64,000 nt of DNA from positions 620,001 through 684,000 of the forward strand of contig NZ_CP091975.1 of assembly GCF_029016285.1 (NCBI RefSeq), written 5' to 3'. Of this stretch, positions 1 to 64,000 are shown piece by piece. Made by a program: the position numbers and the translations under genes. This stretch comes from Vibrio sp. DW001. GTDB lineage: Bacteria > Pseudomonadota > Gammaproteobacteria > Enterobacterales > Vibrionaceae. Below the pieces are notes generated by a model that worked only from the letters and a program-made list of their open reading frames with translations, had not been told where the DNA came from and did not search any database. Every line of letters begins with the position of its first letter. The stretch's first letter is position 1.

Positions 1-336
1 TTGGCAGATTTCGTGCTTAACGTCAGCAGCGAGTGGGTATTGAACTTTACCGATACCGCCATCTGCGATAGCGGTGTTACGCCATGCGTTGTGAGAGAAC
101 TGAGAATCGATAGAAACGCCGATAACCTCAACACCCTTGTCTTGGAAGTCTTGGAAGCGTTTGTCAAAAGCAATGAGCTCTGATGGACAAACAAAAGTAA
201 AATCTAGTGGGTAAAAGAATACTACCGCCTTTTTACCTTTAGTGAATTCTGCGAAGTTGAAGTTATCAACGATTTCGCCGTTACCTAAAACAGCTGCAGA
301 AGTAAAATCTGGGGCTTGACGTCCTACTAGTACCAT
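1..336 (-). CDS. ahpC: 2-Cys peroxiredoxin AhpC/Prx, 5' part only
   Basis: Typical 2-Cys peroxiredoxin that reduces H2O2 and organic hydroperoxides in the cytoplasm. The first 112 codons are present and the gene runs off the left edge, so the resolving Cys is not visible. The start is the ATG at 336-334, preceded on the minus strand by a TTAGGAGCAAG ribosome-binding site. The peroxidatic Cys lies in the motif FTFVCPSELIAFD, and VSIDSQFSHNAW follows. The gene is divergent from an OxyR2-like regulator, an arrangement like V. vulnificus prx2-oxyR2. Family assignment is firm; calling it Prx2 rests on this neighbour. Confidence 0.96.
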   Translation of the reverse strand, partial: MVLVGRQAPDFTSAAVLGNGEIVDNFNFAEFTKGKKAVVFFYPLDFTFVCPSELIAFDKRFQDFQDKGVEVIGVSIDSQFSHNAWRNTAIADGGIGKVQYPLAADVKHEICQ

Positions 337-533
337 TTTCTTGCTCCTAATTAAGTATTTTCTTCAAACCATTTGGTTTGAGTTTGTGTTTCTACAAGCA
401 AACTATAGTACATAACTGAGCATCTAAAAAAGCGAATTAAATAGATTGATTTAATCGAAAAAAGCGATTAGGTTGATTTGCGTCTTATTGAGAAACTAAA
501 CAGTAAATAAAATGGTTGGCACGGATAGATAAT
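337..533. promoter_or_regulatory. ahpC-oxyR divergent intergenic region, candidate OxyR operator
   Basis: AT-rich 197-bp spacer that must hold both promoters. It contains a 16-bp inverted repeat at 365-380 (arms CAAACCA/TGGTTTG, 2-nt centre) in the ahpC leader. A second inverted repeat lies at 436-455 (arms ATTAAAT/ATTTAAT around agattg). OxyR family members bind four spaced ATAG-type elements. I see partial matches (CTATAG near 403, ATAG near 441) but not a clean site. Confidence 0.45.
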
Positions 534-1439
534 ATGAATAAATGGCCCAGTCTAAAACAACTGCACTATATCGTCACACTACATGAAACACGGCATTTCA
601 GTCATGCCGCAGAAAAATGTTTTGTGAGTCAATCTACTCTAAGCAAAGGAATACAAAACCTTGAAGAGATGATTGGCTGTCCTCTTTATGAGAAAAAAGA
701 TAAAAAAAGTCCGCTTGTATTTACACAGGCTGGCGAACTGGTTGTGACTCATGGCAAAGAATTACTGGCTAAAGGGCAGGACCTCATCGAGTTGGGTAAA
801 CTCTGCCAAGGTGGAACAATGCAGGGTCAACTTAGAGTGGGCTGTATTCCGACAATCGCTCCTTTTCTTCTGTGCGATTTAGTCCAAGAAGTGAATCAAC
901 GATTTCCGCAACTGAACCTTCTGCTAAGAGAAGATACCACGACAAATTTACTGGAGGCATTGAAACATGGCCAGATGGACGTATTAATTTTGGCTCTACC
1001 AGTCGATATTGGAAATATGCACAGCAAGGTTGTTGGGCAGGATCCTTTCAGGATGGTGATTAGTCGTAATCAGGCCGATGGGATTCGAGTTCCGATAAAA
1101 TATGACGAACTGCCAAACGAATCCGTGTTTTTATTAGAAAATGAACACTGCTTAACGGAGCACGCGGTTTCAGCCTGTAAATTAACGGACAAAGATAAGA
1201 TTAATCCATTCACTGCCACAAGTTTACATACGTTGGTGCAGATGGTCGCTAATGGGCTAGGGACAACATTTATCCCACAGATGGCGATCGAACATGGATT
1301 ATTAGAAAACCAAAATTTGATTGTTGTCGATCCCCCCGGTCAACAGGCCTACCGAGATATCGGTCTTGTTTGGAGACCAAGTTCCTCGCGTTACGAGACG
1401 TTTGAAAAATTAGCAGAGGTGGTTTCTGAACTTATGTAA
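534..1439 (+). CDS. oxyR: LysR-type peroxide sensor OxyR (OxyR2-like)
   Basis: Cytoplasmic H2O2-sensing LysR-family activator, 301 aa. The N-terminal winged HTH covers about residues 5-64 and the effector domain follows from about 95. The redox pair sits in ENEHCLTEHAVSAC, giving Cys206 and Cys215, with Glu204 two residues before the sensing Cys. E. coli OxyR and Vibrio OxyR1 have Gly there; V. vulnificus OxyR2 has Glu204. The ATG at 534 is chosen over a TTG at 516 because it begins at the usual MNxx start and gives exactly the OxyR2 numbering. It is divergent from a peroxiredoxin, its expected target. Confidence 0.94.
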   Translation: MNKWPSLKQLHYIVTLHETRHFSHAAEKCFVSQSTLSKGIQNLEEMIGCPLYEKKDKKSPLVFTQAGELVVTHGKELLAKGQDLIELGKLCQGGTMQGQLRVGCIPTIAPFLLCDLVQEVNQRFPQLNLLLREDTTTNLLEALKHGQMDVLILALPVDIGNMHSKVVGQDPFRMVISRNQADGIRVPIKYDELPNESVFLLENEHCLTEHAVSACKLTDKDKINPFTATSLHTLVQMVANGLGTTFIPQMAIEHGLLENQNLIVVDPPGQQAYRDIGLVWRPSSSRYETFEKLAEVVSELM

Positions 1440-1513
1440 TACCTATCTGGAAGATTAACTGAACCCGGATTTTCTTAGCTTGGTATCGCCGCTATTTTCA
1501 TCGCCGTAAGAAA

Positions 1514-1552
1514 TAAAAAAGCATTGGAAGTTGGGCTTGGCCTTCCAATGCT
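1514..1552 (-). terminator. Rho-independent terminator of the aceA transcript
   Basis: Stem AGCATTGGAAG/CTTCCAATGCT (11 bp, 11-nt loop). On the minus strand it is followed by TTTTTTA. It lies downstream of the ART-like gene that follows aceA. Confidence 0.85.
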
Positions 1553-1605
1553 GAAATCTTACGTGGTCAGTTACGCGCTAGTTCTAAATTACCTAGTCGT
1601 TCTAT

Positions 1606-2169
1606 TTAGTTTGGTAATACCTCAACGCAAGCAAGGCTAACGTCTTGGTCGATATAGGCCATTCCCAATTTATTTAGAAACGCCATACGGTCGGCTTTCA
1701 TAAGATCAATGTCGGGTGCATCGAGACCACAACGCTCATAGATTATTGCTAGATGCGCCATAAAATGCTCGCCAGTTTCCATTAATAATAAACTGGCAGC
1801 TCCTACATCAGGTTTCACATTAACACGTTGTTTTTCCGATAAGTTTATCGCTAATACTATGGGGTCTTCCTTTCCTTCAAAGCGTACCGTGCGGTTTCGA
1901 ACGGCTTGCTCGGCCCAATAATAGGCTAGCTCTTTACTTTGAGTTAAGAAAATCGGTTCTTGCGATTCTGTATAGCGATTACCAATGGTCGCCATGGTAC
2001 TGACGGCGGCTTGGTTCAACGCTTTATCTCCTGAACGCTTTAATCCTTGTTCCTGAATTGAAGTGAGCAGAGCTGAAGAGGTGCCGTGGTACCAAACATC
2101 ATTCGTTTCAAAACCATCAGACGTGAGTAATTGTTTTGCATCCTGAAGGTGAGTTGGAATTCGAGTCAT
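1606..2169 (-). CDS. Small protein with ADP-ribosyltransferase-like motifs
   Basis: 187-aa cytoplasmic protein, no family confidently recognised. It shows the pattern of the PARP/KptA/ART fold: VWYHGTS near residue 28, then SIQEQGLKRSG, then IFLTQSKELAYYWAEQA with two Tyr, then PIVLAINL. This matches the H-Y part of the H-Y-E ART signature; the third residue is not obvious. The ATG at 2169 has a GAGGA about 8 nt upstream. The longer start at 2205 lies inside a hairpin and lacks a binding site. The gene follows aceA by 67 nt on the same strand and shares its terminator, so co-transcription is likely. The function and any substrate are inference only; it could be a non-enzymatic relative. Confidence 0.6.
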   Translation of the reverse strand: MTRIPTHLQDAKQLLTSDGFETNDVWYHGTSSALLTSIQEQGLKRSGDKALNQAAVSTMATIGNRYTESQEPIFLTQSKELAYYWAEQAVRNRTVRFEGKEDPIVLAINLSEKQRVNVKPDVGAASLLLMETGEHFMAHLAIIYERCGLDAPDIDLMKADRMAFLNKLGMAYIDQDVSLACVEVLPN

Positions 2170-2198
2170 TTTAGGCATCCTCATATCGGCGTTGAGTA

Positions 2199-2223
2199 CC
2201 GCCATCCATTAGAGGGATGGCGG
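2199..2223 (-). repeat. Intercistronic hairpin between aceA and the ART-like gene
   Basis: Perfect 9-bp stem CCGCCATCC/GGATGGCGG with a 7-nt loop and no T-run. It may stabilise the aceA message or damp read-through into the next gene. Confidence 0.6.
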
Positions 2224-2236
2224 ACTTCGCTAGGGG

Positions 2237-3835
2237 TTAGTTAAACTGGTTAGAAGTGTTCAAAGCACCACCGGCTTTAAGTGCATTTTCACCAGCGAAG
2301 TACTCTTTGTGATCATCACCCAAATCAGAGCCTGACATGTTTTGATGTTTAACACAGGCGATACCTTGGCGGATCTCTTTACGTTGTACGCCTTTAACGT
2401 AACCCAACATTCCTTGGTCACCAAAGTACTCTTTGGCTAGGTTGTCGGTAGACAACGCCGCGGTATGGTAGGTTGGTAGGGTAATCAAATGGTGGAAGAT
2501 ACCTGCATCGCGAGATGCATCAGCTTGGAAAGAACGGATCTTATCATCGGCACGAATAGATAATTCCGTTTCATCGTATTCAACACTCATCAAGCTGTCT
2601 CTATGGTAAGCAGAGACATCTTCTCCTGCTTCTACCATGGCATCATAGGCCTGTTGACGGAAATTAAGCGTCCAGTTGAAAGAAGGCGAGTTGTTATAAA
2701 CAAGCTTAGCATTAGGGTGAACCGCGCGAACACCGTCCATCATCTCTTTGATCTGGCCGATGTGTGGTTTCTCTGTTTCAATCCACAGAAGATCAGCCCC
2801 TGCGTTAATCGCTTCGATACAGTCAAACACACAGCGATCTTCACCCGTTCCAGAGCGGAATTGATACAAACCTGAAGGAAGGCGCTTAGGACGAAGCAGT
2901 TTGCCATCACGATTAAAGCAAACATCGCCTTCAGCCATCTCTGCAACATCGATCTCTTCAGCATCTAAATATGAGTTATATACGTCACCTTGGTCACCGG
3001 GCTCTTTAACCACGGCGATTTCTTTCGTAAGACCAGCACCTTGTGAGTCGGTACGGGCGACAATAATTCCGTTATCAATACCTAGCTCTAAGAATGCATA
3101 ACGGAGTGCACGAAGTTTTGCATGGAAGTCAGCATGAGGAACCGTCACCTTGCCATCTTGGTGACCGCACTGTTTTTCGTCCGCTACTTGGTTTTCTATT
3201 TGTAAGCAACAAGCACCGGCTTCGATCATCTGTTTAGCCATCAGGTATGTGGCTTCAGCGTTACCAAATCCTGCATCAATATCAGCAATAATCGGAACAA
3301 CGTGGGTAACATGGTTATCGATTTGATCTTGAATTGATGCTTGTGCTGCCGTATCACCAGATTCACGGGCATTGTCTAAAGCGCGGAATAACCCGCCCAG
3401 CTCTCTCGCATCGGCTTGGCGTAAAAATGTGTACAGCTCTTCAACTAGGCCAGCCACCGAGGTTTTTTCATGCATCGATTGGTCAGGCAGAGGGCCAAAA
3501 TCAGAACGAAGTGCAGCAACCATCCAACCGGAAAGGTAAAGGTAGCGTCCATCTGTCTTTCCACCAAAATGTTTCTTAACAGAAATCATTTTTTGTTGGC
3601 CGATAAAACCGTGCCAGCAACCTAATGACTGAGTGTAGTTGGAGTGATCATCATCATAAGCGGCCATATCAGCACGCATAATGTTTGCAGTATATTGGGC
3701 GATATCTAAACCCGTTTTAAATTTGTTTTGAGCACGCATACGAGCGGCAGATTCTGGACTAATTGCATCCCACGGGGCACCAGCTGCATTTTTAGCAGCT
3801 CCGATTGTGTCAATGTCTTTATTTATTTGTGACAT
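2237..3835 (-). CDS. aceA: Isocitrate lyase
   Basis: Cleaves isocitrate to glyoxylate and succinate, the first step of the glyoxylate shunt; cytoplasmic. At 532 aa it is the long Pseudomonas-type lyase rather than the 434-aa E. coli form. The catalytic loop reads KQCGH (residues 221-225) instead of KKCGH, as is normal for the long subfamily. The metal-binding region is ADIDAGFG at about 184-191. The start at 3835 (MSQINKD) has CGAGGA upstream; the longer ORF start at 3853 lies within that leader. A LysR gene is divergent and glcB completes the shunt 1.2 kb away. Confidence 0.97.
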   Translation of the reverse strand: MSQINKDIDTIGAAKNAAGAPWDAISPESAARMRAQNKFKTGLDIAQYTANIMRADMAAYDDDHSNYTQSLGCWHGFIGQQKMISVKKHFGGKTDGRYLYLSGWMVAALRSDFGPLPDQSMHEKTSVAGLVEELYTFLRQADARELGGLFRALDNARESGDTAAQASIQDQIDNHVTHVVPIIADIDAGFGNAEATYLMAKQMIEAGACCLQIENQVADEKQCGHQDGKVTVPHADFHAKLRALRYAFLELGIDNGIIVARTDSQGAGLTKEIAVVKEPGDQGDVYNSYLDAEEIDVAEMAEGDVCFNRDGKLLRPKRLPSGLYQFRSGTGEDRCVFDCIEAINAGADLLWIETEKPHIGQIKEMMDGVRAVHPNAKLVYNNSPSFNWTLNFRQQAYDAMVEAGEDVSAYHRDSLMSVEYDETELSIRADDKIRSFQADASRDAGIFHHLITLPTYHTAALSTDNLAKEYFGDQGMLGYVKGVQRKEIRQGIACVKHQNMSGSDLGDDHKEYFAGENALKAGGALNTSNQFN

Positions 3836-3926
3836 AGGTATTCCTCGTTCCATGAAGTTGAGATGTAGACCAAAAAACTGGTCGATTGCTAGCGGTTAGG
3901 CATGGACAAAGTTTAACCATTCATGT

Positions 3927-3973
3927 GATGATTTAGCTAATTTATAGCTATTATATTCGGTATTTATTATATG
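3927..3973. promoter_or_regulatory. Glyoxylate-shunt operator, copy 1 (aceA/lysR)
   Basis: A 47-bp element whose reverse complement matches 4945-4991 at 41 of 47 positions by eye. The conserved core is ATACCGAATATAA, then CTATAAATTA. It has the same orientation relative to aceA as copy 2 has to glcB. It overlaps the LysR start codon at 3971, which suggests autoregulation. Confidence 0.8.
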
Positions 3974-4927
3974 AATGTGGCCAGAATCGATCTCAACTTA
4001 TTGGTATATTTAGATGTTCTGCTTCGAGAGCGAAATGTTACTCGTTCTGCAAGTCAACTTGGTATCACACAACCAGCAATGAGCAATGGACTTAAACGTC
4101 TGCGTGACCTATTTGGTGATCCATTATTGATAAGAACAAGCGAAGGAATGGTGCCAACGGAACGTGCTCAGAAGCTACAGCCAATTATCAGGAATGTTTT
4201 AGCGAACGTTGAAAAGGCGGTGCAGCCGACAGCCGATTTTTGCTCTGAAGATAGCGATCGGTTGTTTCGTATTATGGCGAGTGATTATACTGAGTCGACT
4301 CTGATTCGAGCGCTATTGAAGCGATTAGGTACCGTCGCGCCCAAAGTTCGTTTGGATATTATGACACCAAGTGACGTGAGCTACCAAGATGTGGAACAGG
4401 GTACAGTAGACATTGTAATTAACCGTTTCGACCATATTCCACAATCGTTCCATCAGACCAATATCTGGCATGACACCTTCTCCTGCCTATTCAGTTGTGA
4501 TAATCCAGCAGCAAAACAATTTGATTTAGATGTTTATCTTCAAGCGCAACATGTGTGGATCAGCAAGACAGGAATGGGGACGGGAGTAGGAGTGAATCCT
4601 AGCGATTCTCAAAAGTTAGGTTGGGTGGACGCTGAATTAGTTCGTTTAGGGAAAACGCGCAATATTACGGTATTTACTCGGCACTATTTAGCGGCCGTTC
4701 TCCTAGCGGAAGAGACCAACCTGATTGTAACTATTCCAACCAAAGCCGCCCAGTTACAGATGAATAATCCTAAGTTGATGATTAAGCCAGTTCCATTCCC
4801 TGTAGCACCGTTTGAACTAAAGATGGCATGGAGTCCATTGTTGCAAAGTAATCCCGGTCATCAGTGGATGCGTCGTCTTATTAAGGACGTAGCCAGTGAG
4901 TTGGAAAGTGGCATTACTGCTCAATAA
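3971..4927 (+). CDS. LysR-family regulator of the glyoxylate shunt (inferred)
   Basis: 318-aa NodD-like LysR regulator. The N-terminal HTH is RNVTRSASQLGITQPAMSN at about residues 21-39, and the effector-binding domain runs from about 95 to the end. It sits between divergent aceA and downstream glcB, each preceded by a copy of one 47-bp element, so it most likely controls both. Its ligand is unknown; shunt metabolites such as glyoxylate are candidates. The ATG at 3971 has no ribosome-binding site and a TATATT box lies about 13 nt upstream, so translation may be leaderless. Confidence 0.88.
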   Translation: MNVARIDLNLLVYLDVLLRERNVTRSASQLGITQPAMSNGLKRLRDLFGDPLLIRTSEGMVPTERAQKLQPIIRNVLANVEKAVQPTADFCSEDSDRLFRIMASDYTESTLIRALLKRLGTVAPKVRLDIMTPSDVSYQDVEQGTVDIVINRFDHIPQSFHQTNIWHDTFSCLFSCDNPAAKQFDLDVYLQAQHVWISKTGMGTGVGVNPSDSQKLGWVDAELVRLGKTRNITVFTRHYLAAVLLAEETNLIVTIPTKAAQLQMNNPKLMIKPVPFPVAPFELKMAWSPLLQSNPGHQWMRRLIKDVASELESGITAQ

Positions 4928-4944
4928 ATAGACATACTTATATT

Positions 4945-4991
4945 CATGTAAAAAATACCGAATATAAAAACTATAAATTATCTAAATTATC
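4945..4991. promoter_or_regulatory. Glyoxylate-shunt operator, copy 2 (glcB)
   Basis: Second copy of the element at 3927-3973. If the glcB -10 is TATAAT at 5019-5024 and transcription starts near 5031, this copy spans about -86 to -40. That is the usual location for LysR-type activator binding. Confidence 0.8.
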
Positions 4992-5018
4992 ATCCTCTCT
5001 CTAGTATAAAATACATAC

Positions 5019-5024
5019 TATAAT
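5019..5024 (+). promoter_or_regulatory. glcB promoter -10 box
   Basis: Consensus TATAAT with no recognisable -35, as expected for an activator-dependent promoter. It lies within a larger inverted repeat (CTCTCTAGT ... ACTAGAGAG, about 4997-5040). Confidence 0.55.
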
Positions 5025-5045
5025 CGGTAAAACTAGAGAGATATT

Positions 5046-7211
5046 ATGAGCAATCGCATTCAACAGGGCGGCTTACAGATTGATAGCACCCTCTACGCAT
5101 TAGTAAATCAACACATTATTCCTGGTACCGATCTTAATGCCGATGATTTTTGGCAATCGTTTGAAGCGATTCTTGATGACCTTGCGCCTAAAAATAGAGC
5201 GTTACTGGCTAAGCGAGAAGATCTACAACGTCGTATTAACGAGTGGCACAAAGCGCGTTCAGATAAGGCGTTAGATCCTATTGAATATAAACATTTTCTA
5301 CAAAAAATTGGTTACCTCGTTGTAGAAGGTGAAGATTTCCAAGTGTTGACAAGTAACGTTGAACCAGAAATTGCCACACAGGCAGGTCCGCAGCTCGTTG
5401 TGCCGATTATGAATGCGCGCTTTGCTTTAAACGCGGCTAACTCTCGTTGGGGGAGCCTGTATGATGCTCTTTACGGTACCGATGTTATTAGTGAAGAAAG
5501 CGGAGCTGAAAAAGGCACGCAATTTAACCCAGTTCGTGGTGCTAAGGTTGTCACATACGCTCGAGATTTTTTAGATAGTGCGATCCCTTTAAATGGGGCA
5601 TCACATCACGATGCCATTTGTTATACGATTAGCAATACGCTGAATGCCACTTTGAGCAACGGCGAGCAAGTCACGTTGATGGACAGCGCACAACTGATCG
5701 GTTATCAGGGCGATAGCACTGCGCCGACGGCCATCCTACTCAAGCATAATAATCTGCATCTAGAGATTCAAATCGACCCAACAACACCTATTGGTCAGTT
5801 AGATTCAGCAGGCGTAAAAGATGTTGTTATTGAATCGGCTTTGACCACCATTATGGATTGCGAAGATTCTGTCGCCGCGGTTGATGGGGAAGATAAAGCC
5901 TTAGCCTATCAAAACTGGCTTGGCTTAATGAAAGGCGATTTGCAAGAATCATTCGATAAAAATGGTAAGACTGTCGTGCGAAAAATGAGCGCAGATCGCT
6001 ACTACACTAATATGCACGGGGGTGAAATCTCGTTGAAAGGCCGCAGTATGCTGTTTATACGCAATGTTGGTCACTTAATGACAAGCCCTGCGATACTGGA
6101 TTCCGCAGGTAACGAGGTACCAGAGGGCATTATGGATGGCATGATCACCTCACTGATAGCCATGCACGATTTAATAGGCAATAGCCCATTTCAAAACTCA
6201 ACAGCAAACAGTATTAACATCGTTAAACCTAAGATGCATGGCCCCGAAGAAGTGGCGTTTACCACGGAGCTGTTTGGCCGTATTGAAGAGGCTCTGGGTT
6301 TAGATCGTAATACGATTAAGGTTGGAATTATGGATGAGGAACGTCGTACATCCGTTAACCTGAAAGAGTGCATCCGCGCAGCGAAAGAGCGTGTGGTCTT
6401 TATTAATACTGGCTTTTTGGATCGAACCGGTGATGAAATACATACCAGTATGGAAGCTGGACCATTTGCACCAAAAGTTCAGTTAAAAAGCATGACTTGG
6501 ATCGGGGCGTATGAAGACCAAAATGTGGATATAGGTTTAGCGTGCGGTCTTAAGGGCAAGGCTCAGATAGGTAAAGGCATGTGGCCAGAGCCAGATAATA
6601 TGGCCAAAATGATGGGCGCCAAGATTGGTCATCCTCAAGCGGGTGCGAACACAGCGTGGGTACCTTCTCCAACGGCCGCAACATTGCATGCCTTGCATTA
6701 TCATCAGGTGAATGTGCCTAGTCGCCAAGAGGAGTTACGCCATCGTACGCAAGCGAGTGTTGATGATATTTTAACGATTCCGCTACTGGGGGACCAAAAG
6801 CTGACCGCGGACGATATTCAAAAAGAGTTGGATAACAATACCCAAGGTATATTAGGTTATGTGGTTCGCTGGATAGACCAAGGTGTCGGGTGTTCTAAAG
6901 TACCGGATATCAATGACGTCGGCTTAATGGAAGACCGCGCAACATTGCGAATATCTAGCCAACATATTGCTAATTGGTTGCATCATGGAATATGCAGCAA
7001 AGAGCAAGTGATGGAAACCATGAAGAGAATGGCGGGTATCGTTGACCAGCAAAACGCGGGTGACGGCAATTACATTAATATGTCGCCCAATTTTGATGGG
7101 AATATTGCCTTTGCAGCAGCGTGCGAACTTGTCTTCGAAGGATGTGCACAGCCAAGTGGGTATACGGAACCGGTATTGCACGCAATGCGCTTAAAGCTTA
7201 AAGCGCGATAG
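5046..7211 (+). CDS. glcB: Malate synthase G
   Basis: Condenses glyoxylate with acetyl-CoA to malate, the second shunt step. The 721-aa length and sequence fit the G isoform, not the roughly 530-aa AceB. Visible landmarks are [15 protein letters not shown] in the barrel and the C-terminal active-site stretch [20 protein letters not shown], with the conserved Cys at residue 616 and the catalytic-base Asp in MEDR. The start ATG follows AGAGAGATATT. Two hairpins lie downstream. No glycolate oxidase genes are present, so here it serves the shunt with aceA. Confidence 0.97.
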
Positions 7212-7309
7212 TTTCACTGTTTTAGAGATGAGTCTCGTCATATTTTATTCAATGACGTCATTTCTTTGAAGAGGTGATGCTGTTCGGTTAAAACAAGCAC
7301 CTCAAACTT

Positions 7310-7402
7310 CCTATCATTCCAGTGAAAAGGTTCTTTTTACTAAATGATAGGTGTTAAGCCGCACAACGGCAGACATTATTTGTATTGTATAAATGATGTC
7401 TG
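7310..7402. terminator. Two hairpins between convergent glcB and the CBS gene
   Basis: First hairpin: 7310-7351, stem CCTATCATT/AATGATAGG with an inner AGTGAAAA/TTTTTACT stem. Second: 7370-7402, 12-bp stem CAGACATTATTT/AAATGATGTCTG with one wobble. Neither has a strong T-run; they probably act as weak or bidirectional terminators. Confidence 0.5.
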
Positions 7403-7419
7403 TTGTCACTTTCTCAAGC

Positions 7420-7899
7420 TCAAAACTCGTTGTTATATTTTTCTGTTTCTAATTCTGTAAATTCATCGTCATTTGGTTCTATCTCTTCTTGTAATTCAAG
7501 AAGGTGAATGGCAATGGTTACAAAATCACTATCAGTAATAATACCGACTAGTTCCTGATTAAAAACAACGGGTAAACAACCGACTTTGTGCTTTTGCATA
7601 TAAACCGCACTTTCTTTTAAGCCAGCATGAGGATCAACACTCATTACGTTTCTGCGCATTGCAATATCTAAAGGGGTAGTCAAGGTATGAGACTGGTCTT
7701 CAGGTATCTTTTGTAGGCTAGACTCTTGTGCCGCCAATACATCCCTTTGGGTGACAACGCCAAGCAACCTATTTTCGGTATCCACTACGGGAATATGGCG
7801 AATATCGTGTTCTTCCATTAGATGTTTTGCATCTGATAATGAATGGGACCGCAAAAGCGTGTGAGGGTTGCGAGTCATCATGTCTTCAATTTTGATCAT
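7420..7899 (-). CDS. CBS-domain (Bateman) protein
   Basis: 159-aa cytoplasmic protein made of two CBS domains. The first is about residues 1-60 (KIEDMMTRNP ... VVTQRDV), the second about 80-140 (AMRRNVMSVDP ... IITDSDF). A Glu-rich acidic tail follows. Stand-alone CBS pairs bind adenine nucleotides and act as energy sensors, but the partner here is unknown. The start at 7899 has GGAGGTCGAG directly upstream, better than the longer start at 7911. Confidence 0.9.
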   Translation of the reverse strand: MIKIEDMMTRNPHTLLRSHSLSDAKHLMEEHDIRHIPVVDTENRLLGVVTQRDVLAAQESSLQKIPEDQSHTLTTPLDIAMRRNVMSVDPHAGLKESAVYMQKHKVGCLPVVFNQELVGIITDSDFVTIAIHLLELQEEIEPNDDEFTELETEKYNNEF

Positions 7900-8098
7900 C
7901 TCGACCTCCAAAGGGGGCGTTATAAAGTGAACGAATAGACTTAACTATAGGAGGGTTTATAGGAATTAACTGAGAGCCAAAGCAGTATTCTTAGCCTCAG
8001 TTACAAACTTTTACAAAACAACAATTGATGATATTTTAAGGAGATAGAAGCGGGATGAATGGGTGATGAGTATTTGTCCACTTTATTGCTAGCAGACC

Positions 8099-8126
8099 TT
8101 GCTATTAATGGTATGCCCCCTATACT
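8099..8126 (+). promoter_or_regulatory. Candidate queA promoter
   Basis: TTGCTA (-35) and TATACT (-10, 8121-8126) with a 16-bp spacer, about 45 bp before the queA start. This is a plausible sigma-70 match by eye. Confidence 0.45.
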
Positions 8127-8171
8127 ACGCTCCTGCAAATTTATTCGTTAAATAGAGTTAAAGACAACACA

Positions 8172-9221
8172 ATGCAAGTTTCTGATTTCAGCTTTGAGCT
8201 GCCCAATGAACTGATTGCTCGCTATCCTATGGCAGAGCGTACAGCAAGCCGATTGCTTCAACTTAACGGCATTTCTGGTGAGGTAACGGATCGTACATTT
8301 ACAGATGTCCTCGATCTCGTTGAAGAAGGCGATTTGTTAGTTTTTAACAATACGCGCGTCATACCCGCTCGACTTTTTGGCCGTAAGGCTAGCGGCGGGA
8401 AGATAGAAGTACTCGTTGAACGTATGATCGATGAGCATTCAATCTTGGCACATGTGCGCTCGTCTAAGTCGCCAAAACCAGGAACCGAACTATTTCTTGG
8501 TGAAAATGACCAATTCGAGGCGGAGATGGTTGCCCGTCATGGTGCGTTGTTTGAAATTCGATTTAAATCGGATAAAGCGGTATTAGAGATATTGAACGAA
8601 GTGGGTCATATGCCACTTCCTCCTTATATTGATCGTCCAGACGACGATGCAGACAAAGAGCGCTATCAGACGGTTTACAATGAAATACCAGGAGCCGTTG
8701 CTGCGCCAACTGCTGGGTTGCATTTTGATGATGACCTGCTAGAAAAAATTCAAGCTAAAGGTGTTGAATTCGCCTTTGTGACATTACATGTTGGTGCGGG
8801 CACATTCCAGCCTGTAAAGGTTGATAATATTCTCGATCATCATATGCATGCAGAATATGTCGAAGTTTCTCAACAAGTCGTTGATGCCGTTAATGCAACG
8901 AAAGCCCGTGGTGGTCGAGTGATTGCGGTGGGTACCACATCGGTACGCTCTCTAGAAAGCGCGGCACAAAGTGCTGTTAAAAATGGGACAGAATTGGTTC
9001 CGTTTTTCGATGACACAGAGATCTTTATCTATCCTGGTTACCAGTATCAGTTGATTGATTGTCTTATCACGAATTTCCACTTACCTGAGTCGACATTGAT
9101 CATGTTAGTGAGTGCGTTTTCAGGATATGACAATGTAATGGCCGCCTACGAGCATGCCGTGAATGAAAAATATCGCTTCTTTAGCTACGGCGATGCGATG
9201 TTTATCAATAAAAAGATCTAA
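8172..9221 (+). CDS. queA: S-adenosylmethionine:tRNA ribosyltransferase-isomerase
   Basis: Transfers and isomerises the ribosyl group of AdoMet onto preQ1 in tRNA, giving epoxyqueuosine. At 349 aa it is full length for the family. Conserved stretches include [22 protein letters not shown] and [12 protein letters not shown]. It is followed 78 bp later by tgt, the preceding enzyme in queuosine synthesis; the spacer holds a perfect palindrome. Confidence 0.98.
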
Positions 9222-9229
9222 TTTTTACT

Positions 9230-9253
9230 CCTAACAGTAACGTTACTGTTAGG
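9230..9253. repeat. Perfect 24-bp palindrome between queA and tgt
   Basis: Half-site CCTAACAGTAAC is followed directly by its exact reverse complement GTTACTGTTAGG. It could be a protein-binding site, or an RNA hairpin attenuating tgt expression; there is no T-run. Confidence 0.75.
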
Positions 9254-9266
9254 GAGCGACACATAA

Positions 9267-10424
<1,158 letters not shown>

Positions 10425-10511
10425 GAGCATTGATTAGACGGTTATTATGTGTCAGGGATGCAATTAAGGTCGCCAACACATAGAAATCGAACGACAATAG
10501 CTCAATATTTT

Positions 10512-10542
10512 GGAGTAGACCTTGAAATAAGGAAACTACTCC
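10512..10542 (+). repeat. Hairpin upstream of yajC
   Basis: Stem GGAGTAG/CTACTCC with an inner CCTT/AAGG pairing, about 48 bp before the yajC start. No T-run follows, so it is a leader structure rather than a clear terminator. Confidence 0.4.
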
Positions 10543-10589
10543 CCAATTTCTTATAGCAATTAAAACCTTAAAATAGAGGACGTTTTTGA

Positions 10590-10925
10590 ATGAGTTTATT
10601 CATTTCTCAGGCTCACGCAGCAGCTGAAGGCGCGGCACCCGGTGGTGGTTTCGAGATGATAATCATGCTCGGCATGTTTGCAGCCATTTTTTACTTCATG
10701 ATTTACCGCCCGCAATCTAAGCGTGCAAAAGAGCATAAAAACCTAATGTCAGCGATGGGCAAGGGTGATGAAGTGCTTACTAGTGGTGGTCTTGCTGGTA
10801 AGATTAGCAAAATCTCTGAAGACAATGATTATCTTGTGATTGCCCTAAATGACAACAATGAAGTAACGATTAAGAAAGATTACGTTACTGCAGTGCTGCC
10901 AAAGGGTACGCTCAAGTCTTTATAA
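10590..10925 (+). CDS. yajC: Sec translocon accessory protein YajC
   Basis: 111-aa single-span inner-membrane protein that associates with SecDF-SecYEG. The membrane helix is about residues 20-38 (MIIMLGMFAAIFYFMIY), followed by RPQSKRAKEH. AGGACG precedes the ATG. It is first in the yajC-secD-secF operon, 21 bp before secD. Confidence 0.97.
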   Translation: MSLFISQAHAAAEGAAPGGGFEMIIMLGMFAAIFYFMIYRPQSKRAKEHKNLMSAMGKGDEVLTSGGLAGKISKISEDNDYLVIALNDNNEVTIKKDYVTAVLPKGTLKSL

Positions 10926-10946
10926 TTCAGCTAAAGGGTCCTTACT

Positions 10947-12803
10947 GTGCTGAACCGTTATCCTTTGTGGAAGTACCTGATGGTCGTGTTTGCCATTGCT
11001 ATCAGTGCGCTATATGCCCTTCCAAATATCTACGGTGAAGATCCGGCTATTCAAATTACAGGGGCGCGTGGCGCCTCTGTTGATATGTCAACGCTGGATG
11101 CTGTCACTAAAACTCTTGATGAAAAGAGCTTATCAAATAAATCCATAGTATTAGAGAATGGATCGATTCTTGTTCGTTTTAACGACACAAATACTCAAAT
11201 TAGTGCTCGCGATCTTGTTAGCGAATCACTAGGCGAAGATATTATTGTTGCGTTAAACCTTGCTCCAGCTACGCCTGACTGGCTTGATTCTATCGGTGCT
11301 ACACCGATGAAACTTGGTTTGGATTTACGTGGTGGTGTTCACTTCCTAATGGAAGTGGATATGGATGCAGCTATGGTTAAATTAATCGAGCAGCAAGAGG
11401 AATCTTTCCGTACTGAACTACGTGAAGAAAAAATTCGTTATCGTGCTATTCGTAAGCAAGGTAAAGAAGCGGTAGAAGTCGTACTTCGTGACGCAGAGCA
11501 ACTGGCTCAGGCAAAACAAGTTCTCTCTTCATTGCATGCGGATATGAGTTTTGTTGATTCTGAATCGAATGGCAATTTCTCTCTTACAGCCACATTTTTA
11601 GAAACACGCTTAGCAGAAGTTCGCAATTATGCCGTTGAGCAAAACATCACGATACTTCGTAATCGTGTAAATGAGCTTGGTGTATCTGAGCCGATTGTTC
11701 AACGCCAAGGCGCTAGTCGTATTGTTGTTGAATTACCGGGTGTGCAAGATACCGCACGCGCCAAAGAAATTCTTGGTGCAACTGCAACGCTTGAATTTCG
11801 TGAAGTGGACGATAAAGCTGATTTAGCAGCGGCGGCCAGTGGGCGTGCGCCTGCGGGTAGCGAGATTAAAACCGATCGCGATGGTCGTCCAGTTGTGCTT
11901 AAAAAGCGCATTATTCTTGGTGGTGAGAGTATTACAGACGCCAGTTCAAGCAATGATGAATATGGTCGTCCTCAAGTTAATATCTCACTTGATAGTGAAG
12001 GTGGCAGCAAAATGTCAGCATTCTCGAAAAAGAATGTCGGCAAGTTGATGGCAACCATATTTGCAGAGTATAAAGACAGTGGTCGCAAGAATGCTGAAGG
12101 CAAAGTTATTTTGTCTAAGCACGAAGAAGTTATTAACCAAGCGACGATTCAAACCGCTCTTGGTCGTAATTTCCGCATCACGGGTATCGACTCACAAGCA
12201 GAAGCACACAACCTAGCGTTGCTACTTCGCGCCGGTGCTTTGATTGCACCAATCTCTATCGTTGAAGAGCGTACCATTGGACCATCAATGGGTCAGCAAA
12301 ACATAGATATGGGTATTCAGGCGTGTATCTGGGGTATGATCGCAGTAATGCTATTTACTCTGGTGTATTACCGTACGTTTGGTGTAATCGCTTGTATGGC
12401 ATTGAATGCAAACTTGATTTTGATTATTGGTGTAATGTCGATGATACCGGGCGCGACGATGACGTTACCGGGTATTGCCGGTATCGTATTGACCGTTGGT
12501 ATGGCGGTGGATGCGAACGTACTGATTTTTGAACGTATACGTGAAGAGCTACGGGATGGACGTAATCCGCAACAGGCGATTCATCAAGGCTATTCAAATG
12601 CATTAAGTACGATTGCCGATGCGAACATCACGACGTTAATTACTGCAATTATATTATTTGCAGTAGGTACTGGCGCGATAAAAGGTTTCGCAGTTACGCT
12701 CTCTATCGGTATCTTGACCTCAATGTTTACTGCCATTATTGGTACGCGCGCTGTCGTGAACCTTATGTATGGTGGCAAGCGCATTAAGAAATTGTCGATC
12801 TAA
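10947..12803 (+). CDS. secD: Protein translocase subunit SecD
   Basis: Inner-membrane RND-family subunit that uses the proton gradient to complete protein export. It is 618 aa. The first membrane helix is at about 8-27, followed by the large periplasmic domain and a C-terminal five-helix bundle. [16 protein letters not shown] is the family signature, and [18 protein letters not shown] lies in helix 4-5. The start is GTG, as the sequence MLNRYPLWK requires. The secF start follows 9 bp after the stop. Confidence 0.98.
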
Positions 12804-12812
12804 GGAAAAGTT

Positions 12813-13760
12813 ATGTTTCAGATAATGAAATCAGACAAAATGATCGACTTTATGCGTTGGTCGAAAGTTGCATTTGTTTTATCAATCTTAATGATCGCGA
12901 CATCAATCGGTGCGCTTTCAACTAAATGGTTGAATTGGGGCCTAGATTTTACAGGCGGTACATTAATCGAAGTCGGTTTTGAGCAACCTGCTAATCTAGA
13001 ACAGATTCGCGGTGCGTTACAAGCTGAAGGTTTCGGTGATGCAACGGTTCAGAATTTTGGTTCTGCACGTGAGGTTTTGGTACGCCTTCGTCCTCGTGAA
13101 GATATGACGGGTGAAATGCTTGGTAACCAAATACTGGACACGATTAAGTTAGGTACTGGTGAGCAAGTAGAGATGCGCCGTATCGAGTTCGTAGGGCCTA
13201 ATGTTGGCGATGAGCTAACCGAAGCGGGTGGTTTAGCCATTATTGCGTCGCTTATCTGTATTTTGCTTTATGTTTCTATGCGTTTTGAATGGCGACTTGC
13301 AGCCGGTGCGGTGTTAGCACTGACACATGATGTCATTATTACGCTAGGCATTTTCTCACTGCTAGAGATTGAAGTTGACCTAACCATTGTCGCTGCATTG
13401 TTGACGGTTGTGGGGTATTCGCTGAATGATACGATTGTTGTATTTGACCGAATACGTGAGAACTTCCGTAAGATGCGTAAGGGCGAATCGATTGAAGTGA
13501 TGAACAACTCGATTACTCAAACACTGAGTCGTACTTTAATCACATCTGCAACCACGCTGTTTGTTGTTATCGCACTGTTTACACAGGGCGGGGCAATGAT
13601 TCATGGCTTTGCACTCGCACTTCTATTAGGTATCACGGTTGGTACATACTCTTCAATCTATGTGGCTTCGGCGCTAGCATTGAAACTGGGTATTCAGCGT
13701 GAACACTTGATGCCAGCTCAAATTGAGAAAGAAGGTGCAGAATTTGACGAGATGCCATAA
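12813..13760 (+). CDS. secF: Protein translocase subunit SecF
   Basis: 315-aa partner of SecD. The signature WGLDFTGGTLIEVGF is near residue 42, and the conserved VVGYSLNDTIVVFDRIREN lies in the membrane domain. It ends the operon and a strong terminator follows 31 bp later. Confidence 0.98.
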   Translation: MFQIMKSDKMIDFMRWSKVAFVLSILMIATSIGALSTKWLNWGLDFTGGTLIEVGFEQPANLEQIRGALQAEGFGDATVQNFGSAREVLVRLRPREDMTGEMLGNQILDTIKLGTGEQVEMRRIEFVGPNVGDELTEAGGLAIIASLICILLYVSMRFEWRLAAGAVLALTHDVIITLGIFSLLEIEVDLTIVAALLTVVGYSLNDTIVVFDRIRENFRKMRKGESIEVMNNSITQTLSRTLITSATTLFVVIALFTQGGAMIHGFALALLLGITVGTYSSIYVASALALKLGIQREHLMPAQIEKEGAEFDEMP

Positions 13761-13790
13761 CGGAAAATGTTGAGTGTCTTATTAAATTAA

Positions 13791-13821
13791 AAAAAACCGT
13801 AGCGAAAGCTACGGTTTTTTT
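13791..13821 (+). terminator. Rho-independent terminator after secF
   Basis: Stem CCGTAGC/GCTACGG with a GAAA tetraloop, flanked by an A-run and a T7 tract. It marks the left border of the accessory stretch. Confidence 0.95.
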
Positions 13822-14096
13822 ATTTCTCTCTCAAAACTTATGTTTGGTTTACATTCCAATCTATAACATTAACGGCTCAGTAAACTTAACCACAATCCTT
13901 TATTCGGTATACCTATTCCACTAGATACGGGTCAGACAGAATGTGTCCGCACATGGATGTTTTGAGCGGTTCGCGGAATCGAGTTCAATTTGTTTACATC
14001 ATCAATGTGATTGTTCTAATTCATCACTACAAATTTTTTGCTTTGTTTTGAATCGGTTAAGTTTCGATAATAAAAACACAAACTATCGGTGTAACA
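13822..14096. other. Intergenic stretch without a supported gene
   Basis: Mostly AT-rich. A short inverted motif TGTGTCCGCACA occurs near 13941. No open frame with a ribosome-binding site was found. It probably carries the promoter of the WYL-type gene. Confidence 0.5.
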
Positions 14097-14594
14097 TTGG
14101 GTCGTATAGAAAAACAATTTCAGATGGTTGAGATTATTCGCAGCAGGCGAGTAACAACGGCTTCTTACTTAGCTGAACGAATGAATGTATCCATCCGTAC
14201 TATCTATCGCTATATCAATGATCTTTGTTTGTCTGGTATACCTATAGTGAGTGAAACGCGTGTCGGATATCGGCTCGATAAAAGTTTCGATATGCCACGC
14301 CTGATGTTTACAGAAGAAGAGCTGCTCGCTTTGTCTCTCGGTGCTAAATTGGTCCAGAAATGCTCAGATGAATACTTGAGTGATGCAGAAGAGACACAGA
14401 CTCAGCGCGCTATACGTCCATTAGGCTTGGCTTTCTGGGGGAATGGATGGACGCTAGCAAGTTGGTGTGAAATACGTGAAGACTTTCGAGTTTTTCGATT
14501 GGATAGAATACACAATGCATGCTTAACAACACGTGCATTCTCAATTAATAATGAAATAAGCTTAGATGCCTTTATTCTTTGTCAGATGGAATAA
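14097..14594 (+). CDS. YafY-type HTH/WYL regulator with internal deletion
   Basis: 165 aa; family members are about 230 aa. The N-terminal DeoR-like HTH (about 1-60, SYLAERMNVSIRTIYRYIND) and linker are intact to about residue 97 (SDAEE). The sequence then jumps into the end of the WYL domain (TQRAIRPLGLAFWGNGW, then CEIREDFRVFRLDRIHNA). Some 70 residues in the middle are missing, apparently by an in-frame deletion. The start is TTG at 14097 with a poor binding site. The 3' end overlaps the convergent acetyltransferase by 23 nt. It may be a pseudogene or a reduced DNA-binding protein. Confidence 0.72.
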   Translation: MGRIEKQFQMVEIIRSRRVTTASYLAERMNVSIRTIYRYINDLCLSGIPIVSETRVGYRLDKSFDMPRLMFTEEELLALSLGAKLVQKCSDEYLSDAEETQTQRAIRPLGLAFWGNGWTLASWCEIREDFRVFRLDRIHNACLTTRAFSINNEISLDAFILCQME

Positions 14595-15339
14595 ATCTAT
14601 CAAAACGGCTATCCATACACGCACTAATATCTGTGGTTATAAACCTACCATTATAGTAAAGGCTGAAAATAGTGGCGGGTGACGGACAGCTCTGAGCCAT
14701 CTCTTGGGTTTCTAGTTTAATTACCTTAAGTGCGATTTCACGTTTATGGCAGCTCTCAACTAAAGAGTGAGTAACATGGTATTCGGAGTAGGGGCATCGG
14801 TTAGAATAATAGACAACACACCCTTCAACATCGACGTTGCTCTTTCTAACACAGTCTGAAAATTTAGGCATTTCATTGTTAGGTTCGAATGAGAGAGAAA
14901 GTAAAACGAAATTACATTCCGTTTTATCAGTGACTATGAAGCCCTGCTTAAGTAACCATTTAGTGTCGCTCATAAAATGATTTTTCTTTTTCCCAACGAC
15001 AGTGACTAACCCTCGCATGTTTGCTTGCTTAGCGTCTTCTACTGCTTGCGCTAACAGCTGTTTTCCATGGCCATGATTCTTATATTTACCCGAGACCCAA
15101 AAGCAGCCAAGCGCTAAATAACCGGGTGCTTCAATGGGTAACCACGCATTTTCTGCAGGACCATACTCAATGAATACTTTCGCTCTTTCATTTAGGCGCC
15201 TAAATACATACCCATTATCAAACTCTCTTGATAACCAAGATTTTTTCGCTTCATAACTATCGCGGCATTTTTTATCAGAATAGGCACAGCAAATGTGTTC
15301 AGACTCAATAGTAGACTTAGACAGCGCAATGTAATTCAT
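14572..15339 (-). CDS. GNAT acetyltransferase with YoaP-like C-terminal domain
   Basis: 255 aa. The N-terminal GNAT domain (about 1-140) has the acetyl-CoA loop YKNHGHGKQLL. The C-terminal half resembles the YoaP-like thioredoxin fold, with VVYYSNRCPYSEYH (a CPYS motif in place of CxxC) and SPATIFSLYYNGRF in the cis-Pro position. Bacillus subtilis YoaP has this architecture. The ATG at 15339 (MNYIALSK) matches family starts; a GTG at 15351 is the alternative. The substrate is unknown. Confidence 0.82.
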   Translation of the reverse strand: MNYIALSKSTIESEHICCAYSDKKCRDSYEAKKSWLSREFDNGYVFRRLNERAKVFIEYGPAENAWLPIEAPGYLALGCFWVSGKYKNHGHGKQLLAQAVEDAKQANMRGLVTVVGKKKNHFMSDTKWLLKQGFIVTDKTECNFVLLSLSFEPNNEMPKFSDCVRKSNVDVEGCVVYYSNRCPYSEYHVTHSLVESCHKREIALKVIKLETQEMAQSCPSPATIFSLYYNGRFITTDISACMDSRFDRFIPSDKE

Positions 15340-15371
15340 ATGACTACTCACTTTAATTAAGAACTAAAAGA

Positions 15372-15614
15372 CTAAGTGCGACGTCTTAGTAGAAGCTCAC
15401 TCTCAACCCTTGAAATGTAATCGGACAACTGAGGATATTGTCGGACAACTTCTGTTAGCGGTGTCGGTATATCCTGAGAATTAATATTCTTAATTATGGC
15501 ATAAGCAAATAAGTCAAAATAGCTTAATTTTTCTCCAAAAATAAATAAATGATACGTTAAATGAGCATTCAAAGCTTGGATATCTTTTTGACCCTCAAGT
15601 ATGGATTCCATCAA
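15372..15614 (-). pseudogene. Glutathione S-transferase remnant, C-terminal domain only
   Basis: About 80 codons resembling the all-helical GST C-terminal domain: FGEKLSYFDLFAYAII (the conserved N-capping/hydrophobic staple region), then YPQLSDYISRVESE. The thioredoxin-like N-terminal half and glutathione site are absent, and stops close the frame just upstream. It lies beside the deleted WYL gene in what looks like a decaying insertion. Confidence 0.6.
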
Positions 15615-15672
15615 ATTCAGTGGTTGCTTGTTTTAATACAATCATAATCATTCCTTATGTCTTGTCATCATC

Positions 15673-15718
15673 TTACATAACAGCTACTGACGACAGTCTG
15701 TCAGTAGCTGTTATGTAA
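15673..15718. repeat. Perfect 19-bp-stem hairpin
   Basis: Arms TTACATAACAGCTACTGAC and GTCAGTAGCTGTTATGTAA around the 8-nt loop GACAGTCT. No T-run follows on either strand. It lies between the GST remnant and the suhB terminator, at the right edge of the accessory stretch. Confidence 0.85.
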
Positions 15719-15730
15719 TTATCTGAGCAT

Positions 15731-15760
15731 AAAAAAAGCCCCCATCTTTCGATGAGGGCT
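15731..15760 (-). terminator. Rho-independent terminator of suhB
   Basis: On the minus strand AGCCCTCATC/GATGGGGGCT with a GAAA loop and a T7 tract. It lies just past the suhB stop. Confidence 0.95.
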
Positions 15761-15781
15761 GGATAGATTGAATTCTGGATT

Positions 15782-16585
15782 CTATTTTAGAATGGCGCTG
15801 TTACCGTTTTCACGGATATGCTTTAGAATATTCTTAGTACCGCGGGCACTTGATGCAACGACGTTACCAGATTCCATGTAATTTGTACCACCGGCGAAGT
15901 CAGTTAGGATAGCGCCAGCTTCACGAGCGATAAGTTCACCCGCCGCCATATCCCATGGTTTAAGACCAAGCTCAAAGAAACCGTCTACACGACCAGCCGC
16001 TACATAACATAAATCAAGCGCTGCTGAACCTGCACGACGGAAGTCAGAACACTCAGTAAATAGTGATGTCATGATTTTGAAATAAGCTTCAGAATGTTGT
16101 TTCTGCTTGAATGGAAAACCGGTTCCTAGAACAGTACCTTCTAGATCTTTAAGTTGTTTTACGCGAATACGTGAGTTATTTAGTTGTGCGCCAGAACCAC
16201 GTTGAGCGGTGAAAAGCTCATTTAACATTGGGTCATAAACACAGGCAACTTCAGTTCTGCCATTCATGCGAACTGCAATTGAAACTGAGAATTGAGGGAA
16301 ACCTTTTACAAAGTTAGTTGTGCCATCTAGTGGGTCAATGATCCATTGCACGCCTTTATCTTTGCCTTCGATTGTACCGGTTTCTTCTGCAAGGATGCAG
16401 TGATCAGGGTAGGCTGCTTTGATGATATCGATGATGATAACTTCAGCTTCTTTGTCTACGTTCGTTACGTAGTCATTACTACCTTTTAGTGTAGCTTCGA
16501 TTTTTTCAGCATTTTCTAATGATTTGGCAATATGATTGCCAGCTTTTCGCGCAGCGCGAATAGCGATATTTAGCATAGGATGCAT
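15782..16585 (-). CDS. suhB: Inositol-1-monophosphatase / rRNA antitermination factor SuhB
   Basis: 267 aa, Mg-dependent phosphatase fold. Metal-site motifs are LAEETG (about 65-70), WIIDPLDGTTNFVKG and PWDMAAGELIAREAGA. In E. coli SuhB also joins the Nus antitermination complex that governs rRNA transcription and folding. It is divergent from trmJ, as in E. coli. Confidence 0.97.
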   Translation of the reverse strand: MHPMLNIAIRAARKAGNHIAKSLENAEKIEATLKGSNDYVTNVDKEAEVIIIDIIKAAYPDHCILAEETGTIEGKDKGVQWIIDPLDGTTNFVKGFPQFSVSIAVRMNGRTEVACVYDPMLNELFTAQRGSGAQLNNSRIRVKQLKDLEGTVLGTGFPFKQKQHSEAYFKIMTSLFTECSDFRRAGSAALDLCYVAAGRVDGFFELGLKPWDMAAGELIAREAGAILTDFAGGTNYMESGNVVASSARGTKNILKHIRENGNSAILK

Positions 16586-16857
16586 AAATTTATACCCAAC
16601 AGATGTTAAAGAACAGAAAGCGGCCGCGAGTATAGCAGAGCTATCAAAAAATGGAAGTGGTTATTTTTTGCACTATGAAAGGTGGTGAAGAAGGGCATCG
16701 ATAGATGGATACCAGAGTGGGTTTTAATTTGGCTTGTATACGGAATATTTAACCAATAATTTTCTGCTTATATTGAGCGAACAGTAGCACACTCAGTTCC
16801 CCGGAAACCCTAGCTGTGCTACCATTCTACGGTTTTTCAAATTGGGTAATTTTGAGC

Positions 16858-17586
16858 ATGTTAGATAACGTTAAAGTAATACTCATAGGGACATCTCATC
16901 CCGGTAATATTGGTTCTGCCGCACGAGCAATGAAAGTCATGGGGCTAAGCCAACTTGTTTTGGTTAAACCTGAGTGTGAAGTCGATGCCCAAACTCGAGC
17001 ATTAGCTGCAGGGGCGGCAGATATCGCTCAAAATGCAGTTATAGTCGATAGTTTAGAAGAAGCGGTAGCCGATTGTGGTTTGGTTGTTGGTTCTAGTGCA
17101 CGTTCTCGTACATTAGAATGGCCAATGCTTGAACCAAGAGAGTGTGGTGAAAAATTTGCTATAGAAGGCGAAAATCACCCTGTTGCGCTGATTTTTGGTC
17201 GCGAACGCACCGGTCTCACAAATGAAGAGCTGCAGGCCTGTCACTATCATGTTTGCATTCCAGCGAATCCAGAATACAGTTCTTTGAACCTTGCTATGGC
17301 AGTACAGACGCTCTCCTATGAAGTGAGAGTTGCCCATCTTAATCGTCTACAAAGTGATTACCCGACGCGTGAAGAAGAGTATCCACGTCACAAAGAGTTA
17401 GAGATGTTCTATGAACACCTTGAAAAAGTGATAACGAGTACCCAGTTTATTGCTCAGGACAAACCAAATATGGTGATGACTAAACTGAGACGATTATTTA
17501 ATCGCGCTCGACCAGAGTCTCAAGAAATCAACATTTTAAGAGGGATTTTAACCTCTGTTGAGAAGCAGTTACCAGGCAAAAAATAA
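16858..17586 (+). CDS. trmJ: tRNA (cytidine/uridine-32-2'-O)-methyltransferase TrmJ
   Basis: 242-aa SPOUT-class methyltransferase. Knot motifs are [32 protein letters not shown] and [14 protein letters not shown]. The ATG at 16858 (MLDNVKV) is used; the ORF could extend to 16816 but family members start here. It lies directly upstream of iscR, as in enteric bacteria. Confidence 0.97.
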
Positions 17587-17607
17587 CCCTTTTCCTTGAA
17601 AGGTTAA

Positions 17608-17657
17608 ATACTTGACTAATTTAGTCAAATAAATACTTGACCAATTTAGTCGGGTAT
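17608..17657 (+). promoter_or_regulatory. Tandem type 1 IscR sites at the isc promoter
   Basis: Two near-identical imperfect palindromes: ATACTTGACTAATTTAGTCA (from 17608) and ATACTTGACCAATTTAGTCG (from 17633), 25 bp apart. They match the type 1 motif bound by [2Fe-2S]-IscR in E. coli and contain TTGAC -35-like boxes. This predicts repression of the isc operon when Fe-S supply is sufficient. Confidence 0.9.
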
Positions 17658-17697
17658 GAAAAACTCTAACTATATTAGACATAGTAAAGAGTGTGAT

Positions 17698-18207
17698 ATG
17701 AGACTTACATCTAAAGGAAGATATGCAGTAACTGCAATGCTAGATGTTGCACTTAATTCCCAAGAGGGACCGGTGCCACTAGCCGATATATCTGAGCGCC
17801 AAGGTATTTCGCTCTCGTATTTGGAGCAATTATTTTCAAAACTGCGCAAGGCGGGTTTGGTGGCCAGCGTAAGAGGCCCAGGTGGTGGTTATCGCTTAGG
17901 TAGACAAGCGTTTGATATATCTATCGGCATTATTATTTCTGCCGTTGATGAGTCCGTTGACGCAACAAAATGCGGTGGAAAGAGTGGTTGCCAAGGTGGT
18001 ACACGCTGTCTAACTCATACGCTCTGGCGGGATCTAAGTGATCGAATAAGTGATTTCTTAGACAACATCACGCTTGGTCAACTTATGACAGATAATGAAG
18101 TATTAGAGATCGCTGATCGCCAGGGAATTGAACTGGTGGTTAATAACGGGTATACACAAAAAACAAAAAGCACTGTCGAGCCCATCAGTGCAAATGTTCG
18201 CTCATAG
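17698..18207 (+). CDS. iscR: Fe-S cluster-sensing repressor IscR
   Basis: 169-aa Rrf2-family regulator. The winged HTH is about residues 1-60. The [2Fe-2S] ligands are visible as Cys92, Cys98, Cys104 and His107 ([16 protein letters not shown]), exactly as in E. coli. The start [11 protein letters not shown] at 17698 is fixed by family alignment; an upstream in-frame ATG at 17656 lies within the operator. First gene of iscRSUA-hscBA-fdx-iscX. Confidence 0.98.
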
Positions 18208-18234
18208 CGGCAATTTTTTTCACTGGAGTAAAAA

Positions 18235-19449
18235 ATGAAACTGCCTATTTATTTTGATTATTCAGCTACGTGCCCTGTTGACCCAAGAGTCGCAGAAAAA
18301 ATGGTTCAGTGTATGACGATGGACGGTAATTTTGGTAACCCTGCATCGCGTTCACATCGTTACGGCTGGCAGGCAGAAGAAGCGGTAGACACCGCTCGTG
18401 AGCAAATCGCCGATCTTATCAATGCGGATCCACGTGAGATAGTTATCACATCCGGCGCAACAGAATCAGACAACCTTGCCATTAAAGGCGCTGCACATTT
18501 TTACGGTAAAAAAGGTAAGCATATTATTACCTGTAAAACTGAGCATAAAGCGGTTCTAGACCCTTGTCGTCAGTTGGAACGTGAAGGATTTGAAGTAACG
18601 TATCTTACGCCGGAAACAAACGGTCTTATCGACCTGAATAAATTACAAGACGCATTGCGTGAAGATACGGTTTTAGTCTCGTTCATGCATGTAAACAATG
18701 AAATTGGTGTCATTCAAGACATCAGCTCTATCGGCGAGTTATGTCGCGAGCGAAAAATTATATTCCACGTAGACGCTGCTCAGTCCGCGGGTAAATTACC
18801 TATTGATGTGCAAGAGATGAAAGTAGACCTTATCTCTTTCTCTGCTCATAAAGTTTACGGACCAAAAGGGATTGGCGCGTTATATGTTCGTCGCAAGCCC
18901 CGTATCCGTTTAGAAGCACAAATGCACGGTGGTGGTCATGAGCGCGGATTCCGTTCTGGTACTTTAGCCACTCATCAAATTGTTGGTATGGGCGAAGCGT
19001 TCCGTATCGCTAAAGAAGAGATGCAACAAGATTTCGACCATGGATTAGCGATGCGTGAAAGAATGCTTGCGGGCCTTGAAGGTATGGAAGCATTGACGAT
19101 TAACGGTGACCTTGAGCAACGCTTACCAAATAATTTAAATATCAGCTTTGCTTTTGTTGAAGGTGAATCTCTGTTGATGGCACTGAAAGACCTTGCGGTA
19201 TCTTCAGGCTCTGCTTGTACATCAGCGAGTCTAGAACCATCTTATGTTTTACGTGCTCTTGGTCTTGACGACGAATTGGCACACAGCTCGGTACGATTCT
19301 CTTTTGGTCGTTTTACGACAGAAGAAGAAATTGACTACGCGGTTCAACAAATTCGTGTTGCCGTCAGCAAGTTACGAGACATGTCTCCTCTATGGGATAT
19401 GTATAAAGAAGGGGTTGATTTGAGCTCGGTAGAGTGGGCCCATCATTGA
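18235..19449 (+). CDS. iscS: Cysteine desulfurase IscS
   Basis: 404-aa PLP enzyme that supplies sulfur for Fe-S clusters and thio-modified tRNA. The PLP Lys is in [12 protein letters not shown] and the persulfide Cys in [15 protein letters not shown] precedes the ATG. Its position after iscR is canonical. Confidence 0.99.
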
Positions 19450-19482
19450 TCTTAATGAAATAGAGGATTCGAGGAAAAAATT

Positions 19483-19863
19483 ATGGCTTATAGTGAAAAA
19501 GTAATCGACCATTATGAAAACCCACGCAATGTAGGGTCTTTTGATAAAGAAGATCCAAGCGTAGGTAGTGGCATGGTAGGTGCACCAGCTTGTGGCGACG
19601 TGATGAAGCTACAGATTAAAGTGTCACCAGAAGGTATTATCGAAGATGCGAAATTCAAAACCTATGGTTGTGGTTCCGCTATTGCCTCTAGCTCATTAGT
19701 TACAGAGTGGGTTAAAGGCAAAAGTATCGATGAAGCGGCAGCGATCCAGAACTCAGAAATTGCAGAGGAACTGGAACTTCCACCCGTAAAAGTGCATTGT
19801 TCTATTCTTGCTGAAGATGCGATCAAAGCCGCGGTATCTGACTACAAAAAAAAGCATCAATAA
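19483..19863 (+). CDS. iscU: Fe-S cluster scaffold IscU
   Basis: 126 aa. Cluster ligands are in GAPACGDV, TYGCGSAIASS and KVHCSILAEDA. The LPPVK motif recognised by HscA is present just before the third Cys. Confidence 0.99.
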   Translation: MAYSEKVIDHYENPRNVGSFDKEDPSVGSGMVGAPACGDVMKLQIKVSPEGIIEDAKFKTYGCGSAIASSSLVTEWVKGKSIDEAAAIQNSEIAEELELPPVKVHCSILAEDAIKAAVSDYKKKHQ

Positions 19864-19966
19864 TAGCGATTGTTAACGGTAGCACCGTTAGCTAATTATT
19901 AGCATTAACTGGAAATAAGGGAGGATTTTCCTCCCTAGTACAAGAACGAAATTCTAAGGTTTAAGT

Positions 19967-20290
19967 ATGGCCATCTCGATGACTGAAGCGGCAGCAAGCC
20001 GAGTACAAACATTTCTTGATAACCGAGGTTCAGGTATTGGATTGCGTCTTGGGGTGAAAACCACTGGATGCTCAGGAATGGCGTATGTGTTGGAGTTTGT
20101 TGACCAGTTAAACGAAGAAGATGAAGTGTTCGAAACGAACACGGTTAAGATTATCATTGATCCAAAAAGCTTGGTTTACCTTGATGGTACTGAACTAGAT
20201 TTTGTGAAAGAAGGCTTAAATGAAGGCTTTCAGTTTAATAATCCGAACGTAAAAGATGAGTGTGGTTGTGGTGAAAGCTTTACCGTTTAA
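19967..20290 (+). CDS. iscA: A-type Fe-S carrier IscA
   Basis: 107 aa with the three conserved Cys in [14 protein letters not shown] and the C-terminal DECGCGESF. The spacer from iscU is about 100 nt, longer than elsewhere in the operon. Confidence 0.98.
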
Positions 20291-20337
20291 CTGCTATTTC
20301 TAGTTCTCATCTCTCTAGCAAACTGGAACTTATCTTA

Positions 20338-20841
20338 ATGACTCATTTTGAACTATTCGGGCTACCTATCCAATATGAATTGGATGGTAGCCTTCTTTCT
20401 TCTAAGTTTAGAGACTTACAGCGTCAATTTCATCCCGATAATTTTGCAATGGCTTCAGAAAGAGATCGTCTTCTGTCAGTGCAAAAAGCGGCGCAGATAA
20501 ACGACGCGTATCAAGCGTTAAAGCAACCCATTACTCGTGCAGAATATATCCTAATGCTTAACGGCTTCGATATTAAGGGCGAGCAAAAAACATTGCAAGA
20601 TCCTGTGTTTTTGATGGAGCAAATGGAGCTTCGCGAAGAGTTAGAAAATATTGCTTCTGAAGATGACCTGTTTGAGTTTGACAACAAGGTCAGCAAAATG
20701 TACAAACAAATCCTACTCGATGTTAAAAAAGAACTCGATGAATCCCTCTGGGAACAAGCGACCGATCGGGTACGTAAACTTAAATTTATTGTAAAACTTA
20801 AAAATGAAGTTGAGCGCGTTGAAGACAAACTCGTTGGTTAA
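20338..20841 (+). CDS. hscB: J-domain co-chaperone HscB
   Basis: 167 aa. The N-terminal J domain carries HPD in RQFHPDNFA, and the C-terminal three-helix IscU-binding domain follows. It delivers IscU to HscA. The ribosome-binding site is weak. A degenerate copy of its 3' end follows the stop codon. Confidence 0.97.
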   Translation: MTHFELFGLPIQYELDGSLLSSKFRDLQRQFHPDNFAMASERDRLLSVQKAAQINDAYQALKQPITRAEYILMLNGFDIKGEQKTLQDPVFLMEQMELREELENIASEDDLFEFDNKVSKMYKQILLDVKKELDESLWEQATDRVRKLKFIVKLKNEVERVEDKLVG

Positions 20842-20907
20842 TCAACAGGTCAGATACGAAACTCAATTTTGTTGTAAAAATTAAGAATAAAATTGAGCAT
20901 GTTGAAT
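20766..20907 (+). repeat. Degenerate direct duplication of the hscB 3' end
   Basis: The hscB tail from about 20766 to 20824 (including TTGTAAAACTTAAAAATGAA and GTTGAGCGCGTTGAA) recurs about 83 nt later, to 20907. The copy reads TTGTAAAAATTAAGAATAAA then ATTGAGCATGTTGAA and is non-coding. It fills the gap to hscA. Confidence 0.65.
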
Positions 20908-20938
20908 AAGATATTCGCGGCTCAAATAAGGACGCTCA

Positions 20939-22804
20939 ATGTTATTGCAAATTGCTGAACCTGGACAAAGCCCAGCGCCACATGAAAGTAAACTTGCTGT
21001 CGGTATTGATTTAGGCACGACAAACTCACTTGTTGCCTCTGTACGAAGCGGTACCGCTTCACCTTTACCGGATGAAAACGGAAACCATATTCTACCTTCA
21101 GTTGTCTACTATCAAAATAAAAAACACCAAGACCAAAGCCATCAAGTTGGCGCTGAAGCGAGAAGTCATGCTCAAACAGACCCCAGTAATACCATCATCT
21201 CCGTGAAGCGACTTATCGGTCGATCATTGGCTGATATCCAAACACGTTATCCATTGTTGCCATATGATTTTCTTGAAAGTGACAATGGTTTGCCATTATT
21301 GCAAACCAAAGCCGGCGTTAAAAATCCTATCGAAGTTTCGGCTGATATCCTAAAAGCGTTAAACGAGCGAGCTGAAAATACATTAGGCGGAGAGTTAGAA
21401 GGTGTTGTCATTACGGTTCCCGCTTATTTTGATGATGCGCAGCGAGCCGGTACAAAAGACGCGGCAACATTAGCAGGAATGAAGGTGCTCAGGTTACTCA
21501 ATGAACCTACCGCAGCGGCTATCGCGTATGGATTAGATTCGGGAAAGGAAGGCGTTATCGCGGTTTACGACTTAGGTGGCGGTACATTTGATATCTCCAT
21601 TTTGCGTCTTTCTAAAGGTATATTTGAAGTACTTGCTACTGGTGGTGACTCTGCGTTAGGTGGTGATGATTTCGACCATTTGATCGCGAACTATTTCCAG
21701 AAACAGCTCGGGTTAGCGTCCCCATTATCTGCGCAACAAAACAGAACATTATTGGATGCGGCGACAGAAGCAAAAATTGCGCTGTCAAAAGAGTTGTCCG
21801 CCGAAGTCTCTCTTTTCAATGAGACGTGTGTGTTAACACGTGACGAATTTGAAAGCCTGATACAACCACTCATTAAGAAAACACTGCTTTCTTGTCGCCG
21901 TGTGTTGAAAGATGCCGATGTAGATAGTGAAGAGGTGTTAGAAGTCGTTATGGTCGGAGGGTCAACTCGTATTCTTCTCGTACGCGAGATGGTCGGAGAC
22001 TTCTTTGGTCGCACGCCACTTACCACGATAAATCCAGATGAAGTGGTCGCCATTGGTGCCGCGATTCAGGCCGATATATTGGTTGGCAACAAGCCTGACT
22101 CTGAAATGCTATTGTTAGATGTTATCCCACTTTCATTGGGTATTGAAACCATGGGTGGACTGGTCGAAAAAATTATTCCACGTAATACCACAATACCTGT
22201 CGCCAAAGCACAAGAGTTCACGACCTTTAAAGATGGGCAAACAGGGATGATTGTGCACGTCACACAAGGTGAACGAGAGTTAATTGACGACTGTCGCTCC
22301 CTCGCTAAGTTTTCTCTTAAAGGTATTCCTCCAATGGCGGCTGGAGCGGCTCATATACGTGTGACCTATCAGGTTGATGCGGATGGGTTGTTGTCTGTTA
22401 CCGCGATGGAAAAAAGTACCGGGGTTCAAGCCGAGATTCAGGTTAAGCCTTCGTACGGACTAAGCGATGATGAAATTGCTAACATGCTAAGAGACTCGAT
22501 GACGCATGCCCGAGATGATATGGAGGCGAGAGCATTATCAGAGCAAAAAGTTGAGGCTGACAGAGTAATCGAAGGATTAGTCGCCGCGATGAAAGCTGAT
22601 GGTGATGCATTGCTTACAGATGACGAAAGTAAAGAACTTATAAAAGCCATTGAAGCACTTATTGCGCTTCGAAATGGCAATAATGCAGATGCAATAGAGC
22701 AAGGTATTAAAGAAACAGACAAAGCGAGCCAAGAATTTGCGTCTCGTCGAATGGATATTTCGATTCGTCGTGCACTTTCGGGTCAATCTGTTGATGATAT
22801 TTAG
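20939..22804 (+). CDS. hscA: Hsp70-type chaperone HscA
   Basis: 621-aa specialised Hsp70 for Fe-S cluster release from IscU. The ATPase domain shows [27 protein letters not shown] and [10 protein letters not shown]; the substrate domain starts near residue 390 ([14 protein letters not shown]). The start ATG at 20939 follows AAGGACGCTCA. Confidence 0.98.
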
Positions 22805-22837
22805 TTTGCTGTACTGATTTAAGAGTAGGAAGAGAAT

Positions 22838-23176
22838 ATGCCCAAGATAGTTGTATTACCCCATGAAGATCTTTGCCCTGAAGGCGCAGTGTTGGAAGCA
22901 AAATCAGGTGAAACGGTTCTTGATGTAGCGTTAAAAAATGGTATTGGAATTGAGCATGCGTGTGAGAAATCATGCTCATGTACAACGTGCCATATTGTCG
23001 TTCGTGAAGGGTTTGATTCTCTCAATGAGAGTGATGAAATAGAAGATGATATGTTAGACAAAGCGTGGGGGCTTGAGCCTGAGTCCCGCTTAGGTTGTCA
23101 AGCCATCGTCGCGGATGAAGATCTCGTGGTTGAGATACCAAAGTATACGGTTAACCACGCATCAGAAGAGCACTAA
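22838..23176 (+). CDS. fdx: [2Fe-2S] ferredoxin of the isc operon
   Basis: 112 aa adrenodoxin-type ferredoxin, electron donor for cluster assembly. Ligands are in HACEKSCSCTTCHIVV and RLGCQAIV. Confidence 0.98.
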   Translation: MPKIVVLPHEDLCPEGAVLEAKSGETVLDVALKNGIGIEHACEKSCSCTTCHIVVREGFDSLNESDEIEDDMLDKAWGLEPESRLGCQAIVADEDLVVEIPKYTVNHASEEH

Positions 23177-23197
23177 GTTTACGAAAGGGAGCAAATG

Positions 23198-23392
23198 ATG
23201 AAATGGACTGATTCTCTAGATATTGCAATTGAATTGTGTGATTTGTATCCAGATACTGATCCTAAAACGGTACGGTTTACTGATTTACATAAATGGATCA
23301 CAGAACTGGAAGAGTTTGATGACGATCCTCAACGTTCTAATGAGAAGATATTAGAAGCCATCATTCTCTGTTGGATGGATGAAATGGATTAA
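23198..23392 (+). CDS. iscX: IscX, Fe-S assembly adaptor
   Basis: 64-aa acidic protein ([19 protein letters not shown], conserved [12 protein letters not shown]) that binds IscS. The second ATG of the ATGATG pair fits the family start and has GGGAG upstream. Last gene of the isc operon. Confidence 0.97.
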
Positions 23393-23435
23393 TCATAAGA
23401 TTAATGTTGAAGAGTAAAAAGTAAATAATTTAAAA

Positions 23436-23466
23436 AATAGAAGGGCATAGCCCTTCTATTTCGTTT
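23436..23466 (+). terminator. Terminator after iscX
   Basis: Stem AATAGAAGGGC/GCCCTTCTATT (11 bp, 3-nt loop) followed by TCGTTT. It separates the isc operon from pepB. Confidence 0.8.
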
Positions 23467-23555
23467 GTAATAGTGACAACTTAGACGGTAATTACGATCG
23501 CCGAAAAAAGACGCAGTTATAAAAAAGAGCGCTGCATATAGAGCTAGGAGAAATT

Positions 23556-24848
23556 ATGTCTACACAGATGCAAGTACAGATATCAAAAGATCAAGCGGAT
23601 GCCCAATGGGGCGAAAAAGCGGTTATCTCATTTAACGAAAATGGCGCGCAGATACATACAGATGGTTCACACGATACCGGTGTTATTCAAAAAGCGGCAA
23701 GAAAGCTTGAAGGCAATGGAATTAAGTCAATCCAATTAATCGGTGACGGTTGGGGACTAGAGGAAGTTTGGACTTTTTTACAAGGATTCCGTTCTCCAAA
23801 AAACAAAGGTAATGTGGATTGGACTGCATTAGAAGATGCCGATCAAAAAGAGCTAGAAGCAAGAATAAAAACCACTGATTGGGTTCGCGATATAATCAAT
23901 AAACCAGCAGAAGAGGTAGCGCCAAGGCAGCTTGCTTCTATGGCAGGTGAGTTCATAAAATCGCTCTCTCCAGAAAACGTTACTTACCGTATTGTCAAAG
24001 ATAAAGATTTGCTGTCAGAAGGTTGGACAGGAATTTTTGCTGTGGGTCGTGGGTCTGAAAGGACGTCGGCAATGCTTCAGCTAGATTACAACCCAACGGG
24101 CGATAAAGATGCCCCTGTCTTTGCTTGCCTCGTCGGTAAAGGTATCACTTTTGATTCTGGTGGTTATAGTTTAAAACCTTCTAACGGCATGACATCGATG
24201 AAGGCTGATATGGGTGGTGCTGGTACCATTACTGGTGGTTTAGGGTTGGCGATTCTTCGTGGTTTGAATAAGCGCGTTAAGCTTATCCTATGTTGTGCAG
24301 AAAATATGGTGTCAGGTCGAGCACTAAAGCTCGGTGATATTATCACCTATAAAAATGGCAAAACTGTCGAAATAATGAACACAGATGCAGAAGGGCGTTT
24401 GGTTTTGGCTGATGGCCTCATCTTTGCCAGTGAGCAAAACCCAGAGCTTATTATCGACTGTGCTACGTTAACAGGTGCCGCTAAAAACGCATTGGGTAAT
24501 GATTTCCATGCACTGTTGTCATTTGATGATGAGCTGTCCCATAAAGTATTAACCAGCGCAAACGAAGAGAAAGAAGGTCTGTGGCCATTGCCACTAGCCG
24601 ATTTTCATAGAGGCATGTTACCTTCCAGTTTTGCCGATTTGTCTAATATCAGCAGTGGTGATTTCGCACCCGGTGCGAGTACTGCCGCTGCTTTCTTATC
24701 TTATTTTGTAGAAGACCACAAAAAAGGATGGTTACACTTTGATTGCGCAGGTACTTATCGCAAATCGGCCAGTGATAAATGGTCCGCTGGTGCAACAGGT
24801 ATGGGTGTCCGCACATTAGCGCGCTTTCTTGTTGACCAATCAAAGTAA
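23556..24848 (+). CDS. pepB: Peptidase B (leucyl aminopeptidase family M17)
   Basis: 430-aa cytosolic di-metal aminopeptidase. Metal and active-site motifs are [27 protein letters not shown] and [20 protein letters not shown] precedes the ATG. It follows iscX as in E. coli, but with its own leader after a terminator. Confidence 0.97.
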
Positions 24849-25031
24849 AAGATAATATAAAGTCATTAGTTAAAATAATAAGGTGGTTTATACCTCTACA
24901 ATTAACCTAAATGGTTACCTAATAGAATGGGTATAAAACCACCGAATAAACGTCGTAAAGTCAATCAGCATAAACCTTACACATTTCGTAATAAGAATAG
25001 TGAAGGTAATAAAAGTAAAAAAGGAAATCAT

Positions 25032-25463
25032 ATGGCCCTTGAAAGAACATTCTCAATTGTTAAGCCTGACGCAGTGAAGCGAAATCTTATTGGTGAAATA
25101 TATAACCGTATCGAGAAAGCGGGTTTACGTGTCGTGGCAGCAAAAATGCTTCGCTTAACGGATGCACAAGCGAGTGGTTTTTACGCAGAGCATGAAGGTA
25201 AAGAGTTCTTCCCTCCTCTAAAAGAGTTCATGGTATCAGGTCCAGTCATGGTCCAGGTGCTTGAAGGCGAAAATGCCATTGAACGCTATAGAGAGCTTAT
25301 GGGAACAACCAACCCTGACACTGCCGCATGTGGCACGATCCGTAATGACTATGCCTTGAGCATGCGTTTCAACTCGGTGCACGGTTCAGATAGCCCTGCC
25401 TCAGCGGCTCGCGAGATAGAATTTTTCTTCCCTGAATCAGAGATTTGTCCTCGAGTAGAATAG
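25032..25463 (+). CDS. ndk: Nucleoside diphosphate kinase
   Basis: 143 aa, matching the family length. It phosphorylates NDPs through a phospho-His in the conserved NSVHGSDS. The start [15 protein letters not shown] has AAGGAAATCAT upstream. The reading frame stays open for 35 more codons upstream (to 24927), very rich in Lys and Arg, but NDK proteins do not carry this extension. Confidence 0.98.
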
Positions 25464-25487
25464 TGTCGTAGGATAACGTTTCTAATG

Positions 25488-25566
25488 GAATCTTGAGCGT
25501 TTACTTTGCTCACTTCTAAAATCTGGGAAAATAGACTAGATTTCAGGAAAAAGACGTTCAAGATTC
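25488..25566 (+). repeat. Long imperfect hairpin between ndk and rlmN
   Basis: Outer arms GAATCTTGAGCGT (25488-25500) and ACGTTCAAGATTC (25554-25566) pair over 13 bp with one G-T. An inner AAATCT/AGATTT pairing is possible. No strong T-run; possibly a processing or stability element. Confidence 0.5.
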
Positions 25567-25732
25567 TATATTCTAAGTAATCAATCCCTTACCTACCAAG
25601 TGTGTTTCAACCCTTGTTGTACCTGATTAAACGCTGTACAATTCGCGCCCTTATTTATAATTAACTTGATGATACGCACAATGCGGTCAGGTTATTTAGT
25701 ATTTTGAAAAACAACTGTCGTCGAGAGGTCAC

Positions 25733-26851
25733 ATGACTACTGCAAAAGTCAATTTAATGGATTTTGATCGTAAAGGTCTTCGCCATTTTTTTATTGAAGA
25801 ATTAGGTGAGAAAGCCTTCCGAGCAGAGCAGGTGATGAAATGGATCTACCAGTTTGGCGTCGATGACTTCGAACAAATGACGAATATCAATAAAAAGCTA
25901 CGCGAAAAATTACTGCGTGTCGCTGAGATCCGTGCTCCTCTTGTTTCCGATGCTCAGCATTCGTCTGATGGCACTATTAAATGGGCTATGCGTGTTGGTG
26001 ATCAAGATGTCGAAACGGTCTATATCCCAGATGATGAACGCGCGACATTGTGCGTATCTTCTCAAGTTGGATGCGCCCTTGAATGTACGTTTTGCTCAAC
26101 GGGTCAACAAGGTTTTAACCGTAATCTAAGGGTATCTGAAATTATTGGTCAGGTATGGAGAGCGGCGAAAGAAATAGGGTTACAAAAAGATACTGGCCGA
26201 CGTCCAATTACCAATGTGGTTATGATGGGGATGGGTGAGCCACTTTTGAACATGAAAAACTTGATACCAGCATTAGAAATTATGCTCGATGATTTAGGTT
26301 TCGGTCTATCTAAGCGTCGCGTAACCGTATCTACATCGGGTGTGGTGTCTGGTTTGGATCAGATGACAGGTGTTATTGATGTGGCTTTGGCCGTGTCATT
26401 ACATGCTCCGACAGATGAACTTCGTAGCCAGATTATGCCGATCAATGATCGCTGGAGCATTCAGGATCTACTTGCTTCCATTCATCGATATGTTGACTCG
26501 TCGAACGCCAACCGTGGCAAGGTTACGATCGAATATGTTTTGTTGGATCATGTAAATGATGACATGCAACATGCAAGACAACTCGCAGAAGTAATGAAAG
26601 GTACACCTTGTAAGATCAATTTAATTCCATTTAATCCTTATCCTGGTTCACCATACAAAAAGCCAAGTAACTCTCGTATCGATCGTTTCCAGAAGACACT
26701 AATGGAGTATGAACATACGGTAACAGTACGTAAAACGCGCGGCGATGATATCGATGCAGCGTGTGGTCAGTTAGTTGGTGATGTGATCGATAGAACAAAA
26801 CGAACAAAACAGAACCAGCTTGGGGAACCAATTCCGGTAAAATCAATCTGA
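25733..26851 (+). CDS. rlmN: Dual-specificity 23S rRNA/tRNA adenine-C2 methyltransferase RlmN
   Basis: 372-aa radical-SAM enzyme that methylates A2503 of 23S rRNA and A37 of some tRNAs. The cluster motif is CALECTFC, with GMGEPLLNM and [10 protein letters not shown] following. The methyl-carrying Cys lies in DIDAACGQL near the C-terminus. AGAGGTC precedes the ATG. Confidence 0.98.
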
Positions 26852-26909
26852 TAAGATTGCAATCATTGAATCGGGTGTGACCCGTGCGCTTATTTAAGGC
26901 TTTGATTCA

Positions 26910-27641
26910 ATGGTTAGATGGGTTGTAACAACATTTCTTGCATGCACAGTGACGGGTTGTGTTACAGTTACTGAGCAAGAGATGAGTGGTAGAAATAGTG
27001 ATATTGAAGCGGCAGATGCAAGAATAGAGCTTGGTTTAGGCTATCTTGCTGATGGAAATAGACTTAAAGCAAGAGAAAATCTTGAATTAGCTATAAGATA
27101 CGCACCAAATTACTACCGAACATTGAATTCAATAGCTTATTATTATCAGTTAGTTGGTGAGAAAATACTTGCCGAACAAACGTATATAAAAGCATTGCGG
27201 GAGTCTCCAAAGAACAGCGAAGTGCTTAATAATTACGGTGCATTCTTATGTCGACTTGGTCAATATGAAAAAGCCGACGAGTTTTTTACCCGTGCAATTA
27301 AGCAGCCTTCAAACTATCAAGTGGTTGATAGTTTAGAAAATGCAGCGATATGCTCACTAAAGAGTGGTAACAGAGCAAAAGCAGAGCATTATTTTACGCG
27401 TTCTTTGGATTATGACCCACACCGTTATTTCTCACTGCTTCAATTGTCTAAATTGGAGTCAGAGAATGGGGATTATAATGATGCAAGGGTTAGACTAATT
27501 AAATTTCACGATAGGTTTGGATACCAATTGAGTAGTTTACATCTGCTTATAGAGTTAGAAAATAAAGCAGGTAATAAAGAGTTAGCAAACGAATACGCTA
27601 AAATACTTAAGGTAAAATATCCGAGCTCTACAAAAAATTAG
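26910..27641 (+). CDS. pilW: Type IV pilus biogenesis lipoprotein PilW/PilF
   Basis: 243 aa. A signal peptide ends in the lipobox VTGC (lipidated Cys at residue 17), followed by about five TPR repeats (ARIELGLGYLADGNRLKARE onward). It is the pilotin that assembles the PilQ secretin in the outer membrane. Its place between rlmN and rodZ is conserved in pilus-bearing gammaproteobacteria. Confidence 0.93.
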   Translation: MVRWVVTTFLACTVTGCVTVTEQEMSGRNSDIEAADARIELGLGYLADGNRLKARENLELAIRYAPNYYRTLNSIAYYYQLVGEKILAEQTYIKALRESPKNSEVLNNYGAFLCRLGQYEKADEFFTRAIKQPSNYQVVDSLENAAICSLKSGNRAKAEHYFTRSLDYDPHRYFSLLQLSKLESENGDYNDARVRLIKFHDRFGYQLSSLHLLIELENKAGNKELANEYAKILKVKYPSSTKN

Positions 27642-27653
27642 AAATACATAGCT

Positions 27654-28613
27654 ATGACTACTGAAAAAGAACCAACTATAACTGAAGAAGTGGTAGAGAC
27701 CGTTGCTGGAGTACAGGCAGGGGATATGCTTCGTACTAAGCGTGAGCAACTGGGTATTTCTCAAGAAGAAATCGCCGACCGATTAAGGTTGAGACTCACT
27801 ATTATTCAAAGTATCGATGCAAATAACTATGAATTTGATCAAGTCGCTACGTTTACACGCGGCTATTTACGTTCTTATGCAAAAGCGGTTTCTTTAGACG
27901 ATAAAGAAGTACTTGCCTCTCTAGATAGCTTTAAAGAAGCGCAACACTCAGATCATGAAATGCAAAGTTTTTCTCGAAAAACTAAGAGAGATAAACATGA
28001 TAGTCGCATAATGAAGCTAACGTGGATAATATTTGTTGTTATTATCGGTATCTCTTCTCTCTGGTGGTATCAAAACCAACAAGATACATTAACGGAAGTC
28101 AGCACGGTTGATGCTGTCATGCCTGTTATTGCGGCTGAACCTCCACAATCAAATGAACCTGCTTCTCCTGACCGCTCTCAATTTGAGCAGCCTGAAGCGG
28201 TGACACTTCCAGCAAGTCTTGACGATGATCAGGGGAAGCCGGTAGAACAGTTACAACAAGAAGCGGCTGAGCAAGCCGCATTGCTAGAAAAAGCAAATGG
28301 CGAAGCGGCAGTGATGTCCGAAGTAGAAACAGAAATCGTCATCACGGAAGATAATTCTGAACCGCTGGAAAAAAGCGGTAATGAATTAGCCATGACCTTC
28401 TCTGCCGATTGTTGGGTGCAAGTGAAAGATGCCACCGGCAAAACGTTTGCCACAGGTGTCAAAAAAGCAGGTAGTACGATTAAATTTGCTGGAAAAGCAC
28501 CGTATAAAATTATTTTGGGTGCGCCTGAAGGCGTATCGATGACATTTGCGAATGAACCAGTTGACCTTTCTGGGTATAATACTGGCAAAGTAGCAAGATT
28601 CACCTTACCTTAG
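27654..28613 (+). CDS. rodZ: Cytoskeletal protein RodZ
   Basis: 319 aa. The N-terminal HTH (about 20-85, [19 protein letters not shown]) binds MreB. A single membrane helix lies at about 121-140 ([17 protein letters not shown]), then a Pro/Glu-rich periplasmic linker, then a C-terminal beta domain (about 240-319). It sets rod shape with MreBCD. Confidence 0.95.
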
Positions 28614-28621
28614 AAGCTAAT

Positions 28622-29746
28622 ATGCAACACGAATCCCCTATTAAACGTCGCTCATCGACCAGAATATACGTCGGCGATGTCCCTATTGGCGACGGCGCAC
28701 CAATTGCTGTGCAATCGATGACCAATACACGTACTACTGATGTGGCTGCAACTGTCGCTCAAATACGAGCTTTAGAAAAAGTCGGCGCTGATATCGTTCG
28801 AGTTTCTGTTCCAACGATGGATTCAGCAGAAGCTTTTAAGCTGATCAAACAACAAGTCTCTATTCCCCTTATCGCAGATATCCATTTTGACTATCGTATC
28901 GCCCTGAAAGTGGCTGAGTACGGAGTAGACTGTTTACGAATTAATCCCGGCAATATCGGCAATGAAAGCCGAATTCGTTCTGTGGTTGATTGTGCTCGCG
29001 ATAATAATATACCGATTCGTATTGGCGTTAATGGTGGGTCGTTAGAAAAAGAAATCCAAGAGAAGTATGGCGAACCTACACCCGCCGCTCTCGTAGAATC
29101 AGCAATGCGTCATGTTGATATACTTGATAGGCTCAATTTTGATCAATTCAAAGTGAGTGTAAAAGCCTCGGATGTTTTTCTAGCAGTAGACTCTTACCGT
29201 TTGCTGGCACAAAAAATAGATCAGCCATTGCATTTAGGTATTACGGAAGCGGGTGGAGCAAGAGCGGGTTCCGTTAAGTCAGCGGTAGGGCTCGGTTTGT
29301 TGTTGTCAGAAGGTATTGGCGATACATTACGAATTTCTCTAGCCGCCGACCCTATTGAAGAAATTAAAGTGGGTTTCGATATTCTGAAATCGCTGCGAAT
29401 TCGTTCTCGAGGTATTAATTTCATTGCTTGCCCAACCTGTTCTCGTCAAGAGTTTGATGTGATAGCAACGGTAAACGCTCTGGAACAGAGATTAGAAGAT
29501 ATTACCACTCCAATGGACGTATCTCTTATAGGTTGCGTAGTAAATGGACCCGGTGAAGCGGAAGTTTCTCATTTGGGGCTTGCTGGTAGCGCAAGAAGAA
29601 GTGCGTTTTATGAAGATGGTAAACGAACCAAAGAGCGCCTTGATAACAATGATCTTCTCGACAATTTAGAAGCAAAAATTCGTGCAAAAGCCTCCATTTT
29701 GGACGCGAAACAACGAATTGATATAAACCAAATTGAAAGTAATTAA
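28622..29746 (+). CDS. ispG: 4-hydroxy-3-methylbut-2-enyl diphosphate synthase
   Basis: 374-aa [4Fe-4S] enzyme of the MEP isoprenoid pathway. Cluster ligands are in [12 protein letters not shown] and [13 protein letters not shown]. It starts 8 bp after rodZ. Confidence 0.98.
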
Positions 29747-29771
29747 TCTCAACGATTTACGGTAATAGACA

Positions 29772-31040
29772 GTGGCAAAAACAATTCAAGCAATTCGAGG
29801 CATGAACGACTGCCTCCCAACTGACTCACCACTTTGGCAAAAAGTAGAGAGTACAGTAAAACAAGTAATTAGTGCTTATGGGTATAGTGAAGTACGTATG
29901 CCTATTGTTGAGCAAACGCATTTATTTAGCCGTGCAATTGGTGAAGTGACCGACGTTGTTGAGAAGGAGATGTATACCTTTGAAGACCGCAATGGGGACA
30001 GTTTAACGCTGCGCCCTGAAGGGACCGCGGGTTGTGTTCGTGCTGGTATTGAAAATGGTCTTCTGTATAACCAAGAGCAACGTCTTTGGTATATGGGACC
30101 AATGTTTAGACATGAGCGCCCTCAAAAAGGACGCTATCGTCAGTTTCATCAAGTTGGTGTCGAAGTATTTGGTCTTAATGGTCCAGATGTCGATGCAGAA
30201 CTGATCATTATGACAGCACGTTTATGGCGAGAATTAGGCATTGCGGATCATGTACGTTTAGAGTTGAACTCAATCGGTTCTCTAGAGGCTCGTGCTAATT
30301 ATCGTGATGCATTAGTTACGTATCTTGAACAGCACGAAGATGTTTTAGATGACGATTGTAAACGTCGTATGTATACCAATCCTTTACGTGTATTGGATAG
30401 CAAAAATCCAGAAGTACAAGCTATTTTAGGTGATGCGCCAAAGCTCTCTTCATTTTTAGATGAAGAGTCAGTGCAACACTTTTCCGGATTGTGTGAACTT
30501 CTTGACTCTGCTGGAATCGAATACCAAGTTAATGAACGTTTAGTACGCGGTTTAGATTATTACAATCGAACTGTATTTGAATGGATTACAGAAAGCTTAG
30601 GAGCTCAAGGTACGGTTTGTGGCGGGGGTCGCTATGATGGACTTGTTGAGCAATTAGGTGGAAAGGCGACACCTGGAGTCGGGTTTGCTATGGGCTTAGA
30701 GCGTCTAGTCTTACTACTCGATACATTGGGGTTAACTGATGTACGTCGTAATGTTGATGTGTACTTAGTTACCGCAGGTGAAGGCACGATGAAAGCGGGT
30801 ATGAAGTTAGCCGAACAATTACGTGAAACATTACCGAGTTTACGTATTATGACCCATTTCGGTGGCGGCAATTTTAAGAAACAATTTAAGCGCGCAGACA
30901 AAGTCGGTGCAGCGGTTGCATTAGTGTTAGGTGAGAATGAAGTTGCTGAAAATACTGTTGTGGTAAAAGACCTCATCGGTGGATCGCAAACAACAGTCGC
31001 GCAAGCCGATGTTGCAGCTCAACTAATAGAATTGGTTTAA
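29772..31040 (+). CDS. hisS: Histidyl-tRNA synthetase
   Basis: 422-aa class II synthetase. The motif 2 region is [17 protein letters not shown], histidine-specific motifs are [13 protein letters not shown] and [14 protein letters not shown], and motif 3 is FAMGLERL. The start is GTG ([13 protein letters not shown]). Confidence 0.98.
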
Positions 31041-31051
31041 GAGGATTTAAA

Positions 31052-31666
31052 GTGGAATTGTACGATAGCGAAGAAGATCAAGTTCTAGCCATAAAAGATT
31101 GGTGGAAAGAGAACGGTAAAGCCGTCATTTTAGGTGGTGTTATCGGTTTCGGTGGATTATTTGGTTGGCGTTTTTATCAAGATTCAGTCATCGAAGCAAA
31201 AGAGGCTGCATCAGATAGTTATTCACAAGTGATCGAGCAACTTGCAACCAAAGGTGTTGCCGTTTCTTCTCAAGTGGAGAGCTTTATCGAGTCGAATAAA
31301 GACACTGAATATTCTGTTCTAGCCGCACTCCAGCTTGCAAAAGCTCAGGTTGATGCTGCTGAATGGGATAAAGCATTAGCGCAACTAGAGTGGGCAAAAG
31401 CCAATACTAAAGATATTGCGATAGGGCCAATTGCCAGCTTCCGCATTGCTCGAATCCAAGCTCAAAAAGAACAATTTGATGATGCGTTAGCAACACTTGG
31501 AGCGTTAGATTCAAAAGCATGGGCAGGCAGAGTCGCAGAACTTAAAGGTGATATTTTACTGCGAAAAGGCGATAAAGATGCCGCATATAGTGCCTACACT
31601 GAAGCTCAACAAGCAGCAGATGCAAGCCAAGATATCCAGTTTAAGTTGGATGATCTTGCCAAGTAA
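31052..31666 (+). CDS. yfgM: YfgM, periplasmic TPR ancillary SecYEG factor
   Basis: 204 aa. A short cytoplasmic N-terminus, one membrane helix at about 25-43 (AVILGGVIGFGGLFGW), then a periplasmic TPR-like domain. In E. coli it pairs with PpiD at the translocon. GTG start with GAGGA upstream, 11 bp after hisS. Confidence 0.93.
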   Translation: MELYDSEEDQVLAIKDWWKENGKAVILGGVIGFGGLFGWRFYQDSVIEAKEAASDSYSQVIEQLATKGVAVSSQVESFIESNKDTEYSVLAALQLAKAQVDAAEWDKALAQLEWAKANTKDIAIGPIASFRIARIQAQKEQFDDALATLGALDSKAWAGRVAELKGDILLRKGDKDAAYSAYTEAQQAADASQDIQFKLDDLAK

Positions 31667-31677
31667 GGGCTGAAGTA

Positions 31678-32835
31678 ATGAAGAAAACACTCAGTCGAGT
31701 ATTATTAAGTACCACTATTATTATTGGACTTGCGGGTTGTGCTAGTGAGGAAGACACAGTGGTTATGGCGCCTGTTCCACAGGTTAATAGCCAGTTTACT
31801 CCAAGCAGCGATTGGTCTGCGGAAATAGGCGATGGTGCTGGCCAGTTCTTTTCAAAGCTGCAGCCTGTGTTTGCCTACGACAAAATATTTGTCGCAAGTC
31901 GTGATGGTGAAGTTAAGGCGTTGGATCCTGAAAATGGCAAAATCATTTGGAAGATCGATCTTGAAAAAGAAGGTATTGCCCGTTTATCTGGTGGCATAAC
32001 TGCGTCTTATGGAAAGCTGTTTATTGGTTCTGAGAATAGTGAAGTTATCGCACTTGATAACGACACAGGTGAAGAGCTTTGGCGTCAACAAGTTATGGGT
32101 GAGGTACTATCGAAACCAGCGACTGAGAATAACCTCGTTATTGTTAATACAAGTCGCGGTATTTTAGAAGCTCTTGACTCTGAAACAGGTGAACAAGAGT
32201 GGACGATAAGTACAGAAGTTCCTAACCTGACATTGAGAGGAGATAGCTCTCCATCTACAGTGTCTGGTGGTGTTTTTTGGGGAACGGCGAATGGTCGTTT
32301 AGCCGCCGCAATTGTTGCTCGTGGTCAGTTAATATGGCAACAACCTATTGGTATTCCAAAAGGTGCAACTGAAATAGATAGATTGGTTGATGTTGATTCC
32401 TCACCCGTTATCTTGGGTGGTATGCTTTATTCCGTTGGTTTCAATGGTCAATTAATCGCCATTGACTTGCGTTCAGGTGCTCCAGCGTGGAAGCGTACCT
32501 ACTCATCTACCTTGGATATGGCAACAGATGGTTCTGATTTGTTCTTAGTCTCAGACAACGATCATATCGCTGCTGTCGATGTCCGTAGTGGTACCGAAAT
32601 CTGGACAAATAAACTGTTAGAAAACCGTTTGCTCACTGCGCCTGCGTTAATAAATGGGTATCTGGTCTTTGGTGATGCAGAAGGTTACTTACATTGGCTG
32701 GACACGGATACCGGTGAATTTGTTGCCCAGCAGTTGATCAATGATAGTGGTTTTGCTGTCGGTCCAATTGAAGTGAACGACGGATACCTGATCACGACAC
32801 GTGATGGTAAAATCCGTAAGTTAAAAATCGACTAG
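31678..32835 (+). CDS. bamB: Outer membrane assembly lipoprotein BamB
   Basis: 385 aa. The signal peptide ends in lipobox LAGC (Cys at residue 21), followed by an eight-bladed PQQ-type propeller with repeats such as LDPENGKIIWKIDL and LDNDTGEELWRQQV. It is part of the BAM complex that inserts outer-membrane barrels. Confidence 0.97.
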   Translation: MKKTLSRVLLSTTIIIGLAGCASEEDTVVMAPVPQVNSQFTPSSDWSAEIGDGAGQFFSKLQPVFAYDKIFVASRDGEVKALDPENGKIIWKIDLEKEGIARLSGGITASYGKLFIGSENSEVIALDNDTGEELWRQQVMGEVLSKPATENNLVIVNTSRGILEALDSETGEQEWTISTEVPNLTLRGDSSPSTVSGGVFWGTANGRLAAAIVARGQLIWQQPIGIPKGATEIDRLVDVDSSPVILGGMLYSVGFNGQLIAIDLRSGAPAWKRTYSSTLDMATDGSDLFLVSDNDHIAAVDVRSGTEIWTNKLLENRLLTAPALINGYLVFGDAEGYLHWLDTDTGEFVAQQLINDSGFAVGPIEVNDGYLITTRDGKIRKLKID

Positions 32836-32875
32836 ATCTTAACTCAAATAATGAAAGTGTGATAGAATTCACGTT

Positions 32876-32908
32876 CGGCTCCTGACTTTGCGGTCAGGAG
32901 CCGTTTTG
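32876..32908 (+). terminator. Rho-independent terminator after bamB
   Basis: Perfect stem CGGCTCCTGAC/GTCAGGAGCCG with loop TTTGCG, then TTTTGTT. It ends the ndk-bamB block. Confidence 0.95.
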
Positions 32909-32952
32909 TTGTAAGAAACAACGCTTGCTGATTTGAGTTGTTGTTGAATTGA

Positions 32953-32992
32953 GTAGTTATAGGTAAGTCTTCAAAAACTTACCTATAACTAC
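32953..32992 (+). repeat. Perfect 16-bp-stem hairpin in the der leader
   Basis: Arms GTAGTTATAGGTAAGT and ACTTACCTATAACTAC around the loop cttcaaaa. It ends 29 nt before the der start and lacks a T-run. It could modulate der transcription or translation. Confidence 0.8.
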
Positions 32993-33021
32993 ATAATAGA
33001 ATGTTTTTTGTAGAGGTTGTT

Positions 33022-34509
33022 ATGATTCCTGTTGTTGCCCTTGTAGGGCGTCCAAACGTAGGCAAGTCTACGCTGTTTAACCGATTGACACGTACGCGTG
33101 ATGCACTTGTTGCAGACTTTCCTGGGCTGACTCGTGACCGAAAATATGGTCAAGCTAAACTTGGCGAACATGAATTTATTGTTATTGACACCGGTGGTAT
33201 TGACGGCACAGAAGAAGGTGTCGAGACCAAGATGGCGGAGCAATCACTTGCTGCTATCGATGAAGCCGATGTTGTGTTGTTTATGGTCGATGGTCGTGCC
33301 GGTTTAACCGTCGCCGATCAAGCCATTGCACAACACCTGAGAAAGATAGAAAAGCCAGCTATGCTTGTGGTCAATAAAGTAGATGGTGTTGATGCGGATG
33401 CAGCAAGTGCTGATTTCTGGCAACTTGGTATGGATAAAATGTACCAAATTGCGGCCTCTCAGGGCCGCGGTGTCACGGTATTGATTGATCTCGCATTGAG
33501 TCCATTTGCTGAAGCTTTGAATGAGAAAGAGAGAGGCGAGATTGAAGATCTAACCGATCTTGTTGACGACGATGAAGAGAAGCTTGAATACACCGAAGAA
33601 GAAGCGGAAGAAGAGTTCAAGCGCTTGCAAGACCAGCCAATTAAACTGGCTATTATTGGTCGTCCAAACGTAGGTAAATCAACGTTGACAAACCGAATCC
33701 TCGGTGAAGAACGTGTGGTTGTTTACGATATGCCTGGCACTACTCGAGATTCTATCTATATCCCGATGCAGCGTGATGAACGCGAATATGTGCTAATAGA
33801 TACTGCTGGTGTTCGTCGTCGTAAGCGCATCAATGAAACAGTAGAAAAGTTTTCTGTGGTGAAAACGCTTAAAGCAATAGAAGATGCTAACGTCGTGTTG
33901 GTGGTTATCGATGCACGTGAGAATATATCTGATCAAGATTTGAGCTTGTTAGGCTTTGCGTTAAACGCAGGTCGCTCCATAGTTATTGCGGTAAATAAGT
34001 GGGACGGTTTAGATACCGATATTAAAGCTGATGTTAAGAAAGAGCTGGACCGTCGATTAGGTTTTGTTGATTTCGCTCGAATTCACTTCATCTCTGCGTT
34101 ACACGGTACGGGTGTTGGTCACTTATTTGAATCTGTTCAAGAGGCCTATAAATCGGCAACAACACGTGTTGGTACTTCTGTACTTACCCGTGTAATGAAA
34201 ATGGCAACAGATGACCATCAGCCACCGCTTGTTCGCGGACGTCGTGTTAAGCTTAAGTATGCTCACGCTGGTGGCTATAACCCACCTATTGTGGTTATTC
34301 ATGGTAATCAGGTTAAAGCGCTTCCAGATTCTTACAAGCGCTACCTAATGAACTACTATCGCCGTTCATTAGAGATTATGGGCACGCCAATTCGTATTCA
34401 GTTCCATAACAGCGAAAACCCATTTGAAGGTAAGGTCAACAAAATGACGCTCTCTCAAGGACGCAAAAGAGATCGCGTATTGAGTATGATGAAAAACAGA
34501 AAAAAATAA
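33022..34509 (+). CDS. der: Ribosome-assembly GTPase Der (EngA)
   Basis: 495 aa with two tandem G domains, each starting with GRPNVGKST (near residues 8 and 213). An acidic linker lies between them ([20 protein letters not shown]) and a KH-like C-terminal domain follows. It is needed for 50S assembly. The ATG at 33022 has AGAGG upstream; the ORF start at 33001 is rejected. Confidence 0.98.
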
Positions 34510-34511
34510 TT

Positions 34512-34537
34512 AAAAAGCGCCTTTAAGGCGCTTTTTT
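34512..34537 (+). terminator. Rho-independent terminator after der
   Basis: Stem AGCGCCT/AGGCGCT with a TTA loop, A-run before and T6 after. Confidence 0.93.
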
Positions 34538-35050
34538 CTTCCCCGCGATAAAATACCACCCAAAGAAATGGGTGACCGTCCCTTTGATCCGCGCCCGAAG
34601 GATCACAAAATATAAAATAAAACTTTCGTCATTTCCGTAGAGACGCAATACTGTCCTTCAAGAAACGTATGCATAAATTCACACTATTGCCTTTAACGGC
34701 GCCATTTAAAGGCACTTATTTTGTATGTGGATTTTTATGGAAGCATGAATATATCTCTGTTTATCGATAGATTACTGCTAAGTGAATTTCGATGTTTAAT
34801 TTTTATTGATCAATTTTGTGAAATCCTGCGATCTAAAGATTAAATTAATCAATTAAGAATAATAATCTGTGTAAAATGCATCTACAGGATATGTAACTTA
34901 TGCTTTCGGGTTGTGTGTATATTTATGTTCTTAATAGGGTAGATCGCTGATCAAAATTGATAAAGCAGAAGATCTGACGAAGATCTTTTTTTGACGAGTT
35001 ATTTAGTGGCGATGGGTATTAAGGTTTAATTAAGTTTGTTGAGGAAGAGT
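34538..35050 (+). other. Long intergenic region, possible small RNA
   Basis: 513 bp without a supported protein gene. A terminator-like hairpin at 34969-34992 is not downstream of any gene; a TAAAAT box near 34874 could start a transcript of about 100 nt ending there. No known sRNA was recognised. The first part holds two short hairpins (CACCCaaagaaatGGGTG, GATCCgcgcccgaaGGATC). Confidence 0.4.
34969..34992 (+). terminator. Orphan terminator-like hairpin
   Basis: Stem AAGATCT/AGATCTT, loop GACGA, then T5. It lies 59 nt upstream of the zinc-ribbon gene, so it could end an sRNA or attenuate that gene. Confidence 0.65.
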
Positions 35051-35293
35051 ATGTCGGTTGAAAATGTATGCCCAAAATGCAGCAGGTCATTGGAATGGCA
35101 AGTAGGATCTTATCGCTGTAACGATTGTGATGTCAGCTACACTAAAGTGGCGTTTTGTCCTAAGTGTGAAGCAGAGTTAGAAAAGCTACAAGCTTGCGGT
35201 TCGGTAAGTTACTTTTGTAATAGCTGTAATGAAATGAAATCTAAATCCGCCGTTCGGATTGAGTTTCAGGCTCAAGGTGAGTCATTAGGCTAG
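35051..35293 (+). CDS. yfgJ: Zinc-ribbon protein, YfgJ family
   Basis: 80 aa with four CxxC motifs (CPKC, CNDC, CPKC, CNSC), enough for two zinc ribbons. Function unknown. The same position after der is seen in E. coli. The ATG at 35051 follows GAGGAAGAGT; an upstream TTG at 35036 is rejected. Its stop overlaps the xseA stop in the shared tetramer CTAG. Confidence 0.85.
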
Positions 35294-36621
35294 TTTACGG
35301 TGGAGGTAATTTCGCCATCAACAAATTGGGTGATCATTTGATCGCCCTTTTCTAATTTAGACGCATGAGATATGACGTTTCCTGATCCATCCTTACTAAT
35401 CGAATAACCACGTTTCAACGTTGCTAATGGGCTAACCGCATCCAGTTTCTCTGCATGAAGCGCGAGGCTATGTTTCGACATCAACATGGTGCGATGGATA
35501 GCATCGCTTAGCTTTTGTTCTGCTTGAATCAACGCATGCTTTTGTTGATTCAATTGTTTATCTGGAGAATTAAGATGTAATCGATGATTTAGGTTCTGGA
35601 TTTGATGTTGTCCTGAACGTGTTTGTTCTTCGATTGAGCGGATCAAACGAGATTCTAGATCATCTAATCTCTGGATCTGTTGCTCTAAACGGTAGCTAGG
35701 ATGTTGTTTTTCAAGCCGGTGATTGGACTGTTGTAGCAGATAATGCCGCTTAGACAGATTTACTTTAATGGCATTTTCCAGACGATTTGTTCGGGAATGC
35801 AGTGCTTGTTCTTTATGGCTTTGGTCTCGACTGACTAGCTCTGCCGCTGCGGACGGGGTTGGTGCGCGAACGTCAGCAACAAAATCAGCGATAGTAACGT
35901 CGATTTCATGACCTACGGCGCTGATAATGGGAATGTCGCTTGCGGCAATAGTTCTAGCAACCACTTCATGGTTGAAACACCAGAGATCTTCTAACGAACC
36001 ACCGCCACGGCCGACGATCAATACATCACACTCATCACGAGAGTTTGCTCTGCCAATTGCTTGCGCGATTTCGAACGTTGCCGCTTCTCCTTGAACCGTC
36101 GTTGGATAAACAATGACAGGTAGGTTAGGGTCTCTGCGTTTAAGGACATCTAAGATATCGTACAGAGCAGCACCTGTTTTAGAGGTGATGACACCGACGC
36201 ACTTCGGGTTCTCTGGAAGTGATTTTTTTAGAGACTGAGCAAAAAGACCTTCTGCGGCCAATTGCATTTTGAGTTTATCAAACTCTTGTTGTAACTTGCC
36301 GTCGCCTTCTGGCTGCATGCTTTCAATGATTAGCTGGTAATCTCCGCGTGGCTCATAAAGAGACAGGCGTGCCTTGACCAATACTTGATTGCCGTTTTCA
36401 GGTCTGAATGTTACTCGGCGATTATTTCCACGAAACATGGCGCACTTAACCTGAGCGCGGGAGTCTTTTAGAGATAAATACCAATGTCCAGAAACAGGTG
36501 CAGAAAAGTTAGAGATCTCGCCGACTAACCAAACGATACCCATCTCGTTTTCTAGCAGTAGACGAACTTCTGCATTAAGACGGGATACAGTAAATATGTT
36601 TTGGTTGCTTTGCACAGACAA
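35290..36621 (-). CDS. xseA: Exodeoxyribonuclease VII large subunit
   Basis: About 443 aa, E. coli form 456 aa. The N-terminal OB domain ([15 protein letters not shown] ... [15 protein letters not shown]) is followed by the catalytic domain with [16 protein letters not shown] and [11 protein letters not shown], then a long coiled-coil region rich in Gln and His. The start is ambiguous: TTG at 36621 or GTG at 36615 match family length; the ORF extends to 36675 without support. Divergent from guaB. Confidence 0.95.
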
Positions 36622-36732
36622 GAGAATACCACGGGACGTGAGTATGGAAATTAGCGGCAATATAATACATAGCAAGAGGGTTAATGCAAATTAAAAGTTA
36701 AAAAATGAGTAGCGAAACGATTGCGTCGTGCG

Positions 36733-36810
36733 TATAATCCGTTTGCAATATCAATTTAGATTCAAATTTGATTCATCCTTATTATGCGAAACGATAAGGG
36801 TGAATTTTTC
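36733..36810 (+). promoter_or_regulatory. guaB promoter and leader hairpin
   Basis: TATAAT at 36733-36738 is the likely -10. A hairpin at 36771-36805 (arms ATTCATCCTTAT/ATAAGGGTGAAT, one wobble) is followed by TTTTTC, so it resembles an attenuator within the guaB leader, 48 nt before the start codon. Confidence 0.6.
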
Positions 36811-36857
36811 GTATTTAACCTCGGTTTTTTTAAAAACCATAGTTGAGAGATATTGCA

Positions 36858-38321
36858 ATGCTACGAATAGCAAAAGAAGCGCTCACTTTTGATGACGTTT
36901 TACTCGTCCCCGCACATTCGACAGTGCTTCCTAATACAGCGGACCTTCGCACTAAGTTAACCAAAAATATATCGCTGAATATTCCTATGTTATCGGCTTC
37001 TATGGATACCGTTACGGATGCTCGCCTTGCCATCGCTCTGGCTCAAGAAGGCGGCATCGGTTTTATTCATAAAAACATGTCCATTGAAGAGCAAGCTGAA
37101 CAGGTTCGTTTAGTGAAAATCTTCGAAGCAGGTGTGGTTTCGCATCCGGTGACAGTTAAACCAACCAATACGATCGCAGATGTACTCGCTCTAACCGAAA
37201 AGAACGGTTTTGCTGGTTATCCTGTTGTTGCTGAAAACAATGAGCTAGTCGGGATTATCACTGGTCGTGATATCCGCTTTGTGACTGACCTTGATAAAAC
37301 AGTCGATCAGGTGATGACACCAAAAGCACGTTTGGCTTCCGTTAAAGAAGGCGCATCTCCAGAAGAAGTTCAAGAAGAGATGCACAAAGCTCGTGTTGAA
37401 AAAGTGTTGGTTGTAAACGATGCGTTTCAACTAACGGGTATGATTACTGCAAAAGACTTCCACAAAGCAGAGCGTAAACCTAACGCCTGTAAAGATGATA
37501 AAGGTCGTTTGCGTGTTGGTGCCGGTGTCGGTGCCGGTGCTGGTAATGAAGAACGTATTGCCGCACTTGTAGAAGCAGGCGTAGACGTACTGCTTATCGA
37601 CTCCTCACACGGTCATTCAGAAGGCGTACTTACTCGTATTCGTGAAACACGCGCCGCTTATCCTAATCTAGATATTGTGGGTGGTAATGTCGCAACAGGT
37701 GCCGGTGCAAAAGCACTCATCGACGCTGGTGTCAGTGCGGTGAAAGTGGGTATCGGCCCGGGTTCAATTTGTACTACTCGTATTGTAACGGGTGTTGGTG
37801 TTCCTCAAGTAACGGCGATTTCTGATGCAGTTGATGTTGCCGAACAATATGGTATTCCTGTTATTGCTGACGGTGGTATTCGTTTTTCTGGTGATGTCTG
37901 CAAAGCAATCGTTGCGGGCGCATCTTGCGTCATGGTTGGCTCAATGTTCGCTGGTACGGAAGAAGCGCCGGGTGATATCATTCTTTATCAAGGTCGCTCA
38001 TACAAATCTTATCGTGGAATGGGTTCTCTAGGCGCGATGTCTCAAGGGTCTTCAGACCGTTACTTCCAAAGTGATAATGCCGCAGACAAACTGGTTCCTG
38101 AGGGTATCGAAGGTCGTATTGCTTATAAAGGTCGCTTAAAAGAGATTGTTCATCAGCAGATGGGTGGTTTACGTTCGAGCATGGGCTTAACGGGTTCGGC
38201 AACCATTGAAGATATGCGCACTAAAGCAGAATTTGTTCGTATCTCTGGCGCTGGCATGAAAGAGTCCCACGTACATGACGTGCAGATAACTAAAGAAGCG
38301 CCAAACTACCGTTTAGGTTAA
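36858..38321 (+). CDS. guaB: Inosine-5'-monophosphate dehydrogenase
   Basis: 487 aa. Converts IMP to XMP. The barrel is interrupted by a CBS pair (about 95-205). The catalytic Cys is in [13 protein letters not shown] and the flap has [10 protein letters not shown]. The ATG at 36858 fits the family start [14 protein letters not shown]. Confidence 0.99.
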
Positions 38322-38338
38322 TTTTTTGTAATCTAGTG

Positions 38339-38384
38339 ATCGATGTGAGTAAGGTTAAAGCAATAGACTTATGTTCACATCGAT
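38339..38384 (+). repeat. Intercistronic hairpin between guaB and guaA
   Basis: Arms ATCGATGTGA/TCACATCGAT (10 bp) with a 26-nt partly paired loop. No T-run; it may adjust the guaB/guaA ratio. Confidence 0.5.
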
Positions 38385-38437
38385 AGAGAATTGACTTGTT
38401 ATAGAGTTATATCATCAACCTATTTTGAGAAGAGAAA

Positions 38438-40015
38438 ATGACAAAAGATATCCACGATCAACGAATTTTAATTTTAGATTTTGGTTCTCAGTACACACAG
38501 CTTATTGCACGTCGAATTCGTGAAATTGGCGTTTACTGTGAATTGTGGAGCTGGGATGTCGATGAAGCGGATATCCGTGAATTTAATCCTAACGGTATTA
38601 TTCTTTCTGGTGGACCAGAGAGTGTGACACAAGATAATTCTCCACGAGCGCCTCAATACGTTTTTGAAGCGGGCGTTCCTGTCTTTGGTGTCTGTTATGG
38701 CATGCAGACAATGTCTGAACAACTTGGTGGCAAAGTCGCGAGTTCTGATGAACGCGAATTCGGTTACGCACAAGTCAAGGTGATTAGTGAATGTGAACTG
38801 TTCAAAAATATCGAAGATGCGATAGCTGAAGATGGTGCACCACTGCTAGATGTTTGGATGAGCCACGGAGATAAAGTGGTTGGCATTCCATCTGACTTTG
38901 CTAAAGTTGCAGAGACAGATACCTGCCCATTTGCGGCGATGGCAAATGAAGAGAAAAGATTCTATGGTGTTCAATTCCATCCAGAAGTAACACATACCCG
39001 CCAAGGTCTGCGCATGCTAGAGAATTTCGTTCTCAATATCTGTGGCTGTGAAAAGCTGTGGACTTCTCAGTCCATCATTGAAAATGCGGTTGCTAACATA
39101 AAAGAGCAAGTAGGGGATGACGAGATTATCCTAGCATTGTCTGGCGGTGTGGATTCCTCTGTTGTCGCTATGCTTGTGCAGCGAGCGGTTGGTGATAGAT
39201 TGACCTGCGTTTTTGTTGATAACGGTTTACTACGTTTGGACGAAGGTCAGCAAGTGATGGATATGTTTGGTGATCATTTTGGTCTGAACATTATCAAGAT
39301 TGAAGCGGAAGAGCGCTTTTTAAGTGCATTGGCTGGTGAAGCCGATCCAGAGAAAAAACGTAAAATTATTGGCCATCAGTTCATCAACGTATTTGATGAA
39401 GAGTCGAAGAAGCTTAAGAATGCCAAATGGCTTGCGCAAGGTACTATTTACCCTGATGTGATCGAGTCGGCGGCTTCTAAAACGGGTAAAGCGCACGTTA
39501 TCAAGTCCCACCATAATGTTGGTGGCCTTCCTGATGATATGGAAATGGGGTTAGTTGAACCATTACGCGAACTGTTTAAAGATGAGGTTCGTAAGATTGG
39601 TCTAGAGCTTGGCCTTCCATACAACATGTTATATCGCCATCCATTCCCTGGTCCGGGTTTAGGTGTTCGCGTATTGGGTGAGGTTAAAAAAGAGTATTGT
39701 GACCTTCTTCGTCGTGCAGATGCAATCTTTATTGAAGAGCTTCATAGTGCCGACCTTTATAATAAGGTTTCTCAAGCATTTACGGTTTTTCTTCCTGTTC
39801 GCTCTGTTGGCGTAATGGGCGATGGTCGTAAATACGATTGGGTTGTGTCATTGAGAGCGGTAGAAACTATCGACTTCATGACCGCCATTTGGGCGCATTT
39901 GCCTTATGATTTCTTAGGAAAAGTATCCAACCGAATCATAAATGAAGTGGACGGAATTTCTCGAGTGGTATATGACATCTCAGGTAAGCCGCCAGCGACG
40001 ATTGAGTGGGAATAA
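38438..40015 (+). CDS. guaA: GMP synthase (glutamine-hydrolysing)
   Basis: 525 aa. The N-terminal class I glutaminase has GVCYGMQ (nucleophile Cys) and FHPEVTH; the ATP-pyrophosphatase has LSGGVDSSV; a C-terminal dimerisation domain follows. Completes GMP synthesis with guaB. Confidence 0.99.
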
Positions 40016-40047
40016 ACGCCTGATTATTTACCTTTAATTCGTACTCT

Positions 40048-40075
40048 AAAAACCAGCTTTCGAGCTGGTTTTTTT
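40048..40075 (+). terminator. Rho-independent terminator after guaA
   Basis: Stem AACCAGCT/AGCTGGTT, UUCG-type loop, followed by T5 and preceded by an A-run. Confidence 0.95.
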
Positions 40076-40211
40076 GATCTTAACCTATTCAATGTATTTT
40101 TTTGTTTATGATGCAGAATAACAGTTGAACCTGAACAAAATTTCATCTAGTATGCGCCAGCTTCAACTTTTTTTTATTTCTTTCAACTATTTTTGATAAG
40201 GTTAAGACCAG

Positions 40212-40820
40212 ATGTCGACACAACTAGCAAACCCAGCCCCATTAGGTCTAATGGGCTTTGGTATGACAACTATCCTTCTAAATATCCATAACGCAGGATT
40301 TTTTCCAATCGATTCGATGATCCTAGCGATGGGTATCTTTTACGGTGGTATTGGTCAGGTTATCGTTGGCATTATGTGTTTTAAGCGTGGCGATACATTC
40401 GGTACTACAGCATTTAGTTCTTACGGCCTATTTTGGTTGACACTTGTTGGCCTTATTGTAATGCCTAAGATGGGACTCGCGGCAAGCCCTGAAGGGTTTA
40501 TGGGTTGGTATCTTACTCTTTGGGGTATCTTCACTGGCTTTATGTTTATCGGCTCTCTTTGTTATCCAACGGCGAAGCAAGTCGTATTTGGTTCTCTAAC
40601 TATCCTGTTTGCTCTTCTGGCCATTCGAGATTTCACGGGTAGTGAACTTGTTGGTACGATTGCTGGTTTTGAAGGTATTTTCTGCGGAGCGAGTGCGATT
40701 TACTTTGCTATGGCGCAGGTCCTTAATAATGAGTTTGGCCGTGAAGTAATGCCGGTCGGTAAGCCTTTTATTGGCCGTTTTAAAAAAGAGATCGTAGTTG
40801 CAGAGCTAACAACGGCTTAA
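40212..40820 (+). CDS. satP: Acetate/succinate channel SatP (GPR1/FUN34/YaaH family)
   Basis: 202 aa, six predicted membrane helices. The family signature [14 protein letters not shown] is at residues 7-20. It moves acetate and succinate with protons. It fits metabolically with the glyoxylate shunt elsewhere in the window, although the genes are far apart. Confidence 0.95.
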
Positions 40821-40856
40821 AAGCAATTAACCACACGGTTAACAATAGACTTTACT

Positions 40857-40889
40857 TAAAAGGCTTTAGTGAAAACTAAAGCCTTTTTT
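40857..40889 (+). terminator. Rho-independent terminator after satP
   Basis: Stem AAAGGCTTTAGT/ACTAAAGCCTTT with a GAAA loop and T6 tract. Confidence 0.95.
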
Positions 40890-40951
40890 GATCTTTCATC
40901 GTCGTTATTATCCAAATCAATATCAGTGCCTATCGCATAAATTATGGGATG

Positions 40952-40981
40952 AAAATGTGTTCTCTCCATCGAACACATTTT
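40952..40981 (-). terminator. Terminator of the DUF134-NifX-NqrM operon
   Basis: Stem AAAATGTGTTC/GAACACATTTT, 8-nt loop, on the minus strand just past the last stop codon; the T4 lies in the stem. Confidence 0.7.
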
Positions 40982-40991
40982 GTGTGCCCCG

Positions 40992-41207
40992 TTATTTAAT
41001 GGAACTGGTGCAACCGTCTTCTGGTTCTGAAATCTGATAAAGCTTGTGTTCATCACAAACCGTCTCACAATTACACACCTGATCGACACCGACATTGTTT
41101 AGCCCACCACAGCTTCCCTGTATGGTTTTTTTATTAAAAATGACGCCAATGGCCATTAATAAAATAACGATCAGAAAAAAACCAAAGGTTATGAGCATCG
41201 TTGTCAT
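40992..41207 (-). CDS. NqrM-like (DUF539) small membrane metalloprotein
   Basis: 71 aa. One N-terminal membrane helix (about 4-24), then SCGGL and VCNCETVCD, giving Cys33, Cys45, Cys47 and Cys51 in the NqrM pattern. In Vibrio harveyi NqrM is needed for maturation of the Na+-NQR iron site and Cys33 is the critical Cys. That gene normally follows apbE by the nqr operon. Here the gene sits 8 bp after a NifX-like gene, so it is a paralogue or a relocated copy. It may hand over iron in another system. Confidence 0.85.
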   Translation of the reverse strand: MTTMLITFGFFLIVILLMAIGVIFNKKTIQGSCGGLNNVGVDQVCNCETVCDEHKLYQISEPEDGCTSSIK

Positions 41208-41215
41208 GTCGAATC

Positions 41216-41755
41216 CTACCTTTTATCTAGCGGAGATAGGGACGATATAGGATTCATCTGTCTGAACATCGCCTTTCCATGGCCAACACCACGGTTAACG
41301 GCACCATGATGACCAGCACCATGATGACCAGCACCATGATGGTCACTGCATCCGTTTGAATGTTCTGAGCAACCACATGAATGTCCAGAGCACCCACCTT
41401 TTTGTAGGTGTTTTTTTGAAGGACGACCTTGAGTTGATTCAGTTAGTTCGATCATCGAGCTACTTATCGCCGATGCCACCGGTGTTTGCTGTGCAACTTG
41501 AAACACACGAATGCCGGAACTGAGTAATTTTCCGAGCGCTCGTTCACCTATGTTGCGCACGATGACCGCATCGGTTTTCATTTTTTTAATGAGCGTGATG
41601 CTGTCTTTTTTGTCGCTACAAGATGAATTGCCACCTGCTGCGGGGTTGATTGCGTCGTGAATAAATGAATTGTCTGCATTTATGAAAGCGAACTGCTTGG
41701 CTTTCATAAAGTGGTTAGCGACGCATTCTCGGCTGTGTGGGATAGCATAAATCAT
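41216..41755 (-). CDS. NifX/NafY-like Fe-Mo cofactor-binding-family protein with Cys/His tail
   Basis: 179 aa. Residues 1-105 fit the dinitrogenase iron-molybdenum cofactor fold (MIYAIPHS start, DAVIVRNIGERALGKLLSSGIRVF). Residues about 118-160 form a tail rich in Cys, His and Gly (CSGHSCGCSEHSNGCSDHH, then GAGHH repeats) suited to metal binding. The start ATG overlaps the DUF134 stop (ATGA). No nitrogenase genes are in the window, so a role in iron or Fe-S handling is more likely than nitrogen fixation. Confidence 0.88.
   Translation of the reverse strand: MIYAIPHSRECVANHFMKAKQFAFINADNSFIHDAINPAAGGNSSCSDKKDSITLIKKMKTDAVIVRNIGERALGKLLSSGIRVFQVAQQTPVASAISSSMIELTESTQGRPSKKHLQKGGCSGHSCGCSEHSNGCSDHHGAGHHGAGHHGAVNRGVGHGKAMFRQMNPISSLSPLDKR
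41301..41345. repeat. 15-bp tandem repeat encoding the His-rich tail
   Basis: Unit GCACCATGATGACCA about three times in the NifX-like gene, encoding the GAGHH-type repeats on the minus strand. Repeat number may vary between strains. Confidence 0.8.
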
Positions 41756-42042
41756 TGTTCTGACTCCTTATTTTCTAGAACAAGTGCATTACCTTCTACT
41801 AGACAAGAAGCAACCTTAAATCGAGCACGATTTACAATATTGCCAAAAGTCTGCCTTGAAACTCCCATTTGATCTGCTGCTTCCTGTTGACTCAATTTTT
41901 CAAAGTCAGCGAGTCTTATCGCTTCGAATTCTTCAGCTAGTATCTCTACCTTCTTTAGTTTTCCGAGCGGTATCCCATTGGGTTTAAAGCAGCTGTGTGC
42001 AGGTCGCCCACAAATGCGACGGCATTTTTTGGGTCTGGCCAT
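41752..42042 (-). CDS. DUF134 (UPF0251) helix-turn-helix protein
   Basis: 96 aa. Basic, Cys-containing N-terminus (CRRICGRP) and an HTH at about 50-73 (LSQQEAADQMGVSRQTFGNI). The family is common next to NifX-like genes; its role is not established. It is first in a tight three-gene operon and lies beside two perfect palindromes, so it is the likely DNA-binding regulator of the operon and perhaps of the divergent thioesterase. The Cys residues could allow metal sensing. Confidence 0.88.
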   Translation of the reverse strand: MARPKKCRRICGRPAHSCFKPNGIPLGKLKKVEILAEEFEAIRLADFEKLSQQEAADQMGVSRQTFGNIVNRARFKVASCLVEGNALVLENKESEQ

Positions 42043-42081
42043 AATTTCTCCTAAAAGAGTTTCAAGTAAACTATACGTTAG

Positions 42082-42101
42082 TTATTGGCATATGCCAATA
42101 A
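42082..42101. promoter_or_regulatory. Perfect 20-bp palindrome, candidate DUF134 operator 1
   Basis: Half-site TTATTGGCAT followed by its exact complement. It shares the centre GCATATGC with the palindrome at 42114-42137; the centres are 34 bp apart. Confidence 0.8.
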
Positions 42102-42113
42102 AAAGGTTGGGTT

Positions 42114-42137
42114 AATTTATAGCATATGCTATAAATT
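42114..42137. promoter_or_regulatory. Perfect 24-bp palindrome, candidate DUF134 operator 2
   Basis: Half-site AATTTATAGCAT followed by its exact complement. It lies 36 bp before the divergent thioesterase start. Confidence 0.8.
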
Positions 42138-42172
42138 ATGCATGAAATCCGCTTTAATCACTAGGGTATAAA

Positions 42173-42583
42173 ATGAAAAATGTTAAGCCAAATAGCCACA
42201 ACAACTGTATTGCATGTGGTGAGTCGAACTTCAACTCCAACTCACTTCAATTGCAGTTTTCATCTGACTCCGAAAATAGCGTTATGACAAAGATAAAACT
42301 AGATGAATCTTACCAAGGGTATCCGAACGTGTTACATGGTGGAGTGATCAGCACCTTATTGGACGCGGCGATGACACATTGCCTGTTTGCTCGACATTTA
42401 GAAGCCATGACAGCCGAGTTGACCGTTAGGTTCATTAAACCGGTACCGATTAATCAAGAGCTAGTTGTTGTTGGAACTTGTGTTGCGGAACAAAGAGGAA
42501 TGTATAAATTGACCAGTTTTATTTCACTAAATGACAATATATTGGCTCGCGCCAAGGCCAAATTTCTTCTTATAAAAGCGTAA
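42173..42583 (+). CDS. PaaI-type hotdog thioesterase
   Basis: 136 aa. Hotdog-fold core with VLHGGVISTLLDAAMTH (catalytic Asp/Glu helix) and LTVRFIKPVP. The N-terminus carries CIACGESNFNSNSLQL, a CxxC as in related YbgC/PaaI proteins. It probably hydrolyses an acyl-CoA; substrate unknown. It is divergent from the DUF134 operon across the paired palindromes. Confidence 0.85.
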   Translation: MKNVKPNSHNNCIACGESNFNSNSLQLQFSSDSENSVMTKIKLDESYQGYPNVLHGGVISTLLDAAMTHCLFARHLEAMTAELTVRFIKPVPINQELVVVGTCVAEQRGMYKLTSFISLNDNILARAKAKFLLIKA

Positions 42584-42703
42584 ATTATTGTAAATACCTC
42601 TCATTACCAAATACATCAGACTAGACTTATTAAGAAAATGATCCGATGGGTTTAATCAACCGTAGAATACCCAGTTGATCGATATTTCTATAAAAGGAGA
42701 AAG

Positions 42704-43624
42704 GTGAGTATGGATACATCAAGTCAGTTAAAAAATGATACACAAGCTTTAAGGCCAATCCCACAGGAAGCTTTTGATTGGTATGATGAATACGCGCACG
42801 GCCTCATTGACCGCCGTGAATTTATGGCACGATTAGGTGGGCTTGTTGCTTTAGGTTTTACCATGACGGTATTGTCTAGTGCGTTGATACCCAATTACGC
42901 CAATGCTGAGCAAATTTCATTCAATGATCCTTTAATTAAAGCCTCTTATGTCAAATATGATTCTCCTAAAGGGCATGGAGAGTGTCAGGGATATTTGGTT
43001 ATGCCTGCAAAATTAGAGGGTAAGGCGCCTGTCGTATTGGTTATTCATGAAAATAGAGGCCTTAACCCCTATATAAAAGATGTTGCTCGACGCCTTGCGG
43101 CGCAAGGTTTTATCGCTTTTGCACCTGACGGGTTGTATCCGTTAGGTGGTTATCCGGGTAATGATGATGAAGGACGTACCATGCAAAAAGGCATGGATAA
43201 AGTAAAATTAGAAGAAGACTTTATCGCCGCCGCTCAGTTTCTGAAGTCTCATGAAATGAGCACCGGAAAGTTAGGTGCGGTTGGTTTTTGTTATGGAGGT
43301 TACATTGTCAATATGCTTGCTGCGAGCATCCCTGAGCAACTTGATGCTGGCGTTCCGTTCTATGGCACTCCTGCTGCAGAAGCAATTCGAGATAACGTTA
43401 AAGGGCCGCTTTTACTGCAATTTGGTGAGTTAGATAAACGAGTAAATGGCACATGGCCAGATTATGAGAAATCATTGATGGCGAATAAAGTGGATTACAC
43501 TGCCCATATTTATAAAGGTGTTAATCACGGGTTCCACAACGATTCTACGGGTAGATATGCGCCGGAAGAAGCGGAGCTTTCTTGGGCAAGGACGGTTGAA
43601 TTTTTTAATCAACATTTAGTGTAA
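42704..43624 (+). CDS. Dienelactone hydrolase-family protein, possibly Tat-exported
   Basis: 306 aa (GTG start; the ATG two codons later is equally possible, both near AAGGAG). An N-terminal extension contains DRREFMARLGG and a hydrophobic stretch ending in PNYANA, like a twin-arginine signal though set about 40 residues in. The alpha/beta hydrolase has Cys nucleophile GFCYGG, Asp in GELDKR and His in NHGFHND, with VIHENRGL. Physiological substrate unknown. Confidence 0.87.
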   Translation: MSMDTSSQLKNDTQALRPIPQEAFDWYDEYAHGLIDRREFMARLGGLVALGFTMTVLSSALIPNYANAEQISFNDPLIKASYVKYDSPKGHGECQGYLVMPAKLEGKAPVVLVIHENRGLNPYIKDVARRLAAQGFIAFAPDGLYPLGGYPGNDDEGRTMQKGMDKVKLEEDFIAAAQFLKSHEMSTGKLGAVGFCYGGYIVNMLAASIPEQLDAGVPFYGTPAAEAIRDNVKGPLLLQFGELDKRVNGTWPDYEKSLMANKVDYTAHIYKGVNHGFHNDSTGRYAPEEAELSWARTVEFFNQHLV

Positions 43625-43626
43625 TT

Positions 43627-43660
43627 GAAGGAGCCCTTGTTACCCTGAAGGGCTTCGGTT
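43627..43660 (+). terminator. Probable terminator after the dienelactone hydrolase gene
   Basis: Stem AGCCCTT/AAGGGCT, 9-nt loop, followed by TCGGTTTC; weak T-run. Confidence 0.55.
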
Positions 43661-43722
43661 TCAATGTTTGATATGTAACTGTTCTATACTTTAGACACGA
43701 AAATTAGCAACGTGTAAAAATT

Positions 43723-44316
43723 ATGTGCGGAAGATTGAACATCATAGATGATCCGTTAGCGGAGGCCGTGAGTGCGGCGTTAGGTATAAGTTTTTTTGCT
43801 AAAACCAACTCTGACCTTTGTCCCTCTCAACAGGTCTCTGTTGTTGGAAAAGCGGATTGCTCACTGCATCAATTTGAACTTTTGTGGGGAGTTAAACCGA
43901 GTTGGGCCAATCGTGCGATCATCAATGCTCAGGCTGAAAGTGTGGCAAGTAAAGCGACGTTTAGCGCCTCATATATAAGTCACAGAGTCGTTGTTCCTTG
44001 TTCCGGATGGTATGAATGGAAAGAAGAGGAAGGAAGTAAACAGAAATATTTGTTTTCTGATATTGAAGACAGACCGCTTTATATGGCGGGTATCGCATTA
44101 GCGAATATCCAGAATCTGGTGACGTTAACCACTCAATCGAATTCACAGTGTGCAACCATTCACCATAGAATGCCGTTGTTACTCAGAGACAGTGATGTGA
44201 ACTCTTGGTTATATGGCTCGGTAGAGCAAGCCAATGCGCTAGTGTCTCTGCCCTACCAAAGAGAGTTGAAAATAACGACGAGCAAGCCGCTATCTCTACA
44301 AGGGGTTCTTTTCTAG
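43723..44316 (+). CDS. SRAP (YedK/HMCES) abasic-site DNA-protein crosslink protein
   Basis: 197 aa. Catalytic set visible: Cys2 after the removed Met, Asn68 (INAQAE), Glu98 (SGWYEWK) and His148 (HHRMP), equivalent to YedK Cys2, Asn75, Glu105 and His160. It forms a stable link with abasic sites in single-stranded DNA. The stop overlaps the convergent nuclease stop in CTAG. Confidence 0.93.
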   Translation: MCGRLNIIDDPLAEAVSAALGISFFAKTNSDLCPSQQVSVVGKADCSLHQFELLWGVKPSWANRAIINAQAESVASKATFSASYISHRVVVPCSGWYEWKEEEGSKQKYLFSDIEDRPLYMAGIALANIQNLVTLTTQSNSQCATIHHRMPLLLRDSDVNSWLYGSVEQANALVSLPYQRELKITTSKPLSLQGVLF

Positions 44317-45077
44317 TTACAATCGAGTCTGGTTGCCATCTTAGTACTGTCTGTCAAGGATTGGGGCAATGAGTACGCTAACAGTGGTTGCAGCGTTTTT
44401 AGGTCCGTTAACGTGTTGCAAAAATCAGCATTTTTATCTATATCTTGAGGCATAATAAATACAGCCGCCTCGCCTTTGCTAAGGTTTTTATTCGGTTTGT
44501 AGATGATCTTGTAATAAGCGGAAGGAATCTTATGAGGTTCATCGGCGGCAGGTAATACCATGGCGTCTTCTGAATAAATTGGCCCACTTATCACATATAA
44601 CGAGTCTCTAAACTCGGCTTTCTCTCTCACCTTGCTTTCGAGTTCTTGCCATGCATTCTGATTTAAAGCACTTGATTGGGGGGTGATATTACTTAAGTAA
44701 TTTAATGTGTACCAATACTTGTTGCCGGTAAAGCTGGCGAGTGGAACCTGATGCCCTCGGTCGGTTTTTAGTTGTTTATAAGCATTCTTGTAATCTTTCT
44801 CTTCTAGTGTTTCATCTTCTGAAAGCAGGGGTTGATTCTTCCAGTCCCTATTTGTGTGCGTGCCAAAGTTTTGCACATCCACTTCATAGGCAACCCAGTC
44901 GGCAAATTTTGTGGTGGGGTTTTGGGATAACGCATAAAGTCGTTCAAATATCATGGTATTGCCATCTATTTGGATTTCTGGACAACCGATAGGACAGTGT
45001 GGACTTTCTATTTTTGTTGATGAATTTGCCACAGATAAAGGCAAAGACGCGAAGAAGAATAAAGCGAGATTTTTCAT
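44313..45077 (-). CDS. Secreted DNA/RNA non-specific endonuclease (NUC family)
   Basis: 254 aa. Signal peptide about 1-18 (LALFFFASLPLSVA). The catalytic motif TDRGHQVP places His109, with YLSNITPQSSALNQ giving the metal ligand Asn139. Serratia nuclease is the model. Likely periplasmic or extracellular, with a role in nutrient scavenging or DNA degradation. Confidence 0.92.
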   Translation of the reverse strand: MKNLALFFFASLPLSVANSSTKIESPHCPIGCPEIQIDGNTMIFERLYALSQNPTTKFADWVAYEVDVQNFGTHTNRDWKNQPLLSEDETLEEKDYKNAYKQLKTDRGHQVPLASFTGNKYWYTLNYLSNITPQSSALNQNAWQELESKVREKAEFRDSLYVISGPIYSEDAMVLPAADEPHKIPSAYYKIIYKPNKNLSKGEAAVFIMPQDIDKNADFCNTLTDLKTLQPLLAYSLPQSLTDSTKMATRLDCN

Positions 45078-45304
45078 TATTATATTCCTAACCGTACATA
45101 GTATTGATTAGGTTAGCAGGTTGCTGTGCGGTATCAAGGTTGAGAGGTGGCGTCCAACGGTTTTTCCTGTAGTACAAATGATGGGCTAGAAGTGTTGGAT
45201 TGATGATGTCGCCTGCAATTATTGGTAATGAACATTGGATGTAATTCTTTGTCTTCGCAAAATTGGGCTATCTTTAAATTAAACAATTATATAGGAACGA
45301 TAAT

Positions 45305-45925
45305 ATGAGTTTTGATTGGGTAGAGTGGTTTGGGTATTTAGCGTCGTTAGTGGTATTGGTTTCACTTACTATGACTTCCATCATTAAGCTTAGGGTGATC
45401 AATTTTATTGGCTGTGTCTTATTTGCCATGTTCGCGTACTTTATAGACTCGTATCCTACAATGTTCATGAACATTGGTATCGCGGGCATCAATATTTATT
45501 TCTTATGGAAAATCCGAACCACGAAAGAACAATTTACCTTAATTACCGAGTCGGTTGGTTCAGAATACTTTGATTATTTTGTTTCAAGTTATAAGAGTGA
45601 AATAGAGCTTCAAGTGTCGACAACGGAATTAAAAGGGGCTGATACGGCGTTTTATATGTTGAGAAACAACAGTATTGCAGGTGTGCTCGTGGGCAATATA
45701 AACCCTGAAGGTGAGCTGTCAGTATTACTCGACTACGTTACACCTGAGTATCGTGATTTTAAGTTGGCCCACTACTACTATGTATCGAATCCTAATGTGA
45801 TTAAAGAGAGAGGAGTCAAGGTACTGAAAGCGAACGCTACAACCCCCGAGCATAAAGAGTATCTGCTTAAAGTTGGTTTCCATCTAGTGGATGAAAATGA
45901 AGGGGTATATTTCAAAGAGCTTTAG
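45305..45925 (+). CDS. Membrane protein with YgjV-like helices and GNAT-like C-terminus
   Basis: 206 aa. Three membrane helices within residues 8-70, then a soluble domain (about 80-206) resembling a GNAT fold (AGVLVGNINPEGELSVLLDY, then LKANATTPEHKEYLLKVGF). No acetyl-CoA loop is clear, so enzymatic activity is uncertain. GGAACG precedes the ATG. Confidence 0.7.
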   Translation: MSFDWVEWFGYLASLVVLVSLTMTSIIKLRVINFIGCVLFAMFAYFIDSYPTMFMNIGIAGINIYFLWKIRTTKEQFTLITESVGSEYFDYFVSSYKSEIELQVSTTELKGADTAFYMLRNNSIAGVLVGNINPEGELSVLLDYVTPEYRDFKLAHYYYVSNPNVIKERGVKVLKANATTPEHKEYLLKVGFHLVDENEGVYFKEL

Positions 45926-46020
45926 GTTTGATAAAGGCTTGTCCTTTGTTGTCTGCACCATTACCTCGATAGTGTTAATCGATTACTTTTTCAGATTAGT
46001 ATTAAACGTTCAATATGCAT

Positions 46021-46049
46021 AAAAAATGGGTTAGCGAAGGCTAACCCAT
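46021..46049 (-). terminator. Terminator of the 69-aa gene
   Basis: Minus-strand stem ATGGGTTAGC/GCTAACCCAT with a 4-nt loop, then T6. Confidence 0.9.
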
Positions 46050-46068
46050 GAACTGACTAAGGGGAATT

Positions 46069-46278
46069 TTAGTGTTGTGTGTCAGCTTCAAAATAAGGTT
46101 TATAGACATCGGCTAATGACTTGTTTTTTGCTTTGTGTTTTCTTTTTTTTGTGATGGATGGGGGCGTTTCTTGTGATTTGATTGCTTCGGCGTGTTGTTG
46201 TGCTGAATGTTGAAAGTGTGAACTTTGCTGAGCCATTTTTCGGGCTTGATTGACTCGATTGATTACATCCTGGAGCAT
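46069..46278 (-). CDS. Small hypothetical protein (69 aa)
   Basis: Not recognised. Hydrophilic, Gln/Lys-rich, probably helical (INRVNQARKMAQQSSHFQHS), with a basic segment KKRKHKAKNK. Support for a real gene: GTGAGG seven nt before the ATG and a clean terminator after the stop. Confidence 0.65.
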   Translation of the reverse strand: MLQDVINRVNQARKMAQQSSHFQHSAQQHAEAIKSQETPPSITKKRKHKAKNKSLADVYKPYFEADTQH

Positions 46279-46595
46279 AAGCAGTACCTCACTTCAATGA
46301 GAAATTAAATACATACTGTTCCATTTAACATTAGTCCTACTTGCCAATTTAGTCAACCCGAAATTAATAAGTGTAATCTTTTTTTTAGACGGCCTTAAGC
46401 AAGGGAATTCAATTGGTTATGTCGAAAAATTGTGAAGGTAAGCATCGGTTATTAGGTATTACCTATTTATCCGAAATGAGCAAATAAGCGACGTGTACTA
46501 CTTAGGTTCTTTTCTCTTAATCCTCAGGGAATGGTTGATAATTATCAGTGAGCAAGGATAATGTTTAGCCCACTCAACTCCATAATGTGCCCGTA
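46279..46595. other. Intergenic region
   Basis: 317 bp holding the divergent promoters of the 69-aa gene and rsuA. Contains a T8 run near 46380 and the short palindrome GATAATTATC near 46541. No gene seen. Confidence 0.6.
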
Positions 46596-47285
46596 ATGCG
46601 CCTTGATAAATTTGTTTGTAAAAGTACTGAGTTAACAAAAAATGAAGCTATAAAACGGATAAATGCGGGTGATGTTTTGGTTAATCAGTGTATTACGATG
46701 AACGAGTCGACTCAGGTGCATGAAAACAATACGATAATGCTTAATGGTGTTGAATTAACGGCTCGTGATTTTCGCTATATAATGATGCATAAACCCGCCG
46801 GTACTATTTGTTCCAATATCGATGAAGCCTATCCATCTCTGTTTAATTATGTAGACATTGAAAAAACCACAGAGCTGCATATTGCAGGTCGCTTAGATGC
46901 GGATACAACAGGGTTGGTTTTGATTACGGATGATGGACGTTGGTCATTCAATATTACGACACCCACGAAGCAGTGCAACAAAGTATATCGAGTCGGTTTG
47001 TCGCGTGTGATTTCGGATGATGTTGCCTTAACGTTTAAAAAAGGTGTGAAGTTGCAAGGCGAACAGCAATCAACGTTGCCTGCCATATTGGATGTTATTG
47101 GCCCCAAAGAGGCGCTTTTAACCATCACTGAAGGTAAGTTTCATCAGGTTAAGCGTATGTTCGCCGCCGTAGGTAACCGAGTAGTTTCGCTTCATCGTGA
47201 AGAAATTGGAGATGTTTGTTTGGATGTTGCGGTTGGACAGTGGCGTTACTTGACACGCGATGAAATTCATTCCTTTACCAAGTAA
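46596..47285 (+). CDS. rsuA: RsuA-family 16S rRNA pseudouridine synthase
   Basis: 229 aa. N-terminal S4 domain (MRLDKFVCKSTELTKNEA), then the catalytic domain with Asp in AGRLDADTTGLVLITDDG, and EGKFHQVKRMFAAVGN. RsuA modifies U516 of 16S rRNA. The ATG at 46596 fits family starts; GTG at 46587 is the longer option. Confidence 0.92.
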   Translation: MRLDKFVCKSTELTKNEAIKRINAGDVLVNQCITMNESTQVHENNTIMLNGVELTARDFRYIMMHKPAGTICSNIDEAYPSLFNYVDIEKTTELHIAGRLDADTTGLVLITDDGRWSFNITTPTKQCNKVYRVGLSRVISDDVALTFKKGVKLQGEQQSTLPAILDVIGPKEALLTITEGKFHQVKRMFAAVGNRVVSLHREEIGDVCLDVAVGQWRYLTRDEIHSFTK

Positions 47286-47338
47286 GTTAATCGGTGGGAA
47301 TGTACGCCTAGGTATTCGACGTTCTTTGAACGTTGAAC

Positions 47339-47377
47339 AAAAAAATAGAGCATCCTGCGAGAGCAGAATACTCTATT
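47339..47377 (-). terminator. Terminator of the binding-protein gene
   Basis: Minus-strand stem AATAGAGTATTCTGC/GCAGGATGCTCTATT (15 bp with two U-G), 4-nt loop, T7. Confidence 0.93.
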
Positions 47378-47422
47378 GAACCTTAACAGAGCGGACAGTA
47401 AAAAAACTGGCCATATTATCAA

Positions 47423-48409
47423 TTAAAGAGCGTTAGCCACTTTGTCGGCGACGTCTGGAGATACCCATTTTCGCCAGATCTCAGGTTGCTCAGCCAAGAA
47501 GTACTCCATGGCACCCTCGCCATCGGCCTGATTCTCTTCTATCCAAGCGAGTACCGCACTCATCTCTTTATTGGTAAAGCTACGCTTATTCAGGTAATCC
47601 GTTATTTGAGGTTCGCGAGCTGCGAATGGTTCAGTGATGATAGTCGCCACTGTTGACGGTGGATACATGGTGACTTTAGGTGATTCGCAATCATCGATTG
47701 TGGTACAACTAAGAAACTCTTCGATATCGATGCCTGAACCGAAATCGACCTTGACCATATCGTACCGACCAAAGATTGCGGTTGGAGCCCAGTAGTAACC
47801 AAACCAAGCCTCTCCACGTATGTTCGCTTTGGCAAGAGAGCCTGACAGTCCTGCACTTGATCCTGGATCAATTAGGTCAAAGCCCGCTTCATCCAGTTTT
47901 AGAGCTCGAAACAGATTGGTTGCTGAAATTTGGCAGTTCCAACCCGCAGGACAGCCATAGAATGCTGAAGCATCAGGGTTTTCTGGGTGTTTAAATAGTT
48001 TAGCGTGCTTGATCACACCCTCAATAGTTGCCATTTCTGGGTATTTGTCCACCATGAATTTAGGGACCCAAAAGCCTTCTTCACCACCATCGCTCAGTGA
48101 AGCACCACCATAGCGAATCCGTTTGTCGGCGACACCTTGGTCTAGCAATTTTTTAGTCGCATTCGTCCACATTTCAGGGGCAATATCAGGTTCACCTTTT
48201 TCGAGCATCGAAGTACTAGTTGGTGTGGTGTCTCCCGGAACTAAAGATGCCTCGCAACCAAAACCTTTCTCAAGAATAAAACGGTCGACGCTCGCCATAA
48301 AGCTCGCAGACGTCCAGTTCATATCTGCAATAGTTACTTCTCCACACCCTTCATCGGCTTGTACTGAGTGGCTCACGACAAATAGCAAAGCTAGTAGTCT
48401 GATTTTCAT
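47423..48409 (-). CDS. Glycine betaine/choline-type ABC substrate-binding protein (orphan)
   Basis: 328-aa OpuAC-family periplasmic protein. Signal peptide about 1-18 (IRLLALLFVVSHSVQA). The mature part has IADMNWTSASF, DTTPTSTSMLEKGEPDIAPE and aromatic residues near GEAWFGYYWAPTA that would form the quaternary-amine cage. No permease or ATPase gene is adjacent, so it must share a transporter or act alone. The start at 48409 has GGAGAGAG upstream. Confidence 0.88.
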   Translation of the reverse strand: MKIRLLALLFVVSHSVQADEGCGEVTIADMNWTSASFMASVDRFILEKGFGCEASLVPGDTTPTSTSMLEKGEPDIAPEMWTNATKKLLDQGVADKRIRYGGASLSDGGEEGFWVPKFMVDKYPEMATIEGVIKHAKLFKHPENPDASAFYGCPAGWNCQISATNLFRALKLDEAGFDLIDPGSSAGLSGSLAKANIRGEAWFGYYWAPTAIFGRYDMVKVDFGSGIDIEEFLSCTTIDDCESPKVTMYPPSTVATIITEPFAAREPQITDYLNKRSFTNKEMSAVLAWIEENQADGEGAMEYFLAEQPEIWRKWVSPDVADKVANAL

Positions 48410-48753
48410 TTCTCTCTCCATTTAGTGAAATACATCCATGTTTCGGCCGATAGAATACACAAAATATACTTAGAGCTCAATTAATTACTTTGCTAATGGT
48501 TAATTGATAAGAGGAAAGAGCAAAGCGTCACGAAGTGCATGATGTAGACATTAACCTAGTAAAATAGGTATTTTTCACCGATATCCACCCACTTTTACAG
48601 GGATGCGTTTAGTGGCTCATTTTAATTGTTAAATGATGTAACATTATTTTAATTAGAGCACTAAGTATTTTATAGGCGCTTTATGATAGGTTGCCATTTC
48701 TTCTCGCGTGGATTCATAACCGGTACGGTAGTTTTTCTGCTAATAAGGCTGAA
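48410..48753. other. Intergenic region
   Basis: 344 bp, AT-rich, without a supported gene. Contains a small inverted repeat CCTA(gtaaaa)TAGG near 48558. It probably holds the binding-protein promoter. Confidence 0.55.
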
Positions 48754-49428
48754 TCAGTATGAGATCTTTACCAAACGATACGCATCAATAATGGGTTGAA
48801 CATTGGTTGTGTTGCCCTGCTGAATTCGGCTGTAATGGTTAAGCGTTTTATTCAAGTATTTTTCAGCTATTGCAGCTTGATTCGATGATTCAGATTGCCA
48901 AATTTTTTCTCCAACCGGACCAATTTGCCTGTTTTCTTCTTTCGTTGACGAAACCAGAATAACTTCATAGAAGCGTTGGTTGTCTTCAACGAGAACTTCG
49001 TTTTTCAGTCGATAATCAAGTTCGATGAGCTTTTGACGTAATGCAAATTGGTGATGAACAGGACAGAGTAAAAAATCAATATCTAATCCTGAATGCTTCT
49101 GATGAATCGCATCGATGAACGTGATCATCAAATCACCGCCAACGCCAGCGATGATAATTAGGAGCTTCCCTTCATATTGATCTAAAGGTAGCTTGGCGAC
49201 GTCAAGGCAGTGAGTCTCCCATGATGAATTTGAGTAAAAACGATGAAGCTTGCCGTTTAATTCAGCCATTAGCTCGGGCACAATATCAACAAAATGGATC
49301 GTTGAAGAGACTTGGTGAGACAGTAAAGCAGCACCAAGGAAGCCGTGATCACAGCAGCAATCCCAAACGTGGACATAGTCTGATGTCACCATTTGTTCTA
49401 TTTGTATTAATCTCTTACTGAGCTTCAA
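48754..49428 (-). CDS. TrmK-family tRNA adenine-N1 methyltransferase
   Basis: 224 aa, Rossmann methyltransferase of the TrmK/COG2384 type. AdoMet loop WDCCCDHGFLGAALL, then HFVDIVPELM and IIAGVGGDLM (motif IV region). The family makes m1A22 in tRNA in Bacillus. The start is TTG at 49428 with AGGTGG five nt upstream; a GTG at 49437 overlaps that binding site. Confidence 0.8.
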   Translation of the reverse strand: MKLSKRLIQIEQMVTSDYVHVWDCCCDHGFLGAALLSHQVSSTIHFVDIVPELMAELNGKLHRFYSNSSWETHCLDVAKLPLDQYEGKLLIIIAGVGGDLMITFIDAIHQKHSGLDIDFLLCPVHHQFALRQKLIELDYRLKNEVLVEDNQRFYEVILVSSTKEENRQIGPVGEKIWQSESSNQAAIAEKYLNKTLNHYSRIQQGNTTNVQPIIDAYRLVKISY

Positions 49429-49660
49429 GGAAACCACCTACTAACGGTTAAAAACGAGCGCATTGTAATGGTTTTCTTACTTTTAGCGAAGTAGGTTAAC
49501 CGAGTTTATTATGCTGTCTATCTTTTCTATACAGTGACGTATGCTTTATCAAATTATACTGCCGTCTAAACCGTAAATAGTGTTAATATTTTTGTGTCTG
49601 AGGGGGGATTTGTCACTCTCACACTACATCACATATGTTATTAAGAATAAGGACATCTGA

Positions 49661-50953
49661 GTGCAAAAGCGTTTTATTGATGGATCGACCCTGTATCGCC
49701 AACACCGTTTTACATTGCCGCTTAATTATCAAGATGGTGAAGGTGAACAGATACAGGTGTTCGCCCGTGAGCTTGTTGATTTAGCCAAAGATAACCACGA
49801 CCTTCCTTGGTTGGTTTACTTTCAAGGTGGCCCTGGTTTTCCGTCACCACGGGTAAGCGGTGAGTCGGGTTGGTTAAAACGTGCACTTCAAGACTATCGC
49901 GTTCTTTTGTTAGATCAGCGGGGCACAGGTAACAGCTCAGTGGTTAACCAAGAATCACTCGCGCATCTGTCTGCTGAAAAGCAGGCCGAATACCTTTCTC
50001 ACTTTAGAGCCGATAATATCGTACGCGACGCAGAAGCGATTCGTGAACAGTTTGGTATCGAACAATGGGCCACGCTAGGGCAGAGCTTTGGTGGTTTCTG
50101 TACGTTGTCTTACTTGTCGTTATTTCCACAAAGCTTACTCCGCTGTTACGTGACAGGCGGTATTCCTTCGATTTATCGACATGCCGATGATGTTTATATG
50201 GCGACCTATAAGCGGGTAACGGACAAGAATAACGGGTTCTTTGCTCAGTTTCCGCAAGCCCAAGACATGTGCTGTGATATTGCCCAGTACTTACTTGAAA
50301 ACCAAGTGACACTGCCGAATGGTCAACACTTTACCGTTGAACAGTTTCAGTTGATTGGTATTAATCTTGGGCGTGGTGGGGCAAATCTGCCGCTCTATTA
50401 CATGCTAGAAGGTGCCTTCATTGAGGTGAACGGCGACAAACAATTAAACTACGGTTTTTTGAGTCAAATGCAGCAAGAGCAGAGCTACCTCACCAACCCT
50501 ATCTACGCTATTTTGCATGAATCTATCTACTGCCAAGGTTTTGCATCAAACTGGTCAGCGCATCGCGTTCGTGAACATTACTCTCAGTTTAACTATCGAA
50601 TAGGGGATAGGTTCTGGTTCACGGGGGAAATGGTATACCCATGGATGTTCCGTCAGCTAAAGACATTAGAATCGCTGCGTGAAGCAGCAAATAGGTTAGC
50701 AGAGAAAGATGATTGGGGAGATCTGTATAACGCTGAGACGCTGAGTAAAAACAGAGTACCTGTCGCTTGTGCTGCCTATGCCGATGACATGTACGTTGAG
50801 CTTGATTACACCCGCGAGACATTGGAGAATATTCCGATGTCTAAGGTATGGATTACCAATGAATATGAACACAATGGTCTCGGTGTCGATGGTGAAAAGA
50901 TCTTGGACCGTTTAATCACAATGGCGAATGCGTTAGACAACCTACCTAAATAG
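49661..50953 (+). CDS. Prolyl aminopeptidase-like alpha/beta hydrolase (S33)
   Basis: 430 aa. Larger Aeromonas-type prolyl aminopeptidase, with oxyanion GGPGFPSPR, nucleophile elbow GQSFGG, and the C-terminal NEYEHNGLGVDG supplying the His. LLLDQRGTGNSS is typical. Cytoplasmic, no signal peptide. GTG start with AAGGACA upstream. Confidence 0.9.
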   Translation: MQKRFIDGSTLYRQHRFTLPLNYQDGEGEQIQVFARELVDLAKDNHDLPWLVYFQGGPGFPSPRVSGESGWLKRALQDYRVLLLDQRGTGNSSVVNQESLAHLSAEKQAEYLSHFRADNIVRDAEAIREQFGIEQWATLGQSFGGFCTLSYLSLFPQSLLRCYVTGGIPSIYRHADDVYMATYKRVTDKNNGFFAQFPQAQDMCCDIAQYLLENQVTLPNGQHFTVEQFQLIGINLGRGGANLPLYYMLEGAFIEVNGDKQLNYGFLSQMQQEQSYLTNPIYAILHESIYCQGFASNWSAHRVREHYSQFNYRIGDRFWFTGEMVYPWMFRQLKTLESLREAANRLAEKDDWGDLYNAETLSKNRVPVACAAYADDMYVELDYTRETLENIPMSKVWITNEYEHNGLGVDGEKILDRLITMANALDNLPK

Positions 50954-50993
50954 TCCATGAGTTATTCAAGAATAAAGCCCAATGGGGAAAAGT

Positions 50994-51167
50994 ATGACAA
51001 AGAAAGTAGTGCAGTTTGAATACGAGAAAGAGACAAAAAATAGTGTTCGCTATAAGGAAGTTCCTGAAGAAGGAACGGCGCCTATTCTGGGTTCTCTGTA
51101 TGTTCAGAAATGGTTTGCTGGTAATAGCAAATCGTTAGAGATAACCATTGATAAAAAAGACGACTGA
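50994..51167 (+). CDS. Small conserved-type hypothetical protein (57 aa)
   Basis: Not recognised. Charged, probably small beta fold (VVQFEYEKETKNSVRYKEVP, then APILGSLYVQKWF, then LEITIDKKDD). ATG at 50994 with GGGGA upstream, 41 nt after the aminopeptidase stop, so possibly co-transcribed. Confidence 0.7.
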   Translation: MTKKVVQFEYEKETKNSVRYKEVPEEGTAPILGSLYVQKWFAGNSKSLEITIDKKDD

Positions 51168-51257
51168 CAACCAACAAGGGAGGTACACGGGCGTTTTACG
51201 ATCCGGAAGTACTTTCCCTTATTCAAACGAGAACGGTTGCTTCTTAGTTGTCACCGT

Positions 51258-52886
51258 TTATGCTTGACGGTGCTTAAGCATATCCAGCGCAACTGCTTCT
51301 GCGATTTTGATACCATCAATACCGGCAGATAAGATGCCACCAGCGTAGCCAGCGCCTTCACCACCTGGATACAAACCTTGAGTATTAATGCTTTGGAAAT
51401 CAACGCCCCGCTTAATTTGTACCGGTGATGAAGTACGCGTTTCAACACCTGTTAGCATTGCGTCTTTACTATCAAATCCGCGAATTTTCTTAGCAAATGC
51501 CGGTAGAGCCTCGCGAATCGCGTCAATGGCAAAGTCTGGTAACGCATCGCTTAGATCCGTCATCTTTACGTTCGGCTTATAGGATGGTTCAATCGCTTCA
51601 AAAGGCAGGCCCTGACCAGCCGCTAAGAAATCACCCACCATTTGTGCTGGTGCGTCGTAGTTACTTCCGCCCATCACATAGGCGTTACGTTCAAGCTTAC
51701 GTTGCAATGCCACACCCTGTAGAGGATCGTTGTTAAAGTCCTCAGGAGAAATACCCACCACAATCGCACTATTTGCATTGCGTTCGCTACGAGAGTATTG
51801 ACTCATACCATTCGTGACAACGGCATGCTCTTCCGACGTCGCAGCGACCACAACGCCACCGGGACACATACAGAAGCTATATACCGAACGACCATTTTTA
51901 CAATGATGCACAAGTTTGTAATCTGCGGCCCCCAGAATTGGATGCCCAGCATTTTTGCCAAATCGAGCTTGGTCAATCATCGCTTGTTTGTGTTCAATAC
52001 GAAACCCGATCGAGAAAGACTGCGCTTCCATATGCACACCTTTATCATGCAGCATCTGGAATGTATCACGGGCACTATGGCCGATAGCCGCAACAATATG
52101 TTTACTGTTGATCACTTCGCCGCCGTTTAACGTCACGCCCGTAACATGCTGATCGTCACCAGTGCCTTCAATGTTTATCTCTTCTACGCGTGTTTCAAAG
52201 CGAATATCACCACCGAGTTCAATGATGTTGGTGCGCATTTTCTCGACCATGGTCACCAATTTGTAGGTACCAATATGCGGTTTGCTTACGTAAATGATTT
52301 CTTCTGGTGCACCAGCAAGCACAAATTCGTTTTTAACTTTTAGGCCAAGAAAGCCGGGATCTTTTACTTGGCTATATAGTTTACCGTCAGAAAATGTACC
52401 CGCGCCACCTTCACCAAATTGAACATTAGATTCCGTATTCAACTCGCTAGTACGCCAAAAACGGAAGGTGTCTTTCGCACGTTCGTGTACGGATTTACCG
52501 CGCTCCAATACAATGGGTTTAAAGCCCATTTGAGCCAAGATTAACGCCACAAATAAACCACATGGGCCCATTCCGATCACGATAGGACGTTCAGTTAAAT
52601 CAGCGGGTGCGCTAGCAACATATTTGTATTCGGTATCAGGAGAGACTCGCACGTTTTGATTTTGCTCAAACCTTGTTAATAGCTGTGCTTCGTCCACCTC
52701 TTTTAACGTTATATCTAAGGTATAAATTAGGGTGATTTGATTCTTTTTTCGTGCGTCATAACCACGTTTAAATACATGGATATCAACCAACTGTTGCTCA
52801 GATATAGACAGCGTCTCTAAAACATAATCTTGTAACGCATTTTCACTGTGATCTAGCGGTAATTTTACTTGGTTGAGACGTATCAT
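51258..52886 (-). CDS. FAD/NAD(P)-binding dehydrogenase (COG2509-type)
   Basis: 542 aa. N-terminal ferredoxin-like domain (about 1-90), then the dinucleotide fold VIGMGPCGLFVALILAQMGF with VLERGKSV. FGEGGAGTFSDGKLYS and YPGGEGAGYAGGILSAGIDG are signatures of this uncharacterised flavoprotein family. Substrate unknown. Confidence 0.88.
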   Translation of the reverse strand: MIRLNQVKLPLDHSENALQDYVLETLSISEQQLVDIHVFKRGYDARKKNQITLIYTLDITLKEVDEAQLLTRFEQNQNVRVSPDTEYKYVASAPADLTERPIVIGMGPCGLFVALILAQMGFKPIVLERGKSVHERAKDTFRFWRTSELNTESNVQFGEGGAGTFSDGKLYSQVKDPGFLGLKVKNEFVLAGAPEEIIYVSKPHIGTYKLVTMVEKMRTNIIELGGDIRFETRVEEINIEGTGDDQHVTGVTLNGGEVINSKHIVAAIGHSARDTFQMLHDKGVHMEAQSFSIGFRIEHKQAMIDQARFGKNAGHPILGAADYKLVHHCKNGRSVYSFCMCPGGVVVAATSEEHAVVTNGMSQYSRSERNANSAIVVGISPEDFNNDPLQGVALQRKLERNAYVMGGSNYDAPAQMVGDFLAAGQGLPFEAIEPSYKPNVKMTDLSDALPDFAIDAIREALPAFAKKIRGFDSKDAMLTGVETRTSSPVQIKRGVDFQSINTQGLYPGGEGAGYAGGILSAGIDGIKIAEAVALDMLKHRQA

Positions 52887-52995
52887 GATTCACCTGATAA
52901 TTGGCCGAAAAAATAATCGCGTAGTCTACGTGATCTCTCTCAAAAATGTAATAAACATTATTACGCCAAAACAACAGCTCTTAGGTAACACGTCA

Positions 52996-53646
52996 CTATT
53001 TTTTAGGCGGTTGACCATATGTTTTAAATTTTTCCTGCATCAGTGTCATCTCATTTCGATCTAGGATCATAGGGGTACCAAAGCTTGAGGCAATACAATG
53101 AATCTTGGCGCAGTGCTCAATCTCTTCAGCAATTTGGAATGCGGCGTCTAGGGTTCCAGATCCGGTAAGTAATCCGTGATTGGCCAACAAGACTGCTCGA
53201 CGATCTTGCATCGCTTCAAAAGCAGACTCCGCCAGTTCTTGAGTACCAAAAGTTTGATATTGCGCGCAACGAACATCATAGCCTGAAAAGGCGACCAGAT
53301 AATTTGAAGCGGGCAGAGACTGTCTCAAGGTTGCAATGGCAGTACAGTAAGTGGAGTGAGTGTGAACCACGGCATTGATATCTTCTCGGCGATCATAGAA
53401 TATTTTATGCATACCCCATTCGCTTGATGGCTTGCGAATCGAATCAATACAGTTTCCATCCATGTCCATGATAACGACATCTTCCGGTTTGGCTGCAAAG
53501 TAATCGACACCACTTGGGCTGACTGCGATTAAATTCTGCTCTCTGTTATATATCGAAACATTGCCGCCGGTACCAACGGTAAGATTATGGTTTACGAGCT
53601 TTTTGCACGTTTCGACAATGTCGATTCTCTCTTTTTCAAGTAGCAT
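52996..53646 (-). CDS. Class II (FucA-like) aldolase, candidate 5-deoxyribulose-1-P aldolase
   Basis: 216 aa, zinc-dependent. Metal ligands are His95, His97 (VVHTHSTYC) and His157 (ANHGLL); the acid/base residue is Glu76 (SSEW). NLTVGTGGNVS binds phosphate. It lies downstream of mtnA on the same strand. In the DHAP shunt such an aldolase splits 5-deoxyribulose 1-phosphate to DHAP and acetaldehyde; this role is inferred from the neighbours. L-fuculose-1-P is the alternative, but no fucose genes are present. Confidence 0.86.
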   Translation of the reverse strand: MLLEKERIDIVETCKKLVNHNLTVGTGGNVSIYNREQNLIAVSPSGVDYFAAKPEDVVIMDMDGNCIDSIRKPSSEWGMHKIFYDRREDINAVVHTHSTYCTAIATLRQSLPASNYLVAFSGYDVRCAQYQTFGTQELAESAFEAMQDRRAVLLANHGLLTGSGTLDAAFQIAEEIEHCAKIHCIASSFGTPMILDRNEMTLMQEKFKTYGQPPKK

Positions 53647-53713
53647 GTTTTTTCCTATATTGGAGTATGTTGATCTTTCGAGGTTATGAGGTAGTGATTC
53701 AACGAATTCAATG

Positions 53714-53748
53714 GGTGTTGATAAGTGGGTTAACGGCTTATCAACACC
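53714..53748 (-). repeat. Perfect 12-bp-stem hairpin between mtnA and the aldolase gene
   Basis: Arms GGTGTTGATAAG/CTTATCAACACC with an 11-nt loop and no T-run; an intercistronic stabiliser or attenuator of the aldolase. Confidence 0.7.
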
Positions 53749-53775
53749 GAAGGGAAAGATGAATTGGACGACGTC

Positions 53776-54873
53776 TTATTTGTCCATGATATCTGCAAAC
53801 ATAGCCTTTAAAGCGTCGTTATTGGCTTTGCATACGCCCTTTTCAGTAATCAAACCGGTAACCATTTCTGCCGGTGTTACATCGAATGCATAGTTGCCAC
53901 ATTCTGTACCTGTTGGTGCGGTATTGACAAAGCTGCGCTGCCCATTTGCGTCAATACCTTGCACATGAGATTGTTCTTTACCATTGCGCTGCTCAATCGG
54001 GATTTCTTTTACTCCGTCCCATACGCTAGGATCGATAGTTGGCGATGGCAGTGCCACATAGAAAGGCACATTATTGGCTTGTGCAGCGAGTGCTTTTAGA
54101 TAGGTACCAATCTTATTGCACACATCACCGCGAGCCGTCACTCGGTCAGTACCCACAATGACCATATCCACTTCACCATGCTGCATTAGATGCCCACCGG
54201 CATTGTCGGCAATTAAGGTATGTGGGACACCGTGACCACCCAATTCAAAAGAGGTCAACGCTCCTTGGTTTCTTGGGCGAGTTTCGTCAACCCACACATG
54301 GATATTAATACCTTCATCATGCGCCAAGTACATTGGTGCTAATGCCGTACCCCAATCGACGGTTGCGAGCCAACCAGCGTTGCAATGGGTCAGGATGTTA
54401 ACGGCTTCTCCGGGGGCTTTATTTGCGGCGAGCTCGCGGATGATCTCTAAACCATGCAAGCCAATACTGTGGTTTATTTCCGCGTCCTCATCACAGATGA
54501 TAGCGGATTCTTCATAGGCCACTTGTACACGATCTTGTGGGGGCGTTTGTCGTAAACGCTGGCAGATACGGTCCAGTGCCCATTGTAGATTAATCGCGGT
54601 CGGGCGAGTTTTTACCAAGGTTTGATAGGCGGATTCTATTGCTTTATCGCTGCTATCGACAGACATGGCAAAGGCCATTCCGTACGCTCCCACACAACCG
54701 ATCAAAGGTGCGCCACGTACTTTCATCGAAATAATGGCCTCTGCGGCTTGCTCCATGGTGGAAAGCGTTAGAATTTCAAACTCATAAGGTAATTTTTCTT
54801 GATTAAATATATGGATGTTTTTGTTATCCGTTGCTTGCCAAATAGATCGATAATGTTTGCCGTCAATTTTCAT
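53776..54873 (-). CDS. mtnA: MtnA-type aldose-1-phosphate isomerase
   Basis: 365 aa. Catalytic Cys164 in THCNAGW and Asp243 in VGTDRVTA, matching Cys160/Asp240 of B. subtilis Mtn[11 protein letters not shown] binds phosphate. It isomerises 5-methylthioribose 1-phosphate or 5-deoxyribose 1-phosphate to the ribulose form. No mtnB, C or D follows; an aldolase does, pointing to 5-deoxyribose disposal rather than methionine salvage. Confidence 0.93.
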
Positions 54874-54993
54874 ATTATTTATTTAACCTAATCTAATCTG
54901 TGGATAGTCACCAAAGGCATTCACTCTGGTGGTTTCTGGAATGAGTTAATAGTCATTGGAACTATTAATAGATGGCGCCGCTTATGAGTGAAC

Positions 54994-55701
54994 TTAAAGC
55001 TCGATTGCCGTGTCGAGTGCCAGTTCAATCATTTGATGAAGCGACAGTTCACGTTCTTCAATTGTGAGCATGCCACCATTTTTAATGTGATCGGTTGTGG
55101 TCAATATGCCTAATGCGTTGGCACCGAGTTCTGAAGCGACGGCATAGAGTCCTGCCACTTCCATCTCGACACCGATGATGCCGTATGTTTCGAGCACTTC
55201 GAAAATATCTGGATTTGGACCGTAGAAAAGATCACAAGTGAATAAGTTACCCACTTTGACGTTTAGATCTTGTTTACGTGCTGTATTTACGGCGGTTTCT
55301 AGTAAGTGATAGTCAGCGATTGCGGCAAAGTCGTGCCCTTTGAATCGTTCACGGTTAGCTTTAGAGTCTGTGCTTGCACCCATCGCAATGACAATATCCA
55401 TTAATTGGATGTCATCTCTGACTGAGCCACAAGAGCCGATACGGATTAGGTTCTTAACACCAAAATCTTTTATTAATTCATAGGCATACATAGAAATTGA
55501 AGGGATGCCCATGCCATGAGACATTACGGATAAACGTTTCCCTTTATACATGCCGGTATAACCCAACATATTGCGTACTTTGTTTACCTCAACAGCATCT
55601 GTTAGGTAGGTTTCTGCAATGTACTTCGCTCGTAGAGGGTCGCCAGGCATGATGACTGTTTCTGCAAAATCATTAGGGTTGGCTTTTATTGCTAGCGCCA
55701 T
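54994..55701 (-). CDS. deoD: Purine nucleoside phosphorylase, DeoD family
   Basis: 235 aa, hexameric type. Phosphate Arg24 ([11 protein letters not shown]), Arg43 (KVRNMLG) and Arg of RIGSCGS are present, as is the catalytic Asp in TTTDHIK. The N-terminus ([11 protein letters not shown]) lacks the His that contacts the ribose 5'-OH in E. coli DeoD (MATPHINAEMGD). Together with mtnA and the aldolase this suggests a 5'-modified adenosine substrate. It releases adenine and the sugar 1-phosphate. Confidence 0.92.
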
Positions 55702-55756
55702 ATTTTTTCACCTTATATACGTTGTTTTCTCCATTGTTAAATTTAGTGGCGGTTAG

Positions 55757-55778
55757 TTTAGTGACATATATCACATCT
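55757..55778. promoter_or_regulatory. Candidate CRP site between deoD and nupC
   Basis: AGTGACATATATCACA fits TGTGA-N6-TCACA with one mismatch. It lies 59 bp from the deoD start and about 210 bp from nupC, in the divergent promoter region; catabolite control is typical for nucleoside genes. Confidence 0.6.
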
Positions 55779-55989
55779 AAAACTGGAATAGATATTGGTA
55801 GGTATCTCGTTATCGATATGAGTTGAAATTGTAGTTTTTCTACTTTAAGTATGAGGTATTGCTGTCTTTTGGATAACAAGCTATTGGTGTGAGACTAAAG
55901 GGTAGTAAAATGAGCTATTCATCACGTAATTATTCATGCTAGTTATGAGAAAGTCATCTCCAGTATGAACCTAATTAATGGAAAAAATT

Positions 55990-57258
55990 ATGGAACTAGT
56001 TATTAGTATTGTAGGAATTGTCGCCTTGTTTGGTGTCGCTTATTTGCTGTCTGAAAATAAGAAGGCTATCAACTTTAGAACGGTTGGATTCGCATTTGGT
56101 ATCCAATTAGCCCTTGGTGGTCTTATTTTGTACTCATCAATTGGGCAAGACATCATCTTGTCTATGGCCAACGGCGTCTCAGCGGTGATTGGTTACAGTA
56201 ATGATGGGATAAGCTTTCTATTTGGTGGGCTTGTTAGCGACAAAATGTACGAACTGTTTGGTAGTGGCGGTTTTGTTATTGCCTTTAAGGTTTTGCCAAT
56301 TATTGTGTTCTTTTCTTCTTTATCTGCCGTACTGTACCACCTTGGCATTATGCAGTTTATCGTCAAATGGATAGGTGGAGCACTGCAAAAACTTCTTAAA
56401 ACCAGCAAAGCTGAGTCAATGTCTGCCACCGCAAACATTTTCTTAGGAGTGACAGAGGCACCTCTTCTTATTAAACCATATTTGCCTACTATGACACGCT
56501 CAGAGTTGTTCGCGGTAATGTGCGGTGGTTTAGCCTCTATCGCAGGCACCATGTTAGCTAGCTATGCACAACTTGGTGTGAGAATGGAATATCTGTTAGC
56601 CGCTTCTTTTATGGCGGCGCCGGGTGGATTATTATTTGCAAAAATACTGATACCTGAAACAGACAAAGTCAATGATGTAAACCCCGAGAAAGCAGAAGAA
56701 AATCAGACGTTAAACATCATTGATGCTGCGGCGACAGGGGCTTCTAACGGCGTGAAGTTGGCGATTGAAGTTGGTGGTATGTTGTTAGCATTTGTTGGCT
56801 TAGTTGCGTTGTTAAATGGATTGTTAGGCGGAGCGGGCAGTTGGGTTGGGTTTGATAACCTTAGCTTGCAATTGATCTTGGGTTATCTGTTTTCTCCTAT
56901 CGCGTGGTTGATGGGGGTACCTTGGAATGAAGCGACGTTAGCGGGGTCATTCATTGGTCAAAAAATAGTGATTAATGAATTCTTTGCCTACATTAACTTA
57001 GCACCTTATCTGAGTGGTGACGCCATCGTCGGGGCAACGGGTATGCCGATGACGGAACGCACCCAAGTGATCATCTCCTTTGCATTATGTGGTTTTGCTA
57101 ACATAGGAACGGTAGCAATAGCCATTGGTGGTATTGGTGGAATGATCGCCGAGCGTCGTTCAGAAATTGCCTCTTTAGGTTTTAAGGCGCTTGCTGCGGG
57201 TATTTTGTCGAACCTAATGGGTGCGACGATAGCCGGAATATTTTTTGGCCTAGGTTAA
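55990..57258 (+). CDS. nupC: Concentrative nucleoside transporter NupC
   Basis: 422 aa, cation-coupled. About ten membrane segments, with the CNT signatures NIFLGVTEAPLLIKPYL and MCGGLASIAGTMLASY and a C-terminal NEFFAYINL and CGFANIGTVAI. The start ATG at 55990 is preferred to 55978 by alignment. It imports nucleosides for the deaminase downstream and the divergent phosphorylase. Confidence 0.95.
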   Translation: MELVISIVGIVALFGVAYLLSENKKAINFRTVGFAFGIQLALGGLILYSSIGQDIILSMANGVSAVIGYSNDGISFLFGGLVSDKMYELFGSGGFVIAFKVLPIIVFFSSLSAVLYHLGIMQFIVKWIGGALQKLLKTSKAESMSATANIFLGVTEAPLLIKPYLPTMTRSELFAVMCGGLASIAGTMLASYAQLGVRMEYLLAASFMAAPGGLLFAKILIPETDKVNDVNPEKAEENQTLNIIDAAATGASNGVKLAIEVGGMLLAFVGLVALLNGLLGGAGSWVGFDNLSLQLILGYLFSPIAWLMGVPWNEATLAGSFIGQKIVINEFFAYINLAPYLSGDAIVGATGMPMTERTQVIISFALCGFANIGTVAIAIGGIGGMIAERRSEIASLGFKALAAGILSNLMGATIAGIFFGLG

Positions 57259-57319
57259 CCAAATAAATAGCTAGAATGAAATTGTCTGCTTAACGTTAAA
57301 TGAAATTAGAGGTCAAATT

Positions 57320-58471
57320 ATGGATACGAAACTTCCAAAAGTCGTGCTTCATGAACATATTGAAGGCACTGTGACACCAGAAATGGCGCTTTTTTTAGCG
57401 GAGAAATACAGTGTCACTTTGCCTGCGGACTTTATTTACCAAGAGGGTAAATATAGCCGTAGTGAATTTCCAAATGGTCGTTACAATTATAATGAATCTG
57501 ATTTTGGTGCCTTTGTTACCACCTATGATACTGTCGCGGATTTAGTGCGGGCGCCAGAAGATTACTATTTGATTGTTAAGGATTACCTGTCTCGTAATGC
57601 TGAAAAAGGCTTGGTTTACTGCGAGATTATTACATCAGCATTCCATCTGTGTTATACCGAAAAAGCGGATGGTTCAGGTGAGCTCGATAGCAATAAATAT
57701 CATCAAATCATGGATGCCGTAGAACGTGCGATTGCCGAGGTAAAAACGTCATATGGTACTGAAACTCGCCTACAAGCGTGTGGCGTTCGCCATTTGAGCC
57801 TAGAGCACCTTAATTTGAGTACGGATTTTATCCAACAGCAACCAAGATCGGTTATCACTGGTTTTAATATTGCGGGCAATGAATTAGCGGGAACGTTTTC
57901 CGATTTTACCTATGTACATGAGTTGGTCGATCAAATCCCATTAGATAAATCCTATCATGCTGGCGAAATATGCGGGCCAGACAGTATCCGTCAAGCACTA
58001 AAATATGGTGCAAAACGTATCGGTCATGGCATCGCGGCGATCAAAGATGAGGCACTAATTGAAACGCTTATTCGTGACAATATTACCTTGGAGATTGCCC
58101 CTACGAGTAATCGAATTTTGGTCTCTGAACTGAATCAGTCACTTGAGCATCATCCGCTGCGTAAGTTGTATGAAAAAGGCGTACGTCTTTCTATTAATAC
58201 CGATGATGCCGGGTTATTTGGAACCGACATTGGTAAGGAATATCATATTGCAGAAACACAATTTGGTTTCACAAAAGTCGAGTTGTTAGATGTCACCCTA
58301 TGTGCACTTGAGGCGGCGTTTGTAGAGGATGATGTAAGGGATACGCTGATTGAGCAGACTTATCGAAAAATGAAGGAACAAGATTGGCTGGATCTTACGG
58401 CGCTGTGTACAGCGTTACCACAAGGTGCATTACAGAAACGTTTGGCTAATCGTCTTCAGTTCCGCCCCTAA
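57320..58471 (+). CDS. add: Adenosine deaminase family protein
   Basis: 383 aa amidohydrolase. Zinc ligands HEH (LHEHIEGT, near residue 11), His of YHAGE and Asp of NTDDAG are present, with RIGHGIA supplying the catalytic His. The entry motif has Glu-Gly-Thr where canonical enzymes have Asp-Gly-Ala. It probably deaminates adenosine or 5'-modified adenosines. Same operon as nupC and xapX. Confidence 0.92.
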   Translation: MDTKLPKVVLHEHIEGTVTPEMALFLAEKYSVTLPADFIYQEGKYSRSEFPNGRYNYNESDFGAFVTTYDTVADLVRAPEDYYLIVKDYLSRNAEKGLVYCEIITSAFHLCYTEKADGSGELDSNKYHQIMDAVERAIAEVKTSYGTETRLQACGVRHLSLEHLNLSTDFIQQQPRSVITGFNIAGNELAGTFSDFTYVHELVDQIPLDKSYHAGEICGPDSIRQALKYGAKRIGHGIAAIKDEALIETLIRDNITLEIAPTSNRILVSELNQSLEHHPLRKLYEKGVRLSINTDDAGLFGTDIGKEYHIAETQFGFTKVELLDVTLCALEAAFVEDDVRDTLIEQTYRKMKEQDWLDLTALCTALPQGALQKRLANRLQFRP

Positions 58472-58486
58472 GGATAGGAGTTTATT

Positions 58487-58660
58487 GTGTTAAATGAAGT
58501 TTTGTTGGCCGTAACATCAGGCTTGATCGTTGGTATTTTTTTTACAGCAGTAAAGTTACCCATTCCCGCTCCGCCGGTGTTGTCTGGCGTCATGGGGATT
58601 GTGGGCGTATATGTAGGCTCTATCATTTATACCAAATATATAAGTGTGCTTTTTTCCTGA
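58487..58660 (+). CDS. xapX: XapX (DUF1427) small membrane protein
   Basis: 57 aa, below common ORF cut-offs. Two hydrophobic segments (VLLAVTSGLIVGIFFTAV and VLSGVMGIVGVYVGSIIY) separated by KLPIPAPP, the family pattern. GTG at 58487 with AGGAG seven nt upstream, 15 nt after add. The family is often found with nucleoside salvage genes; function unknown. Confidence 0.88.
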   Translation: MLNEVLLAVTSGLIVGIFFTAVKLPIPAPPVLSGVMGIVGVYVGSIIYTKYISVLFS

Positions 58661-58722
58661 GCAAGGGCTAGCTAGGTTAGGCATTATGACGATTTAATCG
58701 TAGATTGAATCAAATGCTATAG

Positions 58723-58757
58723 AAAAGGAATACTGACCTAGGTGAGTATTCCTTTTT
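58723..58757 (+). terminator. Terminator of nupC-add-xapX
   Basis: Stem AAAAGGAATACT/AGTATTCCTTTT, 10-nt loop, ending in T5. Confidence 0.93.
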
Positions 58758-59007
58758 GAGTATATGATGTCTGCGGCTCAGACCTTGTTGATGATAGGCA
58801 ACTTGTTCATAATGTTTTCACACCAATCTGGACAATTAACTGATCAGCACTAGGGTTGTCATGGCGCCGACATCAATGGGCAGGAAGTCGCATTGCTAAT
58901 GCGTACAAGAGTTCTTGAGCAGCCGGTGGAATGACATTCATGTTGATCACAAACTTACTTAGCTTGGTATAATGTAATAATTAGGAATGCAGAGGGGAAT
59001 ATAATCA
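58758..59007. other. Non-coding stretch with possible gene relics
   Basis: With the terminator before it, 347 bp lie without an intact gene. Short frames look like C-terminal scraps: minus strand 58784-58843 (ending NIMNKLPIINKV) and plus strand 58857-58934 (CHGADINGQEVALLMRTRVL, then a stop). TATAAT at 58967-58972 is a likely -10 for the next gene. Confidence 0.45.
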
Positions 59008-60462
59008 GTGGAAGATGATCTCAAAATGGTGTTTCCCGAACCATACAAAGGAATTCAGGTTAATTATTGTGTTTCAACGGGGTGCGAGAATTTTGGTCTA
59101 AGCGACCCCAGTTTGTATCAAACGGTGTATAACACCAAAGCCTTGAATATTTATCACTGTCCTAAATGTGGGGCTTATCCTCAGGTTATTAATAATCGTT
59201 CCGTATACCAAACGATTGAACACCAAAAACGATACCATGCGTTATCTCTTACGTCCTGCCCAAACCATGAGTGCGCCTCTAAACCGTTTGCGGTACATGC
59301 CTTTCCAGAACGCTATCGCGCATTTGGCAAAACTAATTCATTGAAGCAGCGCTATCAATGTCGACGTTGTAATACCGTTTTTACCGACCAACTTTCGTGC
59401 ATGAATCCACATAGCGAGGCGCAAAACGCGATATTTTACGGCATGATGTACTCGTTCGGTGTACGTAATATTTGCCAAAAATTAGAGATCACCGCCAAAG
59501 CATTTTATAAGTTGCAGCATGGCATGGTCGATAGGCTTAAATATATTGCCCATGTTAAAGAAGAATCGTTTTATAAAAAAGTTGAAAAATGCAATGTATC
59601 AACAAGCTATGAGTTTTTGGGCGAACAACAAGCGGCCATGATCATTGCAACGACGCATACAGAAAGTGGTTATGTTTTGGCATTTGATACGAATTTTACT
59701 ACGGACATGGAACCGGAGTGCTTGCTTGCCGTTGAACCTAGTCTATCGACTCGCTCACCTGTTGAAGCCCCTGATAAGGGGGATTTGATAATGAGCATTA
59801 CGGCGCAATATGAAGCCATCATGTCGAGAAAGAACTACTTAGATCCAACCAGCAATGACCGACCAGTAATGCACTCCTATAAAGGCCATTTAGCCTTGCC
59901 GTATTTAGCCTGTTTTGCACACGCATTGGTACTAAGAAAAAAGCTGCAACACAAATCCCATCGTTACTACTTTGTTGAACAAGATACGATGTTGAGAAAT
60001 GCCTTTATGAATGCATCTTTGCAAGATTTATTGCGTTCAGAAGACCACCTATTTTATTTTCGAGAAAGCGCTCCTAAAATGACGTGGTTCAATGAGAACA
60101 AACTTAATATTCGTCATATAGGCTGGTGGCAAGATAAATGGGGTTTTTTATCCGAAGGGGATAAAACCAAAGGGGCTTGCCATATTAAGGGGCAAGGCTT
60201 GTCCGTAGAACAATGGGAAAAGTTATTACAAGAGACGAGTTTAGATAGGGTTCAGCACTATCTTGATGCCGCTAAGACTTTCTTCCAAGGTTTAGGGCCA
60301 ACACTTAACGAACAATCGATTAACGATTGGCTGCATGTCTTTACGGGTTACTATAATTTTTGCTGGCCGCACCGCGATGGTAAAACGCCTGCGCAGTTGC
60401 TTGGCTTCTTTGATCGACCTATGACCTTAGGTGAGTTATTAAACGGGTACAAATTAAATTAG
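59008..60462 (+). CDS. Transposase-like zinc-ribbon protein, probably inactive or domesticated
   Basis: 484 aa. The N-terminal 130 residues carry Cys pairs forming zinc ribbons (YCVSTGC, YHCPKCG, SCPNHEC, RYQCRRCNTVF), the last arranged as in IS1-type transposases. A later stretch YYNFCWPHRDGKTPAQLLGF matches the C-terminus of DDE transposases. At the expected first catalytic Asp the sequence reads NVSTSYEFLG, so the acidic triad seems eroded. No terminal inverted repeats or target duplication were seen. GTG start; ATG six codons later is possible. Confidence 0.6.
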   Translation: MEDDLKMVFPEPYKGIQVNYCVSTGCENFGLSDPSLYQTVYNTKALNIYHCPKCGAYPQVINNRSVYQTIEHQKRYHALSLTSCPNHECASKPFAVHAFPERYRAFGKTNSLKQRYQCRRCNTVFTDQLSCMNPHSEAQNAIFYGMMYSFGVRNICQKLEITAKAFYKLQHGMVDRLKYIAHVKEESFYKKVEKCNVSTSYEFLGEQQAAMIIATTHTESGYVLAFDTNFTTDMEPECLLAVEPSLSTRSPVEAPDKGDLIMSITAQYEAIMSRKNYLDPTSNDRPVMHSYKGHLALPYLACFAHALVLRKKLQHKSHRYYFVEQDTMLRNAFMNASLQDLLRSEDHLFYFRESAPKMTWFNENKLNIRHIGWWQDKWGFLSEGDKTKGACHIKGQGLSVEQWEKLLQETSLDRVQHYLDAAKTFFQGLGPTLNEQSINDWLHVFTGYYNFCWPHRDGKTPAQLLGFFDRPMTLGELLNGYKLN

Positions 60463-60499
60463 GGCCCAGACTGTATCTAGACCCTTTTAAACAAGGTGT

Positions 60500-61498
60500 T
60501 TACTTAAACTCACCTAACATGTAACGGTAGAAGGAAGGGTTAACCCATACTTTTGTCGCAACAACATCGTAGTTTTCAGCCATTGCACGCACTTGTTTTT
60601 CTTGGTCTTTTGCTTTCTCTGGCAGAGACATTAGGTCGGCTTGATAATGATCTATTATCACGCGGTTTTCAGTTAATACTTTGTAGTCGGCCATTTCGGT
60701 ATATGAACGATAGAACGGCTGCCACCATGATTCAAAAAGTAGACCTTTCTCATCAGCACTGTCTTTTTTTGCATACTGATTGATCAAATCCATAAAGCTT
60801 TCTTTACGTTCTTGTGTTTGAAATTCAAAGTCCAAATTATACTCTTTAACCACAGAAACCATTTTGCCACTTTCAAGCGTTGTTACGGGGTAAGTTGGCT
60901 CGCCCCACTCTGGAAGATATAAAAATGCAGACGATTTTGGTGTGAGCTGGACTTTTGGATCAAAACCTTCACTCTTCATTAAATACAGTAATTGGATTGC
61001 GTGCTGGATATTATTGTGACCGTATCGGATCATCATACTTTGATTAAAGTTTGATTCGTCTAGCGTGTCGACAACGTTATAGCCGGTAGTAAGGCCATTA
61101 TCGATGAAGCTGTTCAGCAAGCTGAGTGTTTTTTTGTCATCAATAACCGTGGAATTATTCCAAGTTTTGCTTACGCGCTCGACGATATTTTTGTCGGAAA
61201 CATTACCAATATAGCGTTCAGATTGGTCGATTTGATCCTCAACAAAATGATTAAGTTTGTCAGAAAGTGTTTTTGTTTGACCCAAATCGCTTGGCTTGAT
61301 TACGTTCATGTCAATGAGTAAAGCATCCGCCTGTGTGGCATCACTTATGCCCGTTACTTTCACTATTTTTTCTTGGCTATACGTTAGTGCGAGTTCACTG
61401 AGATTCAGTGCTTCTACCGCTTTTCCTGTTGTCATATCACTTGCATGTGATGCCAAAGGAAACAGAGCCAAGATGATTGCTGTTCTGATTAACTTCAT
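60500..61498 (-). CDS. Secreted protein of unknown function (332 aa)
   Basis: Not recognised. Clear signal peptide, about 1-19 (IRTAIILALFPLASHA). The mature protein is mostly helical and hydrophilic, then carries aromatic patches (LLFESWWQPFYRSYTEM, VNPSFYRYMLGEFK). No Cys in the mature part and no obvious catalytic motif. Stands alone, with about 275 non-coding bp upstream. Confidence 0.75.
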   Translation of the reverse strand: MKLIRTAIILALFPLASHASDMTTGKAVEALNLSELALTYSQEKIVKVTGISDATQADALLIDMNVIKPSDLGQTKTLSDKLNHFVEDQIDQSERYIGNVSDKNIVERVSKTWNNSTVIDDKKTLSLLNSFIDNGLTTGYNVVDTLDESNFNQSMMIRYGHNNIQHAIQLLYLMKSEGFDPKVQLTPKSSAFLYLPEWGEPTYPVTTLESGKMVSVVKEYNLDFEFQTQERKESFMDLINQYAKKDSADEKGLLFESWWQPFYRSYTEMADYKVLTENRVIIDHYQADLMSLPEKAKDQEKQVRAMAENYDVVATKVWVNPSFYRYMLGEFK

Positions 61499-61773
61499 TG
61501 TTGTTCCTCATTCTCATATCGGGTTTATTATTAAGGCTGAATTGACAGCTTTAAGATTGCACCCATTTTGAGTACTAACCCTGATTGATAATGTGATGGA
61601 TGACGGCAAATTAATTAAAAAGAAGCGTGTGGTAGGTGCGGTTGCTTATCTTCTATAAACGGTCATTATTTACGGTGCCAAAAACAATAAAACAACTCAA
61701 ATAGATAACAAAATAAATGTGACTTAGTCGGTGTTCAGGGTGGTTTTTTGTATGGTTTTGGACCATTCACTCC

Positions 61774-62382
61774 TTATTGACCATCATCATATGTATTTAG
61801 ATAATCAGCGATGATATCACCGTGACAGTCGTCTGGTTTACAGAAACAACCCAGTCGCTTGCCTGCAAGCATCAACATACTCACTTTGGTGATGTTTAGA
61901 AAATTGTCGTAATCGAAGTCATATTTATATTTTCTTAAAACCTCGTTACGATCATCGCCATCAACACCAATAGGGTATGGGTTCCCCCATGGTGACCCTC
62001 GGCCAATATATTCAAACTGCTCGGTGCTTTGCCTTCCGTTATAGACAGGATCTCTGGTGACATTAACAACCCGAGTAATTTTAATTCTCTGAACACTTGT
62101 TTTGACAAAGCCTTGTCGTAAGGCCTTTACCTCATCAACAAACTCTTCCCCATCGCTAAATACAATGGCGTGCGTAATGTTGTGCAACGCTTTGGTTAGT
62201 GGTTGTTCAATTCGTTCGTATGCGAGGTTATGTTGCTTTGTATACTGGACCCCAAACTCATTCTTGTCATCGATGAAAATCAGCCGTGGAGACGCCAAAT
62301 TTACAATGAGCATCGACAACTTTCTACTGAATTTAGAGTAGCTTTTGAATAACGTTGGATAGAGAACCAGAATACAATTCAT
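61774..62382 (-). CDS. DUF4326 protein
   Basis: 202 aa. The C-terminal half fits DUF4326: VVNVTRD, YIGRGSPWGNPYPIG, then KRLGCFCKPDDCHGDIIADY. This fold is common in phage and accessory genes and may bind nucleotides or metal. The N-terminal half (about 25-95, HAIVFSDGEEFVDEVKALRQ) recalls a small Rossmann-like domain but is not identified. An internal ATG at residue 24 (MLIVNLASP) is an alternative start. Confidence 0.8.
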   Translation of the reverse strand: MNCILVLYPTLFKSYSKFSRKLSMLIVNLASPRLIFIDDKNEFGVQYTKQHNLAYERIEQPLTKALHNITHAIVFSDGEEFVDEVKALRQGFVKTSVQRIKITRVVNVTRDPVYNGRQSTEQFEYIGRGSPWGNPYPIGVDGDDRNEVLRKYKYDFDYDNFLNITKVSMLMLAGKRLGCFCKPDDCHGDIIADYLNTYDDGQ

Positions 62383-62474
62383 ATCAGTACAAGTGTTTTA
62401 CAGAGACATTTAATTTGGTATGTTCATTCAAGTATTCCATAATCAATCATCGATGGCAAAGCTTAAGCCGATAG

Positions 62475-63107
62475 TTAGATACGGCTAAAATTGTGCCAAT
62501 AATCGGTAAGACCATCGATATCTGATGAGCACATTAAACTCATGGCACCTTTGAGTTGCTCGTCACTCCACAACCACCATTTCATTTTCAATAACTGAGA
62601 TATTTCACTATCTGAGAAACGAAAACGAATATGCTTGGCAGGATTTGAGCCGACAATCGAATAGGGTGCAACGTCCTTGGTCACAACAGAACGACTCGCG
62701 ACAATAGCACCATCACCAACGGTTACACCGCTCATTATCATCGCTTCGCTTCCAATCCATACATCATTACCAATAACGGTATCACCTGAAGGTTGAAAGC
62801 CATCTTTTGCGTCAACAAAATGGTCATTATCCTGATAGAAAAATGGGAAAGTACTTACCCACTTATTTTGGTGACCTTGATTGCCTGCCATCATAAACAC
62901 CGCGCCAGAACCAATTGAACAATAATGGCCAATAATTAGCTTATCCACATCCGTTCTATCAGGCAGTAAATAGCGAGCACAATCATCAAAACTGTGGTTG
63001 TGGTAATAACCAGAGTAGTAACTGTGCTTACCTACAATGATATTCGGGTTGGTGACTTGTTCCTTCAACGATTTACCAACGAAAGGGCTCTCAAAATAGT
63101 TATTCAA
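62475..63107 (-). CDS. catB: Type B chloramphenicol acetyltransferase (CatB/XAT)
   Basis: 210-aa left-handed beta-helix acetyltransferase. Catalytic His79 is in MMAGNQGH; hexapeptide repeats include [40 protein letters not shown] and [11 protein letters not shown] are close to Vibrio CatB9-type proteins. It O-acetylates chloramphenicol and related hydroxyls. No integron attC site was recognised beside it, so it looks chromosomally fixed. Confidence 0.93.
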
Positions 63108-63154
63108 TATACATCTCCTTAGGTGTGTCTAATACTCCATTAACTTGTACTGTG

Positions 63155-63174
63155 ATTCAATTCAATTCAATTCA
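63155..63174. repeat. ATTCA pentanucleotide repeat, four units
   Basis: Four tandem ATTCA units between catB and the GNAT gene, about 50 bp upstream of the catB start; a possible slippage site within its promoter. Confidence 0.85.
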
Positions 63175-63183
63175 ACTAGGTTG

Positions 63184-63606
63184 CTATCTGTCTTCTGCCG
63201 AACCTAGGTGCATGCCCATTTTATAATACGCCACGTCACTTTTATAGAAACGTTCACCTTGCGAATGCATACCGAAACGCCCGTAAAAACGTAATGCTGA
63301 CTCTCTTGCATCACACCAAATATAGTTGATGTGGTTCATTCTCAAATAAGCGATCACCTCTTTCAATACCGCCGTTCCTATGCCTAGCCCTTGGAACTGA
63401 ATCTCTGTCGCATACTTGCGTAAACGAGCCTTATCCCCATCGATATAGACAGAGGCAACACAAACGAGCTCGTCATTCTCAAAAGCCCCAAAATGAAGGC
63501 CATCTTCATCTCCTTCCACATAACAAAACTTGGGCGGCTTATCTGGCCATAAAACTCGATGACGGACAGGAATGGTTTGTGTCCAGTCGATTTGACGAAT
63601 ATCCAT
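63184..63606 (-). CDS. GNAT family N-acetyltransferase
   Basis: 140 aa. Acetyl-CoA loop FQGLGIGTAVL near residue 71, with IWCDARESALRFYGRFGM typical of the ElaA/YjcF-like group. Substrate unknown. Same strand as catB but separated by 76 bp, so possibly independent. Confidence 0.88.
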   Translation of the reverse strand: MDIRQIDWTQTIPVRHRVLWPDKPPKFCYVEGDEDGLHFGAFENDELVCVASVYIDGDKARLRKYATEIQFQGLGIGTAVLKEVIAYLRMNHINYIWCDARESALRFYGRFGMHSQGERFYKSDVAYYKMGMHLGSAEDR

Positions 63607-64000
63607 TACGCCTATTTCCTCTGCTACTTATAACGCGATCTATACGGCCGACTATATGCCGTATTTCTCGTTCAGATAGTGCCAATTTTCACGCTTCATT
63701 ACAATCAAGGTACGAGTAGTCTCCATCGCTTTGGTTAACGGAGCAAAATGATTTGATGGTTTGATTAGCATTATGATGGTTGAGCGCGGAAGAGGCTCTT
63801 TTTCAAACGATTTTGGTATTTTATACCGTGCAGCATGAACAGATTAGCTGACGTAGTGGATGGCTATTCTATGCGTGAATTAGTTGGGAGAGGTGTGAAT
63901 GTGTAATTCAACGTTGTGGTAAGCGCCAAATCGTAACCCATAGAGCCTACATTTTTCTAGACTCTATGGTTACTCGTCAGAGGTATAAATACGACCTAAC
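63607..64000. other. Terminal region with a gene fragment and a hairpin
   Basis: No intact gene. A minus-strand frame ending at 63652 (open from about 63816, ATG at 63771) encodes MLIKPSNHFAPLTKAMETTR and ends RENWHYLNEKYGI; it looks like the C-terminal scrap of a lost gene. A hairpin at 63933-63973 (GTAACCcATAGAG/CTCTATGGTTAC, one bulge) may end a transcript from beyond the window. Confidence 0.5.

Follow-up and report, generated by a model that had tools for sequence, protein, structure and literature searches.

Does the tight three-gene operon at positions 40992 to 42042 of the window (the whole 64,000-nucleotide stretch of DNA analyzed here) encode an undescribed iron or Fe-S module, as a first-pass annotation had proposed, and if so, what controls it and which enzyme does it serve? 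All three genes lie on the minus strand and exceed their Pfam cut-offs: a gene for a 96-aa DUF134 protein, a putative repressor with a sigma-region-4-like HTH (41752..42042; PF02001, 88.4 bits, cut-off 27), a gene for a 179-aa NifX-fold protein (41216..41755; PF02579, Nitro_FeMo-Co, 45.1 bits, cut-off 26.3) and a gene for a 71-aa paralogue of NqrM (40992..41207; PF04400, 64.9 bits, cut-off 22). The first two overlap by 4 bp (a gap of -4) and the last two are separated by +8 bp, confirming the open reading frames, families and spacing given in that annotation, as well as the dense Cys/His tail of the NifX-like protein, in which we counted 4 Cys and 10 His. The shared terminator that had been claimed is plausible, since a stem-loop (40858..40887) sits downstream of the operon, in the interval before an acetate transporter gene, and is a pattern match only. 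The claimed lack of nitrogenase and nqr genes holds for the examined 36-47 kb part of the window, where no nqr or nif gene was found, but a complete nqr operon is present elsewhere in the genome.

That nqr operon is informative about the third gene. The genome (5.46 Mb, two contigs) contains a second nqrM at C1:2946015, whose product is 56% identical to the window protein and whose gene adjoins nqrA-F and apbE in the order nqrABCDEF-apbE-nqrM (C1 about 2.94-2.95 Mb); nqrA-F exceed their NCBIfam cut-offs, while ApbE is the best match for its gene but falls under the cut-off. A full nqr operon carrying its own nqrM rules out the operon gene as the sole nqrM, and because it is not the only one, the caveat raised in the first-pass annotation, that it might be the sole functional nqrM, does not apply. 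The window protein resembles canonical NqrM (DUF539), the Na+-NQR maturation factor, in Pfam family, length, hydrophobic N-terminus (one membrane segment predicted by eye) and four Cys (C33, C45, C47 and C51), which are invariant in the NqrM alignment; both its profile score and this Cys set place it in PF04400. In contrast to canonical NqrM, it is encoded outside the nqr operon, falls in a separate clade, ends in a LYQIxEP tail and has its own candidate operator.

We classed 96 NqrM-like ORFs (duplicates retained) according to whether the fetched locus also contained nqr or apbE genes. LYQI was found in none of the 24 ORFs with such genes and in 68 of the 72 without nqr genes alongside, the other four having near variants. 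A tree of unique NqrM cores separated 21 canonical from 67 other sequences without exception (local support 0.927), and in the latter the basic tail of canonical NqrM is replaced by LYQI[S/Q]EP, which in the window protein is the subfamily-diagnostic LYQISEP motif (residues 56-62; 41022..41042, minus strand). By sequence, these proteins form a separate subfamily of the NqrM family, for which we coin the name NqrM2. The four Cys are retained in almost all NqrM-like ORFs; one NqrM2 copy (L188:4229-4435) lacks the first of them, a sign of decay. With NqrM2 as query, a protein search found 53 relatives, 49 with the motif, two with near variants and two canonical-looking, and several of the relatives carry the database name '(Na+)-NQR maturation NqrM'. 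At the class level, 56 of 369 genomes have NqrM-like matches, and the motif was absent from all 29 loci read outside the order (one locus per genome; 30 of the 56 were read, including our own genome).

Two papers (PMC6209661, PMC12174285) credit canonical NqrM with delivering iron or [2Fe-2S] to NqrD/E. Since the NqrM Cys set is retained, NqrM2 likely handles metal at the membrane as well, although its tail points to another partner or mode of control. It seems unlikely to us that NqrM2 is instead a redundant or condition-specific Na+-NQR maturation factor, with the NifX-like protein doing no more than tuning its expression. The Pfam family and Cys set of NqrM2 are compatible with such a role, the 18 of 18 two-NqrM genomes in our order sample hold two members of the family, nqr genes accompany the other copy in our own genome and in 18 of the 20 canonical loci fetched for comparison, where such a pair was fetched, and an NQR-type NqrM is present in every DUF134-positive genome of the order sample (35/35); nevertheless, none of 72 cases had NqrM2 next to nqr genes, and the clean two-clade split together with the different tail suggests another partner or another mode of control.

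The NifX-like protein matches the NifX/NafY/ORP group in both the PF02579 profile and the fold, its Foldseek matches being 1o13 (TM1816; 1.2e-6), the NafY core (3.0e-4), ORP (4.7e-4) and NifX (6.0e-4), with only weak sequence similarity to the solved structures. It differs from this group in its Cys/His-rich tail, its coupling to NqrM2 and the absence of a second PF02579 gene in the genome; a nitrogenase accessory role is disfavored, given that the operon gene is the sole PF02579 gene. The tail (approximately residues 101-179; 41219-41455, minus strand) is predicted to be disordered (pLDDT about 44-70). Its length and His content vary widely among species, and short DNA repeats seen by eye at 41300-41350 of the window encode its HHGAG repeats. 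Among 87 sequences, H15 is retained in 85% and C46 in 83%, which is suggestive only as a pointer to metal-cluster binding. The NifX-like domain also matches the ORP domain of MrpORP, the orange protein of sulfate reducers, weakly (26 bits, cut-off 450). According to titles cited in PMC6345978, ORP binds a Mo-Cu sulfide cluster. MrpORP systems would share with the NifX-like module a relation to Fe-S or metal clusters; the gene partners differ, and no Mrp ATPase lies beside the operon in the examined 36-47 kb. Fusions of DUF134 to a NifX-like domain occur in other bacteria (six among 80 DUF134 loci, two of these checked with Pfam), suggesting that the two domains communicate. At one locus (L069:6288-6941) the NifX-like gene is broken into two short ORFs, a sign of decay.

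DUF134 (UPF0251) is a widespread family whose function is not known. The gene is present in single copy in our genome, and the structural model of its product (pLDDT 89.6) has SigR region 4 (5fgm) as best PDB match (probability 1.00, E 0.021), with no Foldseek match at or below E 0.001. The fold is thus predicted to resemble sigma region 4, the -35-binding domain of sigma-70 factors, with which the protein also shares HTH similarity; unlike that domain, DUF134 is free-standing at 96 aa, has no region-2 match and, because its candidate site is palindromic, would act as a dimer. Cys11 and Cys18 are conserved in 83% and 78% of 100 sequences.

Is the combination of genes conserved? In a same-genus sample of 61 genomes, 37 have DUF134 and 24 do not, and we read the DUF134 neighborhoods of all 37. 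The NifX-like gene is present in 37/37 and NqrM2 is coupled to it in 35/37, the exceptions being G207 and G239, which have the NifX-like gene but no NqrM2 in the fetched loci. DUF134 is co-directional with the NifX-NqrM2 pair in only 10 genomes, convergent in 23 and unlinked in four. The survey of operon conservation therefore upholds the NifX-NqrM2 pairing, and with it the core of a conserved module, while the operon as drawn in the first-pass annotation, although present here, is not the general form and the arrangement of DUF134 varies. More broadly, among 80 loci found with a DUF134 protein, a NifX-like gene lies no more than about 310 bp away, on either strand, in 41 and an NqrM-like gene is present in 25 (counted by hand). 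In the order sample of 197 genomes, 35 have DUF134 above the cut-off; PF02579 was found in all 35 compared with 11 of the 162 others, and an NqrM-family gene in all 35 compared with 120 of the 162. Two NqrM copies were found in 18 genomes, all among the 35 (Fisher test, ignoring kinship), and the co-occurrence of DUF134 with the module may stem partly from shared ancestry.

Aliivibrio fischeri is among the surveyed species with the operon (locus L035). Several loci depart from the common arrangement. In two Aliivibrio loci (L032:5947-6482 and L033:5998-6482) NqrM2 directly follows DUF134 with no NifX-like gene between them; since NqrM2 is kept there without an adjoining NifX-like gene, an obligatory relay from NifX to NqrM2 is argued against, as it is by G207 and G239 and by G163 and G186, in which NqrM2 is unlinked. 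The motif-bearing NqrM2 copies of the latter two genomes (L123:5336-5698 and L143:5549-5767) lie apart from DUF134 and have no operator nearby. In G159, DUF134, the NifX-like gene and a divergent NqrM2/thioesterase pair occupy three separate places, with an operator at each, two of them imperfect. Finally, in a group of mostly Shewanella loci (L071-L075, L077-L079, L083, L086 and L115) DUF134 is followed by a Fur-family regulator and a CoA-disulfide-reductase/rhodanese gene (both families profile-checked for L073), with no adjoining NifX or NqrM2; most have the operator core before DUF134.

The candidate operator, one of the features that the earlier reading had not included (along with the NqrM2 signature, the divergent thioesterase neighbor and the second nqrM of the genome), lies in the 130-bp interval between DUF134 and the divergent thioesterase gene. 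This interval holds two perfect palindromes that share the core GCATATGC: operator 1, TTATTGGCATATGCCAATAA (42082..42101), and operator 2 (42113..42138), nearer the thioesterase gene. The operator 1 pattern had no match in 100 shuffles of the window, and the two strict sites in our own genome are both in this interval. Allowing up to two mismatches, the 20-bp palindrome TTATTRGCATATGCYAATAA was found in 35 of the 37 DUF134-positive and in none of the 24 DUF134-negative same-genus genomes (Fisher 5e-15 over the 61 genomes, ignoring kinship), whereas a reversed control pattern was found in one of the 61. The core, often embedded in a longer palindrome, precedes DUF134 or NifX in loci of Vibrio, Aliivibrio, Shewanella and Parendozoicomonas and in several loci of enterobacteria. 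A looser pattern matched 64 of the 197 order-sample genomes (27 of 35 DUF134-positive and 37 of 162 others) and the reversed control about two dozen; with 37 matching genomes lacking DUF134 above the cut-off, we dropped the order-level result as proof of specificity.

The position of the site suggests what it may control. In a core-based scan allowing up to five mismatches, the operator lies ahead of the transcript that includes NifX in 36 of 37 genomes, or in 32 of 33 when the figure is kept independent of the four unlinked loci, which were located via the operator; the exception is G198, whose site is imperfect and lacks part of the core. This arrangement extends to the 23 genomes with convergent and the four with unlinked DUF134. 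By comparison, DUF134 itself is preceded by a site in 9 of 37, indicating that the site follows the targets rather than the regulator gene, and since convergent loci have no site before DUF134 (or before the thioesterase gene), DUF134 autoregulation is not general. Operators away from DUF134 precede NifX-NqrM2 in G237, G247, G248 and G227, and the thioesterase gene in G247, G223 and G228. The thioesterase, a hotdog-fold (4HBT) protein with an N-terminal HxxCxxC (42173..42583, plus strand; PF03061, 37.9 bits) whose H9, C12 and C15 are present in 96-100% of 33 sequences, has a relative in 24 of the 37 DUF134-positive genomes, judged by the loci fetched (including G247, G223 and G228, where it was seen only at a separate, operator-located place). 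Because it is found in only these 24, with an operator before the gene in 5 of them, the thioesterase is a frequent neighbor and not a fixed member of the module.

The palindrome also coincides with predicted promoter elements. The half site TTGGCA resembles a -35 hexamer, and by consensus match the predicted operon promoter (42070..42098, minus strand) comprises TTGGCA within operator 1, a 17-nt spacer and the -10 element TATAGT, a match that is weak alone, since the 2-kb region contains three consensus sites compared with 5.0 expected by shuffling. Across 121 non-identical upstream regions (64 of DUF134, 40 of NifX and 17 of thioesterase genes), -10-like hexamers accumulate at 6 bp (36 matches) and 7 bp (22 matches) after the site, giving 58, compared with 1-11 at each other scoring offset; this phasing was not seen in the 17 thioesterase regions. 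Computed in this way, the palindrome and the -35 element of the predicted promoter overlap.

A few operator-like sites lie elsewhere. In our own genome, a site that departs from the degenerate consensus at one position (C1:1478711-1478730; L152:5212-5231) lies about 370 bp before a gene for an octaheme tetrathionate reductase-family cytochrome, which is followed by a cytochrome b561 gene; it also occurs in the close relative G216 and may be due to chance. Single cases precede an AhpC-type peroxiredoxin gene (L164:4127-4146 in G244, one mismatch) and a type III sulfide:quinone reductase-like gene (L160:4213-4232 in G207, two mismatches). Because the counts are near those of the control, we keep these sites as weak leads only and do not propose a wider regulon. 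They bear on the possibility, which we consider improbable, that the regulon responds to stress from sulfide, persulfide or thiometallates, with DUF134 (through Cys11/Cys18) or the ORP-like NifX protein sensing reactive sulfur or thiomolybdate and NqrM2 shielding or repairing a membrane Fe-S site damaged by that stress. The Shewanella loci with the operator core, in which the partners of DUF134 are a Fur-family regulator and a CoA-disulfide-reductase/rhodanese protein, are consistent with this explanation, as are the looser sites before the sulfide:quinone reductase-like and octaheme cytochrome genes and the match of the NifX-like model to ORP, described in titles cited in PMC6345978 as binding a Mo-Cu sulfide cluster. 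However, the extra sites are few (five non-module sites in 61 genomes compared with one for the control) and are not common to distant species, the sulfide:quinone reductase-like match is far under the model cut-off (198 compared with 525 bits), and Cys11 and Cys18 are conserved in only 83% and 78% of the sequences. That a factor other than DUF134 binds the palindrome, with DUF134 merely linked genetically to the regulon, is highly improbable: although a site precedes DUF134 itself in only nine same-genus genomes, none of the 24 DUF134-negative genomes has the site, the co-occurrence holds also in the four genomes where target and DUF134 are unlinked, and the HTH is predicted to be of the -35-binding type.

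Our best reading, which we draw from comparative genomics and hold with moderate confidence, is that DUF134 is the repressor of a dedicated NifX-NqrM2 circuit, one that would supply a membrane redox enzyme with metal or Fe-S. We infer that a DUF134 dimer is the palindrome binder, contacting TTGGCA and the opposed TGCCAA, both of them -35-like half sites; bound over the -35 element of the NifX-NqrM2 promoter, it would exclude RNA polymerase. The promoter of DUF134 itself would be covered as well where the genes are co-directional, and that of the thioesterase gene might be where the palindrome precedes it. Repression is more likely than activation, since the 17-18-nt spacer from the in-site TTGGCA or TTAGCA is already optimal, which makes occlusion the likelier outcome of binding. 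The NifX-fold protein probably carries a metal or Fe-S cofactor and reports its state to DUF134, such that repression would be lifted when the cofactor is scarce or damaged. NqrM2 would then assist with the insertion or repair of an iron or [2Fe-2S] site in such an enzyme, the most likely client being the NqrD/E or RnfA/E pair; any part played by the thioesterase is conjectural. A bolder version, which we put forward only tentatively, is that the sigma-region-4-like repressor senses the cofactor load of the NifX-fold protein and, when that protein is empty, deploys NqrM2, whose tail would serve for docking, so that the buried [2Fe-2S] site of RnfA/E or NqrD/E is rebuilt during stress, in an undescribed circuit of one regulator and essentially one target.

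The module is a conserved combination of known parts with a candidate regulator-operator pair, not a new kind of machine, and the idea of an undescribed conserved iron or Fe-S module survives, strengthened on sequence grounds. Among the matches listed in the open-licence literature, none describes the operon, the operator or the second version of NqrM. Current annotation may be mixing two proteins under the name '(Na+)-NQR maturation NqrM', because NqrM2 is a separate subfamily with its own signature. For DUF134, the analysis supplies a specific operator and a target transcript, both as candidates, and proposes a mode of action that experiments can probe. Little is known about how NQR acquires its membrane-buried [2Fe-2S] site, and we know of no NqrM-like factor for RNF; NqrM2 would be a concrete candidate for filling such buried [2Fe-2S] sites or for serving as the RNF factor.
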